Origin: Phoenix dactylifera
Taxonomy: Eukaryota; Streptophyta; Magnoliopsida; Arecales; Arecaceae
DNA length: 64,000 bases
Reading direction: 5' to 3'
NCBI RefSeq assembly: GCF_009389715.1
Contig: NC_052399.1
Coordinates: forward strand, 27,351,146 to 27,415,145
The notes under the pieces are model-generated. The model did no database searches and had not been told where the DNA came from. It saw nothing but the letters and a program-made list of their open reading frames with translations. Both the position numbers and the translations under genes were made by a program. Positions 1 through 64,000 of this stretch are shown here, in pieces; positions within the stretch are counted from its first letter, which is position 1; the number at the start of each line of letters is the position of its first letter.

Positions 1-20
1 TTTGGCTTTTTTTTCCTCAG

Positions 21-82
21 AATGCAAGACAACGATAATACCTTGGGAAGTAGGGGAACATCCTCTAATGTCACCTCTCAAG
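21..82 (+). other. Possible internal exon of an unidentified gene entering from the left
   Basis: A pyrimidine tract ending in CAG at 19-20 precedes 62 bases that end in AAG before GTATGT at 83, so the segment has both splice signals of a plant exon. Two frames are open across it, one starting MQDNDNTLGS and the other CKTTIIPWEV. Neither is recognisable and no partner exon is evident to the right. It could be the last part of a gene beginning outside the window or a chance match. Confidence 0.22.
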
Positions 83-1700
83 GTATGTTTGTGTTTGGTG
101 TTTGAGTGGAAAAGAGAGGTATGGGGAGAAAGCTGGGGTATGGGGGTTCTATTATACTTATTCTAATTGAGCTTATCTAGTGGATTTTACAGAATGGTGG
201 CTGGATGTGCATTATGCAGCATCAATGCTTCTTTTTATTAGTGCTACTTATGATCCTAATCCTTTAGTCATTATACCATTTAAGACAATTGCACCTGGAG
301 ATACTATTCTCCTGAAGGCTGCACAGCAATAAGCAGTCTCTAAAACTCGAACGAGGTTGGGTGGTTACTAGGTTGACATGCTTTGACCCTACTTTGGAGT
401 GTTAAATTACTTACTAAGTTGGTTTAGCTCACTCTCTCTTTTTCTCTGTTTTCAAATACATAATCATGAATTATGCGGGGTTTGGAGAAGTGCATGCGTA
501 GATTTGCTTTGGGGTACCTCATAGACTTAGTTATCTTTGTTTTTTTTTATGTTTAGTTATACTTCTTGTCTATTAGCTTATTGTTTGGTCATTTGGAGAC
601 TCTTATTTGGTTTGTTTACCCATAATGTTTTGGAGCATTGCAACTCTTTGTCATCTTGCATTAACTGTTTGCCGAGGACAATTTGTTATTTAGATTATTC
701 ATTATCATATTTTTGGAGGATTGCGTAAGCTATCTTTTTCTATTGAATTTGTTGAGATTTTATTTTGTTAATCAGGTAGCTTTGCATGCTTGTGAAATTT
801 GACTTGGAGGAATGCAATGCTTGTTACACTCTTGGCTTAAGGGTGTGACACTTCATCCCCAAAAGTGCTTTGATCAAGAGAAACTACTTGGTCAATTTCA
901 AAATAGTGAGTCAAGGTACTAAGCTGCATGATCCCCCATCCATATATCTAATTTTCTATCTTTTCTATTATTACTTTAATTTGAAGAATGGTCATTGGGA
1001 AATTAGGCCTATTAGATATGAAGGAAAATACGGGGTAGGAAACCACCTATTAGATAAATGTATGATCTTCTGTGGTTCTCACTTCTTTCTCTTTTCTTTG
1101 ATTTTTTTTAATAGGACTCTAACATGAACAATTCTAATTCGTAAAGAGAAGGATAAATGGAAGATCAAGGGTAAGAAAGATAAAATCCTATCTATGTCAA
1201 CTCATGGTTCAAAGTATTGGTTTATATCATGAAAGTGAGAGAATGTTTCAATAAATTGAAGTGATTAGGTGTTGTGTTTTGAGTGGGTTTTGTTTGCATA
1301 AATCAGTATTGACATCTCTTCAGGTCATCTACCTGTGATGCATGTTTGTGTAGTGCGGGATAGTGAAAAATAATGGGTGCAACCTAATAGACCTATGGTA
1401 TTTTCTCTAACATATACCTTTTTAGTAATGTCTAAATGGATGATTGCAGAGTCTTGAAGGTTAATTGACCCTTCGATATATATTGGAAAAGAATCAGAGT
1501 AAGAAATTCAGAAAAGAGCTAGACTCCAGAAACTCTTTTGTTTGTTTTATTTATAAATGTTAATTGAAAAGTAAATATGCTTCTTTCCTTAATTTTAGTT
1601 TGAGTTTAATGAAAATCTTCTGGTTGGTTGATGACCATTATATCCAGCACAATGTTGGAATTAGGAGAGGAAAGTAAAGAAAGCTTATAACCAGATATGT
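83..1700. other. Intergenic, no recognised feature
   Basis: AT-rich sequence with only short open frames of ordinary random length. I see no family motif, RNA gene or clear repeat structure here. Confidence 0.5.
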
Positions 1701-1729
1701 AAACAAATGATGGCTTGAAAATAATATGT

Positions 1730-3420
1730 GAGGCACAGCCCATAGGCCGGCCTAACTAGACGACAGGTTTGGTCCATTGACCAGGCCGACAGATTTGGAT
1801 CGGCCTGAAACAGGTTTAGGAATAATAATTCAGGCCATATCCAATTAGCCCAAATAAAGAACAGAGTTTTGCCACAGCACGTGCCGTTGGGGAGGCCCGG
1901 GAAGCACATGCATTGCACGTGCTGTGAAGAGGTGGACTCCCGATGGGATGGGATTGGTGTTCGTCGGCATTTGATCGTATCTTTGCCCGAGTGTCATCTA
2001 CCACCGCCACGGCCAAACACATTTGGAAGTTAGGTACAATCGCAAATATCTTTTAATTAACCTACCTCCACATCTTCCTTAGTACATGGCTCTCCGATTT
2101 CGGCCGGCTAATCACAAACTTTGTTAGAAAAAGGGATGCCCTATTTCTTTTTCTTTTTTTTTAAGCTCCTAGCCCTACTTCTTCCTTTTCCGGTCATCTT
2201 CATTGCCGACACTCATTGTCGTGGCCATTATCCGATCCCTCATGTTGATTTGCGGCCGTGGCCAACGTCCCAACTATAGGATGTCATGGATATCTCAAGT
2301 GGAGGAATGAAGCCCTACTCTGCCTAATGTTTCCAAATTATTTCTCATCGTTGGTTGTTTGTTGTCACCGATCGTCGTTCACGGTGGCTCGACCATCAGT
2401 CCTCCTGCCGGCAATCACAACCGACACTCTTCCCTTCTTTTGTTGAAGAGAGAGAGAGAGAGGCTTTATTCTCTCTTTCTCTCTCTACTCTCTCTTTTCC
2501 ACTTTTCTCTATCTTGTTTCTCTCTGCTCTATTTTTCTCTTTACTATCTCTAGCATTTTGCTGGATCCCAAAAGAGAGCTCCTTCTCAATGACTTTGATC
2601 CACCTTAGTAAAGTGGTCCTAATCTCTGGCCACCTGGCAACGTATTGGCTTTCACCTTAGCCCTTGTCGAACATCTTTGGATTTGGTTACTTGATTTCAA
2701 TTCAGCTATCTGTACCCTAGTTTAACCTTGATCGGATTAAATTACCGACCGGAATGTTGGGCATTGCTGCTTCGCCAGCTCTATAAGGATGTTGGGACAA
2801 ACTTTTTATTTTTAAAGTAATCATGGCTAAATATGATAGAAATATAAATTTTGAATATTAGGCCCTTAAGGATATTTCAGAGTTAGAGGATTTGTTGGCT
2901 AGTTGTATATGCAATATAAGTAATATAATTCTTTCTCTAGATTTATTGGTAAATTGTAATTTTTTTTGGAATCAAACTACTCATGATTTATGAACCTAAT
3001 GCATAGCGTTTTATTATTGAATATGCATTTTCTAAAATATTATATGACTCATGACCAAACATGTTGATTTTGATATGGATTATGCTCAACTCTTTTCGAT
3101 ACCATATGGTTTTATGTGTTTTCTGATTTGGAATATGAAATATATTTTTAAGAAAAAGAGTATATTCAAGACATATTTGGATTTGCAGCTAAATTATATT
3201 TTGATACCATAAAAGTTGAGGTTATATGTTGGCACTTTGATACTCTGTTCGTAGAGATTATATACGTTGACACTTAGGTATGTTGCCAATGAATTCGTTA
3301 CCTTTGAAGTAATGATTATATGTTGGCACCTCGATATCTTGCTAGTGAGATTTATATATATTAATATTTTAATATTTTATCAGCAAAGGGTTAGTTATAA
3401 TCTCATTGCAGCATGAGTGT
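1730..3420 (+). mobile_element. LTR-like block of a retrotransposon family, probably a solo or decayed LTR
   Basis: The order of segments matches the better preserved LTR at 28.9-31.6 kb. It begins with a GGCC-rich stretch (GGCCGGCCT, AGGCCCGGG), then GC-rich sequence, then a CT/GA-rich tract (about 2440-2560), then AT-rich sequence ending in short degenerate direct repeats built on ATATGTTGGCAC (about 3215-3350). Two inverted 12-bp arms with G-box cores lie at 1873-1884 and 1915-1926. No primer-binding site or coding remnant follows, so it may be a solo LTR. Boundaries are approximate. Confidence 0.4.
1873..1926. promoter_or_regulatory. Perfect 12-bp inverted arms, each with a G-box (CACGTG)
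   Basis: CACAGCACGTGC at 1873-1884 and its exact reverse complement GCACGTGCTGTG at 1915-1926, separated by 30 bases. CACGTG is the core bound by plant bZIP and bHLH factors. It lies in the GC-rich 5' part of an LTR-like block, where retrotransposon promoter elements are expected. Confidence 0.45.
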
Positions 3421-4654
3421 GGCTCGCTAGTTTACCATTACATCTTCTAACCTCGACAAGTGGGTACTGCTTACTGCAAAATTTCCATTTTTCTTTCACC
3501 ACAGCTAGTGCAATAGGGCACAGAGAAGGGGAAAAAAATACCAAGAACCAAAGACCAGGGATCATTGCTAAAATTTCTCACGTTTCAATACAAAATAAAC
3601 ATAAAACATAAAGGAAATCTATAGTATAAAAACCTGTCAACCGATTTATGGCAAGAACTTGATGTGGCATCCCTAAAAACACATTACCATAGAAATGCAC
3701 AAGCCGCACGCACAATAATCCACTGCCCCACAAAACTAACAAAAAATAAGTTGCTCGATAAAAGCTCTCAAATATAAGGACCTCTATGGAATGCAATCAA
3801 CGGATCAAAAGAACAAGTAAAAGATAAGCCAGGGAACCAATAAAAGGCCCCAACATAAGCATGAAAAGCCTCTACTACTGTGCATCAATAAGACTTCTAA
3901 AAACACAATAGAAAACCAAAATTCCAGTGATGCTAGACCTATCAATCTAAGCTAAGGATAGGCGGAACAAAACTGAAACGCCAACAAGCCCAAAATGATG
4001 CAACCTGTTCAATCTAGAAAGCAAGTAAGGCTACACCAACAAATGAAAGCATAGTCCAAAACCAGCACTTGTACACAGACCAACCGCAGTATCATCTCAA
4101 AGAGAAAGAAGAACCAAGCGATGCCATGAATCTCCAGGAAAATACTAAGAACAGATGAACAAACTTGTTTTCTTCTCCAGGAAGATTAAATGATTGTTTT
4201 TAAAAAAATTCCCTGCTATGATGTTAATGCTGGAAAATGCTCATTTAAGGAGTTTTCTTCTCACTTTTTATCTGGATGATAGTGTAGAGTTCATGAGCGA
4301 AGTCTCAATTTCAGGCAGGTGGTGATTTATGAACCCATTTGAATTAACATGGACTCTTAAGTGCAGCCCATCTTTTGTCAACTTCTGTATGTGGGTAGAC
4401 CACTGACAAAGTTGTTATCAAAGTACAAATTTATGGGCTACATCTTAAAGCTCATTTTGGGGTGGGTCTCAACAGTCACAAGTTGCATGCTGTAAGAATG
4501 GAAGTTTCAAACTTATGGGCCTTCAGCTTTGGGACCTATTGATAATCTAATAGCCTTGTAAGGCCTGTTTTAATTCTTAATTATGCAGGGTTTACATGAG
4601 ACCTCATAGATATGTGAACTCTCTTGAGAAATTATATATATAGTGTGTAGAGGG

Positions 4655-4677
4655 GTGTGTGTGTGTGTGTGTGTGTG
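4655..4677. repeat. (GT)n microsatellite
   Basis: Uninterrupted GT dinucleotides, about 11 units, in intergenic DNA. Confidence 0.9.
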
Positions 4678-7008
4678 GTTGTGGAAAACTAGATGGATTT
4701 ATTCTTAATCATCATTTGCAGAACACTATGCTGTATGTCTTAACAATAGAAGTCTAATCCATAATAGGAGGGTTTTTTTTGAGGAAAATCCAAAATAGGA
4801 GTTGAAGATTCTAGTTTTTGAAGATCACTATCTAGAATGGCCTGTGGAAGAGTGGATTTGGCAATAACTCACTAACTGGATTGGCTTGGCCCAGGGTTTT
4901 AAACGGTTATGCTGGGCTTTGGGCTCAAAAGTCCCAAGCTGACTCCCAGTTGCTACTTGCTCGGGTTAAGGTTGGACATGAACCTAACCCTCACCTAACC
5001 TATCTAAACTCATAAGTTATAATTTATGAATTTATAGTTATATTTACGTTTCGTATTCAGAGTATGTATGCTTTTTTATTTTACTATAATTATTGAGTTG
5101 CACAATTGTGTAAATGCATCAAACTACAACAATAAACTAAATACTAACTTAAAAATGTTTAGAATCATTCCAAATTAAAATTACCAAAATAATCCAACTA
5201 GGTTTGATTTATTTAACCGATTTAGCCCCCCAGAGACTAGCCCAGCCAAACTGAAATTTAGTTATAAGATTGGATTGCGTTGGGTTGAATCAAAGAAACC
5301 TCAACCGATAATAGGTCAGCAGACATGGAAAATATAGAGATTGAATTGGGTTAATGGTCCGGTCAAATTTAGCCCTCCGCCTAACCCAACCTGCTCAAAT
5401 TACAGCTCTAGCTAAAGCAAACAAAATTTTATAAAAAATTCTAAATTTATCTAGGTTTGATTTTGGGAACCTAGCTATGATCCTTAATTTCTCAGGATCA
5501 TAACTTTCTTTGATGAAATTTATAAAGATTATTTGACTACATACCCTTCTAAATATTCGAAATTATATGAATACTCTTACAAAATTTATGTTTGCATGTA
5601 TACTCTTCTCTTTCTTTTTTCGCTGAATGTATATATACCATGCAATGCGGTTAAAAAATAAAAGGTTTAAAATTAAAATGACTAAAATATTCTTAACGGA
5701 TAGACGTGCAGAAAGAAAAATTTACAATGATATATATATAAATAGTATTTCTACAATTTCATATATTTTTAGAAGGGTATATGCTCCAAAAATTTAAAGT
5801 TGGAATACTTTGGAATTCTTTTTAATCCTCTGCTGTTGAGTTGATTTAGTTATGTTCTCTTATAATGTTGAGAGAACATTTGGACAAGGTCTTCTCCGTC
5901 TTCCATTGGTTTCTTGGTGTGAAATCCGCAAAAAAATCCAAGAAACTCAATTTGGAAACCCAATCGAGTGGGATTGACACAAAGCATCGCTTTGAGGGTC
6001 GTAGAAACTCTCAACTCCATCGACAGATATATAACTATCCGATCCATATCTAAATATTCGATTTTATTTGTAACCTTATTTAATAAATGACCATATTAAC
6101 ATGCTTATTAACTTAATTTATTATTCACTTTGTAATATCTTTGATTCTGTAGTCATAAAATTTAATTATCGGTTTATATCGTATTTATATCTATACTTTC
6201 GGTATCCAATCTATATCTGTATCCGTTTAAAACAAATATGGATATGAATTTTTATATCCGACTAATATCCATATCTATATCTGTATTTATCAAACAAAAC
6301 AAATATGAATATGGATATGCTAGTATTTGATCTATATCCGATTTGATTTCAACCCTACTTGTATGTCCAATATGACAAAATATTATTATCCACCTCTAAT
6401 GAGGATAAAAAGATAATTTAATCATAAACTAGCTGTTTCTTGTTTCCAATGAATGCTATGATCATTGGACAGTCCAATCTATATTGGGGAATATTAGATC
6501 CAGTGAGATTTTCTTGCCATGAAAGAACTATCATTTTTGAGAAAATAGAAAGAAATTTTTTGTTCCCTCATGGTTCTTTTTCACCTCGAGATTACTTTCT
6601 AAGGGGAGATTTGATAAATAACAATGGTTCAGATTAATCCATGCATGCAAATTTGAAAGATTGATCTTAGCCTTTTTATTATAAATTTGAGAGGGACTCT
6701 TTTTGATCTTTCACCTGTACAAGATGAGAAGATCTTCTTTTATCACATTTTTGATCTATACGTTAAGATGATGCCTGAGTGACAAAAACAGAAAGTTGGG
6801 AAGTCGTAGCTTTTCATGGACATGACCATGAAGTCATTGTTTTGTCCATGAGATATTGTTTAAGAGATCTATACGTTAAGATGATGCCTGAGTGACAAAT
6901 CCTAGTAACTTTTCTCTCTGAGTCCTTAAAATACAAAGTCGCTTTTGGAAGTCCATGCCAAAATTCTAAGAAAAGAATCTTAATATAAAAATAATAACGG
7001 AATAGTTA

Positions 7009-7115
7009 GATGGCCAACAACTAGTTCAGATTGTTGGCTCCCATCTCTCCATAGTAGAGGTCCTAGGTTGAATCTCAGCTGGTGACAAATATTACCGTAT
7101 TTCTAAAAATAATAA
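7009..7115 (+). repeat. Possible tRNA-derived SINE-like unit
   Basis: The segment contains CCTAGGTTGAATCTCAGC, which resembles a pol III B box (GGTTCGAATCC) with changes, and ends in an AT-rich tail of AATAATAATAATAAAA. An A box is not clear. Low confidence without comparison to other copies. Confidence 0.25.
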
Positions 7116-7466
7116 TAATAAAAGCTAAATCTTCAGAACAAGAGACTTATGGACGCTTACAATAGACATTCTATGCCGAATATCATTTAGGTCACTTTTT
7201 AGACTAAAAGTCGGGCCAATGGAGGGATTAAAAGCTAGTACAAGTCCCAAAACCAGTCTCTCCTAAGGGTTGATTCTAGGAAAAAATAAGCACCGGAGAC
7301 TTGAATCAAGATAAAGTTGTTGCAAAGAAGTTGTCGTAATAAATGCTTGTCTCTTATAACCTCTAACAACATCACTTTATCACTTTGTGACATCCTACAA
7401 AAATATTGATTTCATATGGAGACTGGTGAACTTGTGTAGATACCTCCAACTCCAAAATGCTTATTA

Positions 7467-7478
7467 CGGTATCATAGC
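7467..7478 (+). other. Primer-binding site of the copia element
   Basis: CGGTATCATAGC lies directly after the 5' LTR repeat and matches the complement of the initiator tRNA-Met 3' end at 10 of 12 positions. It sets the element's orientation as +. Confidence 0.6.
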
Positions 7479-7639
7479 TCGGGTTTGCAGGAGATTATGA
7501 CCTCGAAATCCTCTAACTCCATGTAATGGGGTTGTTAAGCCTGATATATATTTTGACCTTTCAGTTTAAGTTTATGAAGTCTCATCAATTGGTTACCACC
7601 ATTCCGTTGTGGCCATTAAGGAACATCGGCATCTTATGA

Positions 7640-8690
7640 TGACAAGCTCACATGATGGTACTCACAAACCGAAAACTTGCCTTGCCACCGAACATCCATA
7701 TCAAGTCATTATTACATGGTCTTAAAACCATTAATGCCAGGGGAGCCCACTTCACACAATGTCGCATGTAAATATGCCAAATGGCGAGCCACCATGACTG
7801 CTGAATTCAATGCTTTGCTAAAAAATGGAACATGGTCTCCTGTTCTTCCACCCTTAAGAGGAATGCAGTGGGCTTTAAATGGATTCACCAAGAAAACAAA
7901 CTTCAGATGGAAGTATTGAGAGATATAAAACACGATAGTATCCAAGGGAAAGCATCAGCAGTTTGGTCGAGATTTTGATGAAGCATTCAGTCCAGTTGTT
8001 AAACCATGGACCATCAAAACGACTCTTTAAGTAGTTGTATCTTTCAGCTGGCAATGAAGCGATTAGACATTGGAAACACCATTTTGCATTGCTGCCTGCA
8101 CAAGGAAGTCTATATGGCTCAGCCACCAGACCTAGTTCATCTTGATCATGCATCATATATTTGCAAGCTTCAAGGCCATTTATCACCTTAAGGAACTTCC
8201 ACATGCATGATTTCACAACTTCAGCAACCATTTATTTTATCTTTGTTTTCAATGCGGTCATGCTCATTCCTCCATGTTCATTCGATGAACTAAATCCTCT
8301 ATCGTTGTACCACTCGTGTACATGGTTGGCATCATTACAATTGGAAGCCAAAGCCAGCATATTGATTCCATGATCAATGCTTTGATTTCTCCTTTTGATT
8401 TGAAAAATTTAGGCAGTCTTCATCATTTCCTTAGCATGCAAGCTACTCCCACTTGGCAATCTCGCTAAGATGGCGTTCTACTGCTGGATGCAACTAAATA
8501 TAGAACTCTAGTTGGGTCTGGTCAATAGCTTACCATAACAAGGCCTGATTTAGTTTATGTCGTCAATTAGGTTTGTCAATTTATGCATTCTCCACGCTCA
8601 ACTCATTATAAAACTGCAAAACATATTTTGAGATATATAGGGAGTGCTATTGATACTATGGTTTGCACATTCGAGAATCTAATACTTTTT
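7640..8690 (+). pseudogene. Ty1/copia polyprotein remnant (reverse transcriptase and start of RNase H)
   Basis: Copia reverse transcriptase would copy the element RNA into DNA. The open frame at 7677-7919 contains KWRATMTAEFNALLKNGTWS, the typical start of the copia RT domain. Further copia blocks appear in shifting frames: FDEAFSPVVKPWTIKT near 7975-8025, EVYMAQPPDLVHLDHASYIC near 8105-8165, and a YRTLVGS...ITRPDLVYVVNQ...CQFMHSPRS...KTAKHILRYIGSAID region near 8500-8660. Stops and frameshifts break the frame several times (for example the stop ending at 7919), so this is a pseudogene. The YVDD catalytic block is not recognisable. Confidence 0.8.
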
Positions 8691-8702
8691 GTTTAGCTCT
8701 TG

Positions 8703-8912
8703 CTAAATCAGAATTAAAGATGGAAAACCCTGCTTCCTTATTACGCGGCTAAACCACTTAATTTTGCTCAAAGATAGAATTTCTGGTACTTGTGTTGAAG
8801 GCGTCGCCAATCGAGACATGATCTCAGCAAGTTGGGCTATCTTCTTCTCTAGTTGTGTGAGGTGTTCTATCATCTCATCATCCGTCGAGGTAGAAATAGC
8901 GGTCATACTCAT
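8703..8912 (-). pseudogene. Gag-like N-terminal fragment of the nested small LTR element
   Basis: The 69-residue frame starts MSMTAISTSTDDEMIEHLTQ and continues LEKKIAQLAEIMSRL, a short amphipathic helix of the kind found at the start of plant LTR-element gag proteins. It begins about 120 bases downstream of the primer-binding site on the same strand. The related internal region at 41690-41960 has the same layout but is more damaged. No capsid or zinc-knuckle motif is present, so function is not supported. Confidence 0.4.
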
Positions 8913-9630
8913 TTTTATCTTTTAATGACTTCAAGCACGGATAGCCCTTCTTCTAACTGCTTGTATTGCTCACACGTGTGGACCATGAACAAGGACCTCC
9001 ATAGATATAGAGAACCAAAGTTCTCATACCAATTTTATCCGATCGGAGAGAAGGAAGATTTTTTTCAACCCACTCAACTCAAATCTTTCAGAAGATAACT
9101 AGAAAAAGATATAAAAATTTCAAAAGTAGAACTTTAAGTCTCCTTTTCTTTCATTAATCATCCTAAAAAAAATGAGGTACGTAGCCTCTATTTATAATGG
9201 TGAGGTCCATCCCTATAATTTGGGTCGGATTCTTCTTTTTAATCCTAATTGGACTCCTTTTTTTTCTAAAATAGACATATGTAATAGAAATCTTATAGAA
9301 AAAGCTAAAAATTTGAAGGAAGTACATCTTGACTTATACATCATCTTCACCTTCTATCACTTCGTTTGATTCTTCTCGGATAAAGAGCTACACTAAATCA
9401 AAGTCTTACATGAAAAAAACTTTCAATTTGATCGACCTATTTTAGACCCCAAATACCGATTCAACCTCCTAAAAGATTGGCCCAAGTTGTAAATCTCGAA
9501 AAGATATCTAATTTCAAAAATAAAAAATCTCAATCGAGCATCGTATGACAAAATTTATGGCCTCTTAAAATTTGGCCAACGATTTGGCTTCTCGATACAG
9601 TAGATCTCGCTCCTAAATTCCGTCCAACCC

Positions 9631-9880
9631 TACTCGTAGTGACCAAAGCATTCCGCATCTAATCTAGTGATGTTTCTGAATACTCGTAGTAGCCAAAGTG
9701 TTCCACATCGAGTCTGATAATCCTTCTGAATACTCGTAGTGGTCAAACTATTCCACATTGAGTTTGATGATCCTCCTAAATACTCGTAGTAGCTAAAGTG
9801 ATCCACATCAAGTTTGGTGATCTTTCTGAATACTCGTAGTAACTAAACTGGTCCACATTGACTACGGTGATCTTTCTAGA
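9631..9880. repeat. Five-copy tandem repeat, 50-bp unit, inside an LTR
   Basis: TACTCGTAGT recurs at exactly 9631, 9681, 9731, 9781 and 9831. Each unit continues with a (C/T)CAAA or CTAAA word, CCACAT, and ends near TTCTGAA. The two related LTRs at 41 and 42 kb have this segment only once, so it is a local expansion. Confidence 0.9.
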
Positions 9881-10559
9881 TCAGATGCTTATAAGGTTGG
9901 AGATCTTTGTGATTGTTGACGTATAAAATGATGTGTTATTTTCCTTGGTTGCTAAATTATATATTGATCTGCTAAAAATCAATCTACAGTCTCTTAGTCC
10001 TGCACCAAAGTAGAATATAGTCCTTTTTCATCCACAACTTGTGATGTTCGATGGCCTTCATTTATCTCAGAAGAATTGGCCACCTGAAGCAAGATAAAAG
10101 TTGTCGTAACAACCACTTACCTCTTGGAATCTCTAACACCACCACCTTATCATCCTATAATAGTATTGATTATAAACACATAAGAGTCTTGTAAACTTTA
10201 GTAGGGACCTTCAATTCCAAAATACTTAGTAGTTCCAACTTGAGAAACCTTGATTGAAGGCAATGATAAAGTAGCTAAATGTTATGACTGTCATACTATA
10301 AATTAAATCAGGTGAAACAATTCTATAAAACCAACCGAGGCCAGAATCCGTTGAAACCCATAATTAAGATAATCTAGTCCCACCAAATCACCAATAAACT
10401 AGCTCGTATTCAGGAGTGAAACGGATATATGTTAGCGTGTTCAAAGAAACATAAGTTCAAGGGCAAGAAATTAAGTAAGATAATAGCCCTCAGTTCATCC
10501 TAAGAAATGAATGCCATGTGAAAATCATGCATGTTTAGAAGATTATGAAACCAATATGG

Positions 10560-11160
10560 ATAATTGAGAGCTTTGGTTCTAAAGGAGCCGATGAGCTTGG
10601 AAGGCAAAGCATACAACTTCTCTAGTAATGGAAGAGGAGAGAGAAAGAAAGAGAGAAGAGAGAGAAGAGGGAGAGCCCTCTTCCTCTTCCTCCAAAACAA
10701 GGGAGACCTCCTCTCCCTCTCCTTCTCTAGTAATGGAAGTCCGGTGGATGGTGAAGAGAGGGCATTGTCTGACGGCGGCAACTGCAGCGAGCCCCGGTAA
10801 CGGCATGACGGTGGTCGGCAAACCAAGAAAACAAACGACAAAACGGGGCCAAAGTAGATCAGTGGCTAGAAGATCAGAAAAAAGGGGACAAGAAGATCTT
10901 AGGTTCCTTACGTAAGTCGAGCGAGGCCAAAGGATGATCCAGTGATCCTTTTCCGTCGAAAAATCTAAGAAATATCACTGCAAAAATGCTTGATAATCGG
11001 TGGTGATCACTCGTAGCTCCTGTGGTGGAGTCCTCAGGAGGAGGAGGGAAGGAAGAAGACTCCCAAAACGGAGTCTTCTTTCCCCGCCCCTCATGTGCAA
11101 TGCAGGCACGAGCACAACGAGCCCGGGCCTCTTCAGGCCGGCCCATTAGCCCACTGGGCT
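10560..11160 (-). mobile_element. LTR fragment of the GGCC/CT-rich retrotransposon family
   Basis: On the minus strand it begins GGGCCGGCCTGAAGAGGCCCGGGC, then contains a GCATTGCACATG segment and GC-rich sequence, then a CT-rich tract (complement of 10625-10740). This is the same order as the LTR-like blocks at 1.7 and 28.9 kb. Long open frames on both strands here come from the purine-rich composition and are not coding. Confidence 0.4.
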
Positions 11161-12110
11161 ACCACATTATCATTTGTAAGGAAGAAGCATAAATGATGAC
11201 TGAGGCATTTTGGTCAATTTATTGGGCATTTCATAACTTTTATTTATTCTTCTCTAGGCAATTAGATTCTAGCCAGCATAAAAGAAGATTGCTTGCATTC
11301 GCATACATAATTAACTAAAGTTTAGAGGAAACCTAGGGATAATTACAATTTAAATTATATTATGAACTTTGCAAACTTGAGCCATACAAGTTTTTCTTTT
11401 TTTCTTTGTCTTTTCGACTAGAAGGGGACAAAGGAAGTGTCCACCGGATTTCATTCTATGTCAAATTTTGCAAAATGTCACACGACTCTCATTGATGCGA
11501 CAAACACAACGGGCACTTCTTTGATCATCGACAATTAAATCTAGGTCACTATATATAGAGAGCCCCCTGTTACACAAAAATTTCTATTTTGAACATAAAC
11601 CACTATATAATATACTCATTTTTTTTACATTGAAATACACGATGATTCTAGCATTTACTCCAAAAACTCAAAGATAACTAAAATGTTTAATGATTATTTT
11701 AATAGATGCATAATACTTACAAATTAGTTTCTAATATTTCTTTGTAATATTTGTGTATTTTGCTCACCTCTAGCTAAAATGTCAATGCCCAATGGATATT
11801 CTAGTTCTACTAGATTTATACAAACTTTGAGGAAATATTAGATTTATAATGTTTTTAGCTGGTCTAAATAGAGGAACAACCTCTACATATCCTGAAGCCT
11901 GATTGACTTGCAAAGTATGTGGTCCATATACATGATAGACATCTATCCTAAACCTGAAGTCATAAGTATGCTGCCCATTCGGTTCGACTTGTCCAAAACC
12001 TCCAAGACGCAACCCTTTGCACCCACAGAGCCATCAAAGGAGAGAGACGTCCCTCAAGAGGACACCGTCCTTTCCTTTCACCTCGTGACAAGGGTGAGTA
12101 AGCTAGCGAG

Positions 12111-12159
<49 letters not shown>

Positions 12160-12450
12160 AACCCTCAAGAGCTGTGAGCCACCACCACTCACTCACAGCA
12201 TCCGAATGGCCTTCCACTTTTTGGGCCCTGTCCGATTAACACCGCGCACAAAGACGTGCATGTCGTACTCCCCGCCATCGGCCCCATCCAAATCATAATT
12301 AATTAACTTTACTTACTAATTAACTAATCCTGCTAAGCTAAATAAATTTACGTCCGACCCCTTGCGCGGTTGCACCTGCTTATCTCCCGGTCATATCCGT
12401 ACGGTTCCACCGCCGCCAGCCGGTTCCCTGGGGCACCCCGGCCAGCCCCA
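11161..12450. other. Intergenic DNA upstream of the WRC gene, with a (GA)n run
   Basis: No gene is recognised. A (AG)19 microsatellite is at 12121-12158. From about 12230 the DNA becomes GC-rich and leads into the promoter region of the WRC gene. Confidence 0.5.
12121..12158. repeat. (AG)19 microsatellite
   Basis: Uninterrupted AG dinucleotides about 560 bp upstream of the WRC start codon. Confidence 0.95.
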
Positions 12451-12453
12451 TCG

Positions 12454-12459
12454 CACGTG
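12454..12459. promoter_or_regulatory. G-box CACGTG upstream of the WRC gene
   Basis: A palindromic CACGTG core within GCACGTGC, about 265 bp before the start codon, in a GC-rich stretch. It is a standard bZIP/bHLH binding core; use in this promoter is inferred. Confidence 0.4.
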
Positions 12460-12721
12460 CTCGGCGCCAGGCTCCCCACCTCCTGTGCGTCCTAGTGCGC
12501 AAACTGCACCATGGTTATTTAATTTAATACTTCCATCCGTATGTTAATAATAATAAATAGAAAAAAAAAGAGAGGAGAAGAGAAAAGAAAAGGAGGAGAA
12601 AAACACAACGAGAGCCCCTCTTTATTATTTAGTCCCTTGAGAAGCCTTTGCACTCTCCCAAATCCACACCCTTACTCTCTTTCTCTCTCTCTCATCCATC
12701 CATCTTCTCCCAATCTCATCT

Positions 12722-14442
12722 ATGAGGATCCGGAGGAGAGCTCCTCCCCCTTCCGTGTCCTCGGCTGCTCCTCCTCCTCGGACGCCAGATCCATCTCTCT
12801 TTCAACTCCAACCACCAAATAAAGGAGAGGGAGCAGAAGACAAGGGAGTTGGGGAAGGAGGAGAAGGTGAAGGGTTGCACCAAGATGGGGATCTACCAAT
12901 AGAACCCCGTGGGTGGGGGATGGATGCCATGAATGGGGATCCAGCTCGCTCCGGGCCGCATCCAACCGCAGGGAGGAGCAAGGAACGGAGCACCACACTC
13001 TTCTTTGCGCCCCCCCGTCCCACGCTCACCCATGCCCAGGTAAACCCACTCCCCTCCCCCATCTTCTCAACTGCAGCGCTCTTCTCTTTCTCTCCATCCA
13101 TCAGATCCCCTTCTTGCTTCTTTGTTCCTTGGTGGGTGCAATGTGGGGCTTGGAGCGGTTCATCTTGATCTCATGGGTGGGCTCTTTGGGGGCTGTGGTT
13201 GCAGGTCTTGAAGGAGGTCGAGGAGCAAGAGGAGATGGTGGATTCCAGCAAGAGATGGAATGCCCAAGTTAATAGCGACAAGAGGTAGGTATTAAAAAAA
13301 AAAAAAAAAACCCAAAATTCCCCTCTCTCTCTTTCCCTTTTGGAAGTAGCTCTTATATCTCTCCCATTCCTTGTGGTAAAAAAGAGGAAAAGCATCCCAA
13401 GTATTTGCGAATAGCATGCATGCCAGCTTGACCCATCATGACATCCCACCATCCCATCCATGCACCCATCCACACACTTGCACACACATCTGCACCTCTT
13501 TGGGTAGTTATTAGCTCACAACAAACTTGTGGTAGTCCATTGCACAAGAGTTAATAGTTGTGGAGTGTGGGCGATGGTGTAATAATAGGCTCTGGAGGAG
13601 ATTGGAAGTGGGGGTTCCTTGTGATGTGTTGCAAGTTTACTCCTCCACTCGAGTTCCTTCTTCCGCTATCTATTTGCTTCCCCAGGATTGGGAGCAGCTC
13701 GAGTGCACTGGTCTCGGAGGAGTCGAAGCATGGGGAGGCGGCGTTCCTGCCCAAGAAGCGGAGAGGAGGACATGATGATGATAATGGGAATGGGGATGGG
13801 AGATCGCAAGAGAAGCCAGTGGATAAAGAGAAGGCAGCGAAGTCGAAGGCAAGGGCAAAGGCTAGCAGTCAAGTGGAGAACAGTTGCACTAGTGCTAATG
13901 GTGGTGATAACAAGGGAGGTGATGGTGTTATGCTGAATGGGAATATTGGATCTAATGGGAAGAAGCGGCGGAGCCCGGCGGTGCTGATGGAGGGGTCGAG
14001 GTGCAGCCGGGTCAATGGTAGGGGGTGGCGGTGCAGGCAGCAGACGCTCGTCGGATACTCTCTCTGCGAGCACCATCTGGGAAAGGGGAGGTTGAGGAGC
14101 ATGAGCAGCGTGCGAGGTCAAGGCAGTAGCAGCAAGCCCAAGAAGAGCACCGAGGGAGGAGGGGATGGGGTGCTGCCCTCGTCTCCTACGCCGCAAGAGG
14201 ATGAGATGAATGCAAGGGATAAGCAGTCTCTGGCCGTGGATAATGAAGGGGAGGATATGGAGGAGAAGCAGGGAAAGAAGAAGAGGAAGAAGATCGGGAT
14301 GGTGAAGGCTCGAACCATCAGCAGTTTGCTCGACGAGACCAACCATTCAATGCCATCGACACTGTCGCCGACGTCAGCACCACCGCTGCCGCTGGAGCCA
14401 GCATCAGTGCAATCGCACAATGGGAGTGAAGCCATTCTATGA
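12722..14442 (+). CDS. WRC-domain nuclear protein (growth-regulating-factor-like zinc-binding domain, no QLQ seen)
   Basis: I assign three exons: 12722-13039, 13205-13284 and 13686-14442, giving 384 residues; all junctions are GT/AG and in frame. The start MRIRRRAPPP resembles the MRIR(K/R) start of plant WRC proteins and follows a CT-rich leader. The WRC domain is complete: Cys239, Cys249, Cys260 and His263 give the C-x9-C-x10-C-x2-H zinc ligands around NGRGWRC and CEHH. Basic clusters KKRR (about 156 and 225) and KKRKK near the C-terminus are likely nuclear localisation signals. Exon 2 encodes an acidic stretch (VLKEVEEQEEMVDS). No QLQ domain, which true GRF proteins use to bind GIF coactivators, is visible, so it is a GRF-related WRC-only protein. 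The family is thought to bind DNA; the target here is unknown. The exon 1 end is the least certain boundary. Confidence 0.85.
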
Positions 14443-17000
14443 GATGGAGCGAAGGGAGCTGGCTCTACTTGTTCTTCCTTTTTGTAGCAGAATGGGAGGT
14501 GGCAGAATGTGGGTGCTGGTGGTATTCTGGTTCTAGAGTTATGAATGTGCTGCATCTTATGTTGAGTTCTTGGTTATTTTGTTCTTTTGGGAGAGAGGAG
14601 AAGCCGGTTTGTTTATGGTATGTGGGATTCTAATGTGGCTTGTGAAAGATTGTGTAGTTCAGATAGCTTTGTTTGTTCAACTTCACTGCCTATTTTATTT
14701 CACTAGATTCAGGTTTGAAAGCATGCAGATGTTGTTGCACCCCCTTCCACCCTTCTGTAATCCATATGTCGAAGGAGGCAAGGTCTTGGTTCGGTGCAAG
14801 TGTAGCCATTGTTGTTGTTATTAGTACTAGTTTCTCAATACCACTGCTGTTAACGCATAGTACATTATTAGTACAACCCGGTGACAGCATGGTGTTGTGA
14901 GAAGGCTTTGGTTTGTGAAGACCAAGGCATCTTTGTTTAGCTGTAGGAGATTAGTTGGTGCAGGAAGGTGTGGGTGTGGTGCTGTGGCGAGGCACTTTTT
15001 TATTCTCTCTCTCTTTTTTCCCTGCGTATGTAGCCGTTTAGCTGTGAGGAAGGTGTGGTGGTGGGTGTTTTTTTTGTCTTTAAGAAAAAAAACCCATTTT
15101 TCTTTTCCCTTTCTTCAGTCTGTGGGGGTTGGCAGATGCTAGCTTTTGCGCCCTCCAATTTGGGTGTCTGCAACCTAACAATGGGGGCCTAATCTGGCGT
15201 TCCCTTTTATTAAGTGTTTGGGTCTGGTTGTGGTTACCCTGGTGAGTTCATCGCCCTGCTTTTTCTTGTTCCTGGTGGAGCCCAACATGGGCTAAGAACT
15301 GTGAAAGTTCAGCTACCTTATTTCTCACAGTATAACAAGGTAACTTTTCTTGAAAGAGGAATAGGATTCCTCGGAGTATAAGATATTGGGCTTAATTATT
15401 AAAGTCATTTTCCATAGATCTGCCATTTATAAGTGCGTGGGGTTGATTCCTTTTTGCTACCAAAGGCCAATTTAATGGAGATTTCCCTCCCTGTTGTTGA
15501 TTTTTTTTAGCTTTTTTTTTTTTTTCCTCTCTCTCTCTCTTTCTGTGTGTGTAAGGAAGGTGACGGACAGTGAGTTATGCATCACAACATGAGCACTTCT
15601 TAATTTAGTCCCTCAAGTCTTGATGAAGTCAGGATATATATGAACTTAGCTATCCGAGACTTTACCAGATTGATGAGCTGGTATTTTTTAGTTGAGTGTC
15701 TATTTGTAGGTTGTAGGTCAAGTTAGTTACATAAATTGTCCACTGCCTAATATTTGGGTGCAGGTCGCTAATGTGACCTCAGTGAAATATTTTTGCTCCT
15801 TTTTTTTAATTTACGAAGTCAATTAAGGAAGCTTAATGGTCTAAAGTTTATAATTCGTCATTATATCCAAGTATTGTTGGTCATGGTTTATAATTTGTCA
15901 TTTTGTGAATTAAAGTCTTTCATGTAGGATTCAAGGGATTAGTAATGTTATTAGAGTAGGACAGTCATGGTTTAACAAGCCTGGCTCATCAAACAGTTGC
16001 AATACCTGTGGTCGAATTGGGTATGGTAAAGCCATGGAATTCCTTTCTGTACACAGCATACCAAGCCTGACTGGACTTATAACCTCTGTGGTTTCTTAGT
16101 TCATCAATTCAATCTTTTTCGAATATTCTCTTTCCATTTTATTCTATGGCAAATTATCCATGATGAATATGATGCTTTATTACAAGCACCACTTTCTTCT
16201 CTCTTTATCTAAAAGTAAGTCTAGGAAATCTTTGGGAACTACTTTTTACTATATGGACATCAAAAAGGGGTCATGGCGGCTTAGGCTATGACATCGAGGT
16301 CGCAATGAAGAAACCTTACCGGTGTGCCAAGCCCGCCTTTATAGACCAAAATTGTATAATTTGTTAGAAATCTCTATAATTAATGTAGTATTACATCAGC
16401 TCTAGATTTGTTTGTGCATGATGATGCCATGGCCTACTCAGCAGGGAACGTCACGAGATATAGAAAAGCACCAGTCATATAGGTGTCTTTAATTGGAACC
16501 AATCGACATTGTCCCCTCCTTGTCAATCAGCATATTGAGTTTCATGGAAGAAGACTCTCTCTTATGGATGTCATGAATTTTACATTGATAACCTAATGCA
16601 TTAATGTTGCTTGTTTAACCCAAAGTTCGATGGATTACAGCGTCGTTTCTTGTTTTTCTTTTTTGTTTGTAGAGGAGGCCTGCAGATTGACTTTGAGAAA
16701 TTGATGCCATAGATAGGGGGATAAGATTCGCAAATTAAATAAGGCGAGCAACTTATATTTCATGTATTTTCTTTAACATGAAAGTCTTGCATGGCTGTCC
16801 TGAGGTTGACTTTAGAAAGACCATTTTTATATCATATTTTAATACCTTAAAGAGATCTTGCTCATATGATATTCTAATACCAAGTTTTAAATGCTCTATT
16901 AGCAAGTCCATTCATGAAGCCACTTAGAAAAATCACAACCACTGCATGCACTTTTTCTAATATGCATCACAAGCACAAATGAGAAGCTAATCATGCCACC
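14443..17000. other. WRC gene 3' region followed by intergenic DNA
   Basis: The first several hundred bases are GT-rich and probably contain the 3' untranslated region; a poly(A) site cannot be placed reliably. Beyond about 15300 the sequence is AT-rich with poly-T and CT runs (15505-15545). No coding potential is supported. Confidence 0.45.
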
Positions 17001-17046
17001 ACCTCCTATAAATTACGTGTTTTAGATTAATCCAACTACTCATTGA

Positions 17047-17096
17047 GATGGTAGCTAGCACAGCTATATAAATAACCTCCTCTCCAAGCTACCATC
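17047..17096 (+). promoter_or_regulatory. Core-promoter-like site: TATA box within a 10-bp perfect inverted repeat
   Basis: TATATAAA at 17065-17072 is a strong plant TATA box. It is bracketed by GATGGTAGCT (17047-17056) and its exact reverse complement AGCTACCATC (17087-17096). About 30 bases downstream lies CATCAACATC, a plausible transcription start. The first ATG (17107) opens only a 26-codon frame and nothing known follows, so it may drive a non-coding RNA or be a remnant. Confidence 0.4.
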
Positions 17097-17109
17097 AACA
17101 TCCGATATG

Positions 17110-17651
17110 ACTCAAGCTCTGATAATTGAAAGACAAACACAAAATATTTCTTTTCCCTCTCCAGCGTCTCCATCTTCATGCAGTTTTTGAGGTGATCATT
17201 TGCACTACTACAGCTCTGATAAGCATTAAATTAGCTTTAGAAATTTTAATTAAGCAACCAGCGAGAGAGAGGGAGAGGAAAAAAAAGGGATCGATGAGCA
17301 TCACGTAACAAAAGTCTTAAATTTTGGTGACCATTTGCACTACTTTTCGGCTTTGCCTTTGGTTTCTTTTAAGAAAAAACCATGCAGCTGATGGCGATTT
17401 CCATGTCCATGTGCCCGTTGTTACCCAAATAATATCCAGGTACCAGTTTTGGCCTTCCTGTCTACGGCTCTCCACCCTCCGTTCACAGCTATTATCGTGC
17501 AAGGCCCGGGCCTACGCCATAGTGGACCACATGCACGCCAGGAACCATCCATAAAACCCCGCATCTGGTCTTGTGCTGTCGCCCTAATAAGTGGTCTCCA
17601 TCGTTTTGTTAGTCTAGGAACAGGAAACTACTCTCCCTCCCTCTCTCTCTC

Positions 17652-17684
<33 letters not shown>

Positions 17685-20600
17685 TAAAGAGGCTTGCAGG
17701 ATGGCACATTTTATGGGTTGACATAACTGGGCTTTCCTTAGTGGTGACATCACTTAGCAAGATTCGATTTAAGATGATGCACCTCAAATAACCCGTCCTA
17801 GGTAATTATAATGTGAAGGGATCTTCCCTCTTTCTCTTTAAGAAAAAATAAAAGAGAAAAGAAAGAAATTGAGGTTTGATTACTACCTGCCGGCCAAATT
17901 TGTTGTGGAGTCATGTAGCATTGGAAGATTTTGTGCTTATAAAGTGATTTGCTTCGAAGCAAGCATTTTGGGTTTCTTGATCCTGTTTAAGTATTCAAAA
18001 TCTATTCAGCAAATAACTGATGTGAGACTAAACATACGTCCGCATATCAAGTAATTTTTTTCTTGCCTATTAGAAGATGAGCTTGTTATAAACTATTCAC
18101 GGTTCATCCCCGGTGGTTTAAATTTGTTCATATTACTTATCATGTTTCCCTAAACAAACTGGCTGGAAATTAATCTCATTTTGGGGTGCATTTGCATTTC
18201 GTATTCAACTTTGGAACAAATACTTTTCTTGGGTCAGTTTTTCTTTGATTGATCTTTAGTACGGCACTTTGTTCCATCATATTCACAAGTTTCATTTTTT
18301 CTTCTACTCACTATCACCTCCTCTTGACTTAATGTCACCTTTCAATTTCATCTAATCACATGTAGCACTCACTTCATCAAAATTACACAAAACATTTCTT
18401 GACAATTTCACTGAAACTAGTCAGGCTTTGAGGATAATGGTTGCCCGTCCAATTTGGATTTGAGACGACGTTGAAGCTCAGTTCCCATGGTAACTACCAA
18501 CTCTATTTGAACCATAGCTGACTAAAGTCATGCACTGAACTATAGTTAAATAGAATTGCCTCAAGACACCTTTCGTGCAAACAAACATAAATACATATAT
18601 AAATAAAGAAGTATATGATATCCTAATCAGGCTTTGATCAAAAACCAGCATGGAAAAAAGCCTTCAGTTTTCTGTTCCTTTTGTCTTCTGGCTTGGAGGC
18701 CCTGGAATCGAGACGCTGTTTATAATGAAACAGATGCCAGGCCTCCTAACTCATGCCAGGGAGTTGGTGCGGTCAGAGCCCTCTCTTGGTTCCACTAGGT
18801 TGAAATTATAGCAAGACTTTGGACGTAAACCCAAAAACGAAGCCATTCCATCTAAACTCCAAGGGTAGCTGAGTAAACCTCCATATCTGCCGTACAGTAT
18901 TAGCTGGAAATAGATTTGTTTTTGGACAGGGAGGATAAGACGACACAAAGGTTGCAGCGACGTGGGCTCGAATGTGGCCAAATGGAGCATAAGCAATGCT
19001 CGTATGCTAACTGCCAGGAAGAGTCATGTCCTCCCACCGAAGTTTGTGTAAAATATTCACATGGCCTTCACAAGCCATGTTGAGGCTCCTTTTTTTCTGG
19101 CCTTTCTTCTCTCTCCTTTGAGAGAACCACTGAAAGGGGCTTTTTTCTTCAAGGACTCATTAGTTGAGTACTCATTTGGTCACATGTATTCACGTATGAT
19201 GTTTTGATCTTGGTGCACAAACGGTTTGAATTAGATTCATGATTTTTTTTAAAAAAAAAAACATGTTAAGTGCAAAACCATTATAACTTTCTATGTATAT
19301 TCAAATAGATTTTAAAGAGAGTGGTATCAAGAACTGAGGCTTGCTTTGCTGGTTGTACTTCTGTCTTATATAGCAACTAGAGATTTTGGATTTGAATTTT
19401 GCATGGTGCATAATATGAATGAATCTCTCCTCTCCCTCCCTCTACTTGTTCTTTTAAAATATAGAAAAAAAAAAGATTATTGCATATACTTACGTAATAA
19501 TGTTAGTGGAGTTTAGTCCAAGTAGAAGATTGATCAGAATAGATCTCAATTAAGAGAGAGCATCTTTCAGTGTCAATTGAGAGATTGAAAGTCATTAAAA
19601 ATTAGAAAAAAGAATGACAGGCATGAAGCTCAAGAGTCGAGCGAGAGTTTGCGTAAAAAGTATGACCTTTTTAGCATGTGATGAGTGATCAAAATAACCA
19701 AATAGATGCACTATAACACAAAACGCATGGTCTCTTGATTAAACTAATCTTACTTTGGTAGTTGGACGCAACTAACCCTTATTCCATGATAATTGTTGCA
19801 CTCCTTTCAATCCAAGTCATGAAGATGGCAAGGGGACCAGCTCTTAGAGAAAAAAAAAACATACATACACTAAAACATTCTGTCGTACGGAAAAAAGGAT
19901 TAGGTGCTCCAATTGAGAAGCTCTAGTCTGTAAGAAGCCTTTCGAATAAAGGAATCATAGCATTAATATTAGATTACATCTTGCCAGTCTACAACAATGA
20001 CTTTGTATAAGCTGGCATCGTCCTGAAATAACTATCTGATATCAAAACTGGACCACTGTTGGCTAATTTAACAGTTGCTATTAGATTTTAGCTTACCTTC
20101 GGTTGATGATGGAAGGTCATATCTGTGGCCCAGAAAATTGCCTCATATGCATGCCTTATTCTTTTGTCTAAAAGGCTCCTTTGGCACCTTATCTTTAGTG
20201 AATTGCTGCATGTCACATCTACTACGTTAAGAGACCATGAGCCCGTTAATTTCTCCGGAAAAGAATCAGCATCAAGAAAATTGATTGAAAGGTCTTCAAC
20301 ACAATCAAAGCCACCTGTAAACCTATTGTTAAGCAATATTGCCTTATTTTAAGGAGATGAGGGATCTTTTTCTTGAGAAAAAGGAAAAGGAGAAACTATT
20401 CATGCTTTGAGGTCTAATGAAGAACCTTCATTTTTATCCTTAATTAGGGAGATGTCACATTTCAGCTGTGTTTTGAGATATAGTTTGTTAAATCTTTTGA
20501 AATAAATGGGAATATTTTCTTCAGTAAATAACTTGAGAAGGTTGGGATCCATTTATTTTATGATTTAGGACGTAACTGCGTAGGGGTGCAAACAAATAAA

Positions 20601-20725
20601 TGAAGCAAGCATCGATCCCACGGTCCTGATTTATTTGTTTACTAATATGTGAAAGCTGATGAGCTAATAGTACGGGGCTTGAGGAAGTGATTTCAAATCC
20701 TTTCAAATACAAAATCTGATGACTG
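17110..20725. other. Intergenic DNA, no gene recognised
   Basis: AT-rich with many poly-A/T runs and the compound microsatellite at 17.64 kb. A pair of related words (GGTGATCATTTGCACTACT near 17192 and GGTGACCATTTGCACTACT near 17326) indicates a small local duplication just after the orphan promoter. No protein family, tRNA or known plant microRNA sequence was recognised. Confidence 0.45.
17638..17684. repeat. Compound (TC)n(CA)n microsatellite
   Basis: CT dinucleotides followed, after a short TTT break, by about 13 CA dinucleotides. Confidence 0.9.
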
Positions 20726-20836
20726 TTTTTTTTTTTTTTTTCTGATTTGAGATATGGTGATTAGCGGCTAGCATTGAAGGTTCAACTAAAACCTTTCACT
20801 TGAAGAGGTAGATGCCAACCAGTTGAGCTACCAATT
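20726..20836 (-). repeat. SINE-like tRNA-derived unit with A box and poly(A) tail
   Basis: Read on the minus strand it begins TTGGTAGCTCAACTGGTTGG, containing a good pol III A box (TAGCTCAACTGG). About 40 bases later AGTTGAACCTTC is a degraded B box, and the unit ends in a run of 15 or more A. This order (A box, B box, A tail) is that of a plant SINE. Length is about 110 bp; target-site duplications are not clear. Confidence 0.5.
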
Positions 20837-22511
20837 ATTGGCAATGGTGTTTGGGTGATTAAGGAAATGATAGAATAAGAATTGGAGAGGATCCAAACAC
20901 TTGAGTAAATTTATCCTATGTGACATAAGTAAGGTCCCAAATGTTGCGAACCTTTAGGGCTAAATGATTTGAGATGCTCCCGAATAGATCGCAATCGATT
21001 TGAGTAATTTGCTTGTTTAGGCTCATCCAGTATATATATATATATATGTAAAGCCAACTTCAATCTATGCTTCAAAACTTGGCCTAGAAATGGTTTGAGG
21101 TTGAATTAGTTCTTTAAAATAAGTAGCAGATTGAAGTGGTTCATAAGCCAAGCTTCAAGAGTCAAGTGCAATTTTATGAGCTGGGGCCGGTCCCAGTTGC
21201 CAAAGTCCTCTACTTAGCAACCAACCAAATTTGTGGGTTCAAGTCTTGGAATGTAGGCAAATTATAGTGCAGATGGATACAAAGAAAAAAGGGGGGAGAG
21301 GGGGAGTGAAATGCAAAAGCTCAACATTCTCGGTTTTGTTTACATGTGTCGTTTGAAAAAAGACTTATGCGATGCTAGGCATCATAAGTACAATTGAAGG
21401 CTCTTCGAGAACATGCATGCAAAAGTGACCTAAGATTTAGCAAATAGATCCACCTTAGTACCATTTTGCTTCATACATCATGTAGCAGTACCTGTGCAAT
21501 AAAAATAAAGCGTCAACTGAAGAGATGGGAAGGATGAAAACTACTTATACGAGAGCCTGATTTGTTGCCCATTTGATTCTGAAAACAAAATCACCAGTCA
21601 TTATACTCCATTATGAGAGGATAAATGATACTCTTTCAAGTCCTTAGCAGCCAAATGTTAACAAATCTTCTATGCAAAACTATTAGTACCTGCAGCAATG
21701 ACTGATTTCAACAGTTCACCATCCTTCATCTCCTCTTAGACTACTGTGCATCAAGCTGGAATTTTTGGACCGGTAAAAGGAGCCCAGTTGTGTCATGTGG
21801 AGAAAAATTATGCTCAGCTACTTCACTATTGCAATTTTGTTCCACTTGGTGTACAGTAGCATGGAGTATTTTAATTTTACTTAATATTTTAATAGGTCAT
21901 CATCGAACGCACTGGTGCTCTATAAGCCCTTCTCAACTCGTTTCACCAACTAGAATTTGAGTACGTAGCTCTTAGACATATTTATATAAGCACATCTGCA
22001 CATGATGTTGTAGCCAAAAGAGAGTCAAGGAGGCATCCTAGATTCGTTGCACCTGAGGCACTGCCAATCTTGGATTGAAAACTCTAATGGCGAAAGAATC
22101 CGATACGTATACTAAACAACGACTCAGGATGTATCACATAACCTGTAATGGGAGCTCTATTTGCCCCGTGATCAGCAAACTGGAGATTGTGGATGGCATT
22201 TGCTGCACATTTTGGTTGAGTTCGATTGCTTTTCGCATAGTAGCCACACTTCAATAGTAAGGGCAACCTATAACAAAATGAATCCCTTTAGCACTACTCA
22301 AGAAAGCCAAATCCCTATTTCAAATGCTCTTTATTCATGAAACATTCAAGAGCAAGAGGAGTATGGGTCTTTGGCGGTGCGCGATTTGCACTATAAAATG
22401 CTACCACTCAATTATTTTCATCAGAAGATGAATGGCTATCAAACAGAGCAATCTTATTATATACTATATATTTGATATATTGTTGTTGATAGGCACCCAT
22501 CTTTCCATAAA
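20837..22511. other. Intergenic DNA, no gene recognised
   Basis: AT-rich sequence with a short (TA)n run near 21034. A phrase near 21230 (TGTGGGTTCAAGTCTTGG) resembles a pol III B box but has no convincing A box, so no RNA gene is called. Confidence 0.45.
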
Positions 22512-22948
22512 GGGCTCGTTTGGTTTGCAGGAAGCATTTTCCTTCCAAGAAATATGATTTCTGGAAAAAAAATTCCTAAAAAGAGAATGCCTAGGAAAGT
22601 ACTTTTAGCATGTTTGGTTGATCATGGAAAAGTGACAAATTTCCAAAGTGCTTATATTTGGTTGGCCATCCACTTTCCTAGAAAAGTTATGTATAATTCT
22701 TATTATGTCCTTAATAAAAATTAAGTTTTTAATGCTTCTTTAATGTTGAAGGGCCTTTTTGGAAAAAAATAAAAATGGAGTGATTACCATCTTATAGGAA
22801 AGTAACTTTTCAATGTTTCTTATGGAAAAAATTTTTCCATAAAATATTAAAATATATTTTTATAAAAATATAATTTTTTTATTTTTTTTTAAAAAACTCC
22901 AACCAAATAAAAGACATCTCTTTTTCCTTCCTTTTCCAAAACGGACCC
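22512..22948. mobile_element. Tourist/Harbinger- or hAT-like MITE, 437 bp
   Basis: The left end GGGCTCGTTTGGTTTGC pairs with the right end CCAAAACGGACCC, whose reverse complement is GGGTCCGTTTTGG, giving imperfect terminal inverted repeats that begin GGG. AAA flanks both sides and may be the target duplication. The inside is AT-rich and non-coding, with paired AAGTGACAAA and TTTCCTAGAAA-like words. This matches non-autonomous miniature elements common in plants; the superfamily is not certain. Confidence 0.55.
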
Positions 22949-23090
22949 AAAAGCTGTACACTGCAGCGTGGTTTCAAAACCAAGGCAAATGTGAAGGAAT
23001 AGTTATGTACCAACCACCTCTCTAATCCCAGCTTCTTCCTATGTACACATCAAATGGTGACCACTGTCTTGTGACCAACCTGGCGAACTC

Positions 23091-23815
23091 ATGATGAACT
23101 TCTCTCCATGTCCCCTCCCCTCTCCTCCCTTGCCGGCCTCGACGCCCTCTTCCTGGCCAACAGTAGCTTCTCCTCCATTCCGGAAGACTTCTTCTCCGGC
23201 CTCAACTCCCTCACCAACGTCTATCTCGACGCCAACCCCTTCTCCGCCTGGACCATCCCACCGTCCCTCCGCGACGCCTCCGGCCTCGTCGACTTCTCCG
23301 CCAACGGCGTCAATCTCACCGGCACCATCCCCGACTTCCCTGGCGTCGACTTCCCCAACTCTTACCGCCTGCCCCGCTCCGGCAACAACGTCACAGGCCC
23401 GATCTCCTCGAGCTTTGCCGTCCCCCGGCTCAGCTCCCTCTGGCTCAACAACCAGAAGGGAAGCGGCCTCTCGGGCCGCATCGATGTCATCCAGAACATG
23501 ACCTACCTCAAGCAGCTCCTGCTTACGTCCAATTCCTTCTCTGGCCCGATACCCGTTCCCTTCCGCCTCGAAAGTCTCTCTATGATTTGGATCTCCAGGA
23601 CGCAGTCCACAGGCCTCGTGCCGAGCGGGCTGACTTCTTTCAAATCTCTTCCAAGCAAGACGGCGATGCCCATGTTCAAATCTCTTCCAAGCAGAGGGCA
23701 TCGACGGTGTTCCCCGGGTGAATATTTTGCCCTTCACTGCCATGTTGTACAATTGGAGAGGAAACGATCCGTCCGATGGTTTGACGGCCATTGCGTGCGA
23801 TCCCAGTCGTAGTGT
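23091..23815 (+). pseudogene. Fragment of a TMK-type leucine-rich-repeat receptor kinase ectodomain
   Basis: The + frame from 23108 reads as plant LRR units: FFSGLNSLTNVYLDANPFS, then IPPSLRDASGLVDFSANGVN, LTGTIPDFPGVDFPN, LWLNNQKGSGLSGRIDVIQN and YLKQLLLTSNSFSGPIP. The IPPSL-DA, IPDF, SLWLN-QKG and IDVIQNMT features are diagnostic of TMK1-like receptor kinases, which act at the plasma membrane in auxin and growth signalling. Signal peptide, first repeats, transmembrane segment and kinase are absent. A 37-bp duplication (TTCAAATCTCTTCCAAGCA at about 23639 and 23675) and a frameshift break the end: past about 23690 the homology (PRVNILPF, NWRGNDPSDG, IACDPS) continues in another frame. It joins LTR-like sequence at about 23816, so it is a truncated, non-functional copy. 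Confidence 0.75.
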
Positions 23816-24789
23816 GATGAACCGGCTTCAAATTAACCGGCTGGGGTGGGTTGACCCGGACCAGACTCACGCGTGACTCGCACGTGCCGCAGAAGAACAA
23901 GCCTTTCGATGGGAGTACTAGGACGCTGGAATCGGGCAGGGTCCTAGGATTTTTCTATAATAGGAGCCTCTCCTCAAACAATTTCAAACCAAATTTTCCT
24001 CTGAACAACTGATTTCAAGTTTTTTGGACGAAATTTCTTGGGTCGTGAGATCCTGCCATTTTACCATCATTTTGGCTGCGAGATCTCACCGGCAGCAAAG
24101 GTAAGTTTGCTAAATATTTCTTTCTTCTTTTTTAGGGTCCTTGGGCCGTCGTTTTCTTTTGATTAGAACCGATGAGTCTTCGGAATCTTAGTGAATAGGG
24201 GCTCCCCTCTTCGGCTTGAATTTCCTATTTTTCGCCACCAAAATTGAGCTGTCCTTGGCGATGCCACTTGGATGGAGCCTCCCCTGTCTTCTTCTATTTA
24301 GAGAAAAAGAGAGAGAGAGTTGTGATAGCTCTCTTTTTTCTCTTCTTTCTCTCTCTCCTCTCTCTACCTTTCTCTTTCTTCTCTCTCACTTTGCTCTCAC
24401 CCTTCCTTTCTCTCTTTTTTCTCTTAAACTGAACCAAATGATTGATAAAAGGGATTTGAGAGACCTAGTGATGAACCTCTAGGGATTTGGGATTTATTCT
24501 ATAAGGAAGAAGTTATCTACACGAGAAGGCTTTCACTACAAAAAAAGCGATCTTTTCCGACGCTTTTTACATCCTTCACCGACGCTTATAAGCGACGGTA
24601 AAGATCCGACGGACGTTACACAAAGCGTCATGAAGCATCGGCGATACCTGAGTGGAAAAAAATTTTTCCGACGCTTTTGAAAAACATCATAAAAGGTTGA
24701 TTTTTAGCGACACTTTTTAGCAACGCTTAAAAGCGTCGCTAAAATCCTCAAAGCCGACGCTTATGGCCTTAAATTTTTTTAAAAAAATT

Positions 24790-24895
24790 ATTTTCCATCA
24801 AAGGCCTTGTTGTCCCCGATGGTTGTTGGCTTAATCTTCAAGGTGGACCGCCAGAGCTTCATGGCAGGAGGTTACTGGGAATTGCAAATCAAGAT
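24790..24895 (-). pseudogene. Second, partial copy of the captured fructokinase segment
   Basis: GACCGCCAGAGCTTCATGGC and surrounding bases (about 24843-24865) repeat the sequence at about 25029-25049, and TTACTGGGAATTGCAAA occurs at both about 24872 and 24951. On the minus strand it reads AMKLWRSTLK followed by TTIGDN, parallel to [10 protein letters not shown] and VTIGDKG in the longer copy but more damaged. This is a partial tandem duplication inside the element. Confidence 0.6.
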
Positions 24896-24945
24896 CGACA
24901 GCAAATGTCACCAACAAAACTCGTGATTGAAGAGCCAGTTTGATT

Positions 24946-25287
24946 CTAATTACTGGGAATTGCAAAAACCTTGGTGTAGTAGTTGCATCCCTTATCCCCG
25001 ATGGTGACCAGGAGAAGCTTCAGGGTGGGCCGCCAGAGCTTCATGGCAACCTCATCTTCCACGGAGGCCTCGCCGGTCAGGAACTCCAGCTCGGCATCGC
25101 TGATCTTAACCATGTCGGCCTGGTCCCATATGCTCATGATCTGCTCTCTAGCCTCTGCGGGCGACAGCCAAAGGGGCAGCCGGAGATTGGGGTCATAGGA
25201 GAGCAGAACACCAGCTTCCTTGGCCACCTCCAGTGCCGTCAAATGCGCCGATCTGCAGGGCTCCACAATCAAGAAAATGAAAAATAA
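24946..25287 (-). pseudogene. Captured fructokinase (pfkB family) fragment inside the CACTA element
   Basis: Fructokinase phosphorylates fructose with ATP in the cytosol. On the minus strand the frame contains [20 protein letters not shown], then [40 protein letters not shown] and [18 protein letters not shown]. These are consecutive plant fructokinase blocks from the middle of the protein, including the SYDPNLR substrate/sugar-kinase motif. The N-terminal pfkB signature and C-terminal ATP-binding GAGD motif are absent, so it cannot be active. Flanking sequence upstream of VEPC looks like intron, so the capture was of genomic DNA. Confidence 0.85.
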
Positions 25288-25881
25288 AAAATCATTAACA
25301 ATTAAAATGAAACTTTGGATGCCAAAAAGAACTAGAAAGAACATACCCATCCATGATCAAAACTCAAGAACTAGAAGGAAAAATTAAAAAATCAGAGCAT
25401 ACTCCTCTCTCACAATCTCCTTCTCCAGTCGCCTCCGAGCCCTTCAAATGTTCCTCGGGCCTGATCCAATTTCTCCTCTGCCACGAGCTGCGGCCTGGGC
25501 CTCCAATGAGGGGAGGGTGAGAGGAGGAGGAGTTCTTGGAGGGAGATGGGGATGCAATGATGGATGGAGAGGTGAGGGGGAGATGAAACTTACGAGATGG
25601 ATGGAGGCCTTGAAACTCACGAACCCGGCCTCCATTTGCCTGCATCCATGGCCGCTCATCTTGTCGGACCACAGCCCGCCCACCGCTACTGCCGTATCCT
25701 CAACTCGGAGGGGTAGAACATCTTTCTCGACGGCTACCGTCGCCCTAAAAGCTCGGAGGAGGAGGGGGATCCGAAGCTCGGTGGGCGGTTTAGGGGGAGA
25801 GGGGTAGCCAAGTTGGATCGGGGAGGAAGGAGGGGGGGGATGATGGCGGCTGGGTGAAAGGGTTAGGGATTGTTCTCCACG

Positions 25882-25884
<3 letters not shown>

Positions 25885-25931
<47 letters not shown>
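25885..25931. repeat. (GA)23 microsatellite within the CACTA element
   Basis: Uninterrupted GA run about 210 bp from the element's right end. Confidence 0.95.
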
Positions 25932-25932
<1 letters not shown>

Positions 25933-26500
25933 CAGGGGATCGAGGAGGAAAAAAAGGAGGGATCCACACGCTTTAGCCCTTTTTTTCCGCCTCCGACAAT
26001 TTAAAGCGTTGTCTTATTTAAATTTCACCCGAAGCTATACAAAAGCGCCGTCCAATTTTAGCCCTCACTCGAAATTTGTTGACGCTTTTTGTTAGCGTCG
26101 GCGGGAAAAAGTCGGCAAAAGCGTATTTTCTTGTAGTGTTTGAGGAGGGTACATAAAACCCTAGTTCGTAGTTTATGGTATGGGATTATACCTACTATTT
26201 GAGTTTATCCTCAGTAAAGATAAGAATCCCAATACTTGATCACTAGTACATATTTTTTTTATTGATTCATATCGCTAGATTTGTATTGTGGGATTTGTAT
26301 GGATGAATTCGGTTTTGTATAAGATGATATGGTTTTATATGATTTTCAGTGTGAGCATATTTATATATTTATTATATGTGAATATCTACTACTGAAAATA
26401 TGGCTATGAATTATTATTTTATTTATTTTGAAACTATCAGGAGTACACTGATTAACTAGAATCAATTAACTAGTATCAGGAGTACACTGAAAATATGGCT

Positions 26501-28740
26501 ATGAATTATTATATGGTAGTTAGTTTTGTGCTTAGCAATTGAATAGAAGTATCTTAATTCTAAGTGTTCAGACCTTCCATTCAGCTTTCAGAAGAAAAAT
26601 TTACTCTCTGCTCGGTACCACATTGATGCATGCTAGAGAGGAACATTCTTATGTGCCTTGCACCTGTGATGGATGATTTGTTGCAGTGAAATGCTTATTA
26701 AAGTTTAGAGTTTGTTTATTAATATCATCAACACAGAATGTTGTAATCCCATTTCAAGTGCATCAACTAGCAACTGCTTATTGTTTTAAGTTCAGTTTAA
26801 ACAATAGTGTCCTTATCAGGACTATGTTCCTTTAGGGTGCAAATACAGGGGAACACAATTTTAAGGAAAAATCTTTTCACAGTGACAAAAAACTGTGCTA
26901 TTCTGACAGTAAATTGTTAAATTGTTGCAGATATGAATCAAGTGCATTTGACCATAGAAGACATCTTTTGTTTTTTCTTTTGTATTTTGTGCATAGTTTG
27001 CAGTTCTATCAGATTATAGTACATGCATGCTGAGAGAGAGTACATCACAAATTGTGTGGATGCAGCCATATAAACAAAAAGTTGAAAAGTTTCGTAACTA
27101 TTCATGCTTCTATTTGATTTTTTTAATTTAAATATGAAAATTTGTTTCAAGTGAGTCCAGAATACTAATTGGTGACCATACTTTGGATCCATACCCTACC
27201 CATCCAAGAATTGGGTTGGATTCAGTTGGGTTTAGGTAAGATCGAGCCGAGTAAAGCCTGAGCCCAACTTGGAAATGTAGGGTCAAGTTGCCCTAGCCTT
27301 CAATCCTAATCCAACCTGATTTCAAATCAGACTGCTAACATATTTTGAAAGTAGGCCCAGCCATGTTCTCACATGAATCTCCTACCCAAAATTCAGAGAA
27401 AAGTCAAAGAAAATTGGAGAAAAATGTTATTCTTCCAACTCAAAATATCCCCCCTAACTTTGCTTTAAAATTGCTATCAAAAGTTGAAATAGAAACCAAA
27501 ACGAAGGAAAAAATTGTTCTTCCTCCTATTTGAACATGACACTCTCTTGTATCGCCTTCTCATTGGAATGCTATGTTATCAGTATGATATTGGTGCCAAT
27601 TGGACATGCCAAAACTAACGAACTTAAAAAAAAAAAAACTACTTGTATGCATCGGTATGGCCGATACAGACTAATACATAATATTTCAGTGTCTCTGCAT
27701 CCATACTGGTGTTAATTTCAAACTAAAATGATATGGTACTAATTGTACAATCCTAATTTCAAGCTGGAACGATATGATACTAATCGTAGCATCCCATGCT
27801 GTTGGTTTTTGAAGCTATGGTGGTGACTTAGATATGTGGATGACTTGTTCATATCACCTCTTCCATATGCAATTTCAAATTACTTTAAATGTTTCAATGT
27901 TCAAAGAAATGAATTAATATGTTAGTGCATAAAGGAATGTTATTACGATGTTGAGAGTTATTTCCCCTACTTTATTCCTTAAAACCAATGACAATTACCA
28001 ATCACTACAAAAAAGGTGACATATGAGAAATATTTACCATTGGATATAATCACAATATGTTTCTTGTATTTCCTGTTTGTTAAACAACAAAAGCATAATT
28101 TTAATCACCATAGGCCACAGACATGTAGAGGATAAGAATTACCATCTCATCTCAAGATATTACTTCCACAAGGAATTGTAGTAAATGCCTAAACATTGAA
28201 CATTTTATGGTGGTCTGCATGAAATGTCCCATCATGACATCACACATCCCTAACGACCGTTGGATGAGCAGGCGAGCCTACGCTCGGAGCTATCAGGATT
28301 CACGGCTCTTTACTTTTCAAAGCTAATTGCAGGATTCTTGGTCCGTTGATTACTTCAAACTCTACTGTTTGTTCTTGGCATCCTCAGGATCACGGCAATG
28401 GTGCGTGGCCATGTACCCTCAAACATGAGGTGGGTGAGGGAGGGTTCAAAAAAGGGGACCAGTTCTTTTACTCAGGATGAATTTGCTCACTTGGACCCCT
28501 TTGGCTGCAGGAATGATTCAGAGGGTCTGGAAAGAGAGAACTCAGAAAAGGGGGATTGAGGGAGAACGGAGCGTCTCCACTTTTCATTAAGGTTTGAGGA
28601 TTGGAGGGGAAGAGGGAGGGAGGCTTTTCTTTAGGTTGGAGGACGGGCTGAATTGTTTTAATTCATCACAGCAAATTTGTTTGATTAGGTTTCTCAAAAT
28701 TGTTTCCTATTTTTTGGACATGACATATAAGACTCATGCC
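26501..28740. other. Intergenic DNA, no gene recognised
   Basis: AT-rich sequence. Near 27200-27340 there is a GGTTGGATT/AACCCAAC-rich degenerate repeat similar to that at 4.9-5.4 kb. At 27993 CACTACAAAAAAGG resembles a CACTA element end, but a convincing partner end was not found. No coding region is supported. Confidence 0.45.

Positions 28741-28742
<2 letters not shown>

Positions 28743-28810
<68 letters not shown>
28743..28810. repeat. (GA)34 microsatellite
   Basis: Uninterrupted GA dinucleotides over 68 bp, the longest simple repeat in the window, close to the 5' edge of the LTR that follows. Confidence 0.97.
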
Positions 28811-28815
<5 letters not shown>

Positions 28816-28879
28816 GTTCTTTGGAAAGTAAACTTATTTCCTTATGGTTTATTCATCATCAATCATTCAGATTGTATGT

Positions 28880-31593
28880 GAGACCTAGTAACTAGGCCCG
28901 GTCTACTTGATCGGCCTAATCTTTTGGCCCAACGAAATGAAAAAAAAAGGGGGAATAGAGTTCCCATATTTGAGCCGGAAGAGGAGGCCGGCTCCGGCTC
29001 CTCTTTGACACCCTAGCCTCCATGTCTATTTAAAGGATCTCACCCCTCATTCAAGCCTCACCGTTGATCACCCAAGTTCGCCGTCGATTTCGAGATAATT
29101 TTTGAGTTTGTTGTCGTAGAGGATCTCAGGGTTTTCGCCGTCGATCCAGCCTGGAGAGCTCACTAGAAGTGAGTCTTGTTAGTTGGTCGTTCTTTCCTCT
29201 TTCTTTTGGTTGTTGGGCCACTGTCTCTTCTTTGAATCCAGCCGGCGAATCGCTAGATTGATCACGGGCAAAGTCTCCCCATTTTTTTTCTTTTATTTGG
29301 CCGACTACCATCAGGTGTGGCTTACCATCGGTGATTGTCGCCGCCTAAGGTGGCCTTCCTCCATTCAAAAAGGAGAAAGAAAGAGAGCCTCACTGTTCTC
29401 TCTTCTTCTCTGTTCTCTCTCCTCTCTCTATATTCTCTTTCTAGTTTTTCTCTTTAATTGGACTCTCTCTCTAGGATTGTTGGACCTGGTAAGAGCGTCT
29501 CTTAGTGACTTTTGGTCGGCTCTGGTGAAGGGCCTCGATTCATAGTCGGGCAACATGCCAGCCCCTACCACGGTGCTTACTGAACATGTTTGAATTTATC
29601 ATCATCAATCTTTATTGAGTTATCTATATCGTAGCCTGACTTTTGAGTTGACTTGCTAGACTAACTGGATCCAATCAATTCAAACACCCAGATGTTACTA
29701 CTTGGTTGACCCTAGTAGAGAGTTCTAGTCTAATATTACTGTGACCACCCATCGTGCTAGCTTTACTTAACCATTGTCGAGCACTACTAGACTCTATTAA
29801 TATGAATCTCTACTGTGTTATCTGTACCATGATCTGATTCTTGTTTTGTGATTTGACTAGTTGGATTGACTAGAGCAGACCGACCTGGATCATCGGACGG
29901 ACGCTGCTACCTAGTCGACCATGTCCGTCCCGCACCCAACTGTTGTCAACTACTATAGGACCTATAATCGATAATCCCTGATCTATTGCCTTGATTAGAT
30001 ATATGTTTCTTAATCAGATAAATTGAATTTCGTTGTACTGACAGATTCAAACAATGAGGCTTTCCTCTAGCTAGCCTTGTATATCTTTATATATGAATTT
30101 ACTTTCACAATTAACCCTAGTTTTGTATGAGACTTCAATCATCTGGACAAGAAGAAGCCCAATGAGATCTTATACTCTAGTTTCTCTCTCTTTTTATTTC
30201 ATTCTCTTGGTATTTTCTCTCTCTAGCTTGATCCAAAAAAATTTTTGTTAAAGAGGCTCAGAGCATAGTCCTAGATTGTTACGTGATGGTGAACTCTTTC
30301 GTGGATCAGTAGAGGGTTCTGGAATGTCGGATACCTCGAATAATTTTTCATTTGATTTGGTTTTGTAGGAGAACAATCTTTTGGATAAGAGGATATTGAG
30401 CAAGGTTTGTGCACCCTGGTTCATAGATCACAGTGTGGGCATGTAATTAGTCTATCTGGGTTGTCAGCAAAGAGCTAAGAATCCTTATACACTGACCTGC
30501 ATGATATAGATATTTTTGTACCTATAAATGTATTATATGCTAATGATCTAGATAAGTAAGAAGCAAAAATAATTTTATGATGGTTTCTGTATCAAATTAT
30601 ATTTTGATTATGTATGCTTACGATTAATTGTATGATGGATGCATATATGGGCATAACATACACTTGCATAATCAAACTAATAAATGTGGTGTTCTACATT
30701 AACAATGTTATATTGATTGCCTCGTCACGGGCGAAATACATGACCGTGGTTAGTGTAAAGTCAGAAATAAAAAGGAATTGATATGTCGATGTGAACTGAA
30801 CTGATTAAACAAGAACTTTAGGCTTATCTCATTACTATAGCAGGCCCTGTCACAGGCTGGAAATGTGATACTTTGGCAGACCCCATTATAAGCTAGAAAT
30901 GTGAAACTATAAAAGCCCCATCATAGGCTAGAAATGCGAAACTATAGCAGGCTTTGTCACAGGCGAGAAATGTGATACCTTGGCAGGCCCATCATAGGCT
31001 AGAAAATGTGATCGAGATTTGGCCCTAAGTCAAAAAGATAATTGATCTGGATCAAGTTAAAAAAGAATAAAATAAAAGATATTAAAAATATTAATAAATA
31101 TTTATGAAATATCGTATGATATATCGCTCTTGAGTGGCTAAATTTTTATTGATATTTGAGGTACATATTTATATTAATTATTCGAGCATTATTGGTAGCC
31201 GGTTTGTGATTTCATGATGTGTGCAATGATTTTTTATGGTTTTCAAATGTATATTATTATTGTGTTGGTGTGGATATGTGGGGATTCTTACTGTGCTATA
31301 AAGCTCACAGCTCCTTCCTCTTTCTTTTTTTCAGAGTTGTAGGTTGCATAATACATGGCTATAGTGGAGATCACGGGTGGAGGAGATGACTAGATAGAAC
31401 ATCACCAATACTAATTGGATAATAAAATTGTATAATTAGATTAACTTTGTTATTTGGCATGAATTGTCATCATTGTTGATTACGGATATTGAGATTGTAT
31501 TAAATTTTCAGGCCTAGCATATTTCTTAGAACTTTGCCCTAGAGAGTGTGTGACCGTATCGTGTGCCCAAACCTAGGTGCTGAGTTTGGGGCA
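28880..31593 (+). mobile_element. Long LTR of a retrotransposon (about 2.7 kb), + orientation
   Basis: The block starts GGCC-rich, has a TATA-like CTATTTAAAG near 29025 followed by a probable leader, a CT-rich tract (about 29395-29475), and a tandem repeat at 30838-31013 built on CATAGGCTAGAAATGTGA. It ends GTTTGGGGCA at 31593, immediately before a primer-binding site (31602-31613). Two features place it as the 5' LTR of a + strand element: the PBS to its right and the matching, opposite LTR at 33257. The right boundary is well placed; the left is approximate. Confidence 0.65.
30838..31013 (+). repeat. Short tandem repeat within the LTR (about 5 units)
   Basis: Units of roughly 35 bp carry GGC(T/G)(A/G)GAAATGTGA words followed by ACTATAGCAGGC or ACCTTGGCAGGC. 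The inverted LTR at 33.8-34.2 kb has about ten units of the same family. Confidence 0.8.
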
Positions 31594-31600
31594 TGATAAT

Positions 31601-31935
31601 GTGGTATCAAAGCTTAGGTTTTGGATTACTGAGGACTCTGATAGGAAAAACTATCAGAGCTTAGGTTTAAGATTATTGGGGATCATGATAGAAAAATTAT
31701 TAAAGCTTAGGTTTATGATCATTGGGGATCGTGATAGAATGATATCAGAGCTTAAGGTTTAAGACCATTAGGACTATGGTATAAGTAGCATCAGAGCTTG
31801 AAGTTTAAAAATATTGGAGATTGTAACAAAATTGGAATCAGATCATAGGTTTAGGATCATTAAGGATTGTAATAGATATGTATCAAATCTTGAGGTTATG
31901 ATTATTGCGGACATGACAATAGTAGCAGAATTAAA
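31601..31935 (+). repeat. Tandem array of about eight 45-47-bp units, each beginning with a PBS-like motif
   Basis: Motifs of the form TATCAGAGCTTAGG or close variants start at 31605, 31652, 31698, 31743, 31789, 31836, 31881 and about 31933, spacing 47, 46, 45, 46, 47, 45 and 52. Each continues with GTTTAAGATCATTGGGGATCGTGATAG-like sequence. The first unit is the genuine primer-binding site next to the LTR; later ones decay with distance. Confidence 0.85.
31602..31613 (+). other. Retrotransposon primer-binding site
   Basis: TGGTATCAAAGC differs by one base from the complement of the initiator tRNA-Met 3' end (TGGTATCAGAGC). It lies 8 bases after the LTR end at 31593, the expected position for priming minus-strand synthesis. 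Confidence 0.75.
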
Positions 31936-33237
31936 TTCAGTGCTTACGTGTAAGGTCATTAGGCATTGCGATAAAATGTAAGTATTAGGTTTGGTATTCG
32001 ATGAGTACGGAAGGACTAAATAAATTATCTTTGATCATGATAAGAGAGGTTAGACCTAAGGTAACTGCAGAAAGCTTAACCATGTCATACCATATTAGTT
32101 GGTTATACCATACCATGTTTATTGTTCAGATATTGTTTAAATGACTTGGATGTTTAAACTTGATATGGGTTAAGATATGATCGCACGTTTGGTTTTTGCT
32201 ACTAATTATTAGAGTGGGATTTATATACGGATCTTTCATAGTATTGGAGTGAGCTAAGAAAGAATTTTTATAATATTAGAAAGAGATATTCTTCAAGGTT
32301 AAAGCCATTTGTGGATTATATTTGGAATTGGCATATTTGGATACTGCAAATAGGTGAATTTATTTTGCAGAGTTAATTTTATATTTAAGGACATACATTG
32401 CATAAATTAGTGGAGAATTTTAATTATTTGAATTTTTATGTGTAGATTGGGCTACTAGGTGTTTCTTATAATTATTGGAGACTATTAGATGTGTTAATTT
32501 AAACTCAAGTCTAGGTTTATGATTTAAGCAGGGATTTTTTATCATTGTTGATGAAGCTATTAGTAAAATATCATATTGAGTAAAGATGTTTATATAAGTT
32601 ATATTATATATAGCTTTGAAGATAGATATTAAGAATTTTGGTGAAGAAAGATTTGAAGATTAATAGAGTTAATTCTACTCATAGTGATATTGGCTTAGAG
32701 ACTCCAAACCTATTGAATTTAGAGTAAATTATGTTAGAAGGAAGATCAATGTAGATTGTTTAATCAAATTGCTAAGAAAATCCAGGGTCAAATTAAACCT
32801 AGATATTTTGGACTCTAGAAAGGTTGCAAAGATTATGCAGTGACCATAAACTTGACTAATGGCTTGAGGGTTGGTTATGGTATGTACACTCTACATAAAT
32901 TGAAGACAGGGAGATCTAGACGTTCTGCTCTAGTTCTACTTGAAATTTTGAAATTTAGATTTTCTTAGCCTCAATATAAAGGGATATTTTGGTCAAAAAT
33001 TATTTAGCAGTTTTAGAGTATTTACTGGGTTAGATCAAAGTGCACAGAGGAAGAGTGGTGGCTTGGGTTATTTTGAAACTAGTTAGAAACAATAATATTT
33101 TCATCTGAAAGGTATTATAATGGAAGACTAAAGTTAGGTTTCTAGTAGAAAAGATTGTTGTTGATTCTATAGATAATTTGGAGGTAGTTATAAAATTTTT
33201 ACCAGTAGGTTCCATTTTAAATTTAGCAAGACCTAAA
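31936..33237. mobile_element. Internal region between two opposed LTRs, no coding motif recognised
   Basis: AT-rich sequence between the + primer-binding site at 31602 and the - primer-binding site at 33248. No gag, protease, reverse transcriptase or integrase motif is recognisable on either strand; the longest frame (33030-33215, -) is not a known protein. The inverted junction is not located. Confidence 0.4.
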
Positions 33238-34520
33238 CTCTTATATCACTTTGTTACGCCCCGAACCCAAAACTCCGATCCGACACATGACGGCCATACA
33301 CTCCCTAGGGCAGAGTCCTAGAGAATATACAAGACCTAAAACTATATTACAACCTCAATATCGTAATCAATAATGATCTCTGTTCATACCAAATAGCAAA
33401 GTTGTTCCAATTACAAATTTTGATCATCCAATTAATATCAGTGATGTTCTATTTCATCGTCCCTCTACCTGTGATCTCAACCATATCCATGTACTATGCA
33501 ACCTGTAACTCTGAAAAAGAGAAAGAGGAAGGGATTGTGAGCTTTACAGCCTAATAAGAATCCCCAAATACCTACACCAATACAATAATAATATAAGTTT
33601 GAAAAATGCAAGAAAATGTCACACACATCATGAAATCACAAATCGATTAACAATAATGCTCGAATAATCAGTATAGATATATATAAATCAAATATCAATA
33701 GAAATCCAGCCACTCAAGAGTGATATATCATATGATATCTCATAAATCTTCATTAATACTTTCAATGCTTTTCATTCCATTTCTTTTTAGCTTACCCTGG
33801 ATTAATTATCTTTTCAACTTGGGCCAAATTCCGGCCACGTTTCTAACCTGTGACGAGACAATCAATATATAGTATCACGTTTTCAGCATGTGACAGGGCA
33901 AACAATAGCATCATATTTCCAACATGTAACGAGGCAAACAATAGTATCACATTTCCAGCCTATGACGGGGTAACCAATAGTATCACATTTCCATCCTGTG
34001 ACAGGGCAACCAATAGTATCACAATTCCAGCATGTGATGGGGCAACCAATAGTTTCACATTTCTAACCTGTGTGGGACAAATAGTAGTTTCACATTTTTA
34101 GCCGTGATGGGGCAAACAGTAGTTTCACTTTTCTAGTCTATGACGAGGCAAACAGTAGTTTCACATTTTTAGTCTATAACGAGGCAAACAGTAGAAAAAA
34201 AGATAGAAGAAGAAAGAAGAGAAAGAAACCTTCTCTATCCTCTCTTCACGATTGGCCATCTCCTTCTCCTTTCCCCTCACAAGTCCAAGGGGTGGTGGCC
34301 ATGGTGGCCCGACTCCCCCCCCCCCCCCACCACTCAATGGCGGCCACTGTCCCGGCCAAACTAGCAATCGAATCACGGCAAAAGAACACCAAAAGAATGA
34401 AAGAAAAAATCAAAATAGAGAAACCTCTCGTGGCTAAATTCGGCAGCCAATGGCTCTCACCAGGCCGTCAATGGTAGTCCGAGGGTCGGAAAAGAAATGG
34501 AGCAAGTATTTTGTTTTTAT
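33238..34520 (-). mobile_element. LTR of the same family in inverted orientation, with its own primer-binding site
   Basis: Read on the minus strand, the LTR ends ...GGGTTCGGGGCG at 33257 and is followed by TGATATAAGAG (33248-33238), a degraded primer-binding site. Matching landmarks to the LTR at 31.6 kb include the CTAGGGCAGAGTCCTAGAGA / TTGCCCTAGAGAG segment, the AGCTTTACAGC / TATAAAGCTCACAG segment and the short tandem repeat. The complement of a CT-rich tract lies at 34195-34270. The outer (right) boundary is uncertain. Confidence 0.6.
33838..34195 (-). repeat. Tandem repeat of about ten ~36-bp units in the inverted LTR
   Basis: Units run ATAGTATCACATTTCCAGCC then TGTGACGGGGCAACCA with small changes. 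The unit is mostly a multiple of three, which is why an 83-codon frame opens at 33850-34101 on +; this frame is repeat-derived, not a gene. The sister LTR has about five units. Confidence 0.85.
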
Positions 34521-35250
34521 TGTTTTCTTTTGAATTATGGAGGACAGAGCCTCTGAAGAAAGATTTAGCTAATGATTTTTTTGGGTGAAACTCTTCTTCA
34601 TTTGAGAGGTGATTGTATTTGATAATAAATAGGAAAACTTACAACAATAGAATGGAAAGAAAAGTAATTACAAAAATTTTAACAACTCAATTAGAATGTT
34701 GGAAAGATTTCTTTTTTGTTTCCAACAACTCTGCATCTTTCTTATTAGTTTCCAACGGCTCTATATATATCTTCCTTATTACTTTTCAAATCTCTACATC
34801 TTCAATAGCATTTGATAGATTGGTAGTTTTCTTTCTTGGAGGGAATTGCATGATTGATGATTAGTTTCCAACAACTCTATATTTTTTTTATTGGTATTCA
34901 ATAATTCTGCATATGACAAATTGGTGGTTGCCTAACAGCCTCCTCGTGGTTTGATTTGTTTGCTTTTTTTTTTTTTTAATTCACTCTTTCCTTCTCTTTG
35001 TTTGAGTGCATCTTCTTTGTTTTTTGGTCTTATGTGAACATGGTCTTGCTTCTGCAATAATCTAGATCAAGCTTTTCATAGTGCATATTAGAAAAGAATA
35101 TTTTGTGTACCTCCGCAGCTCTCTTAATCCATTCGTTCATATTTGTCTTTGCTTATACAATTCTTTTATTAAAAATAAAATAACAGCTACATCAGTGTGC
35201 CAATGCTAGGAGGATGGTGATACAGGAGCAAGCAAATTCAACGCTCGTGA
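34521..35250. other. Intergenic DNA between LTR debris and the P450 gene
   Basis: AT-rich; the phrase TTTCCAACAACTCT(A/G) recurs near 34718, 34749 and 34866 as a small dispersed direct repeat. It probably includes the 3' untranslated region of the P450 near its right end. Confidence 0.4.
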
Positions 35251-35313
35251 ATTAAAAGCATTTGCCGTGCAATATAGGGCTTCTGATAGGCCAAATATTA
35301 TAATCGCCTGGAC

Positions 35314-36916
35314 TCACACGACTGGGACGGCCACAGCCCGCAGCGGGCGGGCCATGGCAAGCGTAGCTCCAAACATCTCCGAGAGGTCGACGTCGGCTGC
35401 TGCCATCCCTTCGGGCAATCTCCACTCGAACGACCGCAGCAGCGAGGCCAGCAGCAGGTGCACCGTCCGCGCCGCCAGCGGCAGCCCGGGACACGCCCGC
35501 CGCCCGGACCCGAACGGGATCAGCTCGAAGTCCCGCCCCCGGAAGTCCACCTCCCTCCCCAGAAACCTCTCCGGCGCGAACGCCTCCGGCTCCGCCCACA
35601 CCTCCTCGTCCCGCCCCATGGCCCACACGTTCACCAGCACCTGGGCCTCCTCCGGCACCGCGTAGCCTCCCAGCTCCACCCCGGCCTCCGCCGCCCGGTG
35701 CGGCAGCAGCAGCGGCGCCGGCGGGTGCAGCCTCAAGACCTCCTTCACCACTGCTTGGAGGTAAGGCAACCGGGCAATGTCGGACTCCTCGACTTCTTGA
35801 CCTGGCAATCTGATCGCTTCCTCCAGTTCTTTACGGACTCTTGCCAGTTTGCTCGGGTTCTTCAGCAGTTCAGCCATGGCCCACTCCGTTGCGATCGAGC
35901 TCGTATCCGTCCCAGCAGCAAACAAATCCTAATTAATTACTAAACCACTATCAGCTCCTATAATTTTTTTCTATTTTTCCAATCGATTTCATTTCATATG
36001 CATATAAGAAGTGTTGAAGAAGTGATACCGCGAGGAGGGATCTTATAGCCTTCCGGTCGAGCTTGGATTGTGAGTGGAGCTGGAGAAGCGCGCCCAGGAA
36101 ATCACCACCACGCTCCGCTGCCGCCGCTGTAGGATTGGAACTCAATCTTTGGTCTATTATCTCGTCGAACACCCTGAACAATTTCTTGAGATGGACCTCG
36201 ATTTGGCGCCGCCGGCCTTGCGGGTCGATGATGCGAAGCACCGGAAAGAAGTCGGAGAGGTTCGGCTTGCCAACCTCCGAGGTGAGGGCCGACACCAAGT
36301 CCCTGAACTCTTGGGTGGATTCCGAGTGGAGATCAACCATGTCGAAGGAGAACATAGTGTTGGATATGAGATTGAGGACTGTCCCGAAGAGGGCTCGTCC
36401 GACGTCAATCGGACGGCCGGCATGTTCGCGGACGTAGGCGACGAGATCGCGGGCCTTCTGCTGGCGGAGTTCTCGGGTGGCGTCGAGGCTTCGGACGGAG
36501 AAGAGGTGAGTGCTGCAGATCGCGCGGAGGTGTTTCCAGGATGGGCTGGCAGGGCCAAATATCATGGACACCTGCTCGTGGCCGAAGACCCGGACGGCGT
36601 CGGGAACCCACCGGGCGGAGAGGGGCTGGTCTTTCTTCTGGAGGGCCTCGCGGGCGGCGGCGGGGGATGAGACGACGACGGTGGTGGTGAGGCCGAGCTT
36701 GAGGGCCATCACGGGGCCGTGGGTCTTGGCCAGGCGGGCGAGCGAGCGGTGGGGCTGGTCGCCCACCTCCAAGAGGCTGCCCAGAACGGGGAGCCCCGCC
36801 GGACCGGGCGGCAGTCTGACGTTGCAGGAAGGTGAATTCTTCTTTGCAGCTTTGGTGAGGAAGTAGAGGAGAACGAGGGTGAGGGAGATCCACAGCAAAC
36901 TTAGGGGGAGCTCCAT
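35314..36916 (-). CDS. Cytochrome P450, CYP76 family-like monooxygenase
   Basis: A membrane-anchored haem-thiolate oxygenase that would work with NADPH-P450 reductase at the ER. Two exons: down to 36029 and 35928-35314, joined in phase 0 with GT/AG. I prefer the ATG at 36916 (500 residues, MELPLSLLWISLTLVLLYFL anchor) over 36973, which would add 19 residues before the anchor and lies next to an AT-rich TATA-like stretch; the ATG at 36922 is also possible. Numbered from 36973: PPGP hinge 55-58, C-helix WKHLR, I-helix AGTDTSS at 320-326, KEVLR with Glu378 and Arg381, PERF, and haem loop FGSGRRACPG with Cys461. All catalytic motifs are intact. HRSLARLAKTHGPVMALKLG and the overall pattern match CYP76, a family that often oxidises monoterpenols or diterpenes; the substrate cannot be read from sequence. 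Confidence 0.92.
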
Positions 36917-36984
36917 TCCCATGAGTTCGGATCTTTGCGATGGGATTTGGCCAACGCCACGCCTCTTCCCCATGCTCTATAAAA

Positions 36985-38120
36985 AAATATTTTTGTGGCC
37001 GGATCAGCCTTCAAGTTAGATGCGGAACTGTGATTTAGATCTTTTCCGACCACCTATATCTTCAGAGGGGCCAACGGCATTGCACATGGGACGACATTAT
37101 ACGCGGCCCATTACTCAAGATTTTTTTTGAAAATTCTACAACTTTCTTTTTGTCTCTCTTATATTCTCTTCTGTTGTCTGGCTTTTTATACTGGTGTTCA
37201 CACAAGGCATGATTGACCTATCAATGTACCAAAAAATATATATATTCATATTTCTATTGTCCCAAAAACCTAGGGTGCATTTAGCTGCAGAAGTTGGGCT
37301 CTAAACTAAAAATATAAATGACTAATTTCCACTTTTGTATTTGATTAGGAGAGATTATATTTTTATATTTATTCTAAACCAAAGTGAAAATACTTTAAAC
37401 CTTCAAAACCTAATTCCGGCTCTCATTTTAGTACTCAAATCTCATTTTACCAATTTCGATTCCGAAGCAGAACATATCAAAAAATATTATTTTTTTAATT
37501 TTTTAAATTAATTTTGATTTTAATTTCGATTTTGATTTTAGTAACAAACCAAACTCACACTTAAATTTTAAAAATACCACCAAATATAAAACAATTGTGA
37601 TTGGAAAAGAGTTCTGAAATTTTAACTCATGCTTTCGTCTCAACATTGATATTAAATTATGATCACATGACAACCTAAATAGTTGTCGCTCAGCGAGTCA
37701 GCGTTCGCCAAAGCCCTCCCGCACCGGATATCGGTTGAATGAAAAAGTTCCACGTCAATTCAAACAAGATAAAGAATTTTCTACATGCATCGAAGCCGAC
37801 ACCAATTCAATTTTCTTTGATAGGTTTTTGTACAAATAGAGAGGAAACAACTGCAAGTGGACGAATACAGCCATTCTCATTTATTCTACGGATACGGTGG
37901 AAATGGTTGCACGTAAAATGAGGGCAGCCATTCCCCCAGATGGGTCCCATCATCTAGAATAGATAAGATCAACCATCTTAATCTAACGGCTGCAAGTGCA
38001 CGAGACTAGCCATTCCCCCGGTGAATCGAACTTATTCACATTATAAAAATATACATATTTCACATATATTATGGTAATTCATACTTTAATAATTATTTCC
38101 TCCATAAGAAGAGAATTGGG
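36985..38120. other. Upstream region of the P450 gene with a MITE-like segment
   Basis: About 37273-37560 begins GGGTGCATTTAGCTGC and ends AACCAAACTCACAC, whose reverse complement (GTGTGAGTTTGGTT) is similar, so it may be a degraded MITE of the GGGTG(C/T)(A/G)TTTGG type. The remainder is AT-rich with no coding potential. Confidence 0.35.
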
Positions 38121-38129
38121 GTGTGATGT

Positions 38130-38446
38130 TCGGTGGCGCTATAAATAAAACAAGAATAGTGACGAAATTTAAGTCATCAAAAGCAAAAATTTACTAATTC
38201 TTAATAACGATAAATTTTTTAACAATATAGCAAAGGGCATCACAAAAAAATTTCCTCTATATATTGGAAATTGGTGCGAGATATTCGGTGATATATAGTT
38301 GAAACAAAAGTAATTTTTGTAATAAAAAAATTACTAAGTTTGGTAGGGTGACGAAAGTTAATTTTTATCATCAAAGTTCTACTTTTGTTGACGAAATTTC
38401 TTTTGTCATCAAATTTTTTGTCACTGATAATCTCTTTTATTGTAGT
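38130..38446. mobile_element. Possible fragment of a second CACTA-type element
   Basis: The right edge ends ...CTTTTATTGTAGTA (to about 38447), close to a CACTA terminus with one changed base, and the sequence inside holds repeats of GACGAAATTT and GTCATCAAA words like the subterminal repeats of some plant CACTA families. The left end is not identified. The long minus frame over it (38240-38719) is not a recognised protein. Confidence 0.35.
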
Positions 38447-38639
38447 ATAATAAGATGTAAAACATTCTTTGTATTTTGAAGCTTTTACTGGATTTGGAGA
38501 ATTGATGTTCATCATAGAGTTGCTTTGTTTATATGAAAAATAGCATAGATCAGCTGTCATGTTGTGATATTTTACATCAGAATAATTTTCATATCCCAAA
38601 TCAATATGATTTATGCCTCTGTTGCCGCCAAATCCAAAC

Positions 38640-39960
38640 CGAGATGGAAGAGTAGCTCGATTGACCCTGAGGTCGTCTAGAGGCGAGCGGAGCATGCCAA
38701 TTGATGTATCGGATGCCAAACTTCTCGTAGGTGGCTATAAAAAGTCCAATTGCTAGGGAGTTTTCGAACTCCTTTGGAAGTGGCTATAAAAAGTCCAATT
38801 GCTGGAGAGTTTCCGTCGGAAAATCTCCGATGCCTAAGTCAAAATAACGAGACAACAGTATGGAAGAGAGAGGGTTTCAATGGAGGGTGATTCTATGAGT
38901 AATGTTGTATATATTATATGTTACATACCTGAGGTCCTCCGGGCCACCCCTTTATATAGGGGCGCTCACTTTGTCATTACCTCACCTTACATAGCGTGCA
39001 ATAATGGCTAGGTAATGGTCGATAGTACGATCGCGGCGTGGAAACTAGTGTACATGGGCGATAGGTAAGCTGGTGGGGTGTAGGCCGTGGTGCTACCATG
39101 ACTGTGGGCTATTAGAGTTGTTGGTTGCTAGAATTTTCAATCCTTGTCGGCACGTATTGATTGTTCTCCTCGTCCGATGGCTCCTCCTCGATTGGGATCA
39201 AAATTTTCACCTCACTTGGTTGGCTGCTTGGCTGGGACCGAAGTTGTTCTCCTCAGTTTATGCCCAAGGTCAATGAAGCAGATCTAGCCCGAAGTTGAGG
39301 TGTCAAATATTTTCTCCATTACTTGCTCTCCACTTTTAAGGCTGAACTGTTTTTTGGTTCGGGTGAAGGAAGTCAAGTCGCCACTTCGATCGAAGGTGAG
39401 ACTTCTGTTACAGGCAATAAATGTGTTGATCATTATTGCTAGAATTTTCTTGAGGCATCATTACTGCAGCAATCCTGACGAATCGCCGCATCATGTCCTG
39501 AGCCGTATGTGGCTTGATCTATTTGAGTAGTCGAGTCAACGCTGTGAAAAGGATCGTCTACGCCTCTATATAAGGATGGTCCCGCCTTTCAACTTACACT
39601 TCTTCATCTGTTGTTTCGCCCGGGTGCACCAGCGTCCAGGCCTTCGATTGGTGCTCCGATGAATCTCCGTTTCCCTAGCATCGGCATCCTTTGTGCTCCT
39701 CTAATTTTCAGTGGGTTTCTGCTCCTTAGCTGCTCGACCCTTCTCCTTGTCTTCTTCTTCATCTTTTCTTTTATCTTTTTCTTTATTTCTCCCACCATAA
39801 GCGGCAGTGAGGTTAACACTTTGGAGAGGGGTCGATTGCCGAACCATTCTCCCCAGGCTTGGCAGTCGTCACCTTCAGCTGAGTCTGAGGTCAAATCAGG
39901 CTCGGGTTGCATGGCATCGATCCTCATTTGTAGATTGCAGTAAGAATAGCATTTCTAATA
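38640..39960 (+). mobile_element. LTR-like block with duplicated TATA-containing segment
   Basis: The segment GAGGTCCTCCGGGCCACCCC followed by TTTATATAGG (about 38929-38960) parallels GAGGTTCTTCGGATCATTTC then TATAAAAGAG at about 49699-49731, so both are diverged copies of one repeat, probably an LTR. A second TATA-like CTATATAAGG is near 39566. No PBS or pol sequence was identified. Open frames here are not recognised. Confidence 0.35.
38731..38803. repeat. Two-copy 49-bp tandem repeat
   Basis: GTGGCTATAAAAAGTCCAAT occurs at 38731 and again at 38780, followed in both by TGCT. Each copy includes a CTATAAAAAG TATA-like word. Confidence 0.85.
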
Positions 39961-40962
39961 CATTTCACGACTTAGCAATAGTTTTTAATCACTAGCCATG
40001 AGTCCATATGCTAGGTTGCAAATTGACCATATCTAGGTTATTGATAAGGGATGTTACACGTCCGAGATAGCTTAGTCTCTTCATGATCAACATGCATTGC
40101 TGTTGGTTTGCTCACCCCCCCTTCCTTTGACTAAAAAATTGGATACTTTAGGAAAACCATCATCTACTGCTTTGTCCATGATTAATATTGAAACATCGAA
40201 TGCTCCATAAAAACAGAATGGGGCATGCTTGATTACATCGTATTCTTTTGGTGCTTATGGAGCTAGAGAAGGAAAAGAATGTATGAGGATTTTTCATTAG
40301 CTGCTAGCTGAACCCAAAACTAGGATAGAAATAAGGGGACAATTGACGTCTCATGACCTGGATGCATTGTAGGTAATATATATAAGAAAAGTCGCATGGG
40401 GAACCTAACTGGTCCAAGCATCAAACAACTATCTAAACCCAAACCTCTTGATTTGAGTACCGTGATAGCTACTTCCAAGGAGAACATAAAGGAAACCATG
40501 GATTTTTTTTCTTTTTTTTTTTGGTTGGTACATAAAAGAAGACCATAGATCAAAACTATCAAAGATATGGTTGGGCTAGCAATAATTGCTATTTGCTTCC
40601 GACGGCAGGCCACCAAGCACTGGCTGTAGGAATGGGTGGATCCCTCACACCGATGGCACTGCGAAATATTAAATTGACCAGCTAAAAAACATACGACTTT
40701 TCTTCCACTGGGAAAACTTGCACAATTTGATTAATGCTGCTGGGCGAGGTGAAGCAACAATCAACTTACAAGAGATATAATCAGAGCAAAACGCGTTCGG
40801 TTGCATCTCAATGATCAAAAAAGAGTAATACAATTATGCTAAAAAATAAAGAGGGAATAATTCTTTTCCTACTTACTCCAATAACTATTATCATTTGCTT
40901 ATGATGACAAACCTTGTAATTCAATGACAGTCTTCCCCGCCCTCACGGATCGTGTCTACGTC
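39961..40962. other. Intergenic DNA, no gene recognised
   Basis: AT-rich sequence with no supported gene, RNA or repeat boundary. Confidence 0.4.
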
Positions 40963-42705
40963 TGATCCAATTCGAAAGAATAAGAAATTTTCTCAACCGG
41001 CTTATTTTGAATCTCTAAATAAAATTTTAAAAAAAGATGGAAAAATTTTGAAAGTAGGGTTTATACCCTTTTTTTTCTTTCATTAATGATCAATATAAAA
41101 CTAAGGTACATAGCCTCTATTTATAATGGTAACGTCCATCCTTCTACAAATCCGATTGGATTCATCTCCTAATTCTAATAAGACTCACTTTTCTAAAAGA
41201 AACATGACTAGTAAAACTAGACTGGAAAAACTAAAATTTTATAGGAGATAAATTTCAACTTCGATATCAACTTTGTCTTTTGTTGATCCACTCGATTCTT
41301 CTCAGATTAGAAGATACATCCTATTAAAATTTTTTCCGAAAAAAAAACTTTCGATTTGATCAACATGTTTCGGAGCTTAAACGATGGAATTTGGGCATGA
41401 TCACTAGGGGTGTAGCCCCTTTAGGGCGCAACACTATATCGTAGATCTCGAAAAGTTATCCGATCTCAAAAAAAAAAAAAAAAAAAAAAATCATCTCAAT
41501 CGGATATCGTATGACCAAGTTATGGCATCCGAAAGTTTGATACACGATATGGCTTTCCGATGTGATACATCTCGCTTCCGGAGCCCTATCCGTAGTAGTT
41601 AAAATGATCCATATCGAGTCTAATGATCTTCTTGGATCATAGCTCTCTTTATTTAGGAAATTTAGCTTCTACTAAATTAGAAGTGAAGATGGAAAAATAT
41701 GTGCTTCCCTACCTTATGGGTAAACTACTTGGTTTTGCTTGGAGATAGTCTCCGGCCTTGTTTTTCTTGGCTAGATAATAGAACTTCGTCTCCGAACATA
41801 AGAGATAGATTCGCCACAGGAGTTGCTGGTGCTTATGTTGCAGACGTCCTCAATCGAGATACAATCTCGGTGAGTTGGGCAATCTTCTCCTCAATTGTGT
41901 GAGACGTCCCTTTATCTGATCATCCATCGAGATAAAATTAGCAATCATACTTGCTTTTGTCCTTCAATGTAGTTCAAGCACGCTCTCCCATTTGCTTATA
42001 CGACTCGCACATCTAAACTATAAACTAAAGCTCCCATAGATGGAGAAAACCGAAACTTTAATACCAAATTGATACAATCGGGAAGAAAAAAAGAATTCTC
42101 TCAACCCATTCAACTCGAATCTCTCAAAAGAAATTAGAAAATGATGAAAAAATTTCAAAGATAAGAGTTTATGTCCCCTATTATTTTATTGATGATCAAC
42201 ATAAAACCAAGATACGTAGCTTTTGTTTATAATGGTAAGATCTACCCTTACATAATTAGGTTTAGATTTCTCTCATAATTCTAATAGCACTCACTTTTCT
42301 AAAATAAACATGACTATTAGAAATAAATTCGAAAAGCTAAAATTTTTCTCTATCACTCTACTCGATTTTTCTTGGATTAAGAGAGATGTTCGATAATCTT
42401 TCTCGAAAAAAAAACTTTCGGTTTGACCGATCCATTTTCAAGATCCAAATTATGAAATTTGAACCCGATCGCTTGGGGCGCAGCCTCTCTTGAGAGGCGA
42501 CGTCACATCGTAAATTTTGAAAAGCTATCCAATTTCTTAGAAAAAGATCATCTTAATCAGATATCGTATGACTAAGTTATAACCTTCGAAAGTTTAGCTC
42601 GCGACTCGACTTCCTGATGCGACAGATCTTACTCTTAGATCCTATCCATTCCTACCCGTAATAACCAAAAAAATCTACATCGAAGCTGGTGATCATTCTA
42701 AATCA
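40963..42705 (-). mobile_element. Compact LTR element: LTR - 430-bp internal region - LTR
   Basis: On the minus strand a 5' LTR (42705-42070, 636 bp) is followed by TTTGGTATTAAAG (degraded initiator tRNA-Met PBS, near 42058-42067), a 430-bp internal region with a damaged gag-like start (about 41950-41690), and a 3' LTR (41639-40963, 677 bp). Both LTRs begin TGAT and end ATCA. The copies share many blocks, such as AAAAAAAACTTTCG, GCTTGGGGCGCAGCC/GGTGTAGCCCC and the AT-rich promoter part, but have diverged strongly, so insertion is old. The internal region is too short for pol; it resembles TRIM or TR-GAG type non-autonomous elements, or is an internal deletion. No target duplication is evident. 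Confidence 0.65.
41467..41489. repeat. Poly(A) run inside the left LTR
   Basis: About 22 consecutive A in the 3' LTR of the compact element; the other copies have a much shorter A-rich stretch at this point. Confidence 0.85.
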
Positions 42706-43395
42706 ATATCTAATGACTTATTATTCTTATATATTAATTTCTATACCCAATCTTTTTGAGCCTTTAGTCAATGAAAGTTTTCATGAGTCCTGTCATGTGT
42801 AAGCAGAAACCAAGTCCTAGCCAAGTTCTAAGATTTCTTAATCCTGCTGAATAATATGTATATTCTTTGATTTGTAGTGGAAAAGCTCCCATTATATGCT
42901 GAAAAACATGAATGCTAATCCAGCAAAAGTGGAAATGGTGAGAAGTGCTGTTCATATACACAGGTGGTCGTATGACAAGGCTGCGCAAATGGCGTCCATG
43001 TCAGGGAAGTGGATGCAAGACGGACATGGATGAATCCAGCATTTATCCACCTTCAATCAAAAGTTAATACTTGCCTCCACAACAGCCCCATAAGGCTAAC
43101 TACCATGGCCTTACTTCACTACTGTGGATACACACAAGGTCTATTTTGTGATTGGTTTGGAACACAAGCCATTGCAACCATGAAAGATAATGAGGCAGAT
43201 ATTCCCAGACAACATGATAACCCAAGCTCCATAGACTATCATTAATATCTCAAACGTTAACAAAGTACTATTACTAGAAAAAAAAAGGCCATATTAATCA
43301 GAAATCGCCACAGATACCTATTTATAGCCAACCCACATATAGCAATAATAAGCATATTTCAGAGACCGATATCACCCTCATGAGTACCTACCGAT
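42706..43395. other. Region downstream of glutamate decarboxylase
   Basis: The right part (about 43200-43395) probably includes the 3' untranslated region of the minus-strand glutamate decarboxylase gene. The rest is intergenic with no recognised element. Confidence 0.4.
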
Positions 43396-46300
43396 TTAGC
43401 AAACTCCATTAGTCTTCTTACGCTCAACAAGCCGCCTCCAGTATGTAGTGATCTCCTGCTGTGTCTCCAAAATACTCTTCTTAAGAACAGTACCCTCAGC
43501 ATTCTTTACAGGTGTTACATGGGCAATGGTGATGGGCTGGCTTGGAACAGCGTCAAGCTCTCCCAGGACCTTCTTGATGTCTGAAATGAGGCGTTCGGCA
43601 AGGCTCCTGCTGAAGTCCTCCCTGATCACGACACGAAGGACGGCCACGTGCTCGGCATCATGTGGCATTGTGTATGCAGGGATTATCCATCCAAACTTCC
43701 TCATGTTCTCTGCTATCTGAAAGACTGTGTGCTTGCTGCTGTCCTTAAGCGAGAATGCAACAAGAGGAACACCAACTTCCTTCGAGACAATATCAAACCT
43801 TCCCATCTTCTCGAGGCCTTCCCTTAGCACTCTTGCATTTTCCATGCAATTTTTCATGATATTCTTGTAGCCCTAACATATAACATGGTACAGATTTAGT
43901 GGCTTATTTAAGGAAAAAGAACAGTCTATATAAGAAAAAAGTATGATATAAGAACTATCATGAGTTGACACAGCCATAGGTACACGCGTATAGCCTTGTT
44001 CTAAACTAAGCACAAGTAGGTGATATTAGTTCCAGCATATCAATGTTCCAGTCTATATACCCATGCACTGATTGTTCATCGCGGCAGAAGAGAGACAATA
44101 CGTTGATATAGTAAAAAAAATAAATAATTTTCCAAACGATTAGAACAAATCAATAACTACGCAGCAGCACAGCAGAGTATCTTAACCTTCCATACTCTGC
44201 TGCAAATGAGGAAATAATTGTATTTGATTTAGGATCAAGTTTGCTTTCATTTGCAGATCGATCGAAATTTGAACTTGAGAAGGAAATTCAATTTTGCTAT
44301 TGGCTTATTTGTTCCTTAAAGATATATCAAGATCCTTGACCAAAAGATGCCTTGGAGGGTTACCCCGAGGTTGTAACCAATATACATCTCCCTGCTCCAT
44401 ATCTAACCTTCAGTTCTAGGGGAGGCGTCACAATCTCCAAATAAACCTTCACGAAGAGTTTCATGCCAATTAAGAGGGTCAACTTCAGGTGCAGAGCCGG
44501 ATGTGGTGAACTGTCTGGAACCTTGATGGATTTTTATTATTTTTTTTAACCTTGATGGGGTAAGGTTCATTGGCTGACAGTTTAATAAATTACTTAGGAA
44601 AACTGTGCTTATTAGGGAATTTGTATGACCATTTCTACCAAACATATACACATTGAAACAGAATCCAGACCAGACAATTTACTTTTACCATTGAAACGAA
44701 ATTAATATCCATAATTACCACATAGTTGGTTAGAGAAATAGTTAAAGTTCTCATGTTACCTCAAAGCCCAAGCGCAAGAACTGGTAGTACTGTGCAATAA
44801 TCTGACTTGAACCTGCAACAATGAAACAGACTCCGTGAAGTATTTCGTTGAGAAACTAATATGACATAATGCAACATTACATGCATATCCAAATAAGATA
44901 GGTGAAAATACAAACACATGATAATATTCACCTTTAGAAAAATTGAGGGTAAAAGTAGGTTGATCTGCCCCAAGATAGTTTATATGGAAAATGAGCTCTT
45001 CAGGCAAATCTTCCTTGCTCCTCCAAACAACCCAACCAACTCCAGCATAAACAAGACCATATTTGTGGCCACTAACATTTATGCTCTTTACCAGTGGTAG
45101 CCGAAAATCCCACTCCAGCTGTGGATAGAGGAAAGGAGCTATGAATCCGCCACTCGCAGCATCAACATGAATAGGTGTATCCCACCTGCAGGGCATGGTA
45201 AATATGATTCCATCTCTCACAAACATTAGTCCTATGAATAAATCATCACTAGATGCAAACAACAGGTATGGTTTTGATCTGAAGTTCAGAAAATTAATTT
45301 ATTGGGCTATATCCATAAATGGGTAAAAAATACTGTAACTTTCACTTCAATGACAAAAACTTATCATCAAGAGCTAGCATCCTAGAGCAATCTCAAGATG
45401 CTCAACCACTCTAGAAATGGATATGGCTGAAATGCCACAGGTGTCGCTGTCTTGAGAGGATCAATCAATTCAAACAGCATCCTTGGTTCACCTAGTTGAG
45501 CTGTCAACAACCATTGGCTACTAGGAATACTGACTGGTCATTCGATTGACAAGTAGATATACAAATAACTGTTTTAAAATGCATCCTGCAAGACTGTGCA
45601 TGCATCCAGAATAAGCAAATGAAGGTCTAGTCACAACACCATGTTGGGCTGCTACATAGTGGGTCGTTTGGTACCCAAAAAGGCCCAAGTGGCAAGCATA
45701 TGCATTCTGGTCCTATGCTGGTAAAAGGCATATCCTCCTCCTCCCTCTCCCTCTCTCAGATTTGTTTACTGGAAATTTGATCATGCATAAAAAGGGTACT
45801 ATTTTTTTAGTCAGCATATCATTCTATAGTCTCTCAAACAAGAGTGAAAAGTACATACCCTATTTTTCATATTTTTCTTGTCCAAGTATATACTTTGATT
45901 TATTTTATTAAATATTTGATCTATGTTCTGCATATAAACTGTGTATTCAGCTTTTTCATACAATGACCGCTCTTAAAACCTTGACATGAATCAATCCACT
46001 GCTTTCACTTAACGACTTTTAGGTCATGCACCACTGATCATTCAAACAGCGGTCTATGAATATATAGGTAGGCAAGCATACCCAGTTCACAGCAAATTAT
46101 TACATGATTAAGCAATTATTATGGTCCCTTTGACAATAGACTGGTTCTCTGGTATACAAGCAAAATCGCTTACCCTGTTTCCTTGTTCTTCTGTGTAAGC
46201 AGCTGGTTCAGTAGTTTAACATCTTCAAACTCTCCAGTGAGAGTAGAACCCAAAATGGCAGCAACACAGATGGTATTCTCATCCACCATCTCCACAGCCT

Positions 46301-49300
46301 TCACAGGATCCATGATATAAAACCCCTCCCTTAACTTCACCTCCTTCAATTCTACTTCAAAATACCTTGCAAATTTCTCCCAGCAAACCTAAATAAGCAT
46401 ATATGAGAATACAAGATCATGAAAATTTTCAGTGCCATGTTACAATTCTAGTGAACAAAGGTGGATAGTACCTGAACATTTGCACCAGTAACAATGTTTG
46501 GCTTGTCATAAGGCTTTCCCTCTGCCTTTCTTTTGTTTTGCCACTTCCTCTTAAATGCCAGTCCTGCCAGCATTATTGCTTCTGAGGATCCCACAGTTGC
46601 AACCCCTAGTGCTGTTTCATCATCCCCAACTGGGGCATGAAAAAGATGGGCTATCATATTTACACAGCGGTTCTGCATGAGAAACAAACAGATGGTAAGA
46701 AAGCAATCAAATAATGAACAAGTGCACCATAGTGGTTCCCAATTCCTAAAATCATGTTAAATAAATAATCACACAGAAACCAACCTCATAAGATGAACCA
46801 TATAAGATGGATTACAATATTATTGTTTTCTAGCAATGTAATATAAAAGGAGGATTAGCACTTTGAATTTGTCAAATTTGGGATGATATCTTAAAATGCG
46901 TATAGCAACTTGGTCCAGAACAACAATCTATCAATAATTCATGTCTGTACAAAGAATCTATGATGGAAAGAAGGATAGATCAAAAGAAAAAAGTTTGAAT
47001 CAATAGCTAGCCTATAATTCACATTCTTCACGCTAGATGTAATATAAATATCCTTTCTGCAAAGTTTCTCTTTCATCAAAATCTTCTTAAAAATCAAATT
47101 GTTTGGATCTTGGATTACAGGGAAACCACAGACTGTATTGCATCTAAATAAGATGCATAGCAAAATTCTAAAAATCGGATACATGTATTTTTCATTAAAT
47201 GTATTAGATAACATCTAACCATAGAAGTTGATCGTGCCTATGCAAATTCTTTCAATTTTTGCAGTAAAATTAGGAAAAATAACATGTACTCTTTTATTTC
47301 TTGAAAAGATAATATTCCATGATTAGTATCTTATTCAATTCACCATATACCTTTTCTATCACATGTCCATGTTATAGTAAACTATAAAGATATGTGACAA
47401 GAAGAAGATAAGAAATTTATCTTGACAATCCCCTGCTGAGCCACTCCTCCATGTTTGGTACATAAACAACTAGTTTAAGCATTTAAAGCCACTAGTAAAA
47501 TTTCATTGCAATCTCCTTTGCACATTCAAAACATTGTTAGTTAGAATAAGAACAAAATGTCTGGATCGCATATTTAGTTTTAAAATCTCGCAGCAATCAT
47601 TCCTCGTAAAGATACCATCAACAGTGTGCATTACACTTTTTTCATTAAAATCAGTAATTCGAAAATGTCTCTGACAACCATTTATGCCTTTATATATATT
47701 CTTACAATTTGATTCATTGTCCTATAAGAAAATATGAGTGATGAAAAGTTAATTTGTACAAATAAGCCAAACCTTAGAAAAAAGAGGAAGCTTTTTAAAC
47801 CTTTTTGCAGCAGTCTATGGGTGTACTTTAGATGCATCTCCTGTAACAGAGATATATATTCAGATGCTAATTTGGCCTGTCATGTTCAAAGTTCCGGTCT
47901 AGAATTTTAAAAATTTCAATTGGTGTACCACATGGCAATTTGAGAAAATATGTTGCGCGGTAGGGGGTTATTCATTTCCGGCTATCATACATTCGATCCA
48001 CGTGGCATCCTATACAAGGGGTGGCAAACATGATGTGAAGCCTTTGATTCAAACTAGGAGAAGAGGCAGGGAAGAGTTTGAGGAGTCAATAAGGGTGCAT
48101 ATCCCAGAATCCCAAACTTTGGATACCACAATGCCAACCACCTTTCAAATTATACAGGGATAAGACATCCCTATACAGGCTATCCTGTTTATATCATCAT
48201 TAGGATTTCAAAACCCTCTAATTGAGTATATTGGAGTACCAGAGATAGCAAAATTGATGCTCAAGTGATGAACAAGCTATTGAAAACAAAAAATTGGAGA
48301 GCTCATGGTAAAAGCAACTTATGTGCACATTACATGCTTCCAATCCTATTAAAAGCAATTGGAAATCGAGATAACGACAACAGGACAAATAGAAGACGAC
48401 CTCGAAAGGAGAAACATAAACGGGTTGATAAACCCAAGCATAAGAAGTTAGCTACTGTTTCTTGCAAGAACACATGCACAGGAATTCAAATCTCTCTTCT
48501 AATGAATCTGATGGATCTCCCATCCATTTCTAAAGCAAATAGCAAACAATACATCCATAAGAATCACAATTTTGCATAATTATGGAATGGATAATTGCTA
48601 ACACCACAAAAGAGAAAAAGACCCACAAGACAAAAGACTTGGGATATACAGTTCCAAAATCTAACAACCAAAGAGAACAGAAGCAGTGAGTAATAGCATG
48701 TTGGCGTTCATTAGAAACGAATGCTGCCATGACCCAACCTACAGCCGACCTCTACACTACTATCGCTGGAAACACCTCTAAGAATCCCAGCTTATAATTT
48801 GATGAGGCGATTTCTTGGTTACCTGGAGCTCGGTGGTGACAGGGTACTCATCCATGTCGACGTAATTCTTGTTGGTGGCAGCCATAATGAGCTTATCGCA
48901 CTCCGGCTCCATCCACGTCGTGACGAACGATGCCAGGTTCAGCCTCGGATTCCCATCCAGCATCAGCTCGTCGCTGATGATTTGGTACGCCGCGTCCTTC
49001 GGTATCGAATTCTCCGGCATCTTAAACCTATTCCATAAATCACGTTAAGAAAATGAACAAAAAAAAACGAAGAAAAGGAATCGTAATTGAGGAAATATGG
49101 CTCAGATCTGGATTAATATAGCTAATATTACGTTAACAAATCCAAACTCGTTACACATCCGACACAGAGCACTGGATATACCAACAAATTTGCAGCCGGA
49201 AATTGCGATCTAAAGAAAAATAAATCAAGTACAGGATTAAAGAGGATGGAATCACCGAGGAAGGGCGGCACAAACGTAACGAGAGGCGAAGGTGTAGTCG

Positions 49301-49341
49301 ACCGAAGCGTCGGGCTCGGATCCTGCCGCGGAGAGAACCAT
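43396..49341 (-). CDS. GAD: Glutamate decarboxylase with calmodulin-binding C-terminus
   Basis: Converts L-glutamate to GABA and CO2 in the cytosol using pyridoxal phosphate. Seven exons: 49341-49256, 49027-48823, 46672-46472, 46388-46174, 45185-44932, 44812-44760, 43872-43396; all GT/AG, total 496 residues, the usual plant length. The N-terminus [20 protein letters not shown] is typical. Group II decarboxylase landmarks: [52 protein letters not shown] with Asp244, and [10 protein letters not shown] with the PLP-binding Lys277. The last about 30 residues contain Trp483 followed by RRLVERKK, the calmodulin-binding segment that lets Ca2+ relieve autoinhibition; some plant isoforms lack it. Introns 2 and 4 are long (about 2.15 and 1.0 kb). 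A TATA box lies 72 bp before the ATG. The gene looks intact. Confidence 0.97.
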
Positions 49342-49412
49342 GGCTATAGCTCAGAGTTTTTTCTCTCTCCTTGGTTCTCAGCCTTCCATCCTTTGGAGGC
49401 AGGTAGGCGGCG

Positions 49413-49419
49413 TTATATA
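49413..49419 (-). promoter_or_regulatory. TATA box of the glutamate decarboxylase gene
   Basis: On the minus strand the sequence reads GCTATATAACGCCG. TATATAA lies 72 bp upstream of the start codon, predicting a short leader of about 40-45 nt (start near 49385). Confidence 0.65.
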
Positions 49420-49479
49420 GCTTTTTGAGGTTCTTTTTTTATTTTTTTTTATTGTTGCCGGGTGTTAGTGTTACGGGTG

Positions 49480-50690
49480 AATATGGACTAAGATCAAGTG
49501 CAGCTCGACTAACCCTAAAATTGGCAGAAATCGGCTTGAACCAGCTGATCCAGGTTTAAAAAAGCTGATATTTTTTCAACTAGTCTATAAGAGTTTGAGT
49601 TTTGGACAAAAATCTTTGATACCTCAATCAGAATAAAAGGACAACAATATGAAACATAATATAATTCTCCGTGAGTATGATATCACATTGTGTACTTGAG
49701 GTTCTTCGGATCATTTCTTTCTATAAAAGAGTCGATGCTATCATTACTTGGGTCGGTGTGGGGTGCATCAGTTGCCAGGCAGCAGCTAGTAATGCTGCTT
49801 CGATATGGGCAACGTGCCAACGTACAGTATTGACCATGCGCCGAATGCAGAACTGCCATTATGGCCAATTACAGTCACAGCCGTTGATTACTAGATGACA
49901 ATTGGCTTTTTAGTTGGAGGCGAAGTTGCTCATTTCTATCGGTTGTACCGAGATTATTAAAATATGATTGGATTGTCCAATATTTTTTCTAAGGAGCAAG
50001 GAAATAGAGATGGTGAAAACAACCGTAGAAGCTATTCCTTTTTCTACCCGTCGATTTTGATTCAGAGGATCGCGAGAGTAAAAGTAAAAAACGAAAGGAA
50101 GACCAAGAGAAGGAAAGAGACCTCGGAACGGAGGCGCGCACGCAGCGGGAAGCGAATGTGGAGTGTAGTGACTCGCCGGTATCGTGCTTCGCCGTTTCCA
50201 CCGCCATTCTTATAGTTTTCTTATGGGATAACGGAAGCTGATATCCTTGATCTGAGGAAGGCGGTGAGGGAAGGAGAAGAGCTTTCTCTATCGTTTACGG
50301 GTCTTTTTCCCCCGCCCCACTCTCTCTCTCTCTCTTCCCTTCGTTTCTTCAGCGTCAGGACAAGTGGCGTGACGCCGGGTCGCGTACCTGTAAGTGGAAA
50401 GTTGCGTTTACGCGTTCCCGGGCAGCGTGGCGAAGTGGTTGCCGTTATGCTCATTCGCGGTGAGGGGAATGCCTCGGAGGTGACCATAAAATGCTGCTGC
50501 CGAATGGCGTGACTCGAGGAAGTGATTGAAGAAAGGAAAGAAACGTGGAGACGGGACCAGGAAAGAAGTCCGTCAGAAAATAAAGGTGTCGGCAAGGGGC
50601 AAAGGACACCGCCATTTCCAAAAAAAAAAAAAAAAGGAGTGGCTGAAGGGGAGTTCATTTCCGGCTCCACTTCCTTATCCAGTTATCCAT
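49480..50690. mobile_element. Diverged LTR-like block directly upstream of the glutamate decarboxylase promoter
   Basis: About 49690-49800 aligns by eye with 38925-39030: both have GAGGT(T/C)CTTCGG-like sequence, a TATA-like box and ATGC/CGCTCA...TCATTAC. The right part (50.2-50.65 kb) is GC-rich with a CT tract at about 50318-50345 and opens long but unrecognised frames. I interpret the whole as old LTR-derived DNA; orientation and boundaries are uncertain. Confidence 0.35.
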
Positions 50691-53600
50691 GATGAATACT
50701 GATGAGATTTTTTTTTTTTTTTTGATGAAATGGAATGTCCAGGAGGGGAAAAAGAACTTTGATTCTGATCAGAAAAAGCAGGAATAGCAACTAGATAGGA
50801 TTTCTTTTTTGAGATATCCAACCGATCCTGATGAATCCGTTTAATAAAATGTTAAAGGATTTAGAAAAGATTTAGAAACTAAAATTAATACCCATTAGGA
50901 TTTGGTATGGATTTGAGCATCAATGGATTTTTCTTTTTGATAGGATGGGTTTAATATTTTGGATAATTTTTTATTAAATTTAGCGCATGATAAAATTTTA
51001 AATAGATTTGGATAAGAATTGAATATATATGCAGATAGTGATAGAATTTTATCAACCACTAATAAGTTAAGGATAATTTTCCGACTTTAGCGGTGGGAAT
51101 GTTTGCAAGCTGTCGGGATGTCGGCGTGGCCTCTATCTTATTGATTTATTTTAAATTTATTAGCTTTTTTTTTTTTGGCGGTCCTCTACACCACTTCACT
51201 TTGTCCAAAATAAATTGCACCCTTGGATTTATTTATTGATGCTTAGATTGTGTGTGTGTTGGGGAAATGTCCAATAGCCAAACTTTCTACATAGGAGGAC
51301 CAAGAACTCGAGCATATGCATTCAATCCTACGTCAATTATGTACTGAAAAGATTTTGAATACTTGTATAAAATTTAGAAATTAAAAATAATATTTTTTAA
51401 CTATTTTTTTAGATGAGATTCTGAATTATTATACTATGTGCAATTATGCATCTACTTATATATTGCACTTATTAATTTGTATGATTCAATTATATATTCA
51501 TCATTAATTATAATACATCATTTGGATTGGATAGGACTATTGACAAACAAGTTGCTCTTGTTTTTGTTATTGGCTTGAGGATCTTCTTTATATGCCCTTT
51601 CCTTTTTTCTTTGTTTCTTGTTTTTAATTTAGAAGAGTGTGGCAAGAAACCAACCAATTGCCAAACTATACTACAAAATGACAAACGAATCATCCCAATA
51701 TTGTATGAAAAGATAGCCAAACCAACAAAGAAGAGATCCAAAGATATAAGGCTGTCTAGGGTACTGTGCTATGGGTAGCTGTTAATCTAGTTGTTAAACC
51801 TTTCTCTCGGGTGATGTACCAAAAACTAATGATAAATTAAAGTAAAAAAATATACTATAAGAGGCAGCATAAGTCAAACTAGAAAATACAGCTTAAAATT
51901 TAATATTAGACATGGTTAAACACAATACAAAATAAACATTTAAAATATGTGAACCAAAAATCAAAAAAAACTTTAAGAAAAAGGACTATTTGACCAAATG
52001 GATGTAGTCTTATAAAAAACTAACAGTTTTGAATTTATTTATTTTCATGAACTTCATATGCATCTTCTTATATGGATTTTTTTTTTATTCTCTCAAAGAA
52101 AAGTAAGTAGAAACCAAGATGAGTTTACATGTATGTGTATTAGCAAGAAAAGAGAGTGCATATAGTAGATTCATTTTTTTTAATTCAAATTCAAGGATAG
52201 TGATGTACAAAAGTTAGTATTGATGAGAAATAATTGATAATGAGAGAGAGAAAAAAAGGGATATATCCATTAGAGAAAATGATTTTAGTTTACATACAAA
52301 TCAAGGGAGGAAATTAAGATACACTAAGATTGGTGCAAGTCCTTTATAAACATTGTTGCGAGAAAGCTAGTATAGAAAAGAGAGATAGCTAGAGAAGAGA
52401 AAATACACAAGATATAGGGTTTGAGTCAAAAAAACAAACCTATTGAGCTACTAAGTTGTTTCCAAAATTCGATTTGAAGCCTTACTAAGTTATGTTTGGA
52501 GTTAAGTTGATCATTACAAAAAAAAAAAAAAAATACAAATACTCACACATATAACAAGTTTTCCTTTCAGTCGTCGAAGAATGATCAGTTGATAGTACTT
52601 AATCTCTAATCCATCTTGCTCCAGCAGATCCCCATCTCTTGTTAATGGTTTGACTACTTGAGACCAAATTTGGTTATATTTAAAAGAGGAGAAAGGTTAG
52701 CTTGTGGCTTAGGTATAGTTTTTTATAATTTTCTATACTATTACATTTTCATGATTCATAGTTAATGATGTTGGCTTTTGGGTGCATCAAATAATTTTAA
52801 AAAATGCTTCAGAAAAGATAGAAAAATAACTTATTAAATGCTTGCTTAACACCGGTTACCCAACTCATTATCCTTTTTTTGGAGTCCAATATCGAGTAGA
52901 GTGCAGAGTTTTAATTGGGTTTGTGGTTTTATCTGGATTTAATATATAATTTTTGATTTTGGTAAAGATATAGCCAAAGTGGTGAAACTCGCTGACCAAT
53001 TACTCCTGCATGGGTCCATCTAAGATCATAGATATGATTGGAAAAAATAGAGGAAGGAAAAAATATTGCCTTCAAGATACTAGTTCAACAAAGGAGGATA
53101 TCAAAAAAAAATCTAATTAGATAAGATATTCTTGAATCTTGAAACTCAATTCTTAGAGTATACGATGTATATAAATAAAGAACAAAAAATGTTAGTAGAT
53201 GCCAACAATGTAGAAATAGTGTAATACATGGAACTGCAGTGATGACATAGATCCATTTATCATATTGGAATTTTTCTGTGTGCATAGAGTTGATAACTAT
53301 CTAGTTCTATTACTTTGATAAATTTGGATTGCTTTAGTTTTGATGAAAACTGATTACATTGATCATGTTTACAGATTTGATCGGACTGAGTTGAACATTT
53401 CTTGCTAATTAGTTAGGATGACAATATTGTCTATAAAAATATTAGTCTTTATTTTATGTCACTGGGGTCATTATATAAATTCATAATTTTATTTTCTTAC
53501 TACTTTAGCATATGGAAATTTTGCAGTGAAGATAATTTATGAAGATTCAAATGCACCATTAGCCAATTTAAGTTGAGGAGGGATTGGTGATATATATCCA

Positions 53601-54120
53601 TCACTCTAAGATGGATGGGCTGTATTTTTAATCCTCTAAAGAAAAATAAAAAAAAAAGGTTGCGTTCATAAGAGAAAAATACGGTATTATCTTTTGAGAA
53701 CCTTTAATACACATTAGACTATATGTCTTGGGTCTGAACCTAACATTCATGTCACAACCTAGTTAGTTCTTTTTTTGGTGCATTGGATGCTAGCTAGTTA
53801 ACAATGATAGGCAGCTAGTGATGAGCATGCATGCGGGGGACAAGATTTGATGGCAAAGAAGTGATGATTCCTCTTTTATCTCCCCCTTTCTTTTGTGAGA
53901 ATAATAATGGGTAGCCCAATTTGCATATGGTTCCTTGGATTGGTTCATCCGTTCTTATTTTTGGTCGTAGTTCTTATTTTTCTCGATAATTTTATCTATA
54001 TTTATACTAATTCATATAAAAAAATTAATTCAATTAAAAATATATTATATACGAAGAAAAAAAAAGAGTTTTTTTTTTTTTCTGAACCATTAGGTCATGA
54101 AATATTTCGAATAGTCGGAC
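50691..54120. other. AT-rich intergenic DNA, no gene recognised
   Basis: Very AT-rich with poly-A/T runs and short random frames. The small frame at 53895-54134 encodes a hydrophobic peptide but has no family resemblance. No RNA gene or transposon ends identified. Confidence 0.5.
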
Positions 54121-54124
54121 TACA

Positions 54125-54221
54125 GTACTTATGAGTAGCTACTCAAAGTCCTGACGGGATGTCGTGCGAGCCACGACACTTATGGTAGCTACACAAAGTC
54201 CTGACGAGATGCCCTGCGAGA
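54125..54221. repeat. Two-copy 50-bp tandem repeat upstream of DPB2
   Basis: GTAGCTACTCAAAGTCCTGA (54135) and GTAGCTACACAAAGTCCTGA (54185) are 50 bp apart, and both continue with CG(G/A)GATG(T/C)C and TGCGAG. Confidence 0.75.
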
Positions 54222-54585
54222 CACCTGGATGGAGTAGTGTCCAGGGAACACTAGGATAGGGTATCTTTAGTATATTTCGAGGTGTCGGGATGGGGTGGGA
54301 CAGCGACACATGATAACTCTGTCTCAAAGAACTTAAAACTACGAGTGTCAAGGTCAGACTAAGTTGAGTGTGGGCCCAAAAGTAACAGGCTTTAAGCAAA
54401 GGCCCAAAATATGATCCAGCCTGGGGATATCTACTGGTCCATTTGGGCCTAAAATCACCGCTCGAGAGCTCGACACGTACCACATCACATCACAATCGGC
54501 CCTCGTGTGGATCCTGCCGTGTATTGGCCCTTCACCGGCGTGCTGTGCAGCATCTCCCGCAGGCGATCCTCCCACTCCACCTGTT

Positions 54586-54593
54586 TTTGCCGC
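54586..54593 (+). promoter_or_regulatory. E2F-binding site, distal, in the DPB2 promoter
   Basis: TTTGCCGC fits the E2F consensus TTTSSCGC exactly. It is 76 bp before the DPB2 start codon, just upstream of the TATA-like box. Confidence 0.55.
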
Positions 54594-54612
54594 CCAAAAA
54601 ACCTAGCCCTAT

Positions 54613-54620
54613 TTTTATAA
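54613..54620 (+). promoter_or_regulatory. TATA-like box of DPB2
   Basis: TTTTATAA, 49 bp before the start codon, predicts a very short leader. Confidence 0.45.
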
Positions 54621-54631
54621 CCCTCCTCCAG

Positions 54632-54640
54632 TTTCCCGCC
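54632..54640 (+). promoter_or_regulatory. E2F-binding site, proximal, in the DPB2 promoter
   Basis: TTTCCCGCC is a textbook E2F site (TTTSSCGC) located between the TATA-like box and the start codon, at or next to the predicted transcription start. Confidence 0.7.
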
Positions 54641-54668
54641 ATTTACAGAGCGAGCGAGAGATCGGGAG

Positions 54669-56688
54669 ATGGGGGCGGCGGGAACGCGGAAGAAGGTCCA
54701 GCGAAAGTTTAAGCTCCGAGGGTTTACCCTCAAAGTGGAGGCCTTGGAGGAGGCCCTCGCCTTCCTCTCCCGCTTCCCCGACGCCGAGGACGACGCCCTC
54801 GACCTCCTCATCGACGAGATCGACAAGGAATCCCGTACCGTTCCCCATTTCCCTTTCTTTCCCTTTTTCTTCTCTGTTCATCTATCTCTCGTTTCTGATC
54901 TCCAAATAATCCACTTTTGTTGCATCAAAATGCGCAGTTAAATCGTCGATTTTGGACCGGGAGGCGATCCACCGGGTGGTCAGCCTCCTCCTGGACGCGG
55001 ATGCCGCCGTGGATCCGAGCTCCACGGTTGCCAGCAACGGGGCGGCACTCCGTGTGATCGATGCATTTGTGGTCCCTAGGTTCCGATACGATCCCATTAA
55101 GAAAGTCTTCTACGAGTAAGTGCTCTGAAAGATCTCATCTTTCGGTTATTAGCCACTTTCTCTTTCCCAAATTATATGATTATCAGGGTTCTTCCGAGTT
55201 ACAATTTTTTTAATAAAAATTCCATGAGAAGTTCGTAATTGGGTCAAATTTGTGAAAAAATGTTCACAATTTTGGGCTGTTTCGGTATAGATTAATCTTT
55301 TAAGAATCACGATTCATGCTTTTCTTTTTCTTTGCAAGTTTGGTTATTTTCTTCTAATATTTCAGGCACACGGGAAGGCTGCCGATCCATGGGGAAGCTG
55401 GGGACAAAGCTGCCCTATATAGGGATAGGTACCAGTTGCTTCTTCAGAGGCTCTCTCGTGATAAGTATTTCTCCAGACCGGCATTTGATATTGAAATGAC
55501 AGATTCCAAGAGTTGTGAGGTATCTTGGGAGCCTTTTAAAACACGTCCTTTGTTTTGCCATGATCTACTGATTGAGTTCACCTTTTACTCAATGTTTTGA
55601 ATTGCATTGATGGTTTCTTGGATACTTTTGAAGAAGATGCCTAGAGAACTATTTTTTTTTTCTGTTGGTTCTTTTGGATGCAGATAACTCCAATCCAATC
55701 TTTGATTGGATGCAGTGGAAGGAGATGGATCGTGGGGGTGATATCACAGTTAGAAGAAGGCCATTTCTTCTTGGAAGATCTTACTGCAGCAGTACCAATT
55801 GACTTAGCCAATGCAATATCCTTGATGCCTTTTGTTTGCTTCATATTATATGCTTGATGGGCTGATTGTGCTTGGAATGTTTGACTAAATTCTCATATTG
55901 CAAGTGATGGTTTAATTTGTGGTCGTGATGATTTTTCGTTTTCTTTGATGATGATATTATTTCAGTGTTATGCTATCCAATGCATGTTTTAGAAGACATA
56001 TTACACAATAGGAAATCTTCGTAATTACCTGCTGCTGACACCCTTTATTTATTTATTTGTTTTGTTGCGGGGTGATGGAAATTTTTACATTTGGGTATTT
56101 GTTCTCCAAGTATTACTACATTTGGCAACTAGTATTCCAGTTGGAGCATTTTATACCACCTTTCTCTCAAATATGTATAACCAGGATTCTCTCAAACTGC
56201 ATGGATATGTCACAGCAGAAGTTCACATTGATTTTGAAACTGTAATTTTACCATATTTTTATCTGACAATGTTTCACAGTGTTTAACTCTTGCTAAAATG
56301 CAAATTTTTGATCCATTAAAGTCTCATCTTATCTTCAATTATATCATTGTAATGTACAACCTAAGTGATTGGCTGAAAAATATGAAAATAGATATTATAC
56401 TGTCTAAATTCCATATTTTTTGGGACACCCAAGGTTAAATTATTATATTGGTAATTGAAATGAAGCAGCCTCTTCAAAATCTTAGTTGAGATTATTCTAA
56501 TGTTTTTCCTCAATAGATGAAGCTACATAACAATTATTTTCCTTAATTATTTAACACAAAATCACCTCAGGATTCTTTGTTGAAAACACCATAATTGTAG
56601 CAGAAGGAGAGTTGCTTTCAAATGGCATTTTTCAGGTTCGTTGGTTAAATTTCTCACATATTTTATTTGCCCCTCTATGAGTTTTCAT

Positions 56689-56725
<37 letters not shown>

Positions 56726-59700
56726 TTTTTATATAATCTACTGCTTTTCTATTTAATGAAGCATACTATAACTTGTTTTTGGACACCTTAGATAAATTTT
56801 TGTGACATGCATAAGTTTGTTCCCAAAATTTGAGAATTAATTTGCAGGAGCAAGATATTTGTAATGATGAGCAACAACTGTTTTTATTTTCACCTGTCAT
56901 AAAGATTTCCTGAGGTCAGATTTACAATGAGCAACTTCCTTTTTTGATAATAGCAATAATGCATGGTGATAATGGATTGTACATATTTCTTCCACATGAT
57001 ATATAATGACTGGATGGATGAGAAATCTGGCTAATGAGAATGTTTCAAGCCACAAATAGGATTGGATGGTGAATCGTTCATCGAGCAAGCTACAAGTAGA
57101 GTACCTGAAGTTTCTTGTTGTCAAATAATAATATTTCTAGGTCTCTTCTGAGATTGAGCACAGTGCAGTACTGTAACATACTTTGAACTGGAGGGAATAT
57201 GGAATTGAACTGATTGAACAAGAAAATAGAGGTAAGCAAGGATTATTTTGTAGGTTAGAAATAAAAATTGTGGGAATGAGTGTGCAACAAATCTGATATT
57301 TAGGGAAGATGGTGAGATTTGGTGAATATGTCTTTGATCCTAATTCACCGAGTCTTGTTAGGCTGGAAAGTACGATGTTCTGTAGACTTGGTTGAGAGTA
57401 GTTCATGCAAGAGCTAGATAGCCAAAATAGTGTAGCTTCTGTTGCTAAATGGAACTCAAGTGGATAAATATTCCAAAGTTACATGCCTATCTTTATGGTT
57501 CAAAATATGATCCACGAAAGCTTGTGAATATCTTACAATCATGTTACATTTGATTTTGATGCTCCGGAAATTGGTGTTTTGTTCATTATTAATGCAGCTT
57601 TGGGCTGCTTGATGGGGCACAAATCCTAGAAGGCTTGTCAGTTGGTAGGAAGTCCTACCATACTAGTTGTATGGTCTAGCTCATGCAACTTGAGGGGCAG
57701 AGCTCTCCAAGGACCTAAACTTGGAAAGAATCTGGAATCTTGATGAAGGATAAAGAAGGAAAAATTTGATATAAGTTCATTCCTTTCTGAAGTGCAGGTT
57801 GCATGCCAAAGAATCCAGTTCAAAACTCAAACAAAATTCTCAACTTTTGGATGGTGTATTACATGAAACTAGTGATTATAAGTAATCACAAAATAAGATT
57901 CTGGACAGCTAATTATTGGAAGCCTGACACGTTGTATACGGAGTTACTAGACTGATGGAGATCTCAGAGGTTTTTTCATCATAACCTCACTTGTCAGTGT
58001 CCTTTTGCAGTCTAACAAAACTTACCAACCACTAGTCACGGCCTGATAAAAAGACAATTATTTGACTTTCAACTTCCATGGCTTGCCTTTGCCTATGAAA
58101 GTATTGTTCCGTTCTCCACAACAGTCTATAGCATAATTCAAATTAGTACATAATGATCAAAAGGTATTGCTTCTCATAATCACAAATTTGGCATTTGGGA
58201 GCAATTAGAGCTAAAGATTCAAAAATAAAATTAAAAAAAACAAAAGTTCAGAAGGGATTCATATAATTAAAAAAATAAAAATAACAAAAGTGAAGAAGGT
58301 GAGATTAACAATACATTTATGCATAGGTTTACTTGAAATAAGCACAGGAGAGATAAGTATAATGAATAATAGCAAAAAACAACACTGACAGCATATAGCA
58401 TTTGTTATTTATAAAGGTTTCTCATATTAGTCATGAACAATCATGTATGAATTGTAAAATTTCTGAATAAATCAAAATTAATTGAGTACTTTTTAAACAA
58501 CATGCTTAATGGAAAAATGTGGATTGATTTAGCCATGAAAATTGAGAGTAACGAGAGAAGTTTTCAGTAATTTGGAGAATATTGCTACTATGCTTCTACT
58601 CTTTCCGGTTTATTCATTTTAAATTATATCTACATACATAGACAATCTCAACTAAGCTAACTAAATCTGATTGATATGTAGGTCAATACATGTGGGTTTC
58701 CACCTCTGGAGGACAGAGAAGTTTCACTGTCACTACTCATGGGACTTGACTTCTTTGGTGGTGGTGTACTGTCAACAGAAGAAACTGTATGCTCTAAAAA
58801 CCCTTGTTATATCTATTAAAATTAAATATTTTCAATTCAACTAACATAATTTCAAAGCCAAATTTTGCTGATTTTATTTTTTTCCTTCAATATGAAATAG
58901 CTCAGACTGTCAGGACTGGAAAAGAAGGCAGTGAACGACATGTTTGTCATCCTCTCTGATGTTTGGCTGGACAATGATGAGGTAACTCACTAGCTCATAA
59001 ATTTATCCATCACTTTATAATTAACACTTCTTCTCAGAACAATCAGCATTCTTATTTTCGTAGAGAAGACTGTGGAAAAGCTAGCTGTGGTCTTGGATGG
59101 TTATGACAGTGTGGAGGTGGTTCCTTCTTTATTTGTCTTAATGGGAAATTTCTGCTCTCACCCCTGTAATCTTGCTTTCCATTCTTTCTCAAGTCTCAGG
59201 TGAGGGCTCTTTATAATATTTCTACTGCTATTTTAGCACCAAATTTTTACATCTTAGCAAATTTAATATTTATCAGCACAAGTTGTTGATATTTAATTTT
59301 CCATTGGAAAAAAAAAAGATGTATAACTAGCCAAAGACATGCAGAATGCAGTTTGGAAAGCTTGGGGAAATGATTGAAGCTCGCCCAAGACTGAAAGAAC
59401 GAAGCCGATTTTTATTTATTCCAGGTCCTGATGATGCAGGTATTATTAGATTATATGTTTCTTAGTTTTCTGCAAGGTTTCTTTATTCATAGATACTATT
59501 GAGCTGGTAGCTCATTTGAGTTGGTTATATTGATCTTATTCCTTCTTTGTTCCAAAATATACGTGATGGTCCAGTTGGCTCTGAAGTATACAATAGTATA
59601 ATAAGTTAATCAAATACTTGGCCCAAGTTGCATTTTGACTTCAAACAATCTCTACCAAATTAAAACAAATACATTTATTTACTGCTTGTTGTTGCTCTAA

Positions 59701-60858
59701 TACTTTTACGTGCATATAAATGATCCTACTGTGATCCCTCAAGTCCGACATAAGATATACCATTACAGGTCCATCAAAAGTTCTTCCAAGATGTTCATTA
59801 CCAAAGTATCTAACTGAAGACCTTCAGAAGCACATTCCCAACGCAATTTTCTCTAGCAATCCTTGCAGGTCAGAGTCAAAACTGGATATGCTATTTATTG
59901 AGTGTAACAATCTACATTTCTTCTTTGTACGCTGTTCGTATCATTTCAAATTTTAATTGCTTTTGCTTGTGGAGAAGATGTATTCACAAAATGAATTGCT
60001 CAGATAGTGACTAGCTAGTCATTTACATTCTTAGTTACTGAATGATTATATATTTGTTTGCACTTACAAGATACCAAACTATTATTGTCATAGATAACAT
60101 GTTTCAGACTTGCTAAGTCGTAATTCTGAAAAGCTGTTTCCTAATTGAATTGGTAATGGATCTTATATTTGATACATTACTGCACTTGTCATTTTTTGCC
60201 AGTCAAACTATCCTTTAGAAACCAGATATGGCCTAGACTTACCAATTGCATTAACTCGTAATACCCTGACTCAAAATTCTGTGTGGTGATTTTCTAGAAT
60301 AAAATTTTACACCCAAGAAATTGTATTCTTCCGGCAAGATCTACTATACAGAATGCGTCGTTCCTCTCTGATTCCTCCCTCAACAGAAGAAACAAGCGAT
60401 CCCTTTGAGCATGTGGGTTGATTTTTTTCCCTTTTAAATTTTCCTGACAATCAGAAGTTGAAGAATTTTGACTCAGCTAATTGAATCATTTTGTTCCAGC
60501 TTGTGGCCACCATCACTCATCAAAGTCATCTCTGTCCCTTGCCTCTAACTGTGCAGCCTATCATCTGGAACTATGACCACTGCCTCCGGTTATATCCAAC
60601 ACCAGATCTGGTATCATCTCTGCGTATCACAATCTAGTCACAGCCATATAACAAACACAAATTTTGAAGGTTTAATATGGAAAAATGCTCACTTTCCTAC
60701 TTGAATTGCAGATAGTGTTGGGTGACAGGAGTGAACAAAAGGCCTTCAAGTACACAGGAATAACATGTTTCAACCCAGGTTCCTTCTCCAACGACAGCAC
60801 CTTTGCAGCATACCGGCCTTGCACCAAGGAGGTTGAGCTGTCTGCCCTTGAAAGTTAG
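54669..60858 (+). CDS. DPB2: DNA polymerase epsilon subunit 2 (subunit B, DPB2)
   Basis: The non-catalytic B subunit of the leading-strand replicative polymerase, linking it to the CMG helicase in the nucleus. Thirteen exons: 54669-54834, 54938-55115, 55366-55519, 55684-55815, 56558-56635, 58682-58786, 58901-58981, 59066-59199, 59345-59439, 59769-59868, 60298-60412, 60500-60610, 60712-60858. They give 531 residues, close to plant homologues. The start [20 protein letters not shown] leads a helical N-terminal domain ([20 protein letters not shown]); then come the OB-type region ([46 protein letters not shown]) and the inactive calcineurin-like domain ([48 protein letters not shown]). All junctions keep frame. 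Intron 4 is AT-AC type and intron 5 is 2 kb. Exon 8 has a tandem acceptor (59066 or 59069), changing one Lys. Confidence 0.96.
55816..56557 (+). other. AT-AC (U12-type) intron 4 of DPB2
   Basis: Exon 4 ends ...LANA at 55815 and homology resumes with [10 protein letters not shown] at 56558. The intron between begins ATATCCTT, the exact U12 5' splice-site consensus, and ends TTTAACAC. TTCCTTAAT at 56539-56547 matches the U12 branch-point consensus TTCCTTAAC with one change and sits about 11 nt from the AC end. No GT/AG pair restores the conserved reading. Confidence 0.9.
56691..56723. repeat. (CA)16 microsatellite in DPB2 intron 5
   Basis: Uninterrupted CA dinucleotides about 55 bp after exon 5. 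Confidence 0.95.
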
Positions 60859-61300
60859 TGCCTTCGAGCATTTTAACTTTATTTTTGTTCAGGAGAGAAG
60901 GTTGTGACAGAGAGATAACACCCAAGTTCGTCATATTCCAGCGATTAACTTGTTCCGTATAATGAGATTCTTGCTTCATGATTGCTACTGAATAACACCA
61001 TACGTTCAGTTGGTGATGGCTCACTATTGAGGGTGGAGAGTGCAAGCTATGTTTGGGTGTAGCAAGTGCTGACATTTTCTAAGCAGGTCATGCATGAAAC
61101 TTCATTGAATGATTCCCTGGAAGAGCACACTGCAGCTATTTCTGTGGCAGAATAACTGTATCTTAGATTTGCAATACTACTATTATACTAACCATCAATA
61201 CTGTTATATTCTTTTGCTGAATTAAATTCTGATTTTTTTTTTAAACTAAGTTCTGTGAAATCTCTCGGTAGGCATATGATGAATGACAAGTTGTCCCAGA
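60859..61300. other. DPB2 3' region
   Basis: Probable 3' untranslated sequence following the TAG at 60856-60858; no unambiguous AATAAA signal close by. The minus frame at 60770-61075 is antisense to the last exon and not a gene. Confidence 0.4.
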
Positions 61301-61307
61301 GGATTTT

Positions 61308-61622
61308 GTGAATGTACAGATAATGGTTTATGCTTTCTTATTATTCAACAGAGAGCTTGATATTGGTGTAAATAATCAACACCTCTTTATAATGAAGAAT
61401 GGACATTATTTGTTTGGACATCTTTTGAAGGAAGAATCATACTCTATTACCGAGTTGGTGCCCGCAGCTCTGATTTGTATTCATGAGTACTCTCCAATGG
61501 AAGAAAAGAGTGAAATGATAAAAAAGTCGCCTGAAGTCATCAGAAAAGCTCCAAATTCAGAAAGAGCACTTGAAGTGAGAGAAGTGAAAAAAGACCATCG
61601 AAGATCAGTGCACTGGGAGTAG
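61308..61622 (+). CDS. Unrecognised open reading frame, 104 codons
   Basis: The frame starts MNVQIMVYAFLLF and from about 61352, after ATTATTCAACAG (a good 3' splice site), reads RELDIGVNNQHLFIMKNGHY and later SPMEEKSEMIKKSPEVIRKA with a lysine/glutamate-rich charged end. The composition looks more protein-like than neighbouring frames, and the segment could be a terminal exon, a gene remnant or chance. I do not recognise a family and see no upstream exon. Confidence 0.22.
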   Translation: MNVQIMVYAFLLFNRELDIGVNNQHLFIMKNGHYLFGHLLKEESYSITELVPAALICIHEYSPMEEKSEMIKKSPEVIRKAPNSERALEVREVKKDHRRSVHWE

Positions 61623-64000
61623 CTGTTTAGATTTATCTACCTTAGAGAATCCCTTGACGCAACACATAGCATGCATGCAACTTTGTGCAATATGGAGTAA
61701 ATGAAGAACTCGTTGAATGCATAGTGAAATATAAGAAGCAAAGCCAGACACCTGCTTATTCAAGTGGTAAATGAAATTCAGAAAAAGCTCTATTTTCTAA
61801 CTGAGCAAGCATGGCGGAAACTAAAGTGATCAGTTAAAAAGAGATATCATGCAATAACTTCATTACATTATTGTAGTAAGTTAAGGTAATTTTGCTTCTG
61901 TATGCTGAAACTACATTTAGTGATGACTAAAGCTTTATTTTTCACCATGATCATTGTGATACTTACAAGAGGAAAATCTATAAAAATTACTCCAATAGCA
62001 TATTCAGAAATGTTGGGCATGCTTTCTAGCTTCTTTTACAATGCCATCTACCTATTAAATTTCTTTTGTGGTATTTTTTCCCAAAATCTTTTCAGCTTCT
62101 ATGCAAAGGCTCATTTTTTATAAAGCTACATTTCCTAACTCTTTTTACAATATTCCATTCAAAAGTTTTGTTTTCTTTGTTTTCCTGTTTAGCACTTTGT
62201 AGAGTATCTAAGTTTCCTTTTCTTGGAGAGTCTTTTTATCTCCTAAAAACATAATTTCCTACTGGTTCAATCGTTTGGGAAATGTAAAATGAGATTGAAC
62301 CATTAATAAGGAAAGAACCCATTCCTTAGCTTGAGCAACAGAAAAGAAGGTAAGACAAAGGAACTGAAAGATTAGGGTTTATATCCCCTTTTTTACTTTC
62401 TTTTGATGTCAAAGTTCATGTTTTTGTAAAGCTAAAGGAGATCCTCATTTTACAGCCACATCTATATATATATGTAAGGAAATTATTATTACAAATGGGA
62501 TAGATAAAGTCAATGCATGGAGGCTTGTAGTTTTATATTAGAAATTCATGCTTATTTTAGGTGGAGGCTTGTATTATATTTCTATCGAGACATTCTAACA
62601 TTTAATTCCACATTTAATTACCCTAAAAATGTAATTGCTCCATAGATACTAGAGAGTGTAAATTATTGACCATGGAACCAGCTTATTTCATTAAAAATTT
62701 ATTTGACATTAGAGATATTCACAAAACAAAAATTTACTTTGGTTGCTCATAACTAGGAAATATGATGAACTCAGGTTTGACAATTCAAAATAAGATGCAA
62801 TAACACCTGTGGGTAAGTCATTCATCCTTTGCATGAGGCAGTATGAGTTAGTTTGTGACAGTCATCTATGTTACTGAATGACACCAATCGGCTCATGAAA
62901 CAGAATGTTGAAATGAAAATGGCAAATACAAGAAACTGACATGCTTGCTGATCTCAATGTGCTTCCTGGACAGAGCATGGATGCATGATAAAAATTCTTC
63001 AGTTTTGAGAGCTTTTAAGGAACCAATCTGAATGATCTTGCTCCCTAGGTACTATTGCCCAATATTCAGCTGGTGTTTTTTTTTTGTTTTAATATAGAAT
63101 AGATGAAAGAAGGACAATAACCGACTACAACATTAATATGGACATTGTACTCTGCAGAAAATATTTGAGACTGTCACAAAACCAGTGTCTTAAATATGAC
63201 AAAAAGATGAATGAAATCAGTGCCTGGAACAACATTACCACAAAATACAGGCGTGGATGCTATATAAAACATACCAGCAATGTTTATTGCCCAATTTGCG
63301 CTGTGGAGTAATTAAATGTTAGTACGAAGAACCAGAAATAACTGATCCCCACAGTAGGCACTACTGCCATGCAAAGTCGAGAACATAGGTTGGTCAAATA
63401 AGCCTATATGCAGTTCCAACACCGGATATAGACTTGGTCTCCAACTCTCCATGGACAACTAAGACAAAAACCAAAACCATTAAAACAGTATCATCTAAAC
63501 AGCATCCTGTAAGAATTAATGCTGGAGACTTCTTAAACTCAGAATGATTTGCAAAAAAATTCAGAACAGAAAAAGAATAACAAATGCTTCAGATCAAGCT
63601 GCCACGAGAGAGGCCTCTATAGCCTCACTTTCCCACAGTGCAAACATATTTTGGCTATGAAAACTGTGAGCTGCGTGACAAAAAGCAATCTTTGTAGAAC
63701 AACATCAAGCCTGCCTCCAATTCAATTTCCACCAATTGTTCCCCCTGTTATCACAGTTCCTCCAAAAAAGGACCATTTAGAACATGACTAAACCAAAGTA
63801 ACTACAACCAATTCTCAGAAATTTACCAAAACTCAACCAGAAGATTTAGACACGTATATAAACCTTTACAAGCATCAACAGTAGCACTACTCTCAGTTTC
63901 ACAAAGAAATACTCCAAGTTTGTCAATGAGTATCTAAAAACCAGTCAAGATAGGAATCAGACAAACGATCAACACAAGCAGCACCAAGGCCCAGACGCAA
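61623..64000. other. Intergenic DNA to the right edge, no gene recognised
   Basis: AT-rich DNA. A phrase near 62375 (TTAGGGTTTATATCCCCTTTTTTACTTTC) is similar to part of the compact LTR at 41 kb, so a small LTR remnant may lie there. The last 700 bases become less AT-rich and may approach a gene outside the window. Confidence 0.4.

Follow-up and report, generated by a model that had tools for sequence, protein, structure and literature searches.

A Pack-CACTA element of the date palm with fructokinase DNA and a second gene-like piece, very probably captured stepwise

We analysed a window of 64,000 nucleotides of the date palm genome (C8:27351146-27415145) and compared it with the whole genome, which was searched as 773,078,369 bases in 2391 contigs. 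The window contains gene-like stretches for a WRC-domain protein (13558-14442, plus strand) and a cytochrome P450 (35314-36976, minus strand), and exons of a pyridoxal-dependent decarboxylase (43396-45298, minus strand). An open stretch at 23075-23812 on the plus strand resembles the LRR part of a receptor-like protein, according to matches with weak LRR models. It is apparently a fragment, situated about 0.7 kb from the element described below, and may be a pseudogene or a captured fragment. The stretch of 1605 bp at positions 24534..26138 is very probably a non-autonomous CACTA element of the Pack-CACTA kind, in which pieces of genes have been captured stepwise.

The left end of the element is formed by the terminal inverted repeat CACTACAAAAAAA (24534..24546, plus strand), and the right end by its partner at 26126..26138, which reads CACTACAAGAAAA on the minus strand. 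The two ends are 13 bp long and identical at 12 of 13 positions. They are bordered by copies of the target-site duplication TTT at 24531..24533 on the left and 26139..26141 on the right. A search for CACTACAA[AG]AAA with an inverted partner within 20 kb recovered one pair in the window and none in 300 first-order shuffled windows. A lone CACTACAAAAAAG at 28003-28015 (plus strand) had no partner in the pair search and is probably a chance occurrence or a solo end. The left subterminal region (24547..24800, plus strand), which is common to the relatives of the element, contains GACGCTT repeats in both orientations; the right subterminal region extends over 25976..26125. In total GACGCTT occurs seven times in the element, six times near the left end and once near the right end, while 1000 simulations gave a mean of 0.147 and a maximum of 2.

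Elements of the CACTA (En/Spm, DTC) superfamily have terminal inverted repeats starting with CACTA, a 3-bp target-site duplication and subterminal repeats in both orientations, and are mobilised by a transposase of the TNP2 type (PF02992). The date palm element displays the CACTA-starting inverted ends, the 3-bp duplication and the subterminal repeats in both orientations. No transposase was detected within its 1605 bp: four frames were scanned with Pfam, and the sole one past the cut-off matched PfkB. The longest stop-to-stop frame of the element comprises 189 codons. The first-pass annotation of this DNA had proposed a CACTA element with inverted termini, subterminal repeats, a TTT duplication and no transposase; our analysis bears out each of these points and leaves its coordinates unchanged. 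Movement of the element would have depended on a CACTA transposase encoded at another locus and acting in trans. The genome is rich in PF02992 transposases: 150 of 534 candidate places were scored, and all those listed are matches. When the 150 listed places were compared by eye with the listed matches to the element ends, none lay within about 10 kb. At two near-identical loci a PF02992 match lies 11-12 kb from an end, and we rejected it as a partner because that end belongs to a complete element of 1.38 kb.

The right flank of the element is part of a dispersed repeat, and five relatives of the insertion site were fetched. Four of them (L078-L081) produce one alignment across the joined flanks, with 69-71% identity and a single TTT; the alignments of L078 and L079 are identical, and these two may be one locus counted twice. 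The junction in L080 reads GGCTTTGAG, as in the joined flanks. The fifth relative, L082, aligns in pieces only. The relatives with a single TTT directly demonstrate both the insertion and the duplication of the target site. The first-pass annotation had considered that relatives might contain a full fructokinase gene at this locus; four of the five site relatives are without the element. We also considered that the fructokinase DNA might be a pseudogene of local origin, bracketed by CACTA-like ends by chance. Nothing favours this explanation except the presence of the fragment itself, and it is contradicted by the shuffled windows, where no such pair of ends arose by chance, by the insertion site being empty in relatives, and by several loci having the same cargo with the same ends. 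The probability of chance bracketing is negligible.

The fructokinase DNA lies on the minus strand of the element. Its similarity to the family is supported by the Pfam PfkB model (E 4.8e-13, profile positions 140-239 of 302) and by matches to solved structures, which are fructokinase and fructokinase-like chains. A fructokinase gene on C1 matches the fragment with 93.3% identity over 389 bp, without gaps across the exon/intron border. These 389 bp comprise 304 bp of exon 2 (25273-24970) and, behind it, 85 bp of intron 2 (24969-24885), which begins with the GT donor. The exon 2 fragment represents 304 of the 333 bp of the C1 exon and its frame is open. It differs from the C1 gene at 18 of 304 sites, and the intron 2 part differs at 8 of 85 sites. 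Upstream of the exon on the minus strand lie 45 bp of intron 1 (25327-25283), 96% identical to the C1 gene over this length. The 3' end of exon 2 occurs a second time, in degenerate form, at 24810..24866, also on the minus strand; these 57 bp are 79% identical to the C1 gene. A fructokinase paralogue on C7 matches the fragment at 85%.

The C1 gene is apparently intact. Four exon-like frames match PfkB, the fourth falling just under the Pfam cut-off; the exon borders were placed using reading frames and GT/AG. The fragment thus corresponds to the middle part of a fructokinase gene with intron sequence, as the first-pass annotation had described it, and the search for a parent which that annotation had proposed leads to a full gene elsewhere in the genome. 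Two further components, the degenerate copy of the exon end (24810-24866) and the gene-like piece from C9 (25344-25583), go beyond the earlier description. In the C1 gene the GAGDAF stretch is located in exon 3, and the window element has no exon 3. We take the GAGD stretch to be the catalytic motif of fructokinase in the PfkB family. A complete PfkB domain with GAGD is not present in the window fragment. Because the GAGD stretch is absent, the window element, judged by its coding content, cannot make an active fructokinase, and no active kinase is expected from the fragment. A comparison with bacterial fructokinases recovered five relatives among 55 pattern stretches, with a best identity of 39%, and showed no more than that the fragment is distant from the bacterial genes of the collection compared.

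The fructokinase piece adjoins a second captured piece in the same orientation. Element positions 811-1050 (window 25344-25583, minus strand) match a locus on C9 in three pieces with 90-93% identity. At this locus there are two open frames, of 200 and 252 codons, which differ in reading frame, with an intron-like stretch behind them. Pfam gave no match for the 200-codon frame, and no match to the element ends was found at the C9 locus. The locus is presumably a gene that uses the 200-codon frame, and the captured fragments would then represent exon 1 and the start of an intron, with two internal exonic deletions. The gaps between the pieces were also considered as introns lost in the course of retro-capture. 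We rejected this, as the gaps are exonic deletions with shared words of 2-3 bases and no GT-AG borders. Matches to the C9 donor extend over 516-529 bp, with 84-93% identity, in six loci free of fructokinase DNA; there are two near-identical pairs among the six. Between the C9 fragments and the right subterminal region lies an inner right module (25584..25975) of unassigned origin, which is common to the relatives of the element and includes a GA microsatellite at 25885-25931.

A search of the genome with the element yielded 91 matches in the best 40 of 812 candidate places. These 40 scored places comprise the element, two fructokinase genes and 37 related loci, and the sequences of all 37 were retrieved for comparison. 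Under a strict search, 15 of the 37 related loci have CACTAC...GTAGTG ends together with perfect 3-bp duplications, and the duplicated words among these 15 are of 10 different kinds. The remaining related loci have altered ends, are truncated or are of unclear status by the strict search. The first-pass annotation had recommended looking for sister copies with these termini and had named their absence as a refutation; the same ends do recur at other loci. In five pairs the two loci are almost the same, flanks too, and may be duplicates created by the assembly; the number of loci therefore does not equal the number of insertions. The left end alone, used as a query, gave 711 first-look candidates in the genome, of which the best 40 were scored, and the true family is larger than 37 loci. 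A 24-base pattern of the left end, with up to two mismatches allowed, occurs 24 times in the genome, and its reversed control does not occur. Fructokinase DNA is present in 19 of the 37 related loci and in one of four further loci; the 19 include two pairs of near-identical loci whose flanks match as well, and these may reflect duplication in the assembly. The element thus combines the features of Pack-CACTA and other Pack-TYPE elements: it has no transposase of its own, it carries a fragment of a host gene with a fuller parent elsewhere, and its cargo exists in multiple copies.

The order of the two captures can be read from the relatives. In three loci free of fructokinase DNA (L028, L039 and L046), the left subterminal sequence leads via ATGATTTAGG to DNA of the C9 intron. 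L042 has the identical ATGATTTAGG, and there the end of fructokinase exon 2 comes next. At the other border, in L042 and L035, the C9 intron passes through GTTCTT and a few filler bases into fructokinase intron 1. The same two anchors are separated by 125, 132 and 132 bases in the three fructokinase-free loci, against 365 in L042 and 351 in L035; L041 has no anchor pair and is absent from this comparison. The sequences point to stepwise capture, with the C9 piece acquired first and the fructokinase piece after it, because the C9 DNA is contiguous in the free relatives and is not easily derived from copies bearing fructokinase DNA. The same jump between intron 1 and the exon is found in the window copy and in 14 relatives that keep the intron 1 piece and the exon start, and therefore the fructokinase DNA was probably captured a single time.

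In the tree built from the right ends, seven fructokinase-free rows lie on one side of a branch with an SH-aLRT of 96. Seven other fructokinase-free rows are placed among the bearers, and these loci match the element in its right part only. The fructokinase label needs three changes in each end tree, and the starred branches force at least two in the right-end tree; a single gain therefore requires later losses. We read the three changes as one probable gain and two losses. Comparing the left-end and right-end trees as a detector of hybrid origin was discarded, since the trees are too weakly supported for this. The left-end tree does not separate the possible histories of the label. One genome keeps both donors, precursor-like relatives, relatives that postdate the capture and several states of erosion, and the borders of the capture are readable directly against a precursor-like copy.

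We propose the following sequence of events. An ancestral element would have held the C9 piece, with exon 1 and the start of the intron. About 130 bp of the C9 intron inside this element would then have been replaced by fructokinase DNA from C1, comprising intron 1 and exon 2. Intron 2 is also present in part of the lineage, and the start of exon 3 in one fetched copy. Transposition to many places would have followed, accompanied by erosion through deletions and C-to-T or G-to-A changes. The ancestral element itself was not found among the fetched relatives. The replacement probably took place when a gap within the element was repaired ectopically, with template switching. We prefer gap repair because both fructokinase borders sit inside one pre-existing element, because one border displays the six-base shared word GTTCTT together with a short filler, and because the terminal words of a second element have not been left inside. 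The six-base match at the border could be due to chance.

Alternatively, the fructokinase DNA could have been gained by fusion, with a pair of related elements inserted close together in the fructokinase gene, their inner ends lost and their outer ends moved as a hybrid. Fusion has been put forward for Pack-CACTA and other Pack-TYPE elements in the parts of the literature cited here, where maize and rice examples include the addition of a second gene piece (PMC8903248; PMC13317346). The borders seen in the date palm family fit this model poorly: both fall in one pre-existing structure bearing C9 DNA, from which just about 130 bp are missing, and the complementary deletions of two elements would need to leave almost exactly one. 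Inner CACTAC or GTAGTG words occur in none of the 16 end-bounded elements (0/16), and 14 of the 16 are without any inner piece resembling an end. The other two, L021 (425-442) and L023 (423-440), have an inner piece of 18 bp similar to the right subterminal region. On balance, fusion is an unlikely source of the fructokinase DNA. We note that an insert in exon 2 is common to L021, L023 and L025, and that the 18-bp piece may have originated as filler copied from within the element.

Gap repair, the route we favour, may have acted more than once. The duplicated end of exon 2 and a repeated 17-bp intron start found in copies of the element suggest additional template switches into the fructokinase gene. 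Neither the duplicated exon end nor the 17-bp repeat is present in L042 and L035, which keep more of intron 1. They look like an earlier state, although the reverse order, through deletion between short repeats, is possible. More generally, we tentatively suggest, as an idea that is plausible but falls short of probable, that CACTA cargo grows by repeated internal ectopic gap repair. The captured exon 2 would have provided homology back to the living C1 gene, allowing intron 2 and exon 3 to be added, and the duplicated exon 2 end and 17-bp intron start would be the scars of this process. If true, captured genes could be enlarged under the guidance of homology, by a route distinct from the fusion of neighbouring elements.

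The date palm element adds to the known class of Pack-CACTA elements, and its record of stepwise capture is unusually complete. The literature cited here offers two accounts of capture by elements of this type: neighbouring insertions that fuse (PMC8903248), and repair of gaps from a template or template switching, as discussed in animals (PMC8277862). The Pack-CACTA and Pack-TYPE elements described there (Catoni et al. 2019; Gisby and Catoni 2022, PMC8903248) are similar to ours in having CACTACAA-type ends, host coding DNA and no transposase, and in carrying pieces from more than one gene through stepwise additions (PMC8903248). The date palm case differs from that account, as far as the cited sections go, in that the DNA of the second gene would have replaced an internal stretch of a gene-bearing element. 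It differs also in its host: the word "palm" occurs 0 times in the main text of PMC8903248.

The soybean element Tgm-Express (Zabala and Vodkin 2007, PMC1947982) is likewise a CACTA element with fragments of host genes, and is reported in the part cited to generate new exon combinations by alternative splicing, whereas the date palm element is known from DNA alone. The Pack-TIRs of animals, attributed in the cited part of PMC8277862 to gap filling or to fork stalling and template switching, resemble it in having shared words and filler at their borders, in capture inside an existing element, and in the later spread of multicopy cases by transposition; they are found in animals and belong to other element types. 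That source gives 59.8% of 281 unique Pack-TIR cases as lying on the chromosome of the parent (PMC8277862). The donors here, C1 and C9, are on contigs other than C8, which holds the window. A maize CACTA element that carries a UDP-glucose pyrophosphorylase gene (PMC4663468) also represents capture of a sugar-metabolism gene, according to the portion cited; a 7.9-kb gene resides there in a 9.8-kb element, in contrast to the exon fragment here. Among the matches listed from open-licence PubMed Central, none concerned this element, the capture of a fructokinase by a CACTA element, or a Pack-CACTA element of date palm.

The exon could be aligned in 18 copies, namely the window copy and 17 others; L033 and L044, which have short pieces only, were left out. 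Only the window copy retains all 304 exon sites without gaps or stops. Each of the other 17 has at least one exon deletion, 14 of them sharing a deletion of 21 bp, and the same TAG is present at codon 44 in nine of the 17. Of the changes from the state common to C1 and C7, 143 of 267 are C-to-T or G-to-A, counted as changes that are not independent. Such changes are expected in methylated, silenced DNA. Among 15 other copies (L021 showed no private changes, and the near-duplicates L031 and L032 were excluded), 56 of 81 private changes are nonsynonymous, compared with 53.9 expected. For the window copy the count is three of seven, compared with 4.7 expected (P 0.17). The substitutions look neutral by these counts, with no apparent sign of selection at the protein level, and the window copy is too short to exclude weak constraint. 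A first polarisation had assigned five nonsynonymous and four synonymous changes to the element branch, with two sites ambiguous; selection on the fructokinase frame was rejected when, with sister copies as the reference, the private changes fitted the neutral expectation. An open frame across a captured exon, such as that of the window copy, is no proof of function: the sister copies evolve neutrally.

At three synonymous positions (codons 11, 13 and 48) the window copy has the state of C7 and not that of C1 or of most copies; the C1 state is found there in 16/16, 16/17 and 9/10 other copies. We considered that the C7 paralogue might have converted the window copy, and set this aside, the sites being too few and coincidence being possible.

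The captured exon might nevertheless have been recruited, with fusion transcripts or small RNAs from the copies regulating the C1 fructokinase gene; the first-pass annotation had raised possible chimeric or antisense transcripts against the parental sugar kinase. The two captured pieces share one orientation, and the C11 copy L018 has an open frame of 261 codons (805-1587, plus strand) that runs through the shared module, C9-derived DNA and fructokinase DNA. Exact 21-mers in common with C1 exon 2 number 87 of 313 in the window copy and range from 2 to 79 in the 19 other bearers. These shared words would indicate a capacity for silencing only. Recruitment is difficult to reconcile with the exon deletions in all 17 other aligned copies, with the TAG shared by nine of them and with substitutions that look neutral. 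In addition, the C11 open frame reads its C9-derived DNA in a frame other than the 200-codon one presumed for the C9 locus. On balance we consider recruitment very improbable.

Elsewhere in the window, the stretches at 30833-31623 and 33227-34018 are inverted copies of one another. They are rich in tandem repeats, lie 1.6 kb apart and are 75% identical over about 800 bp.
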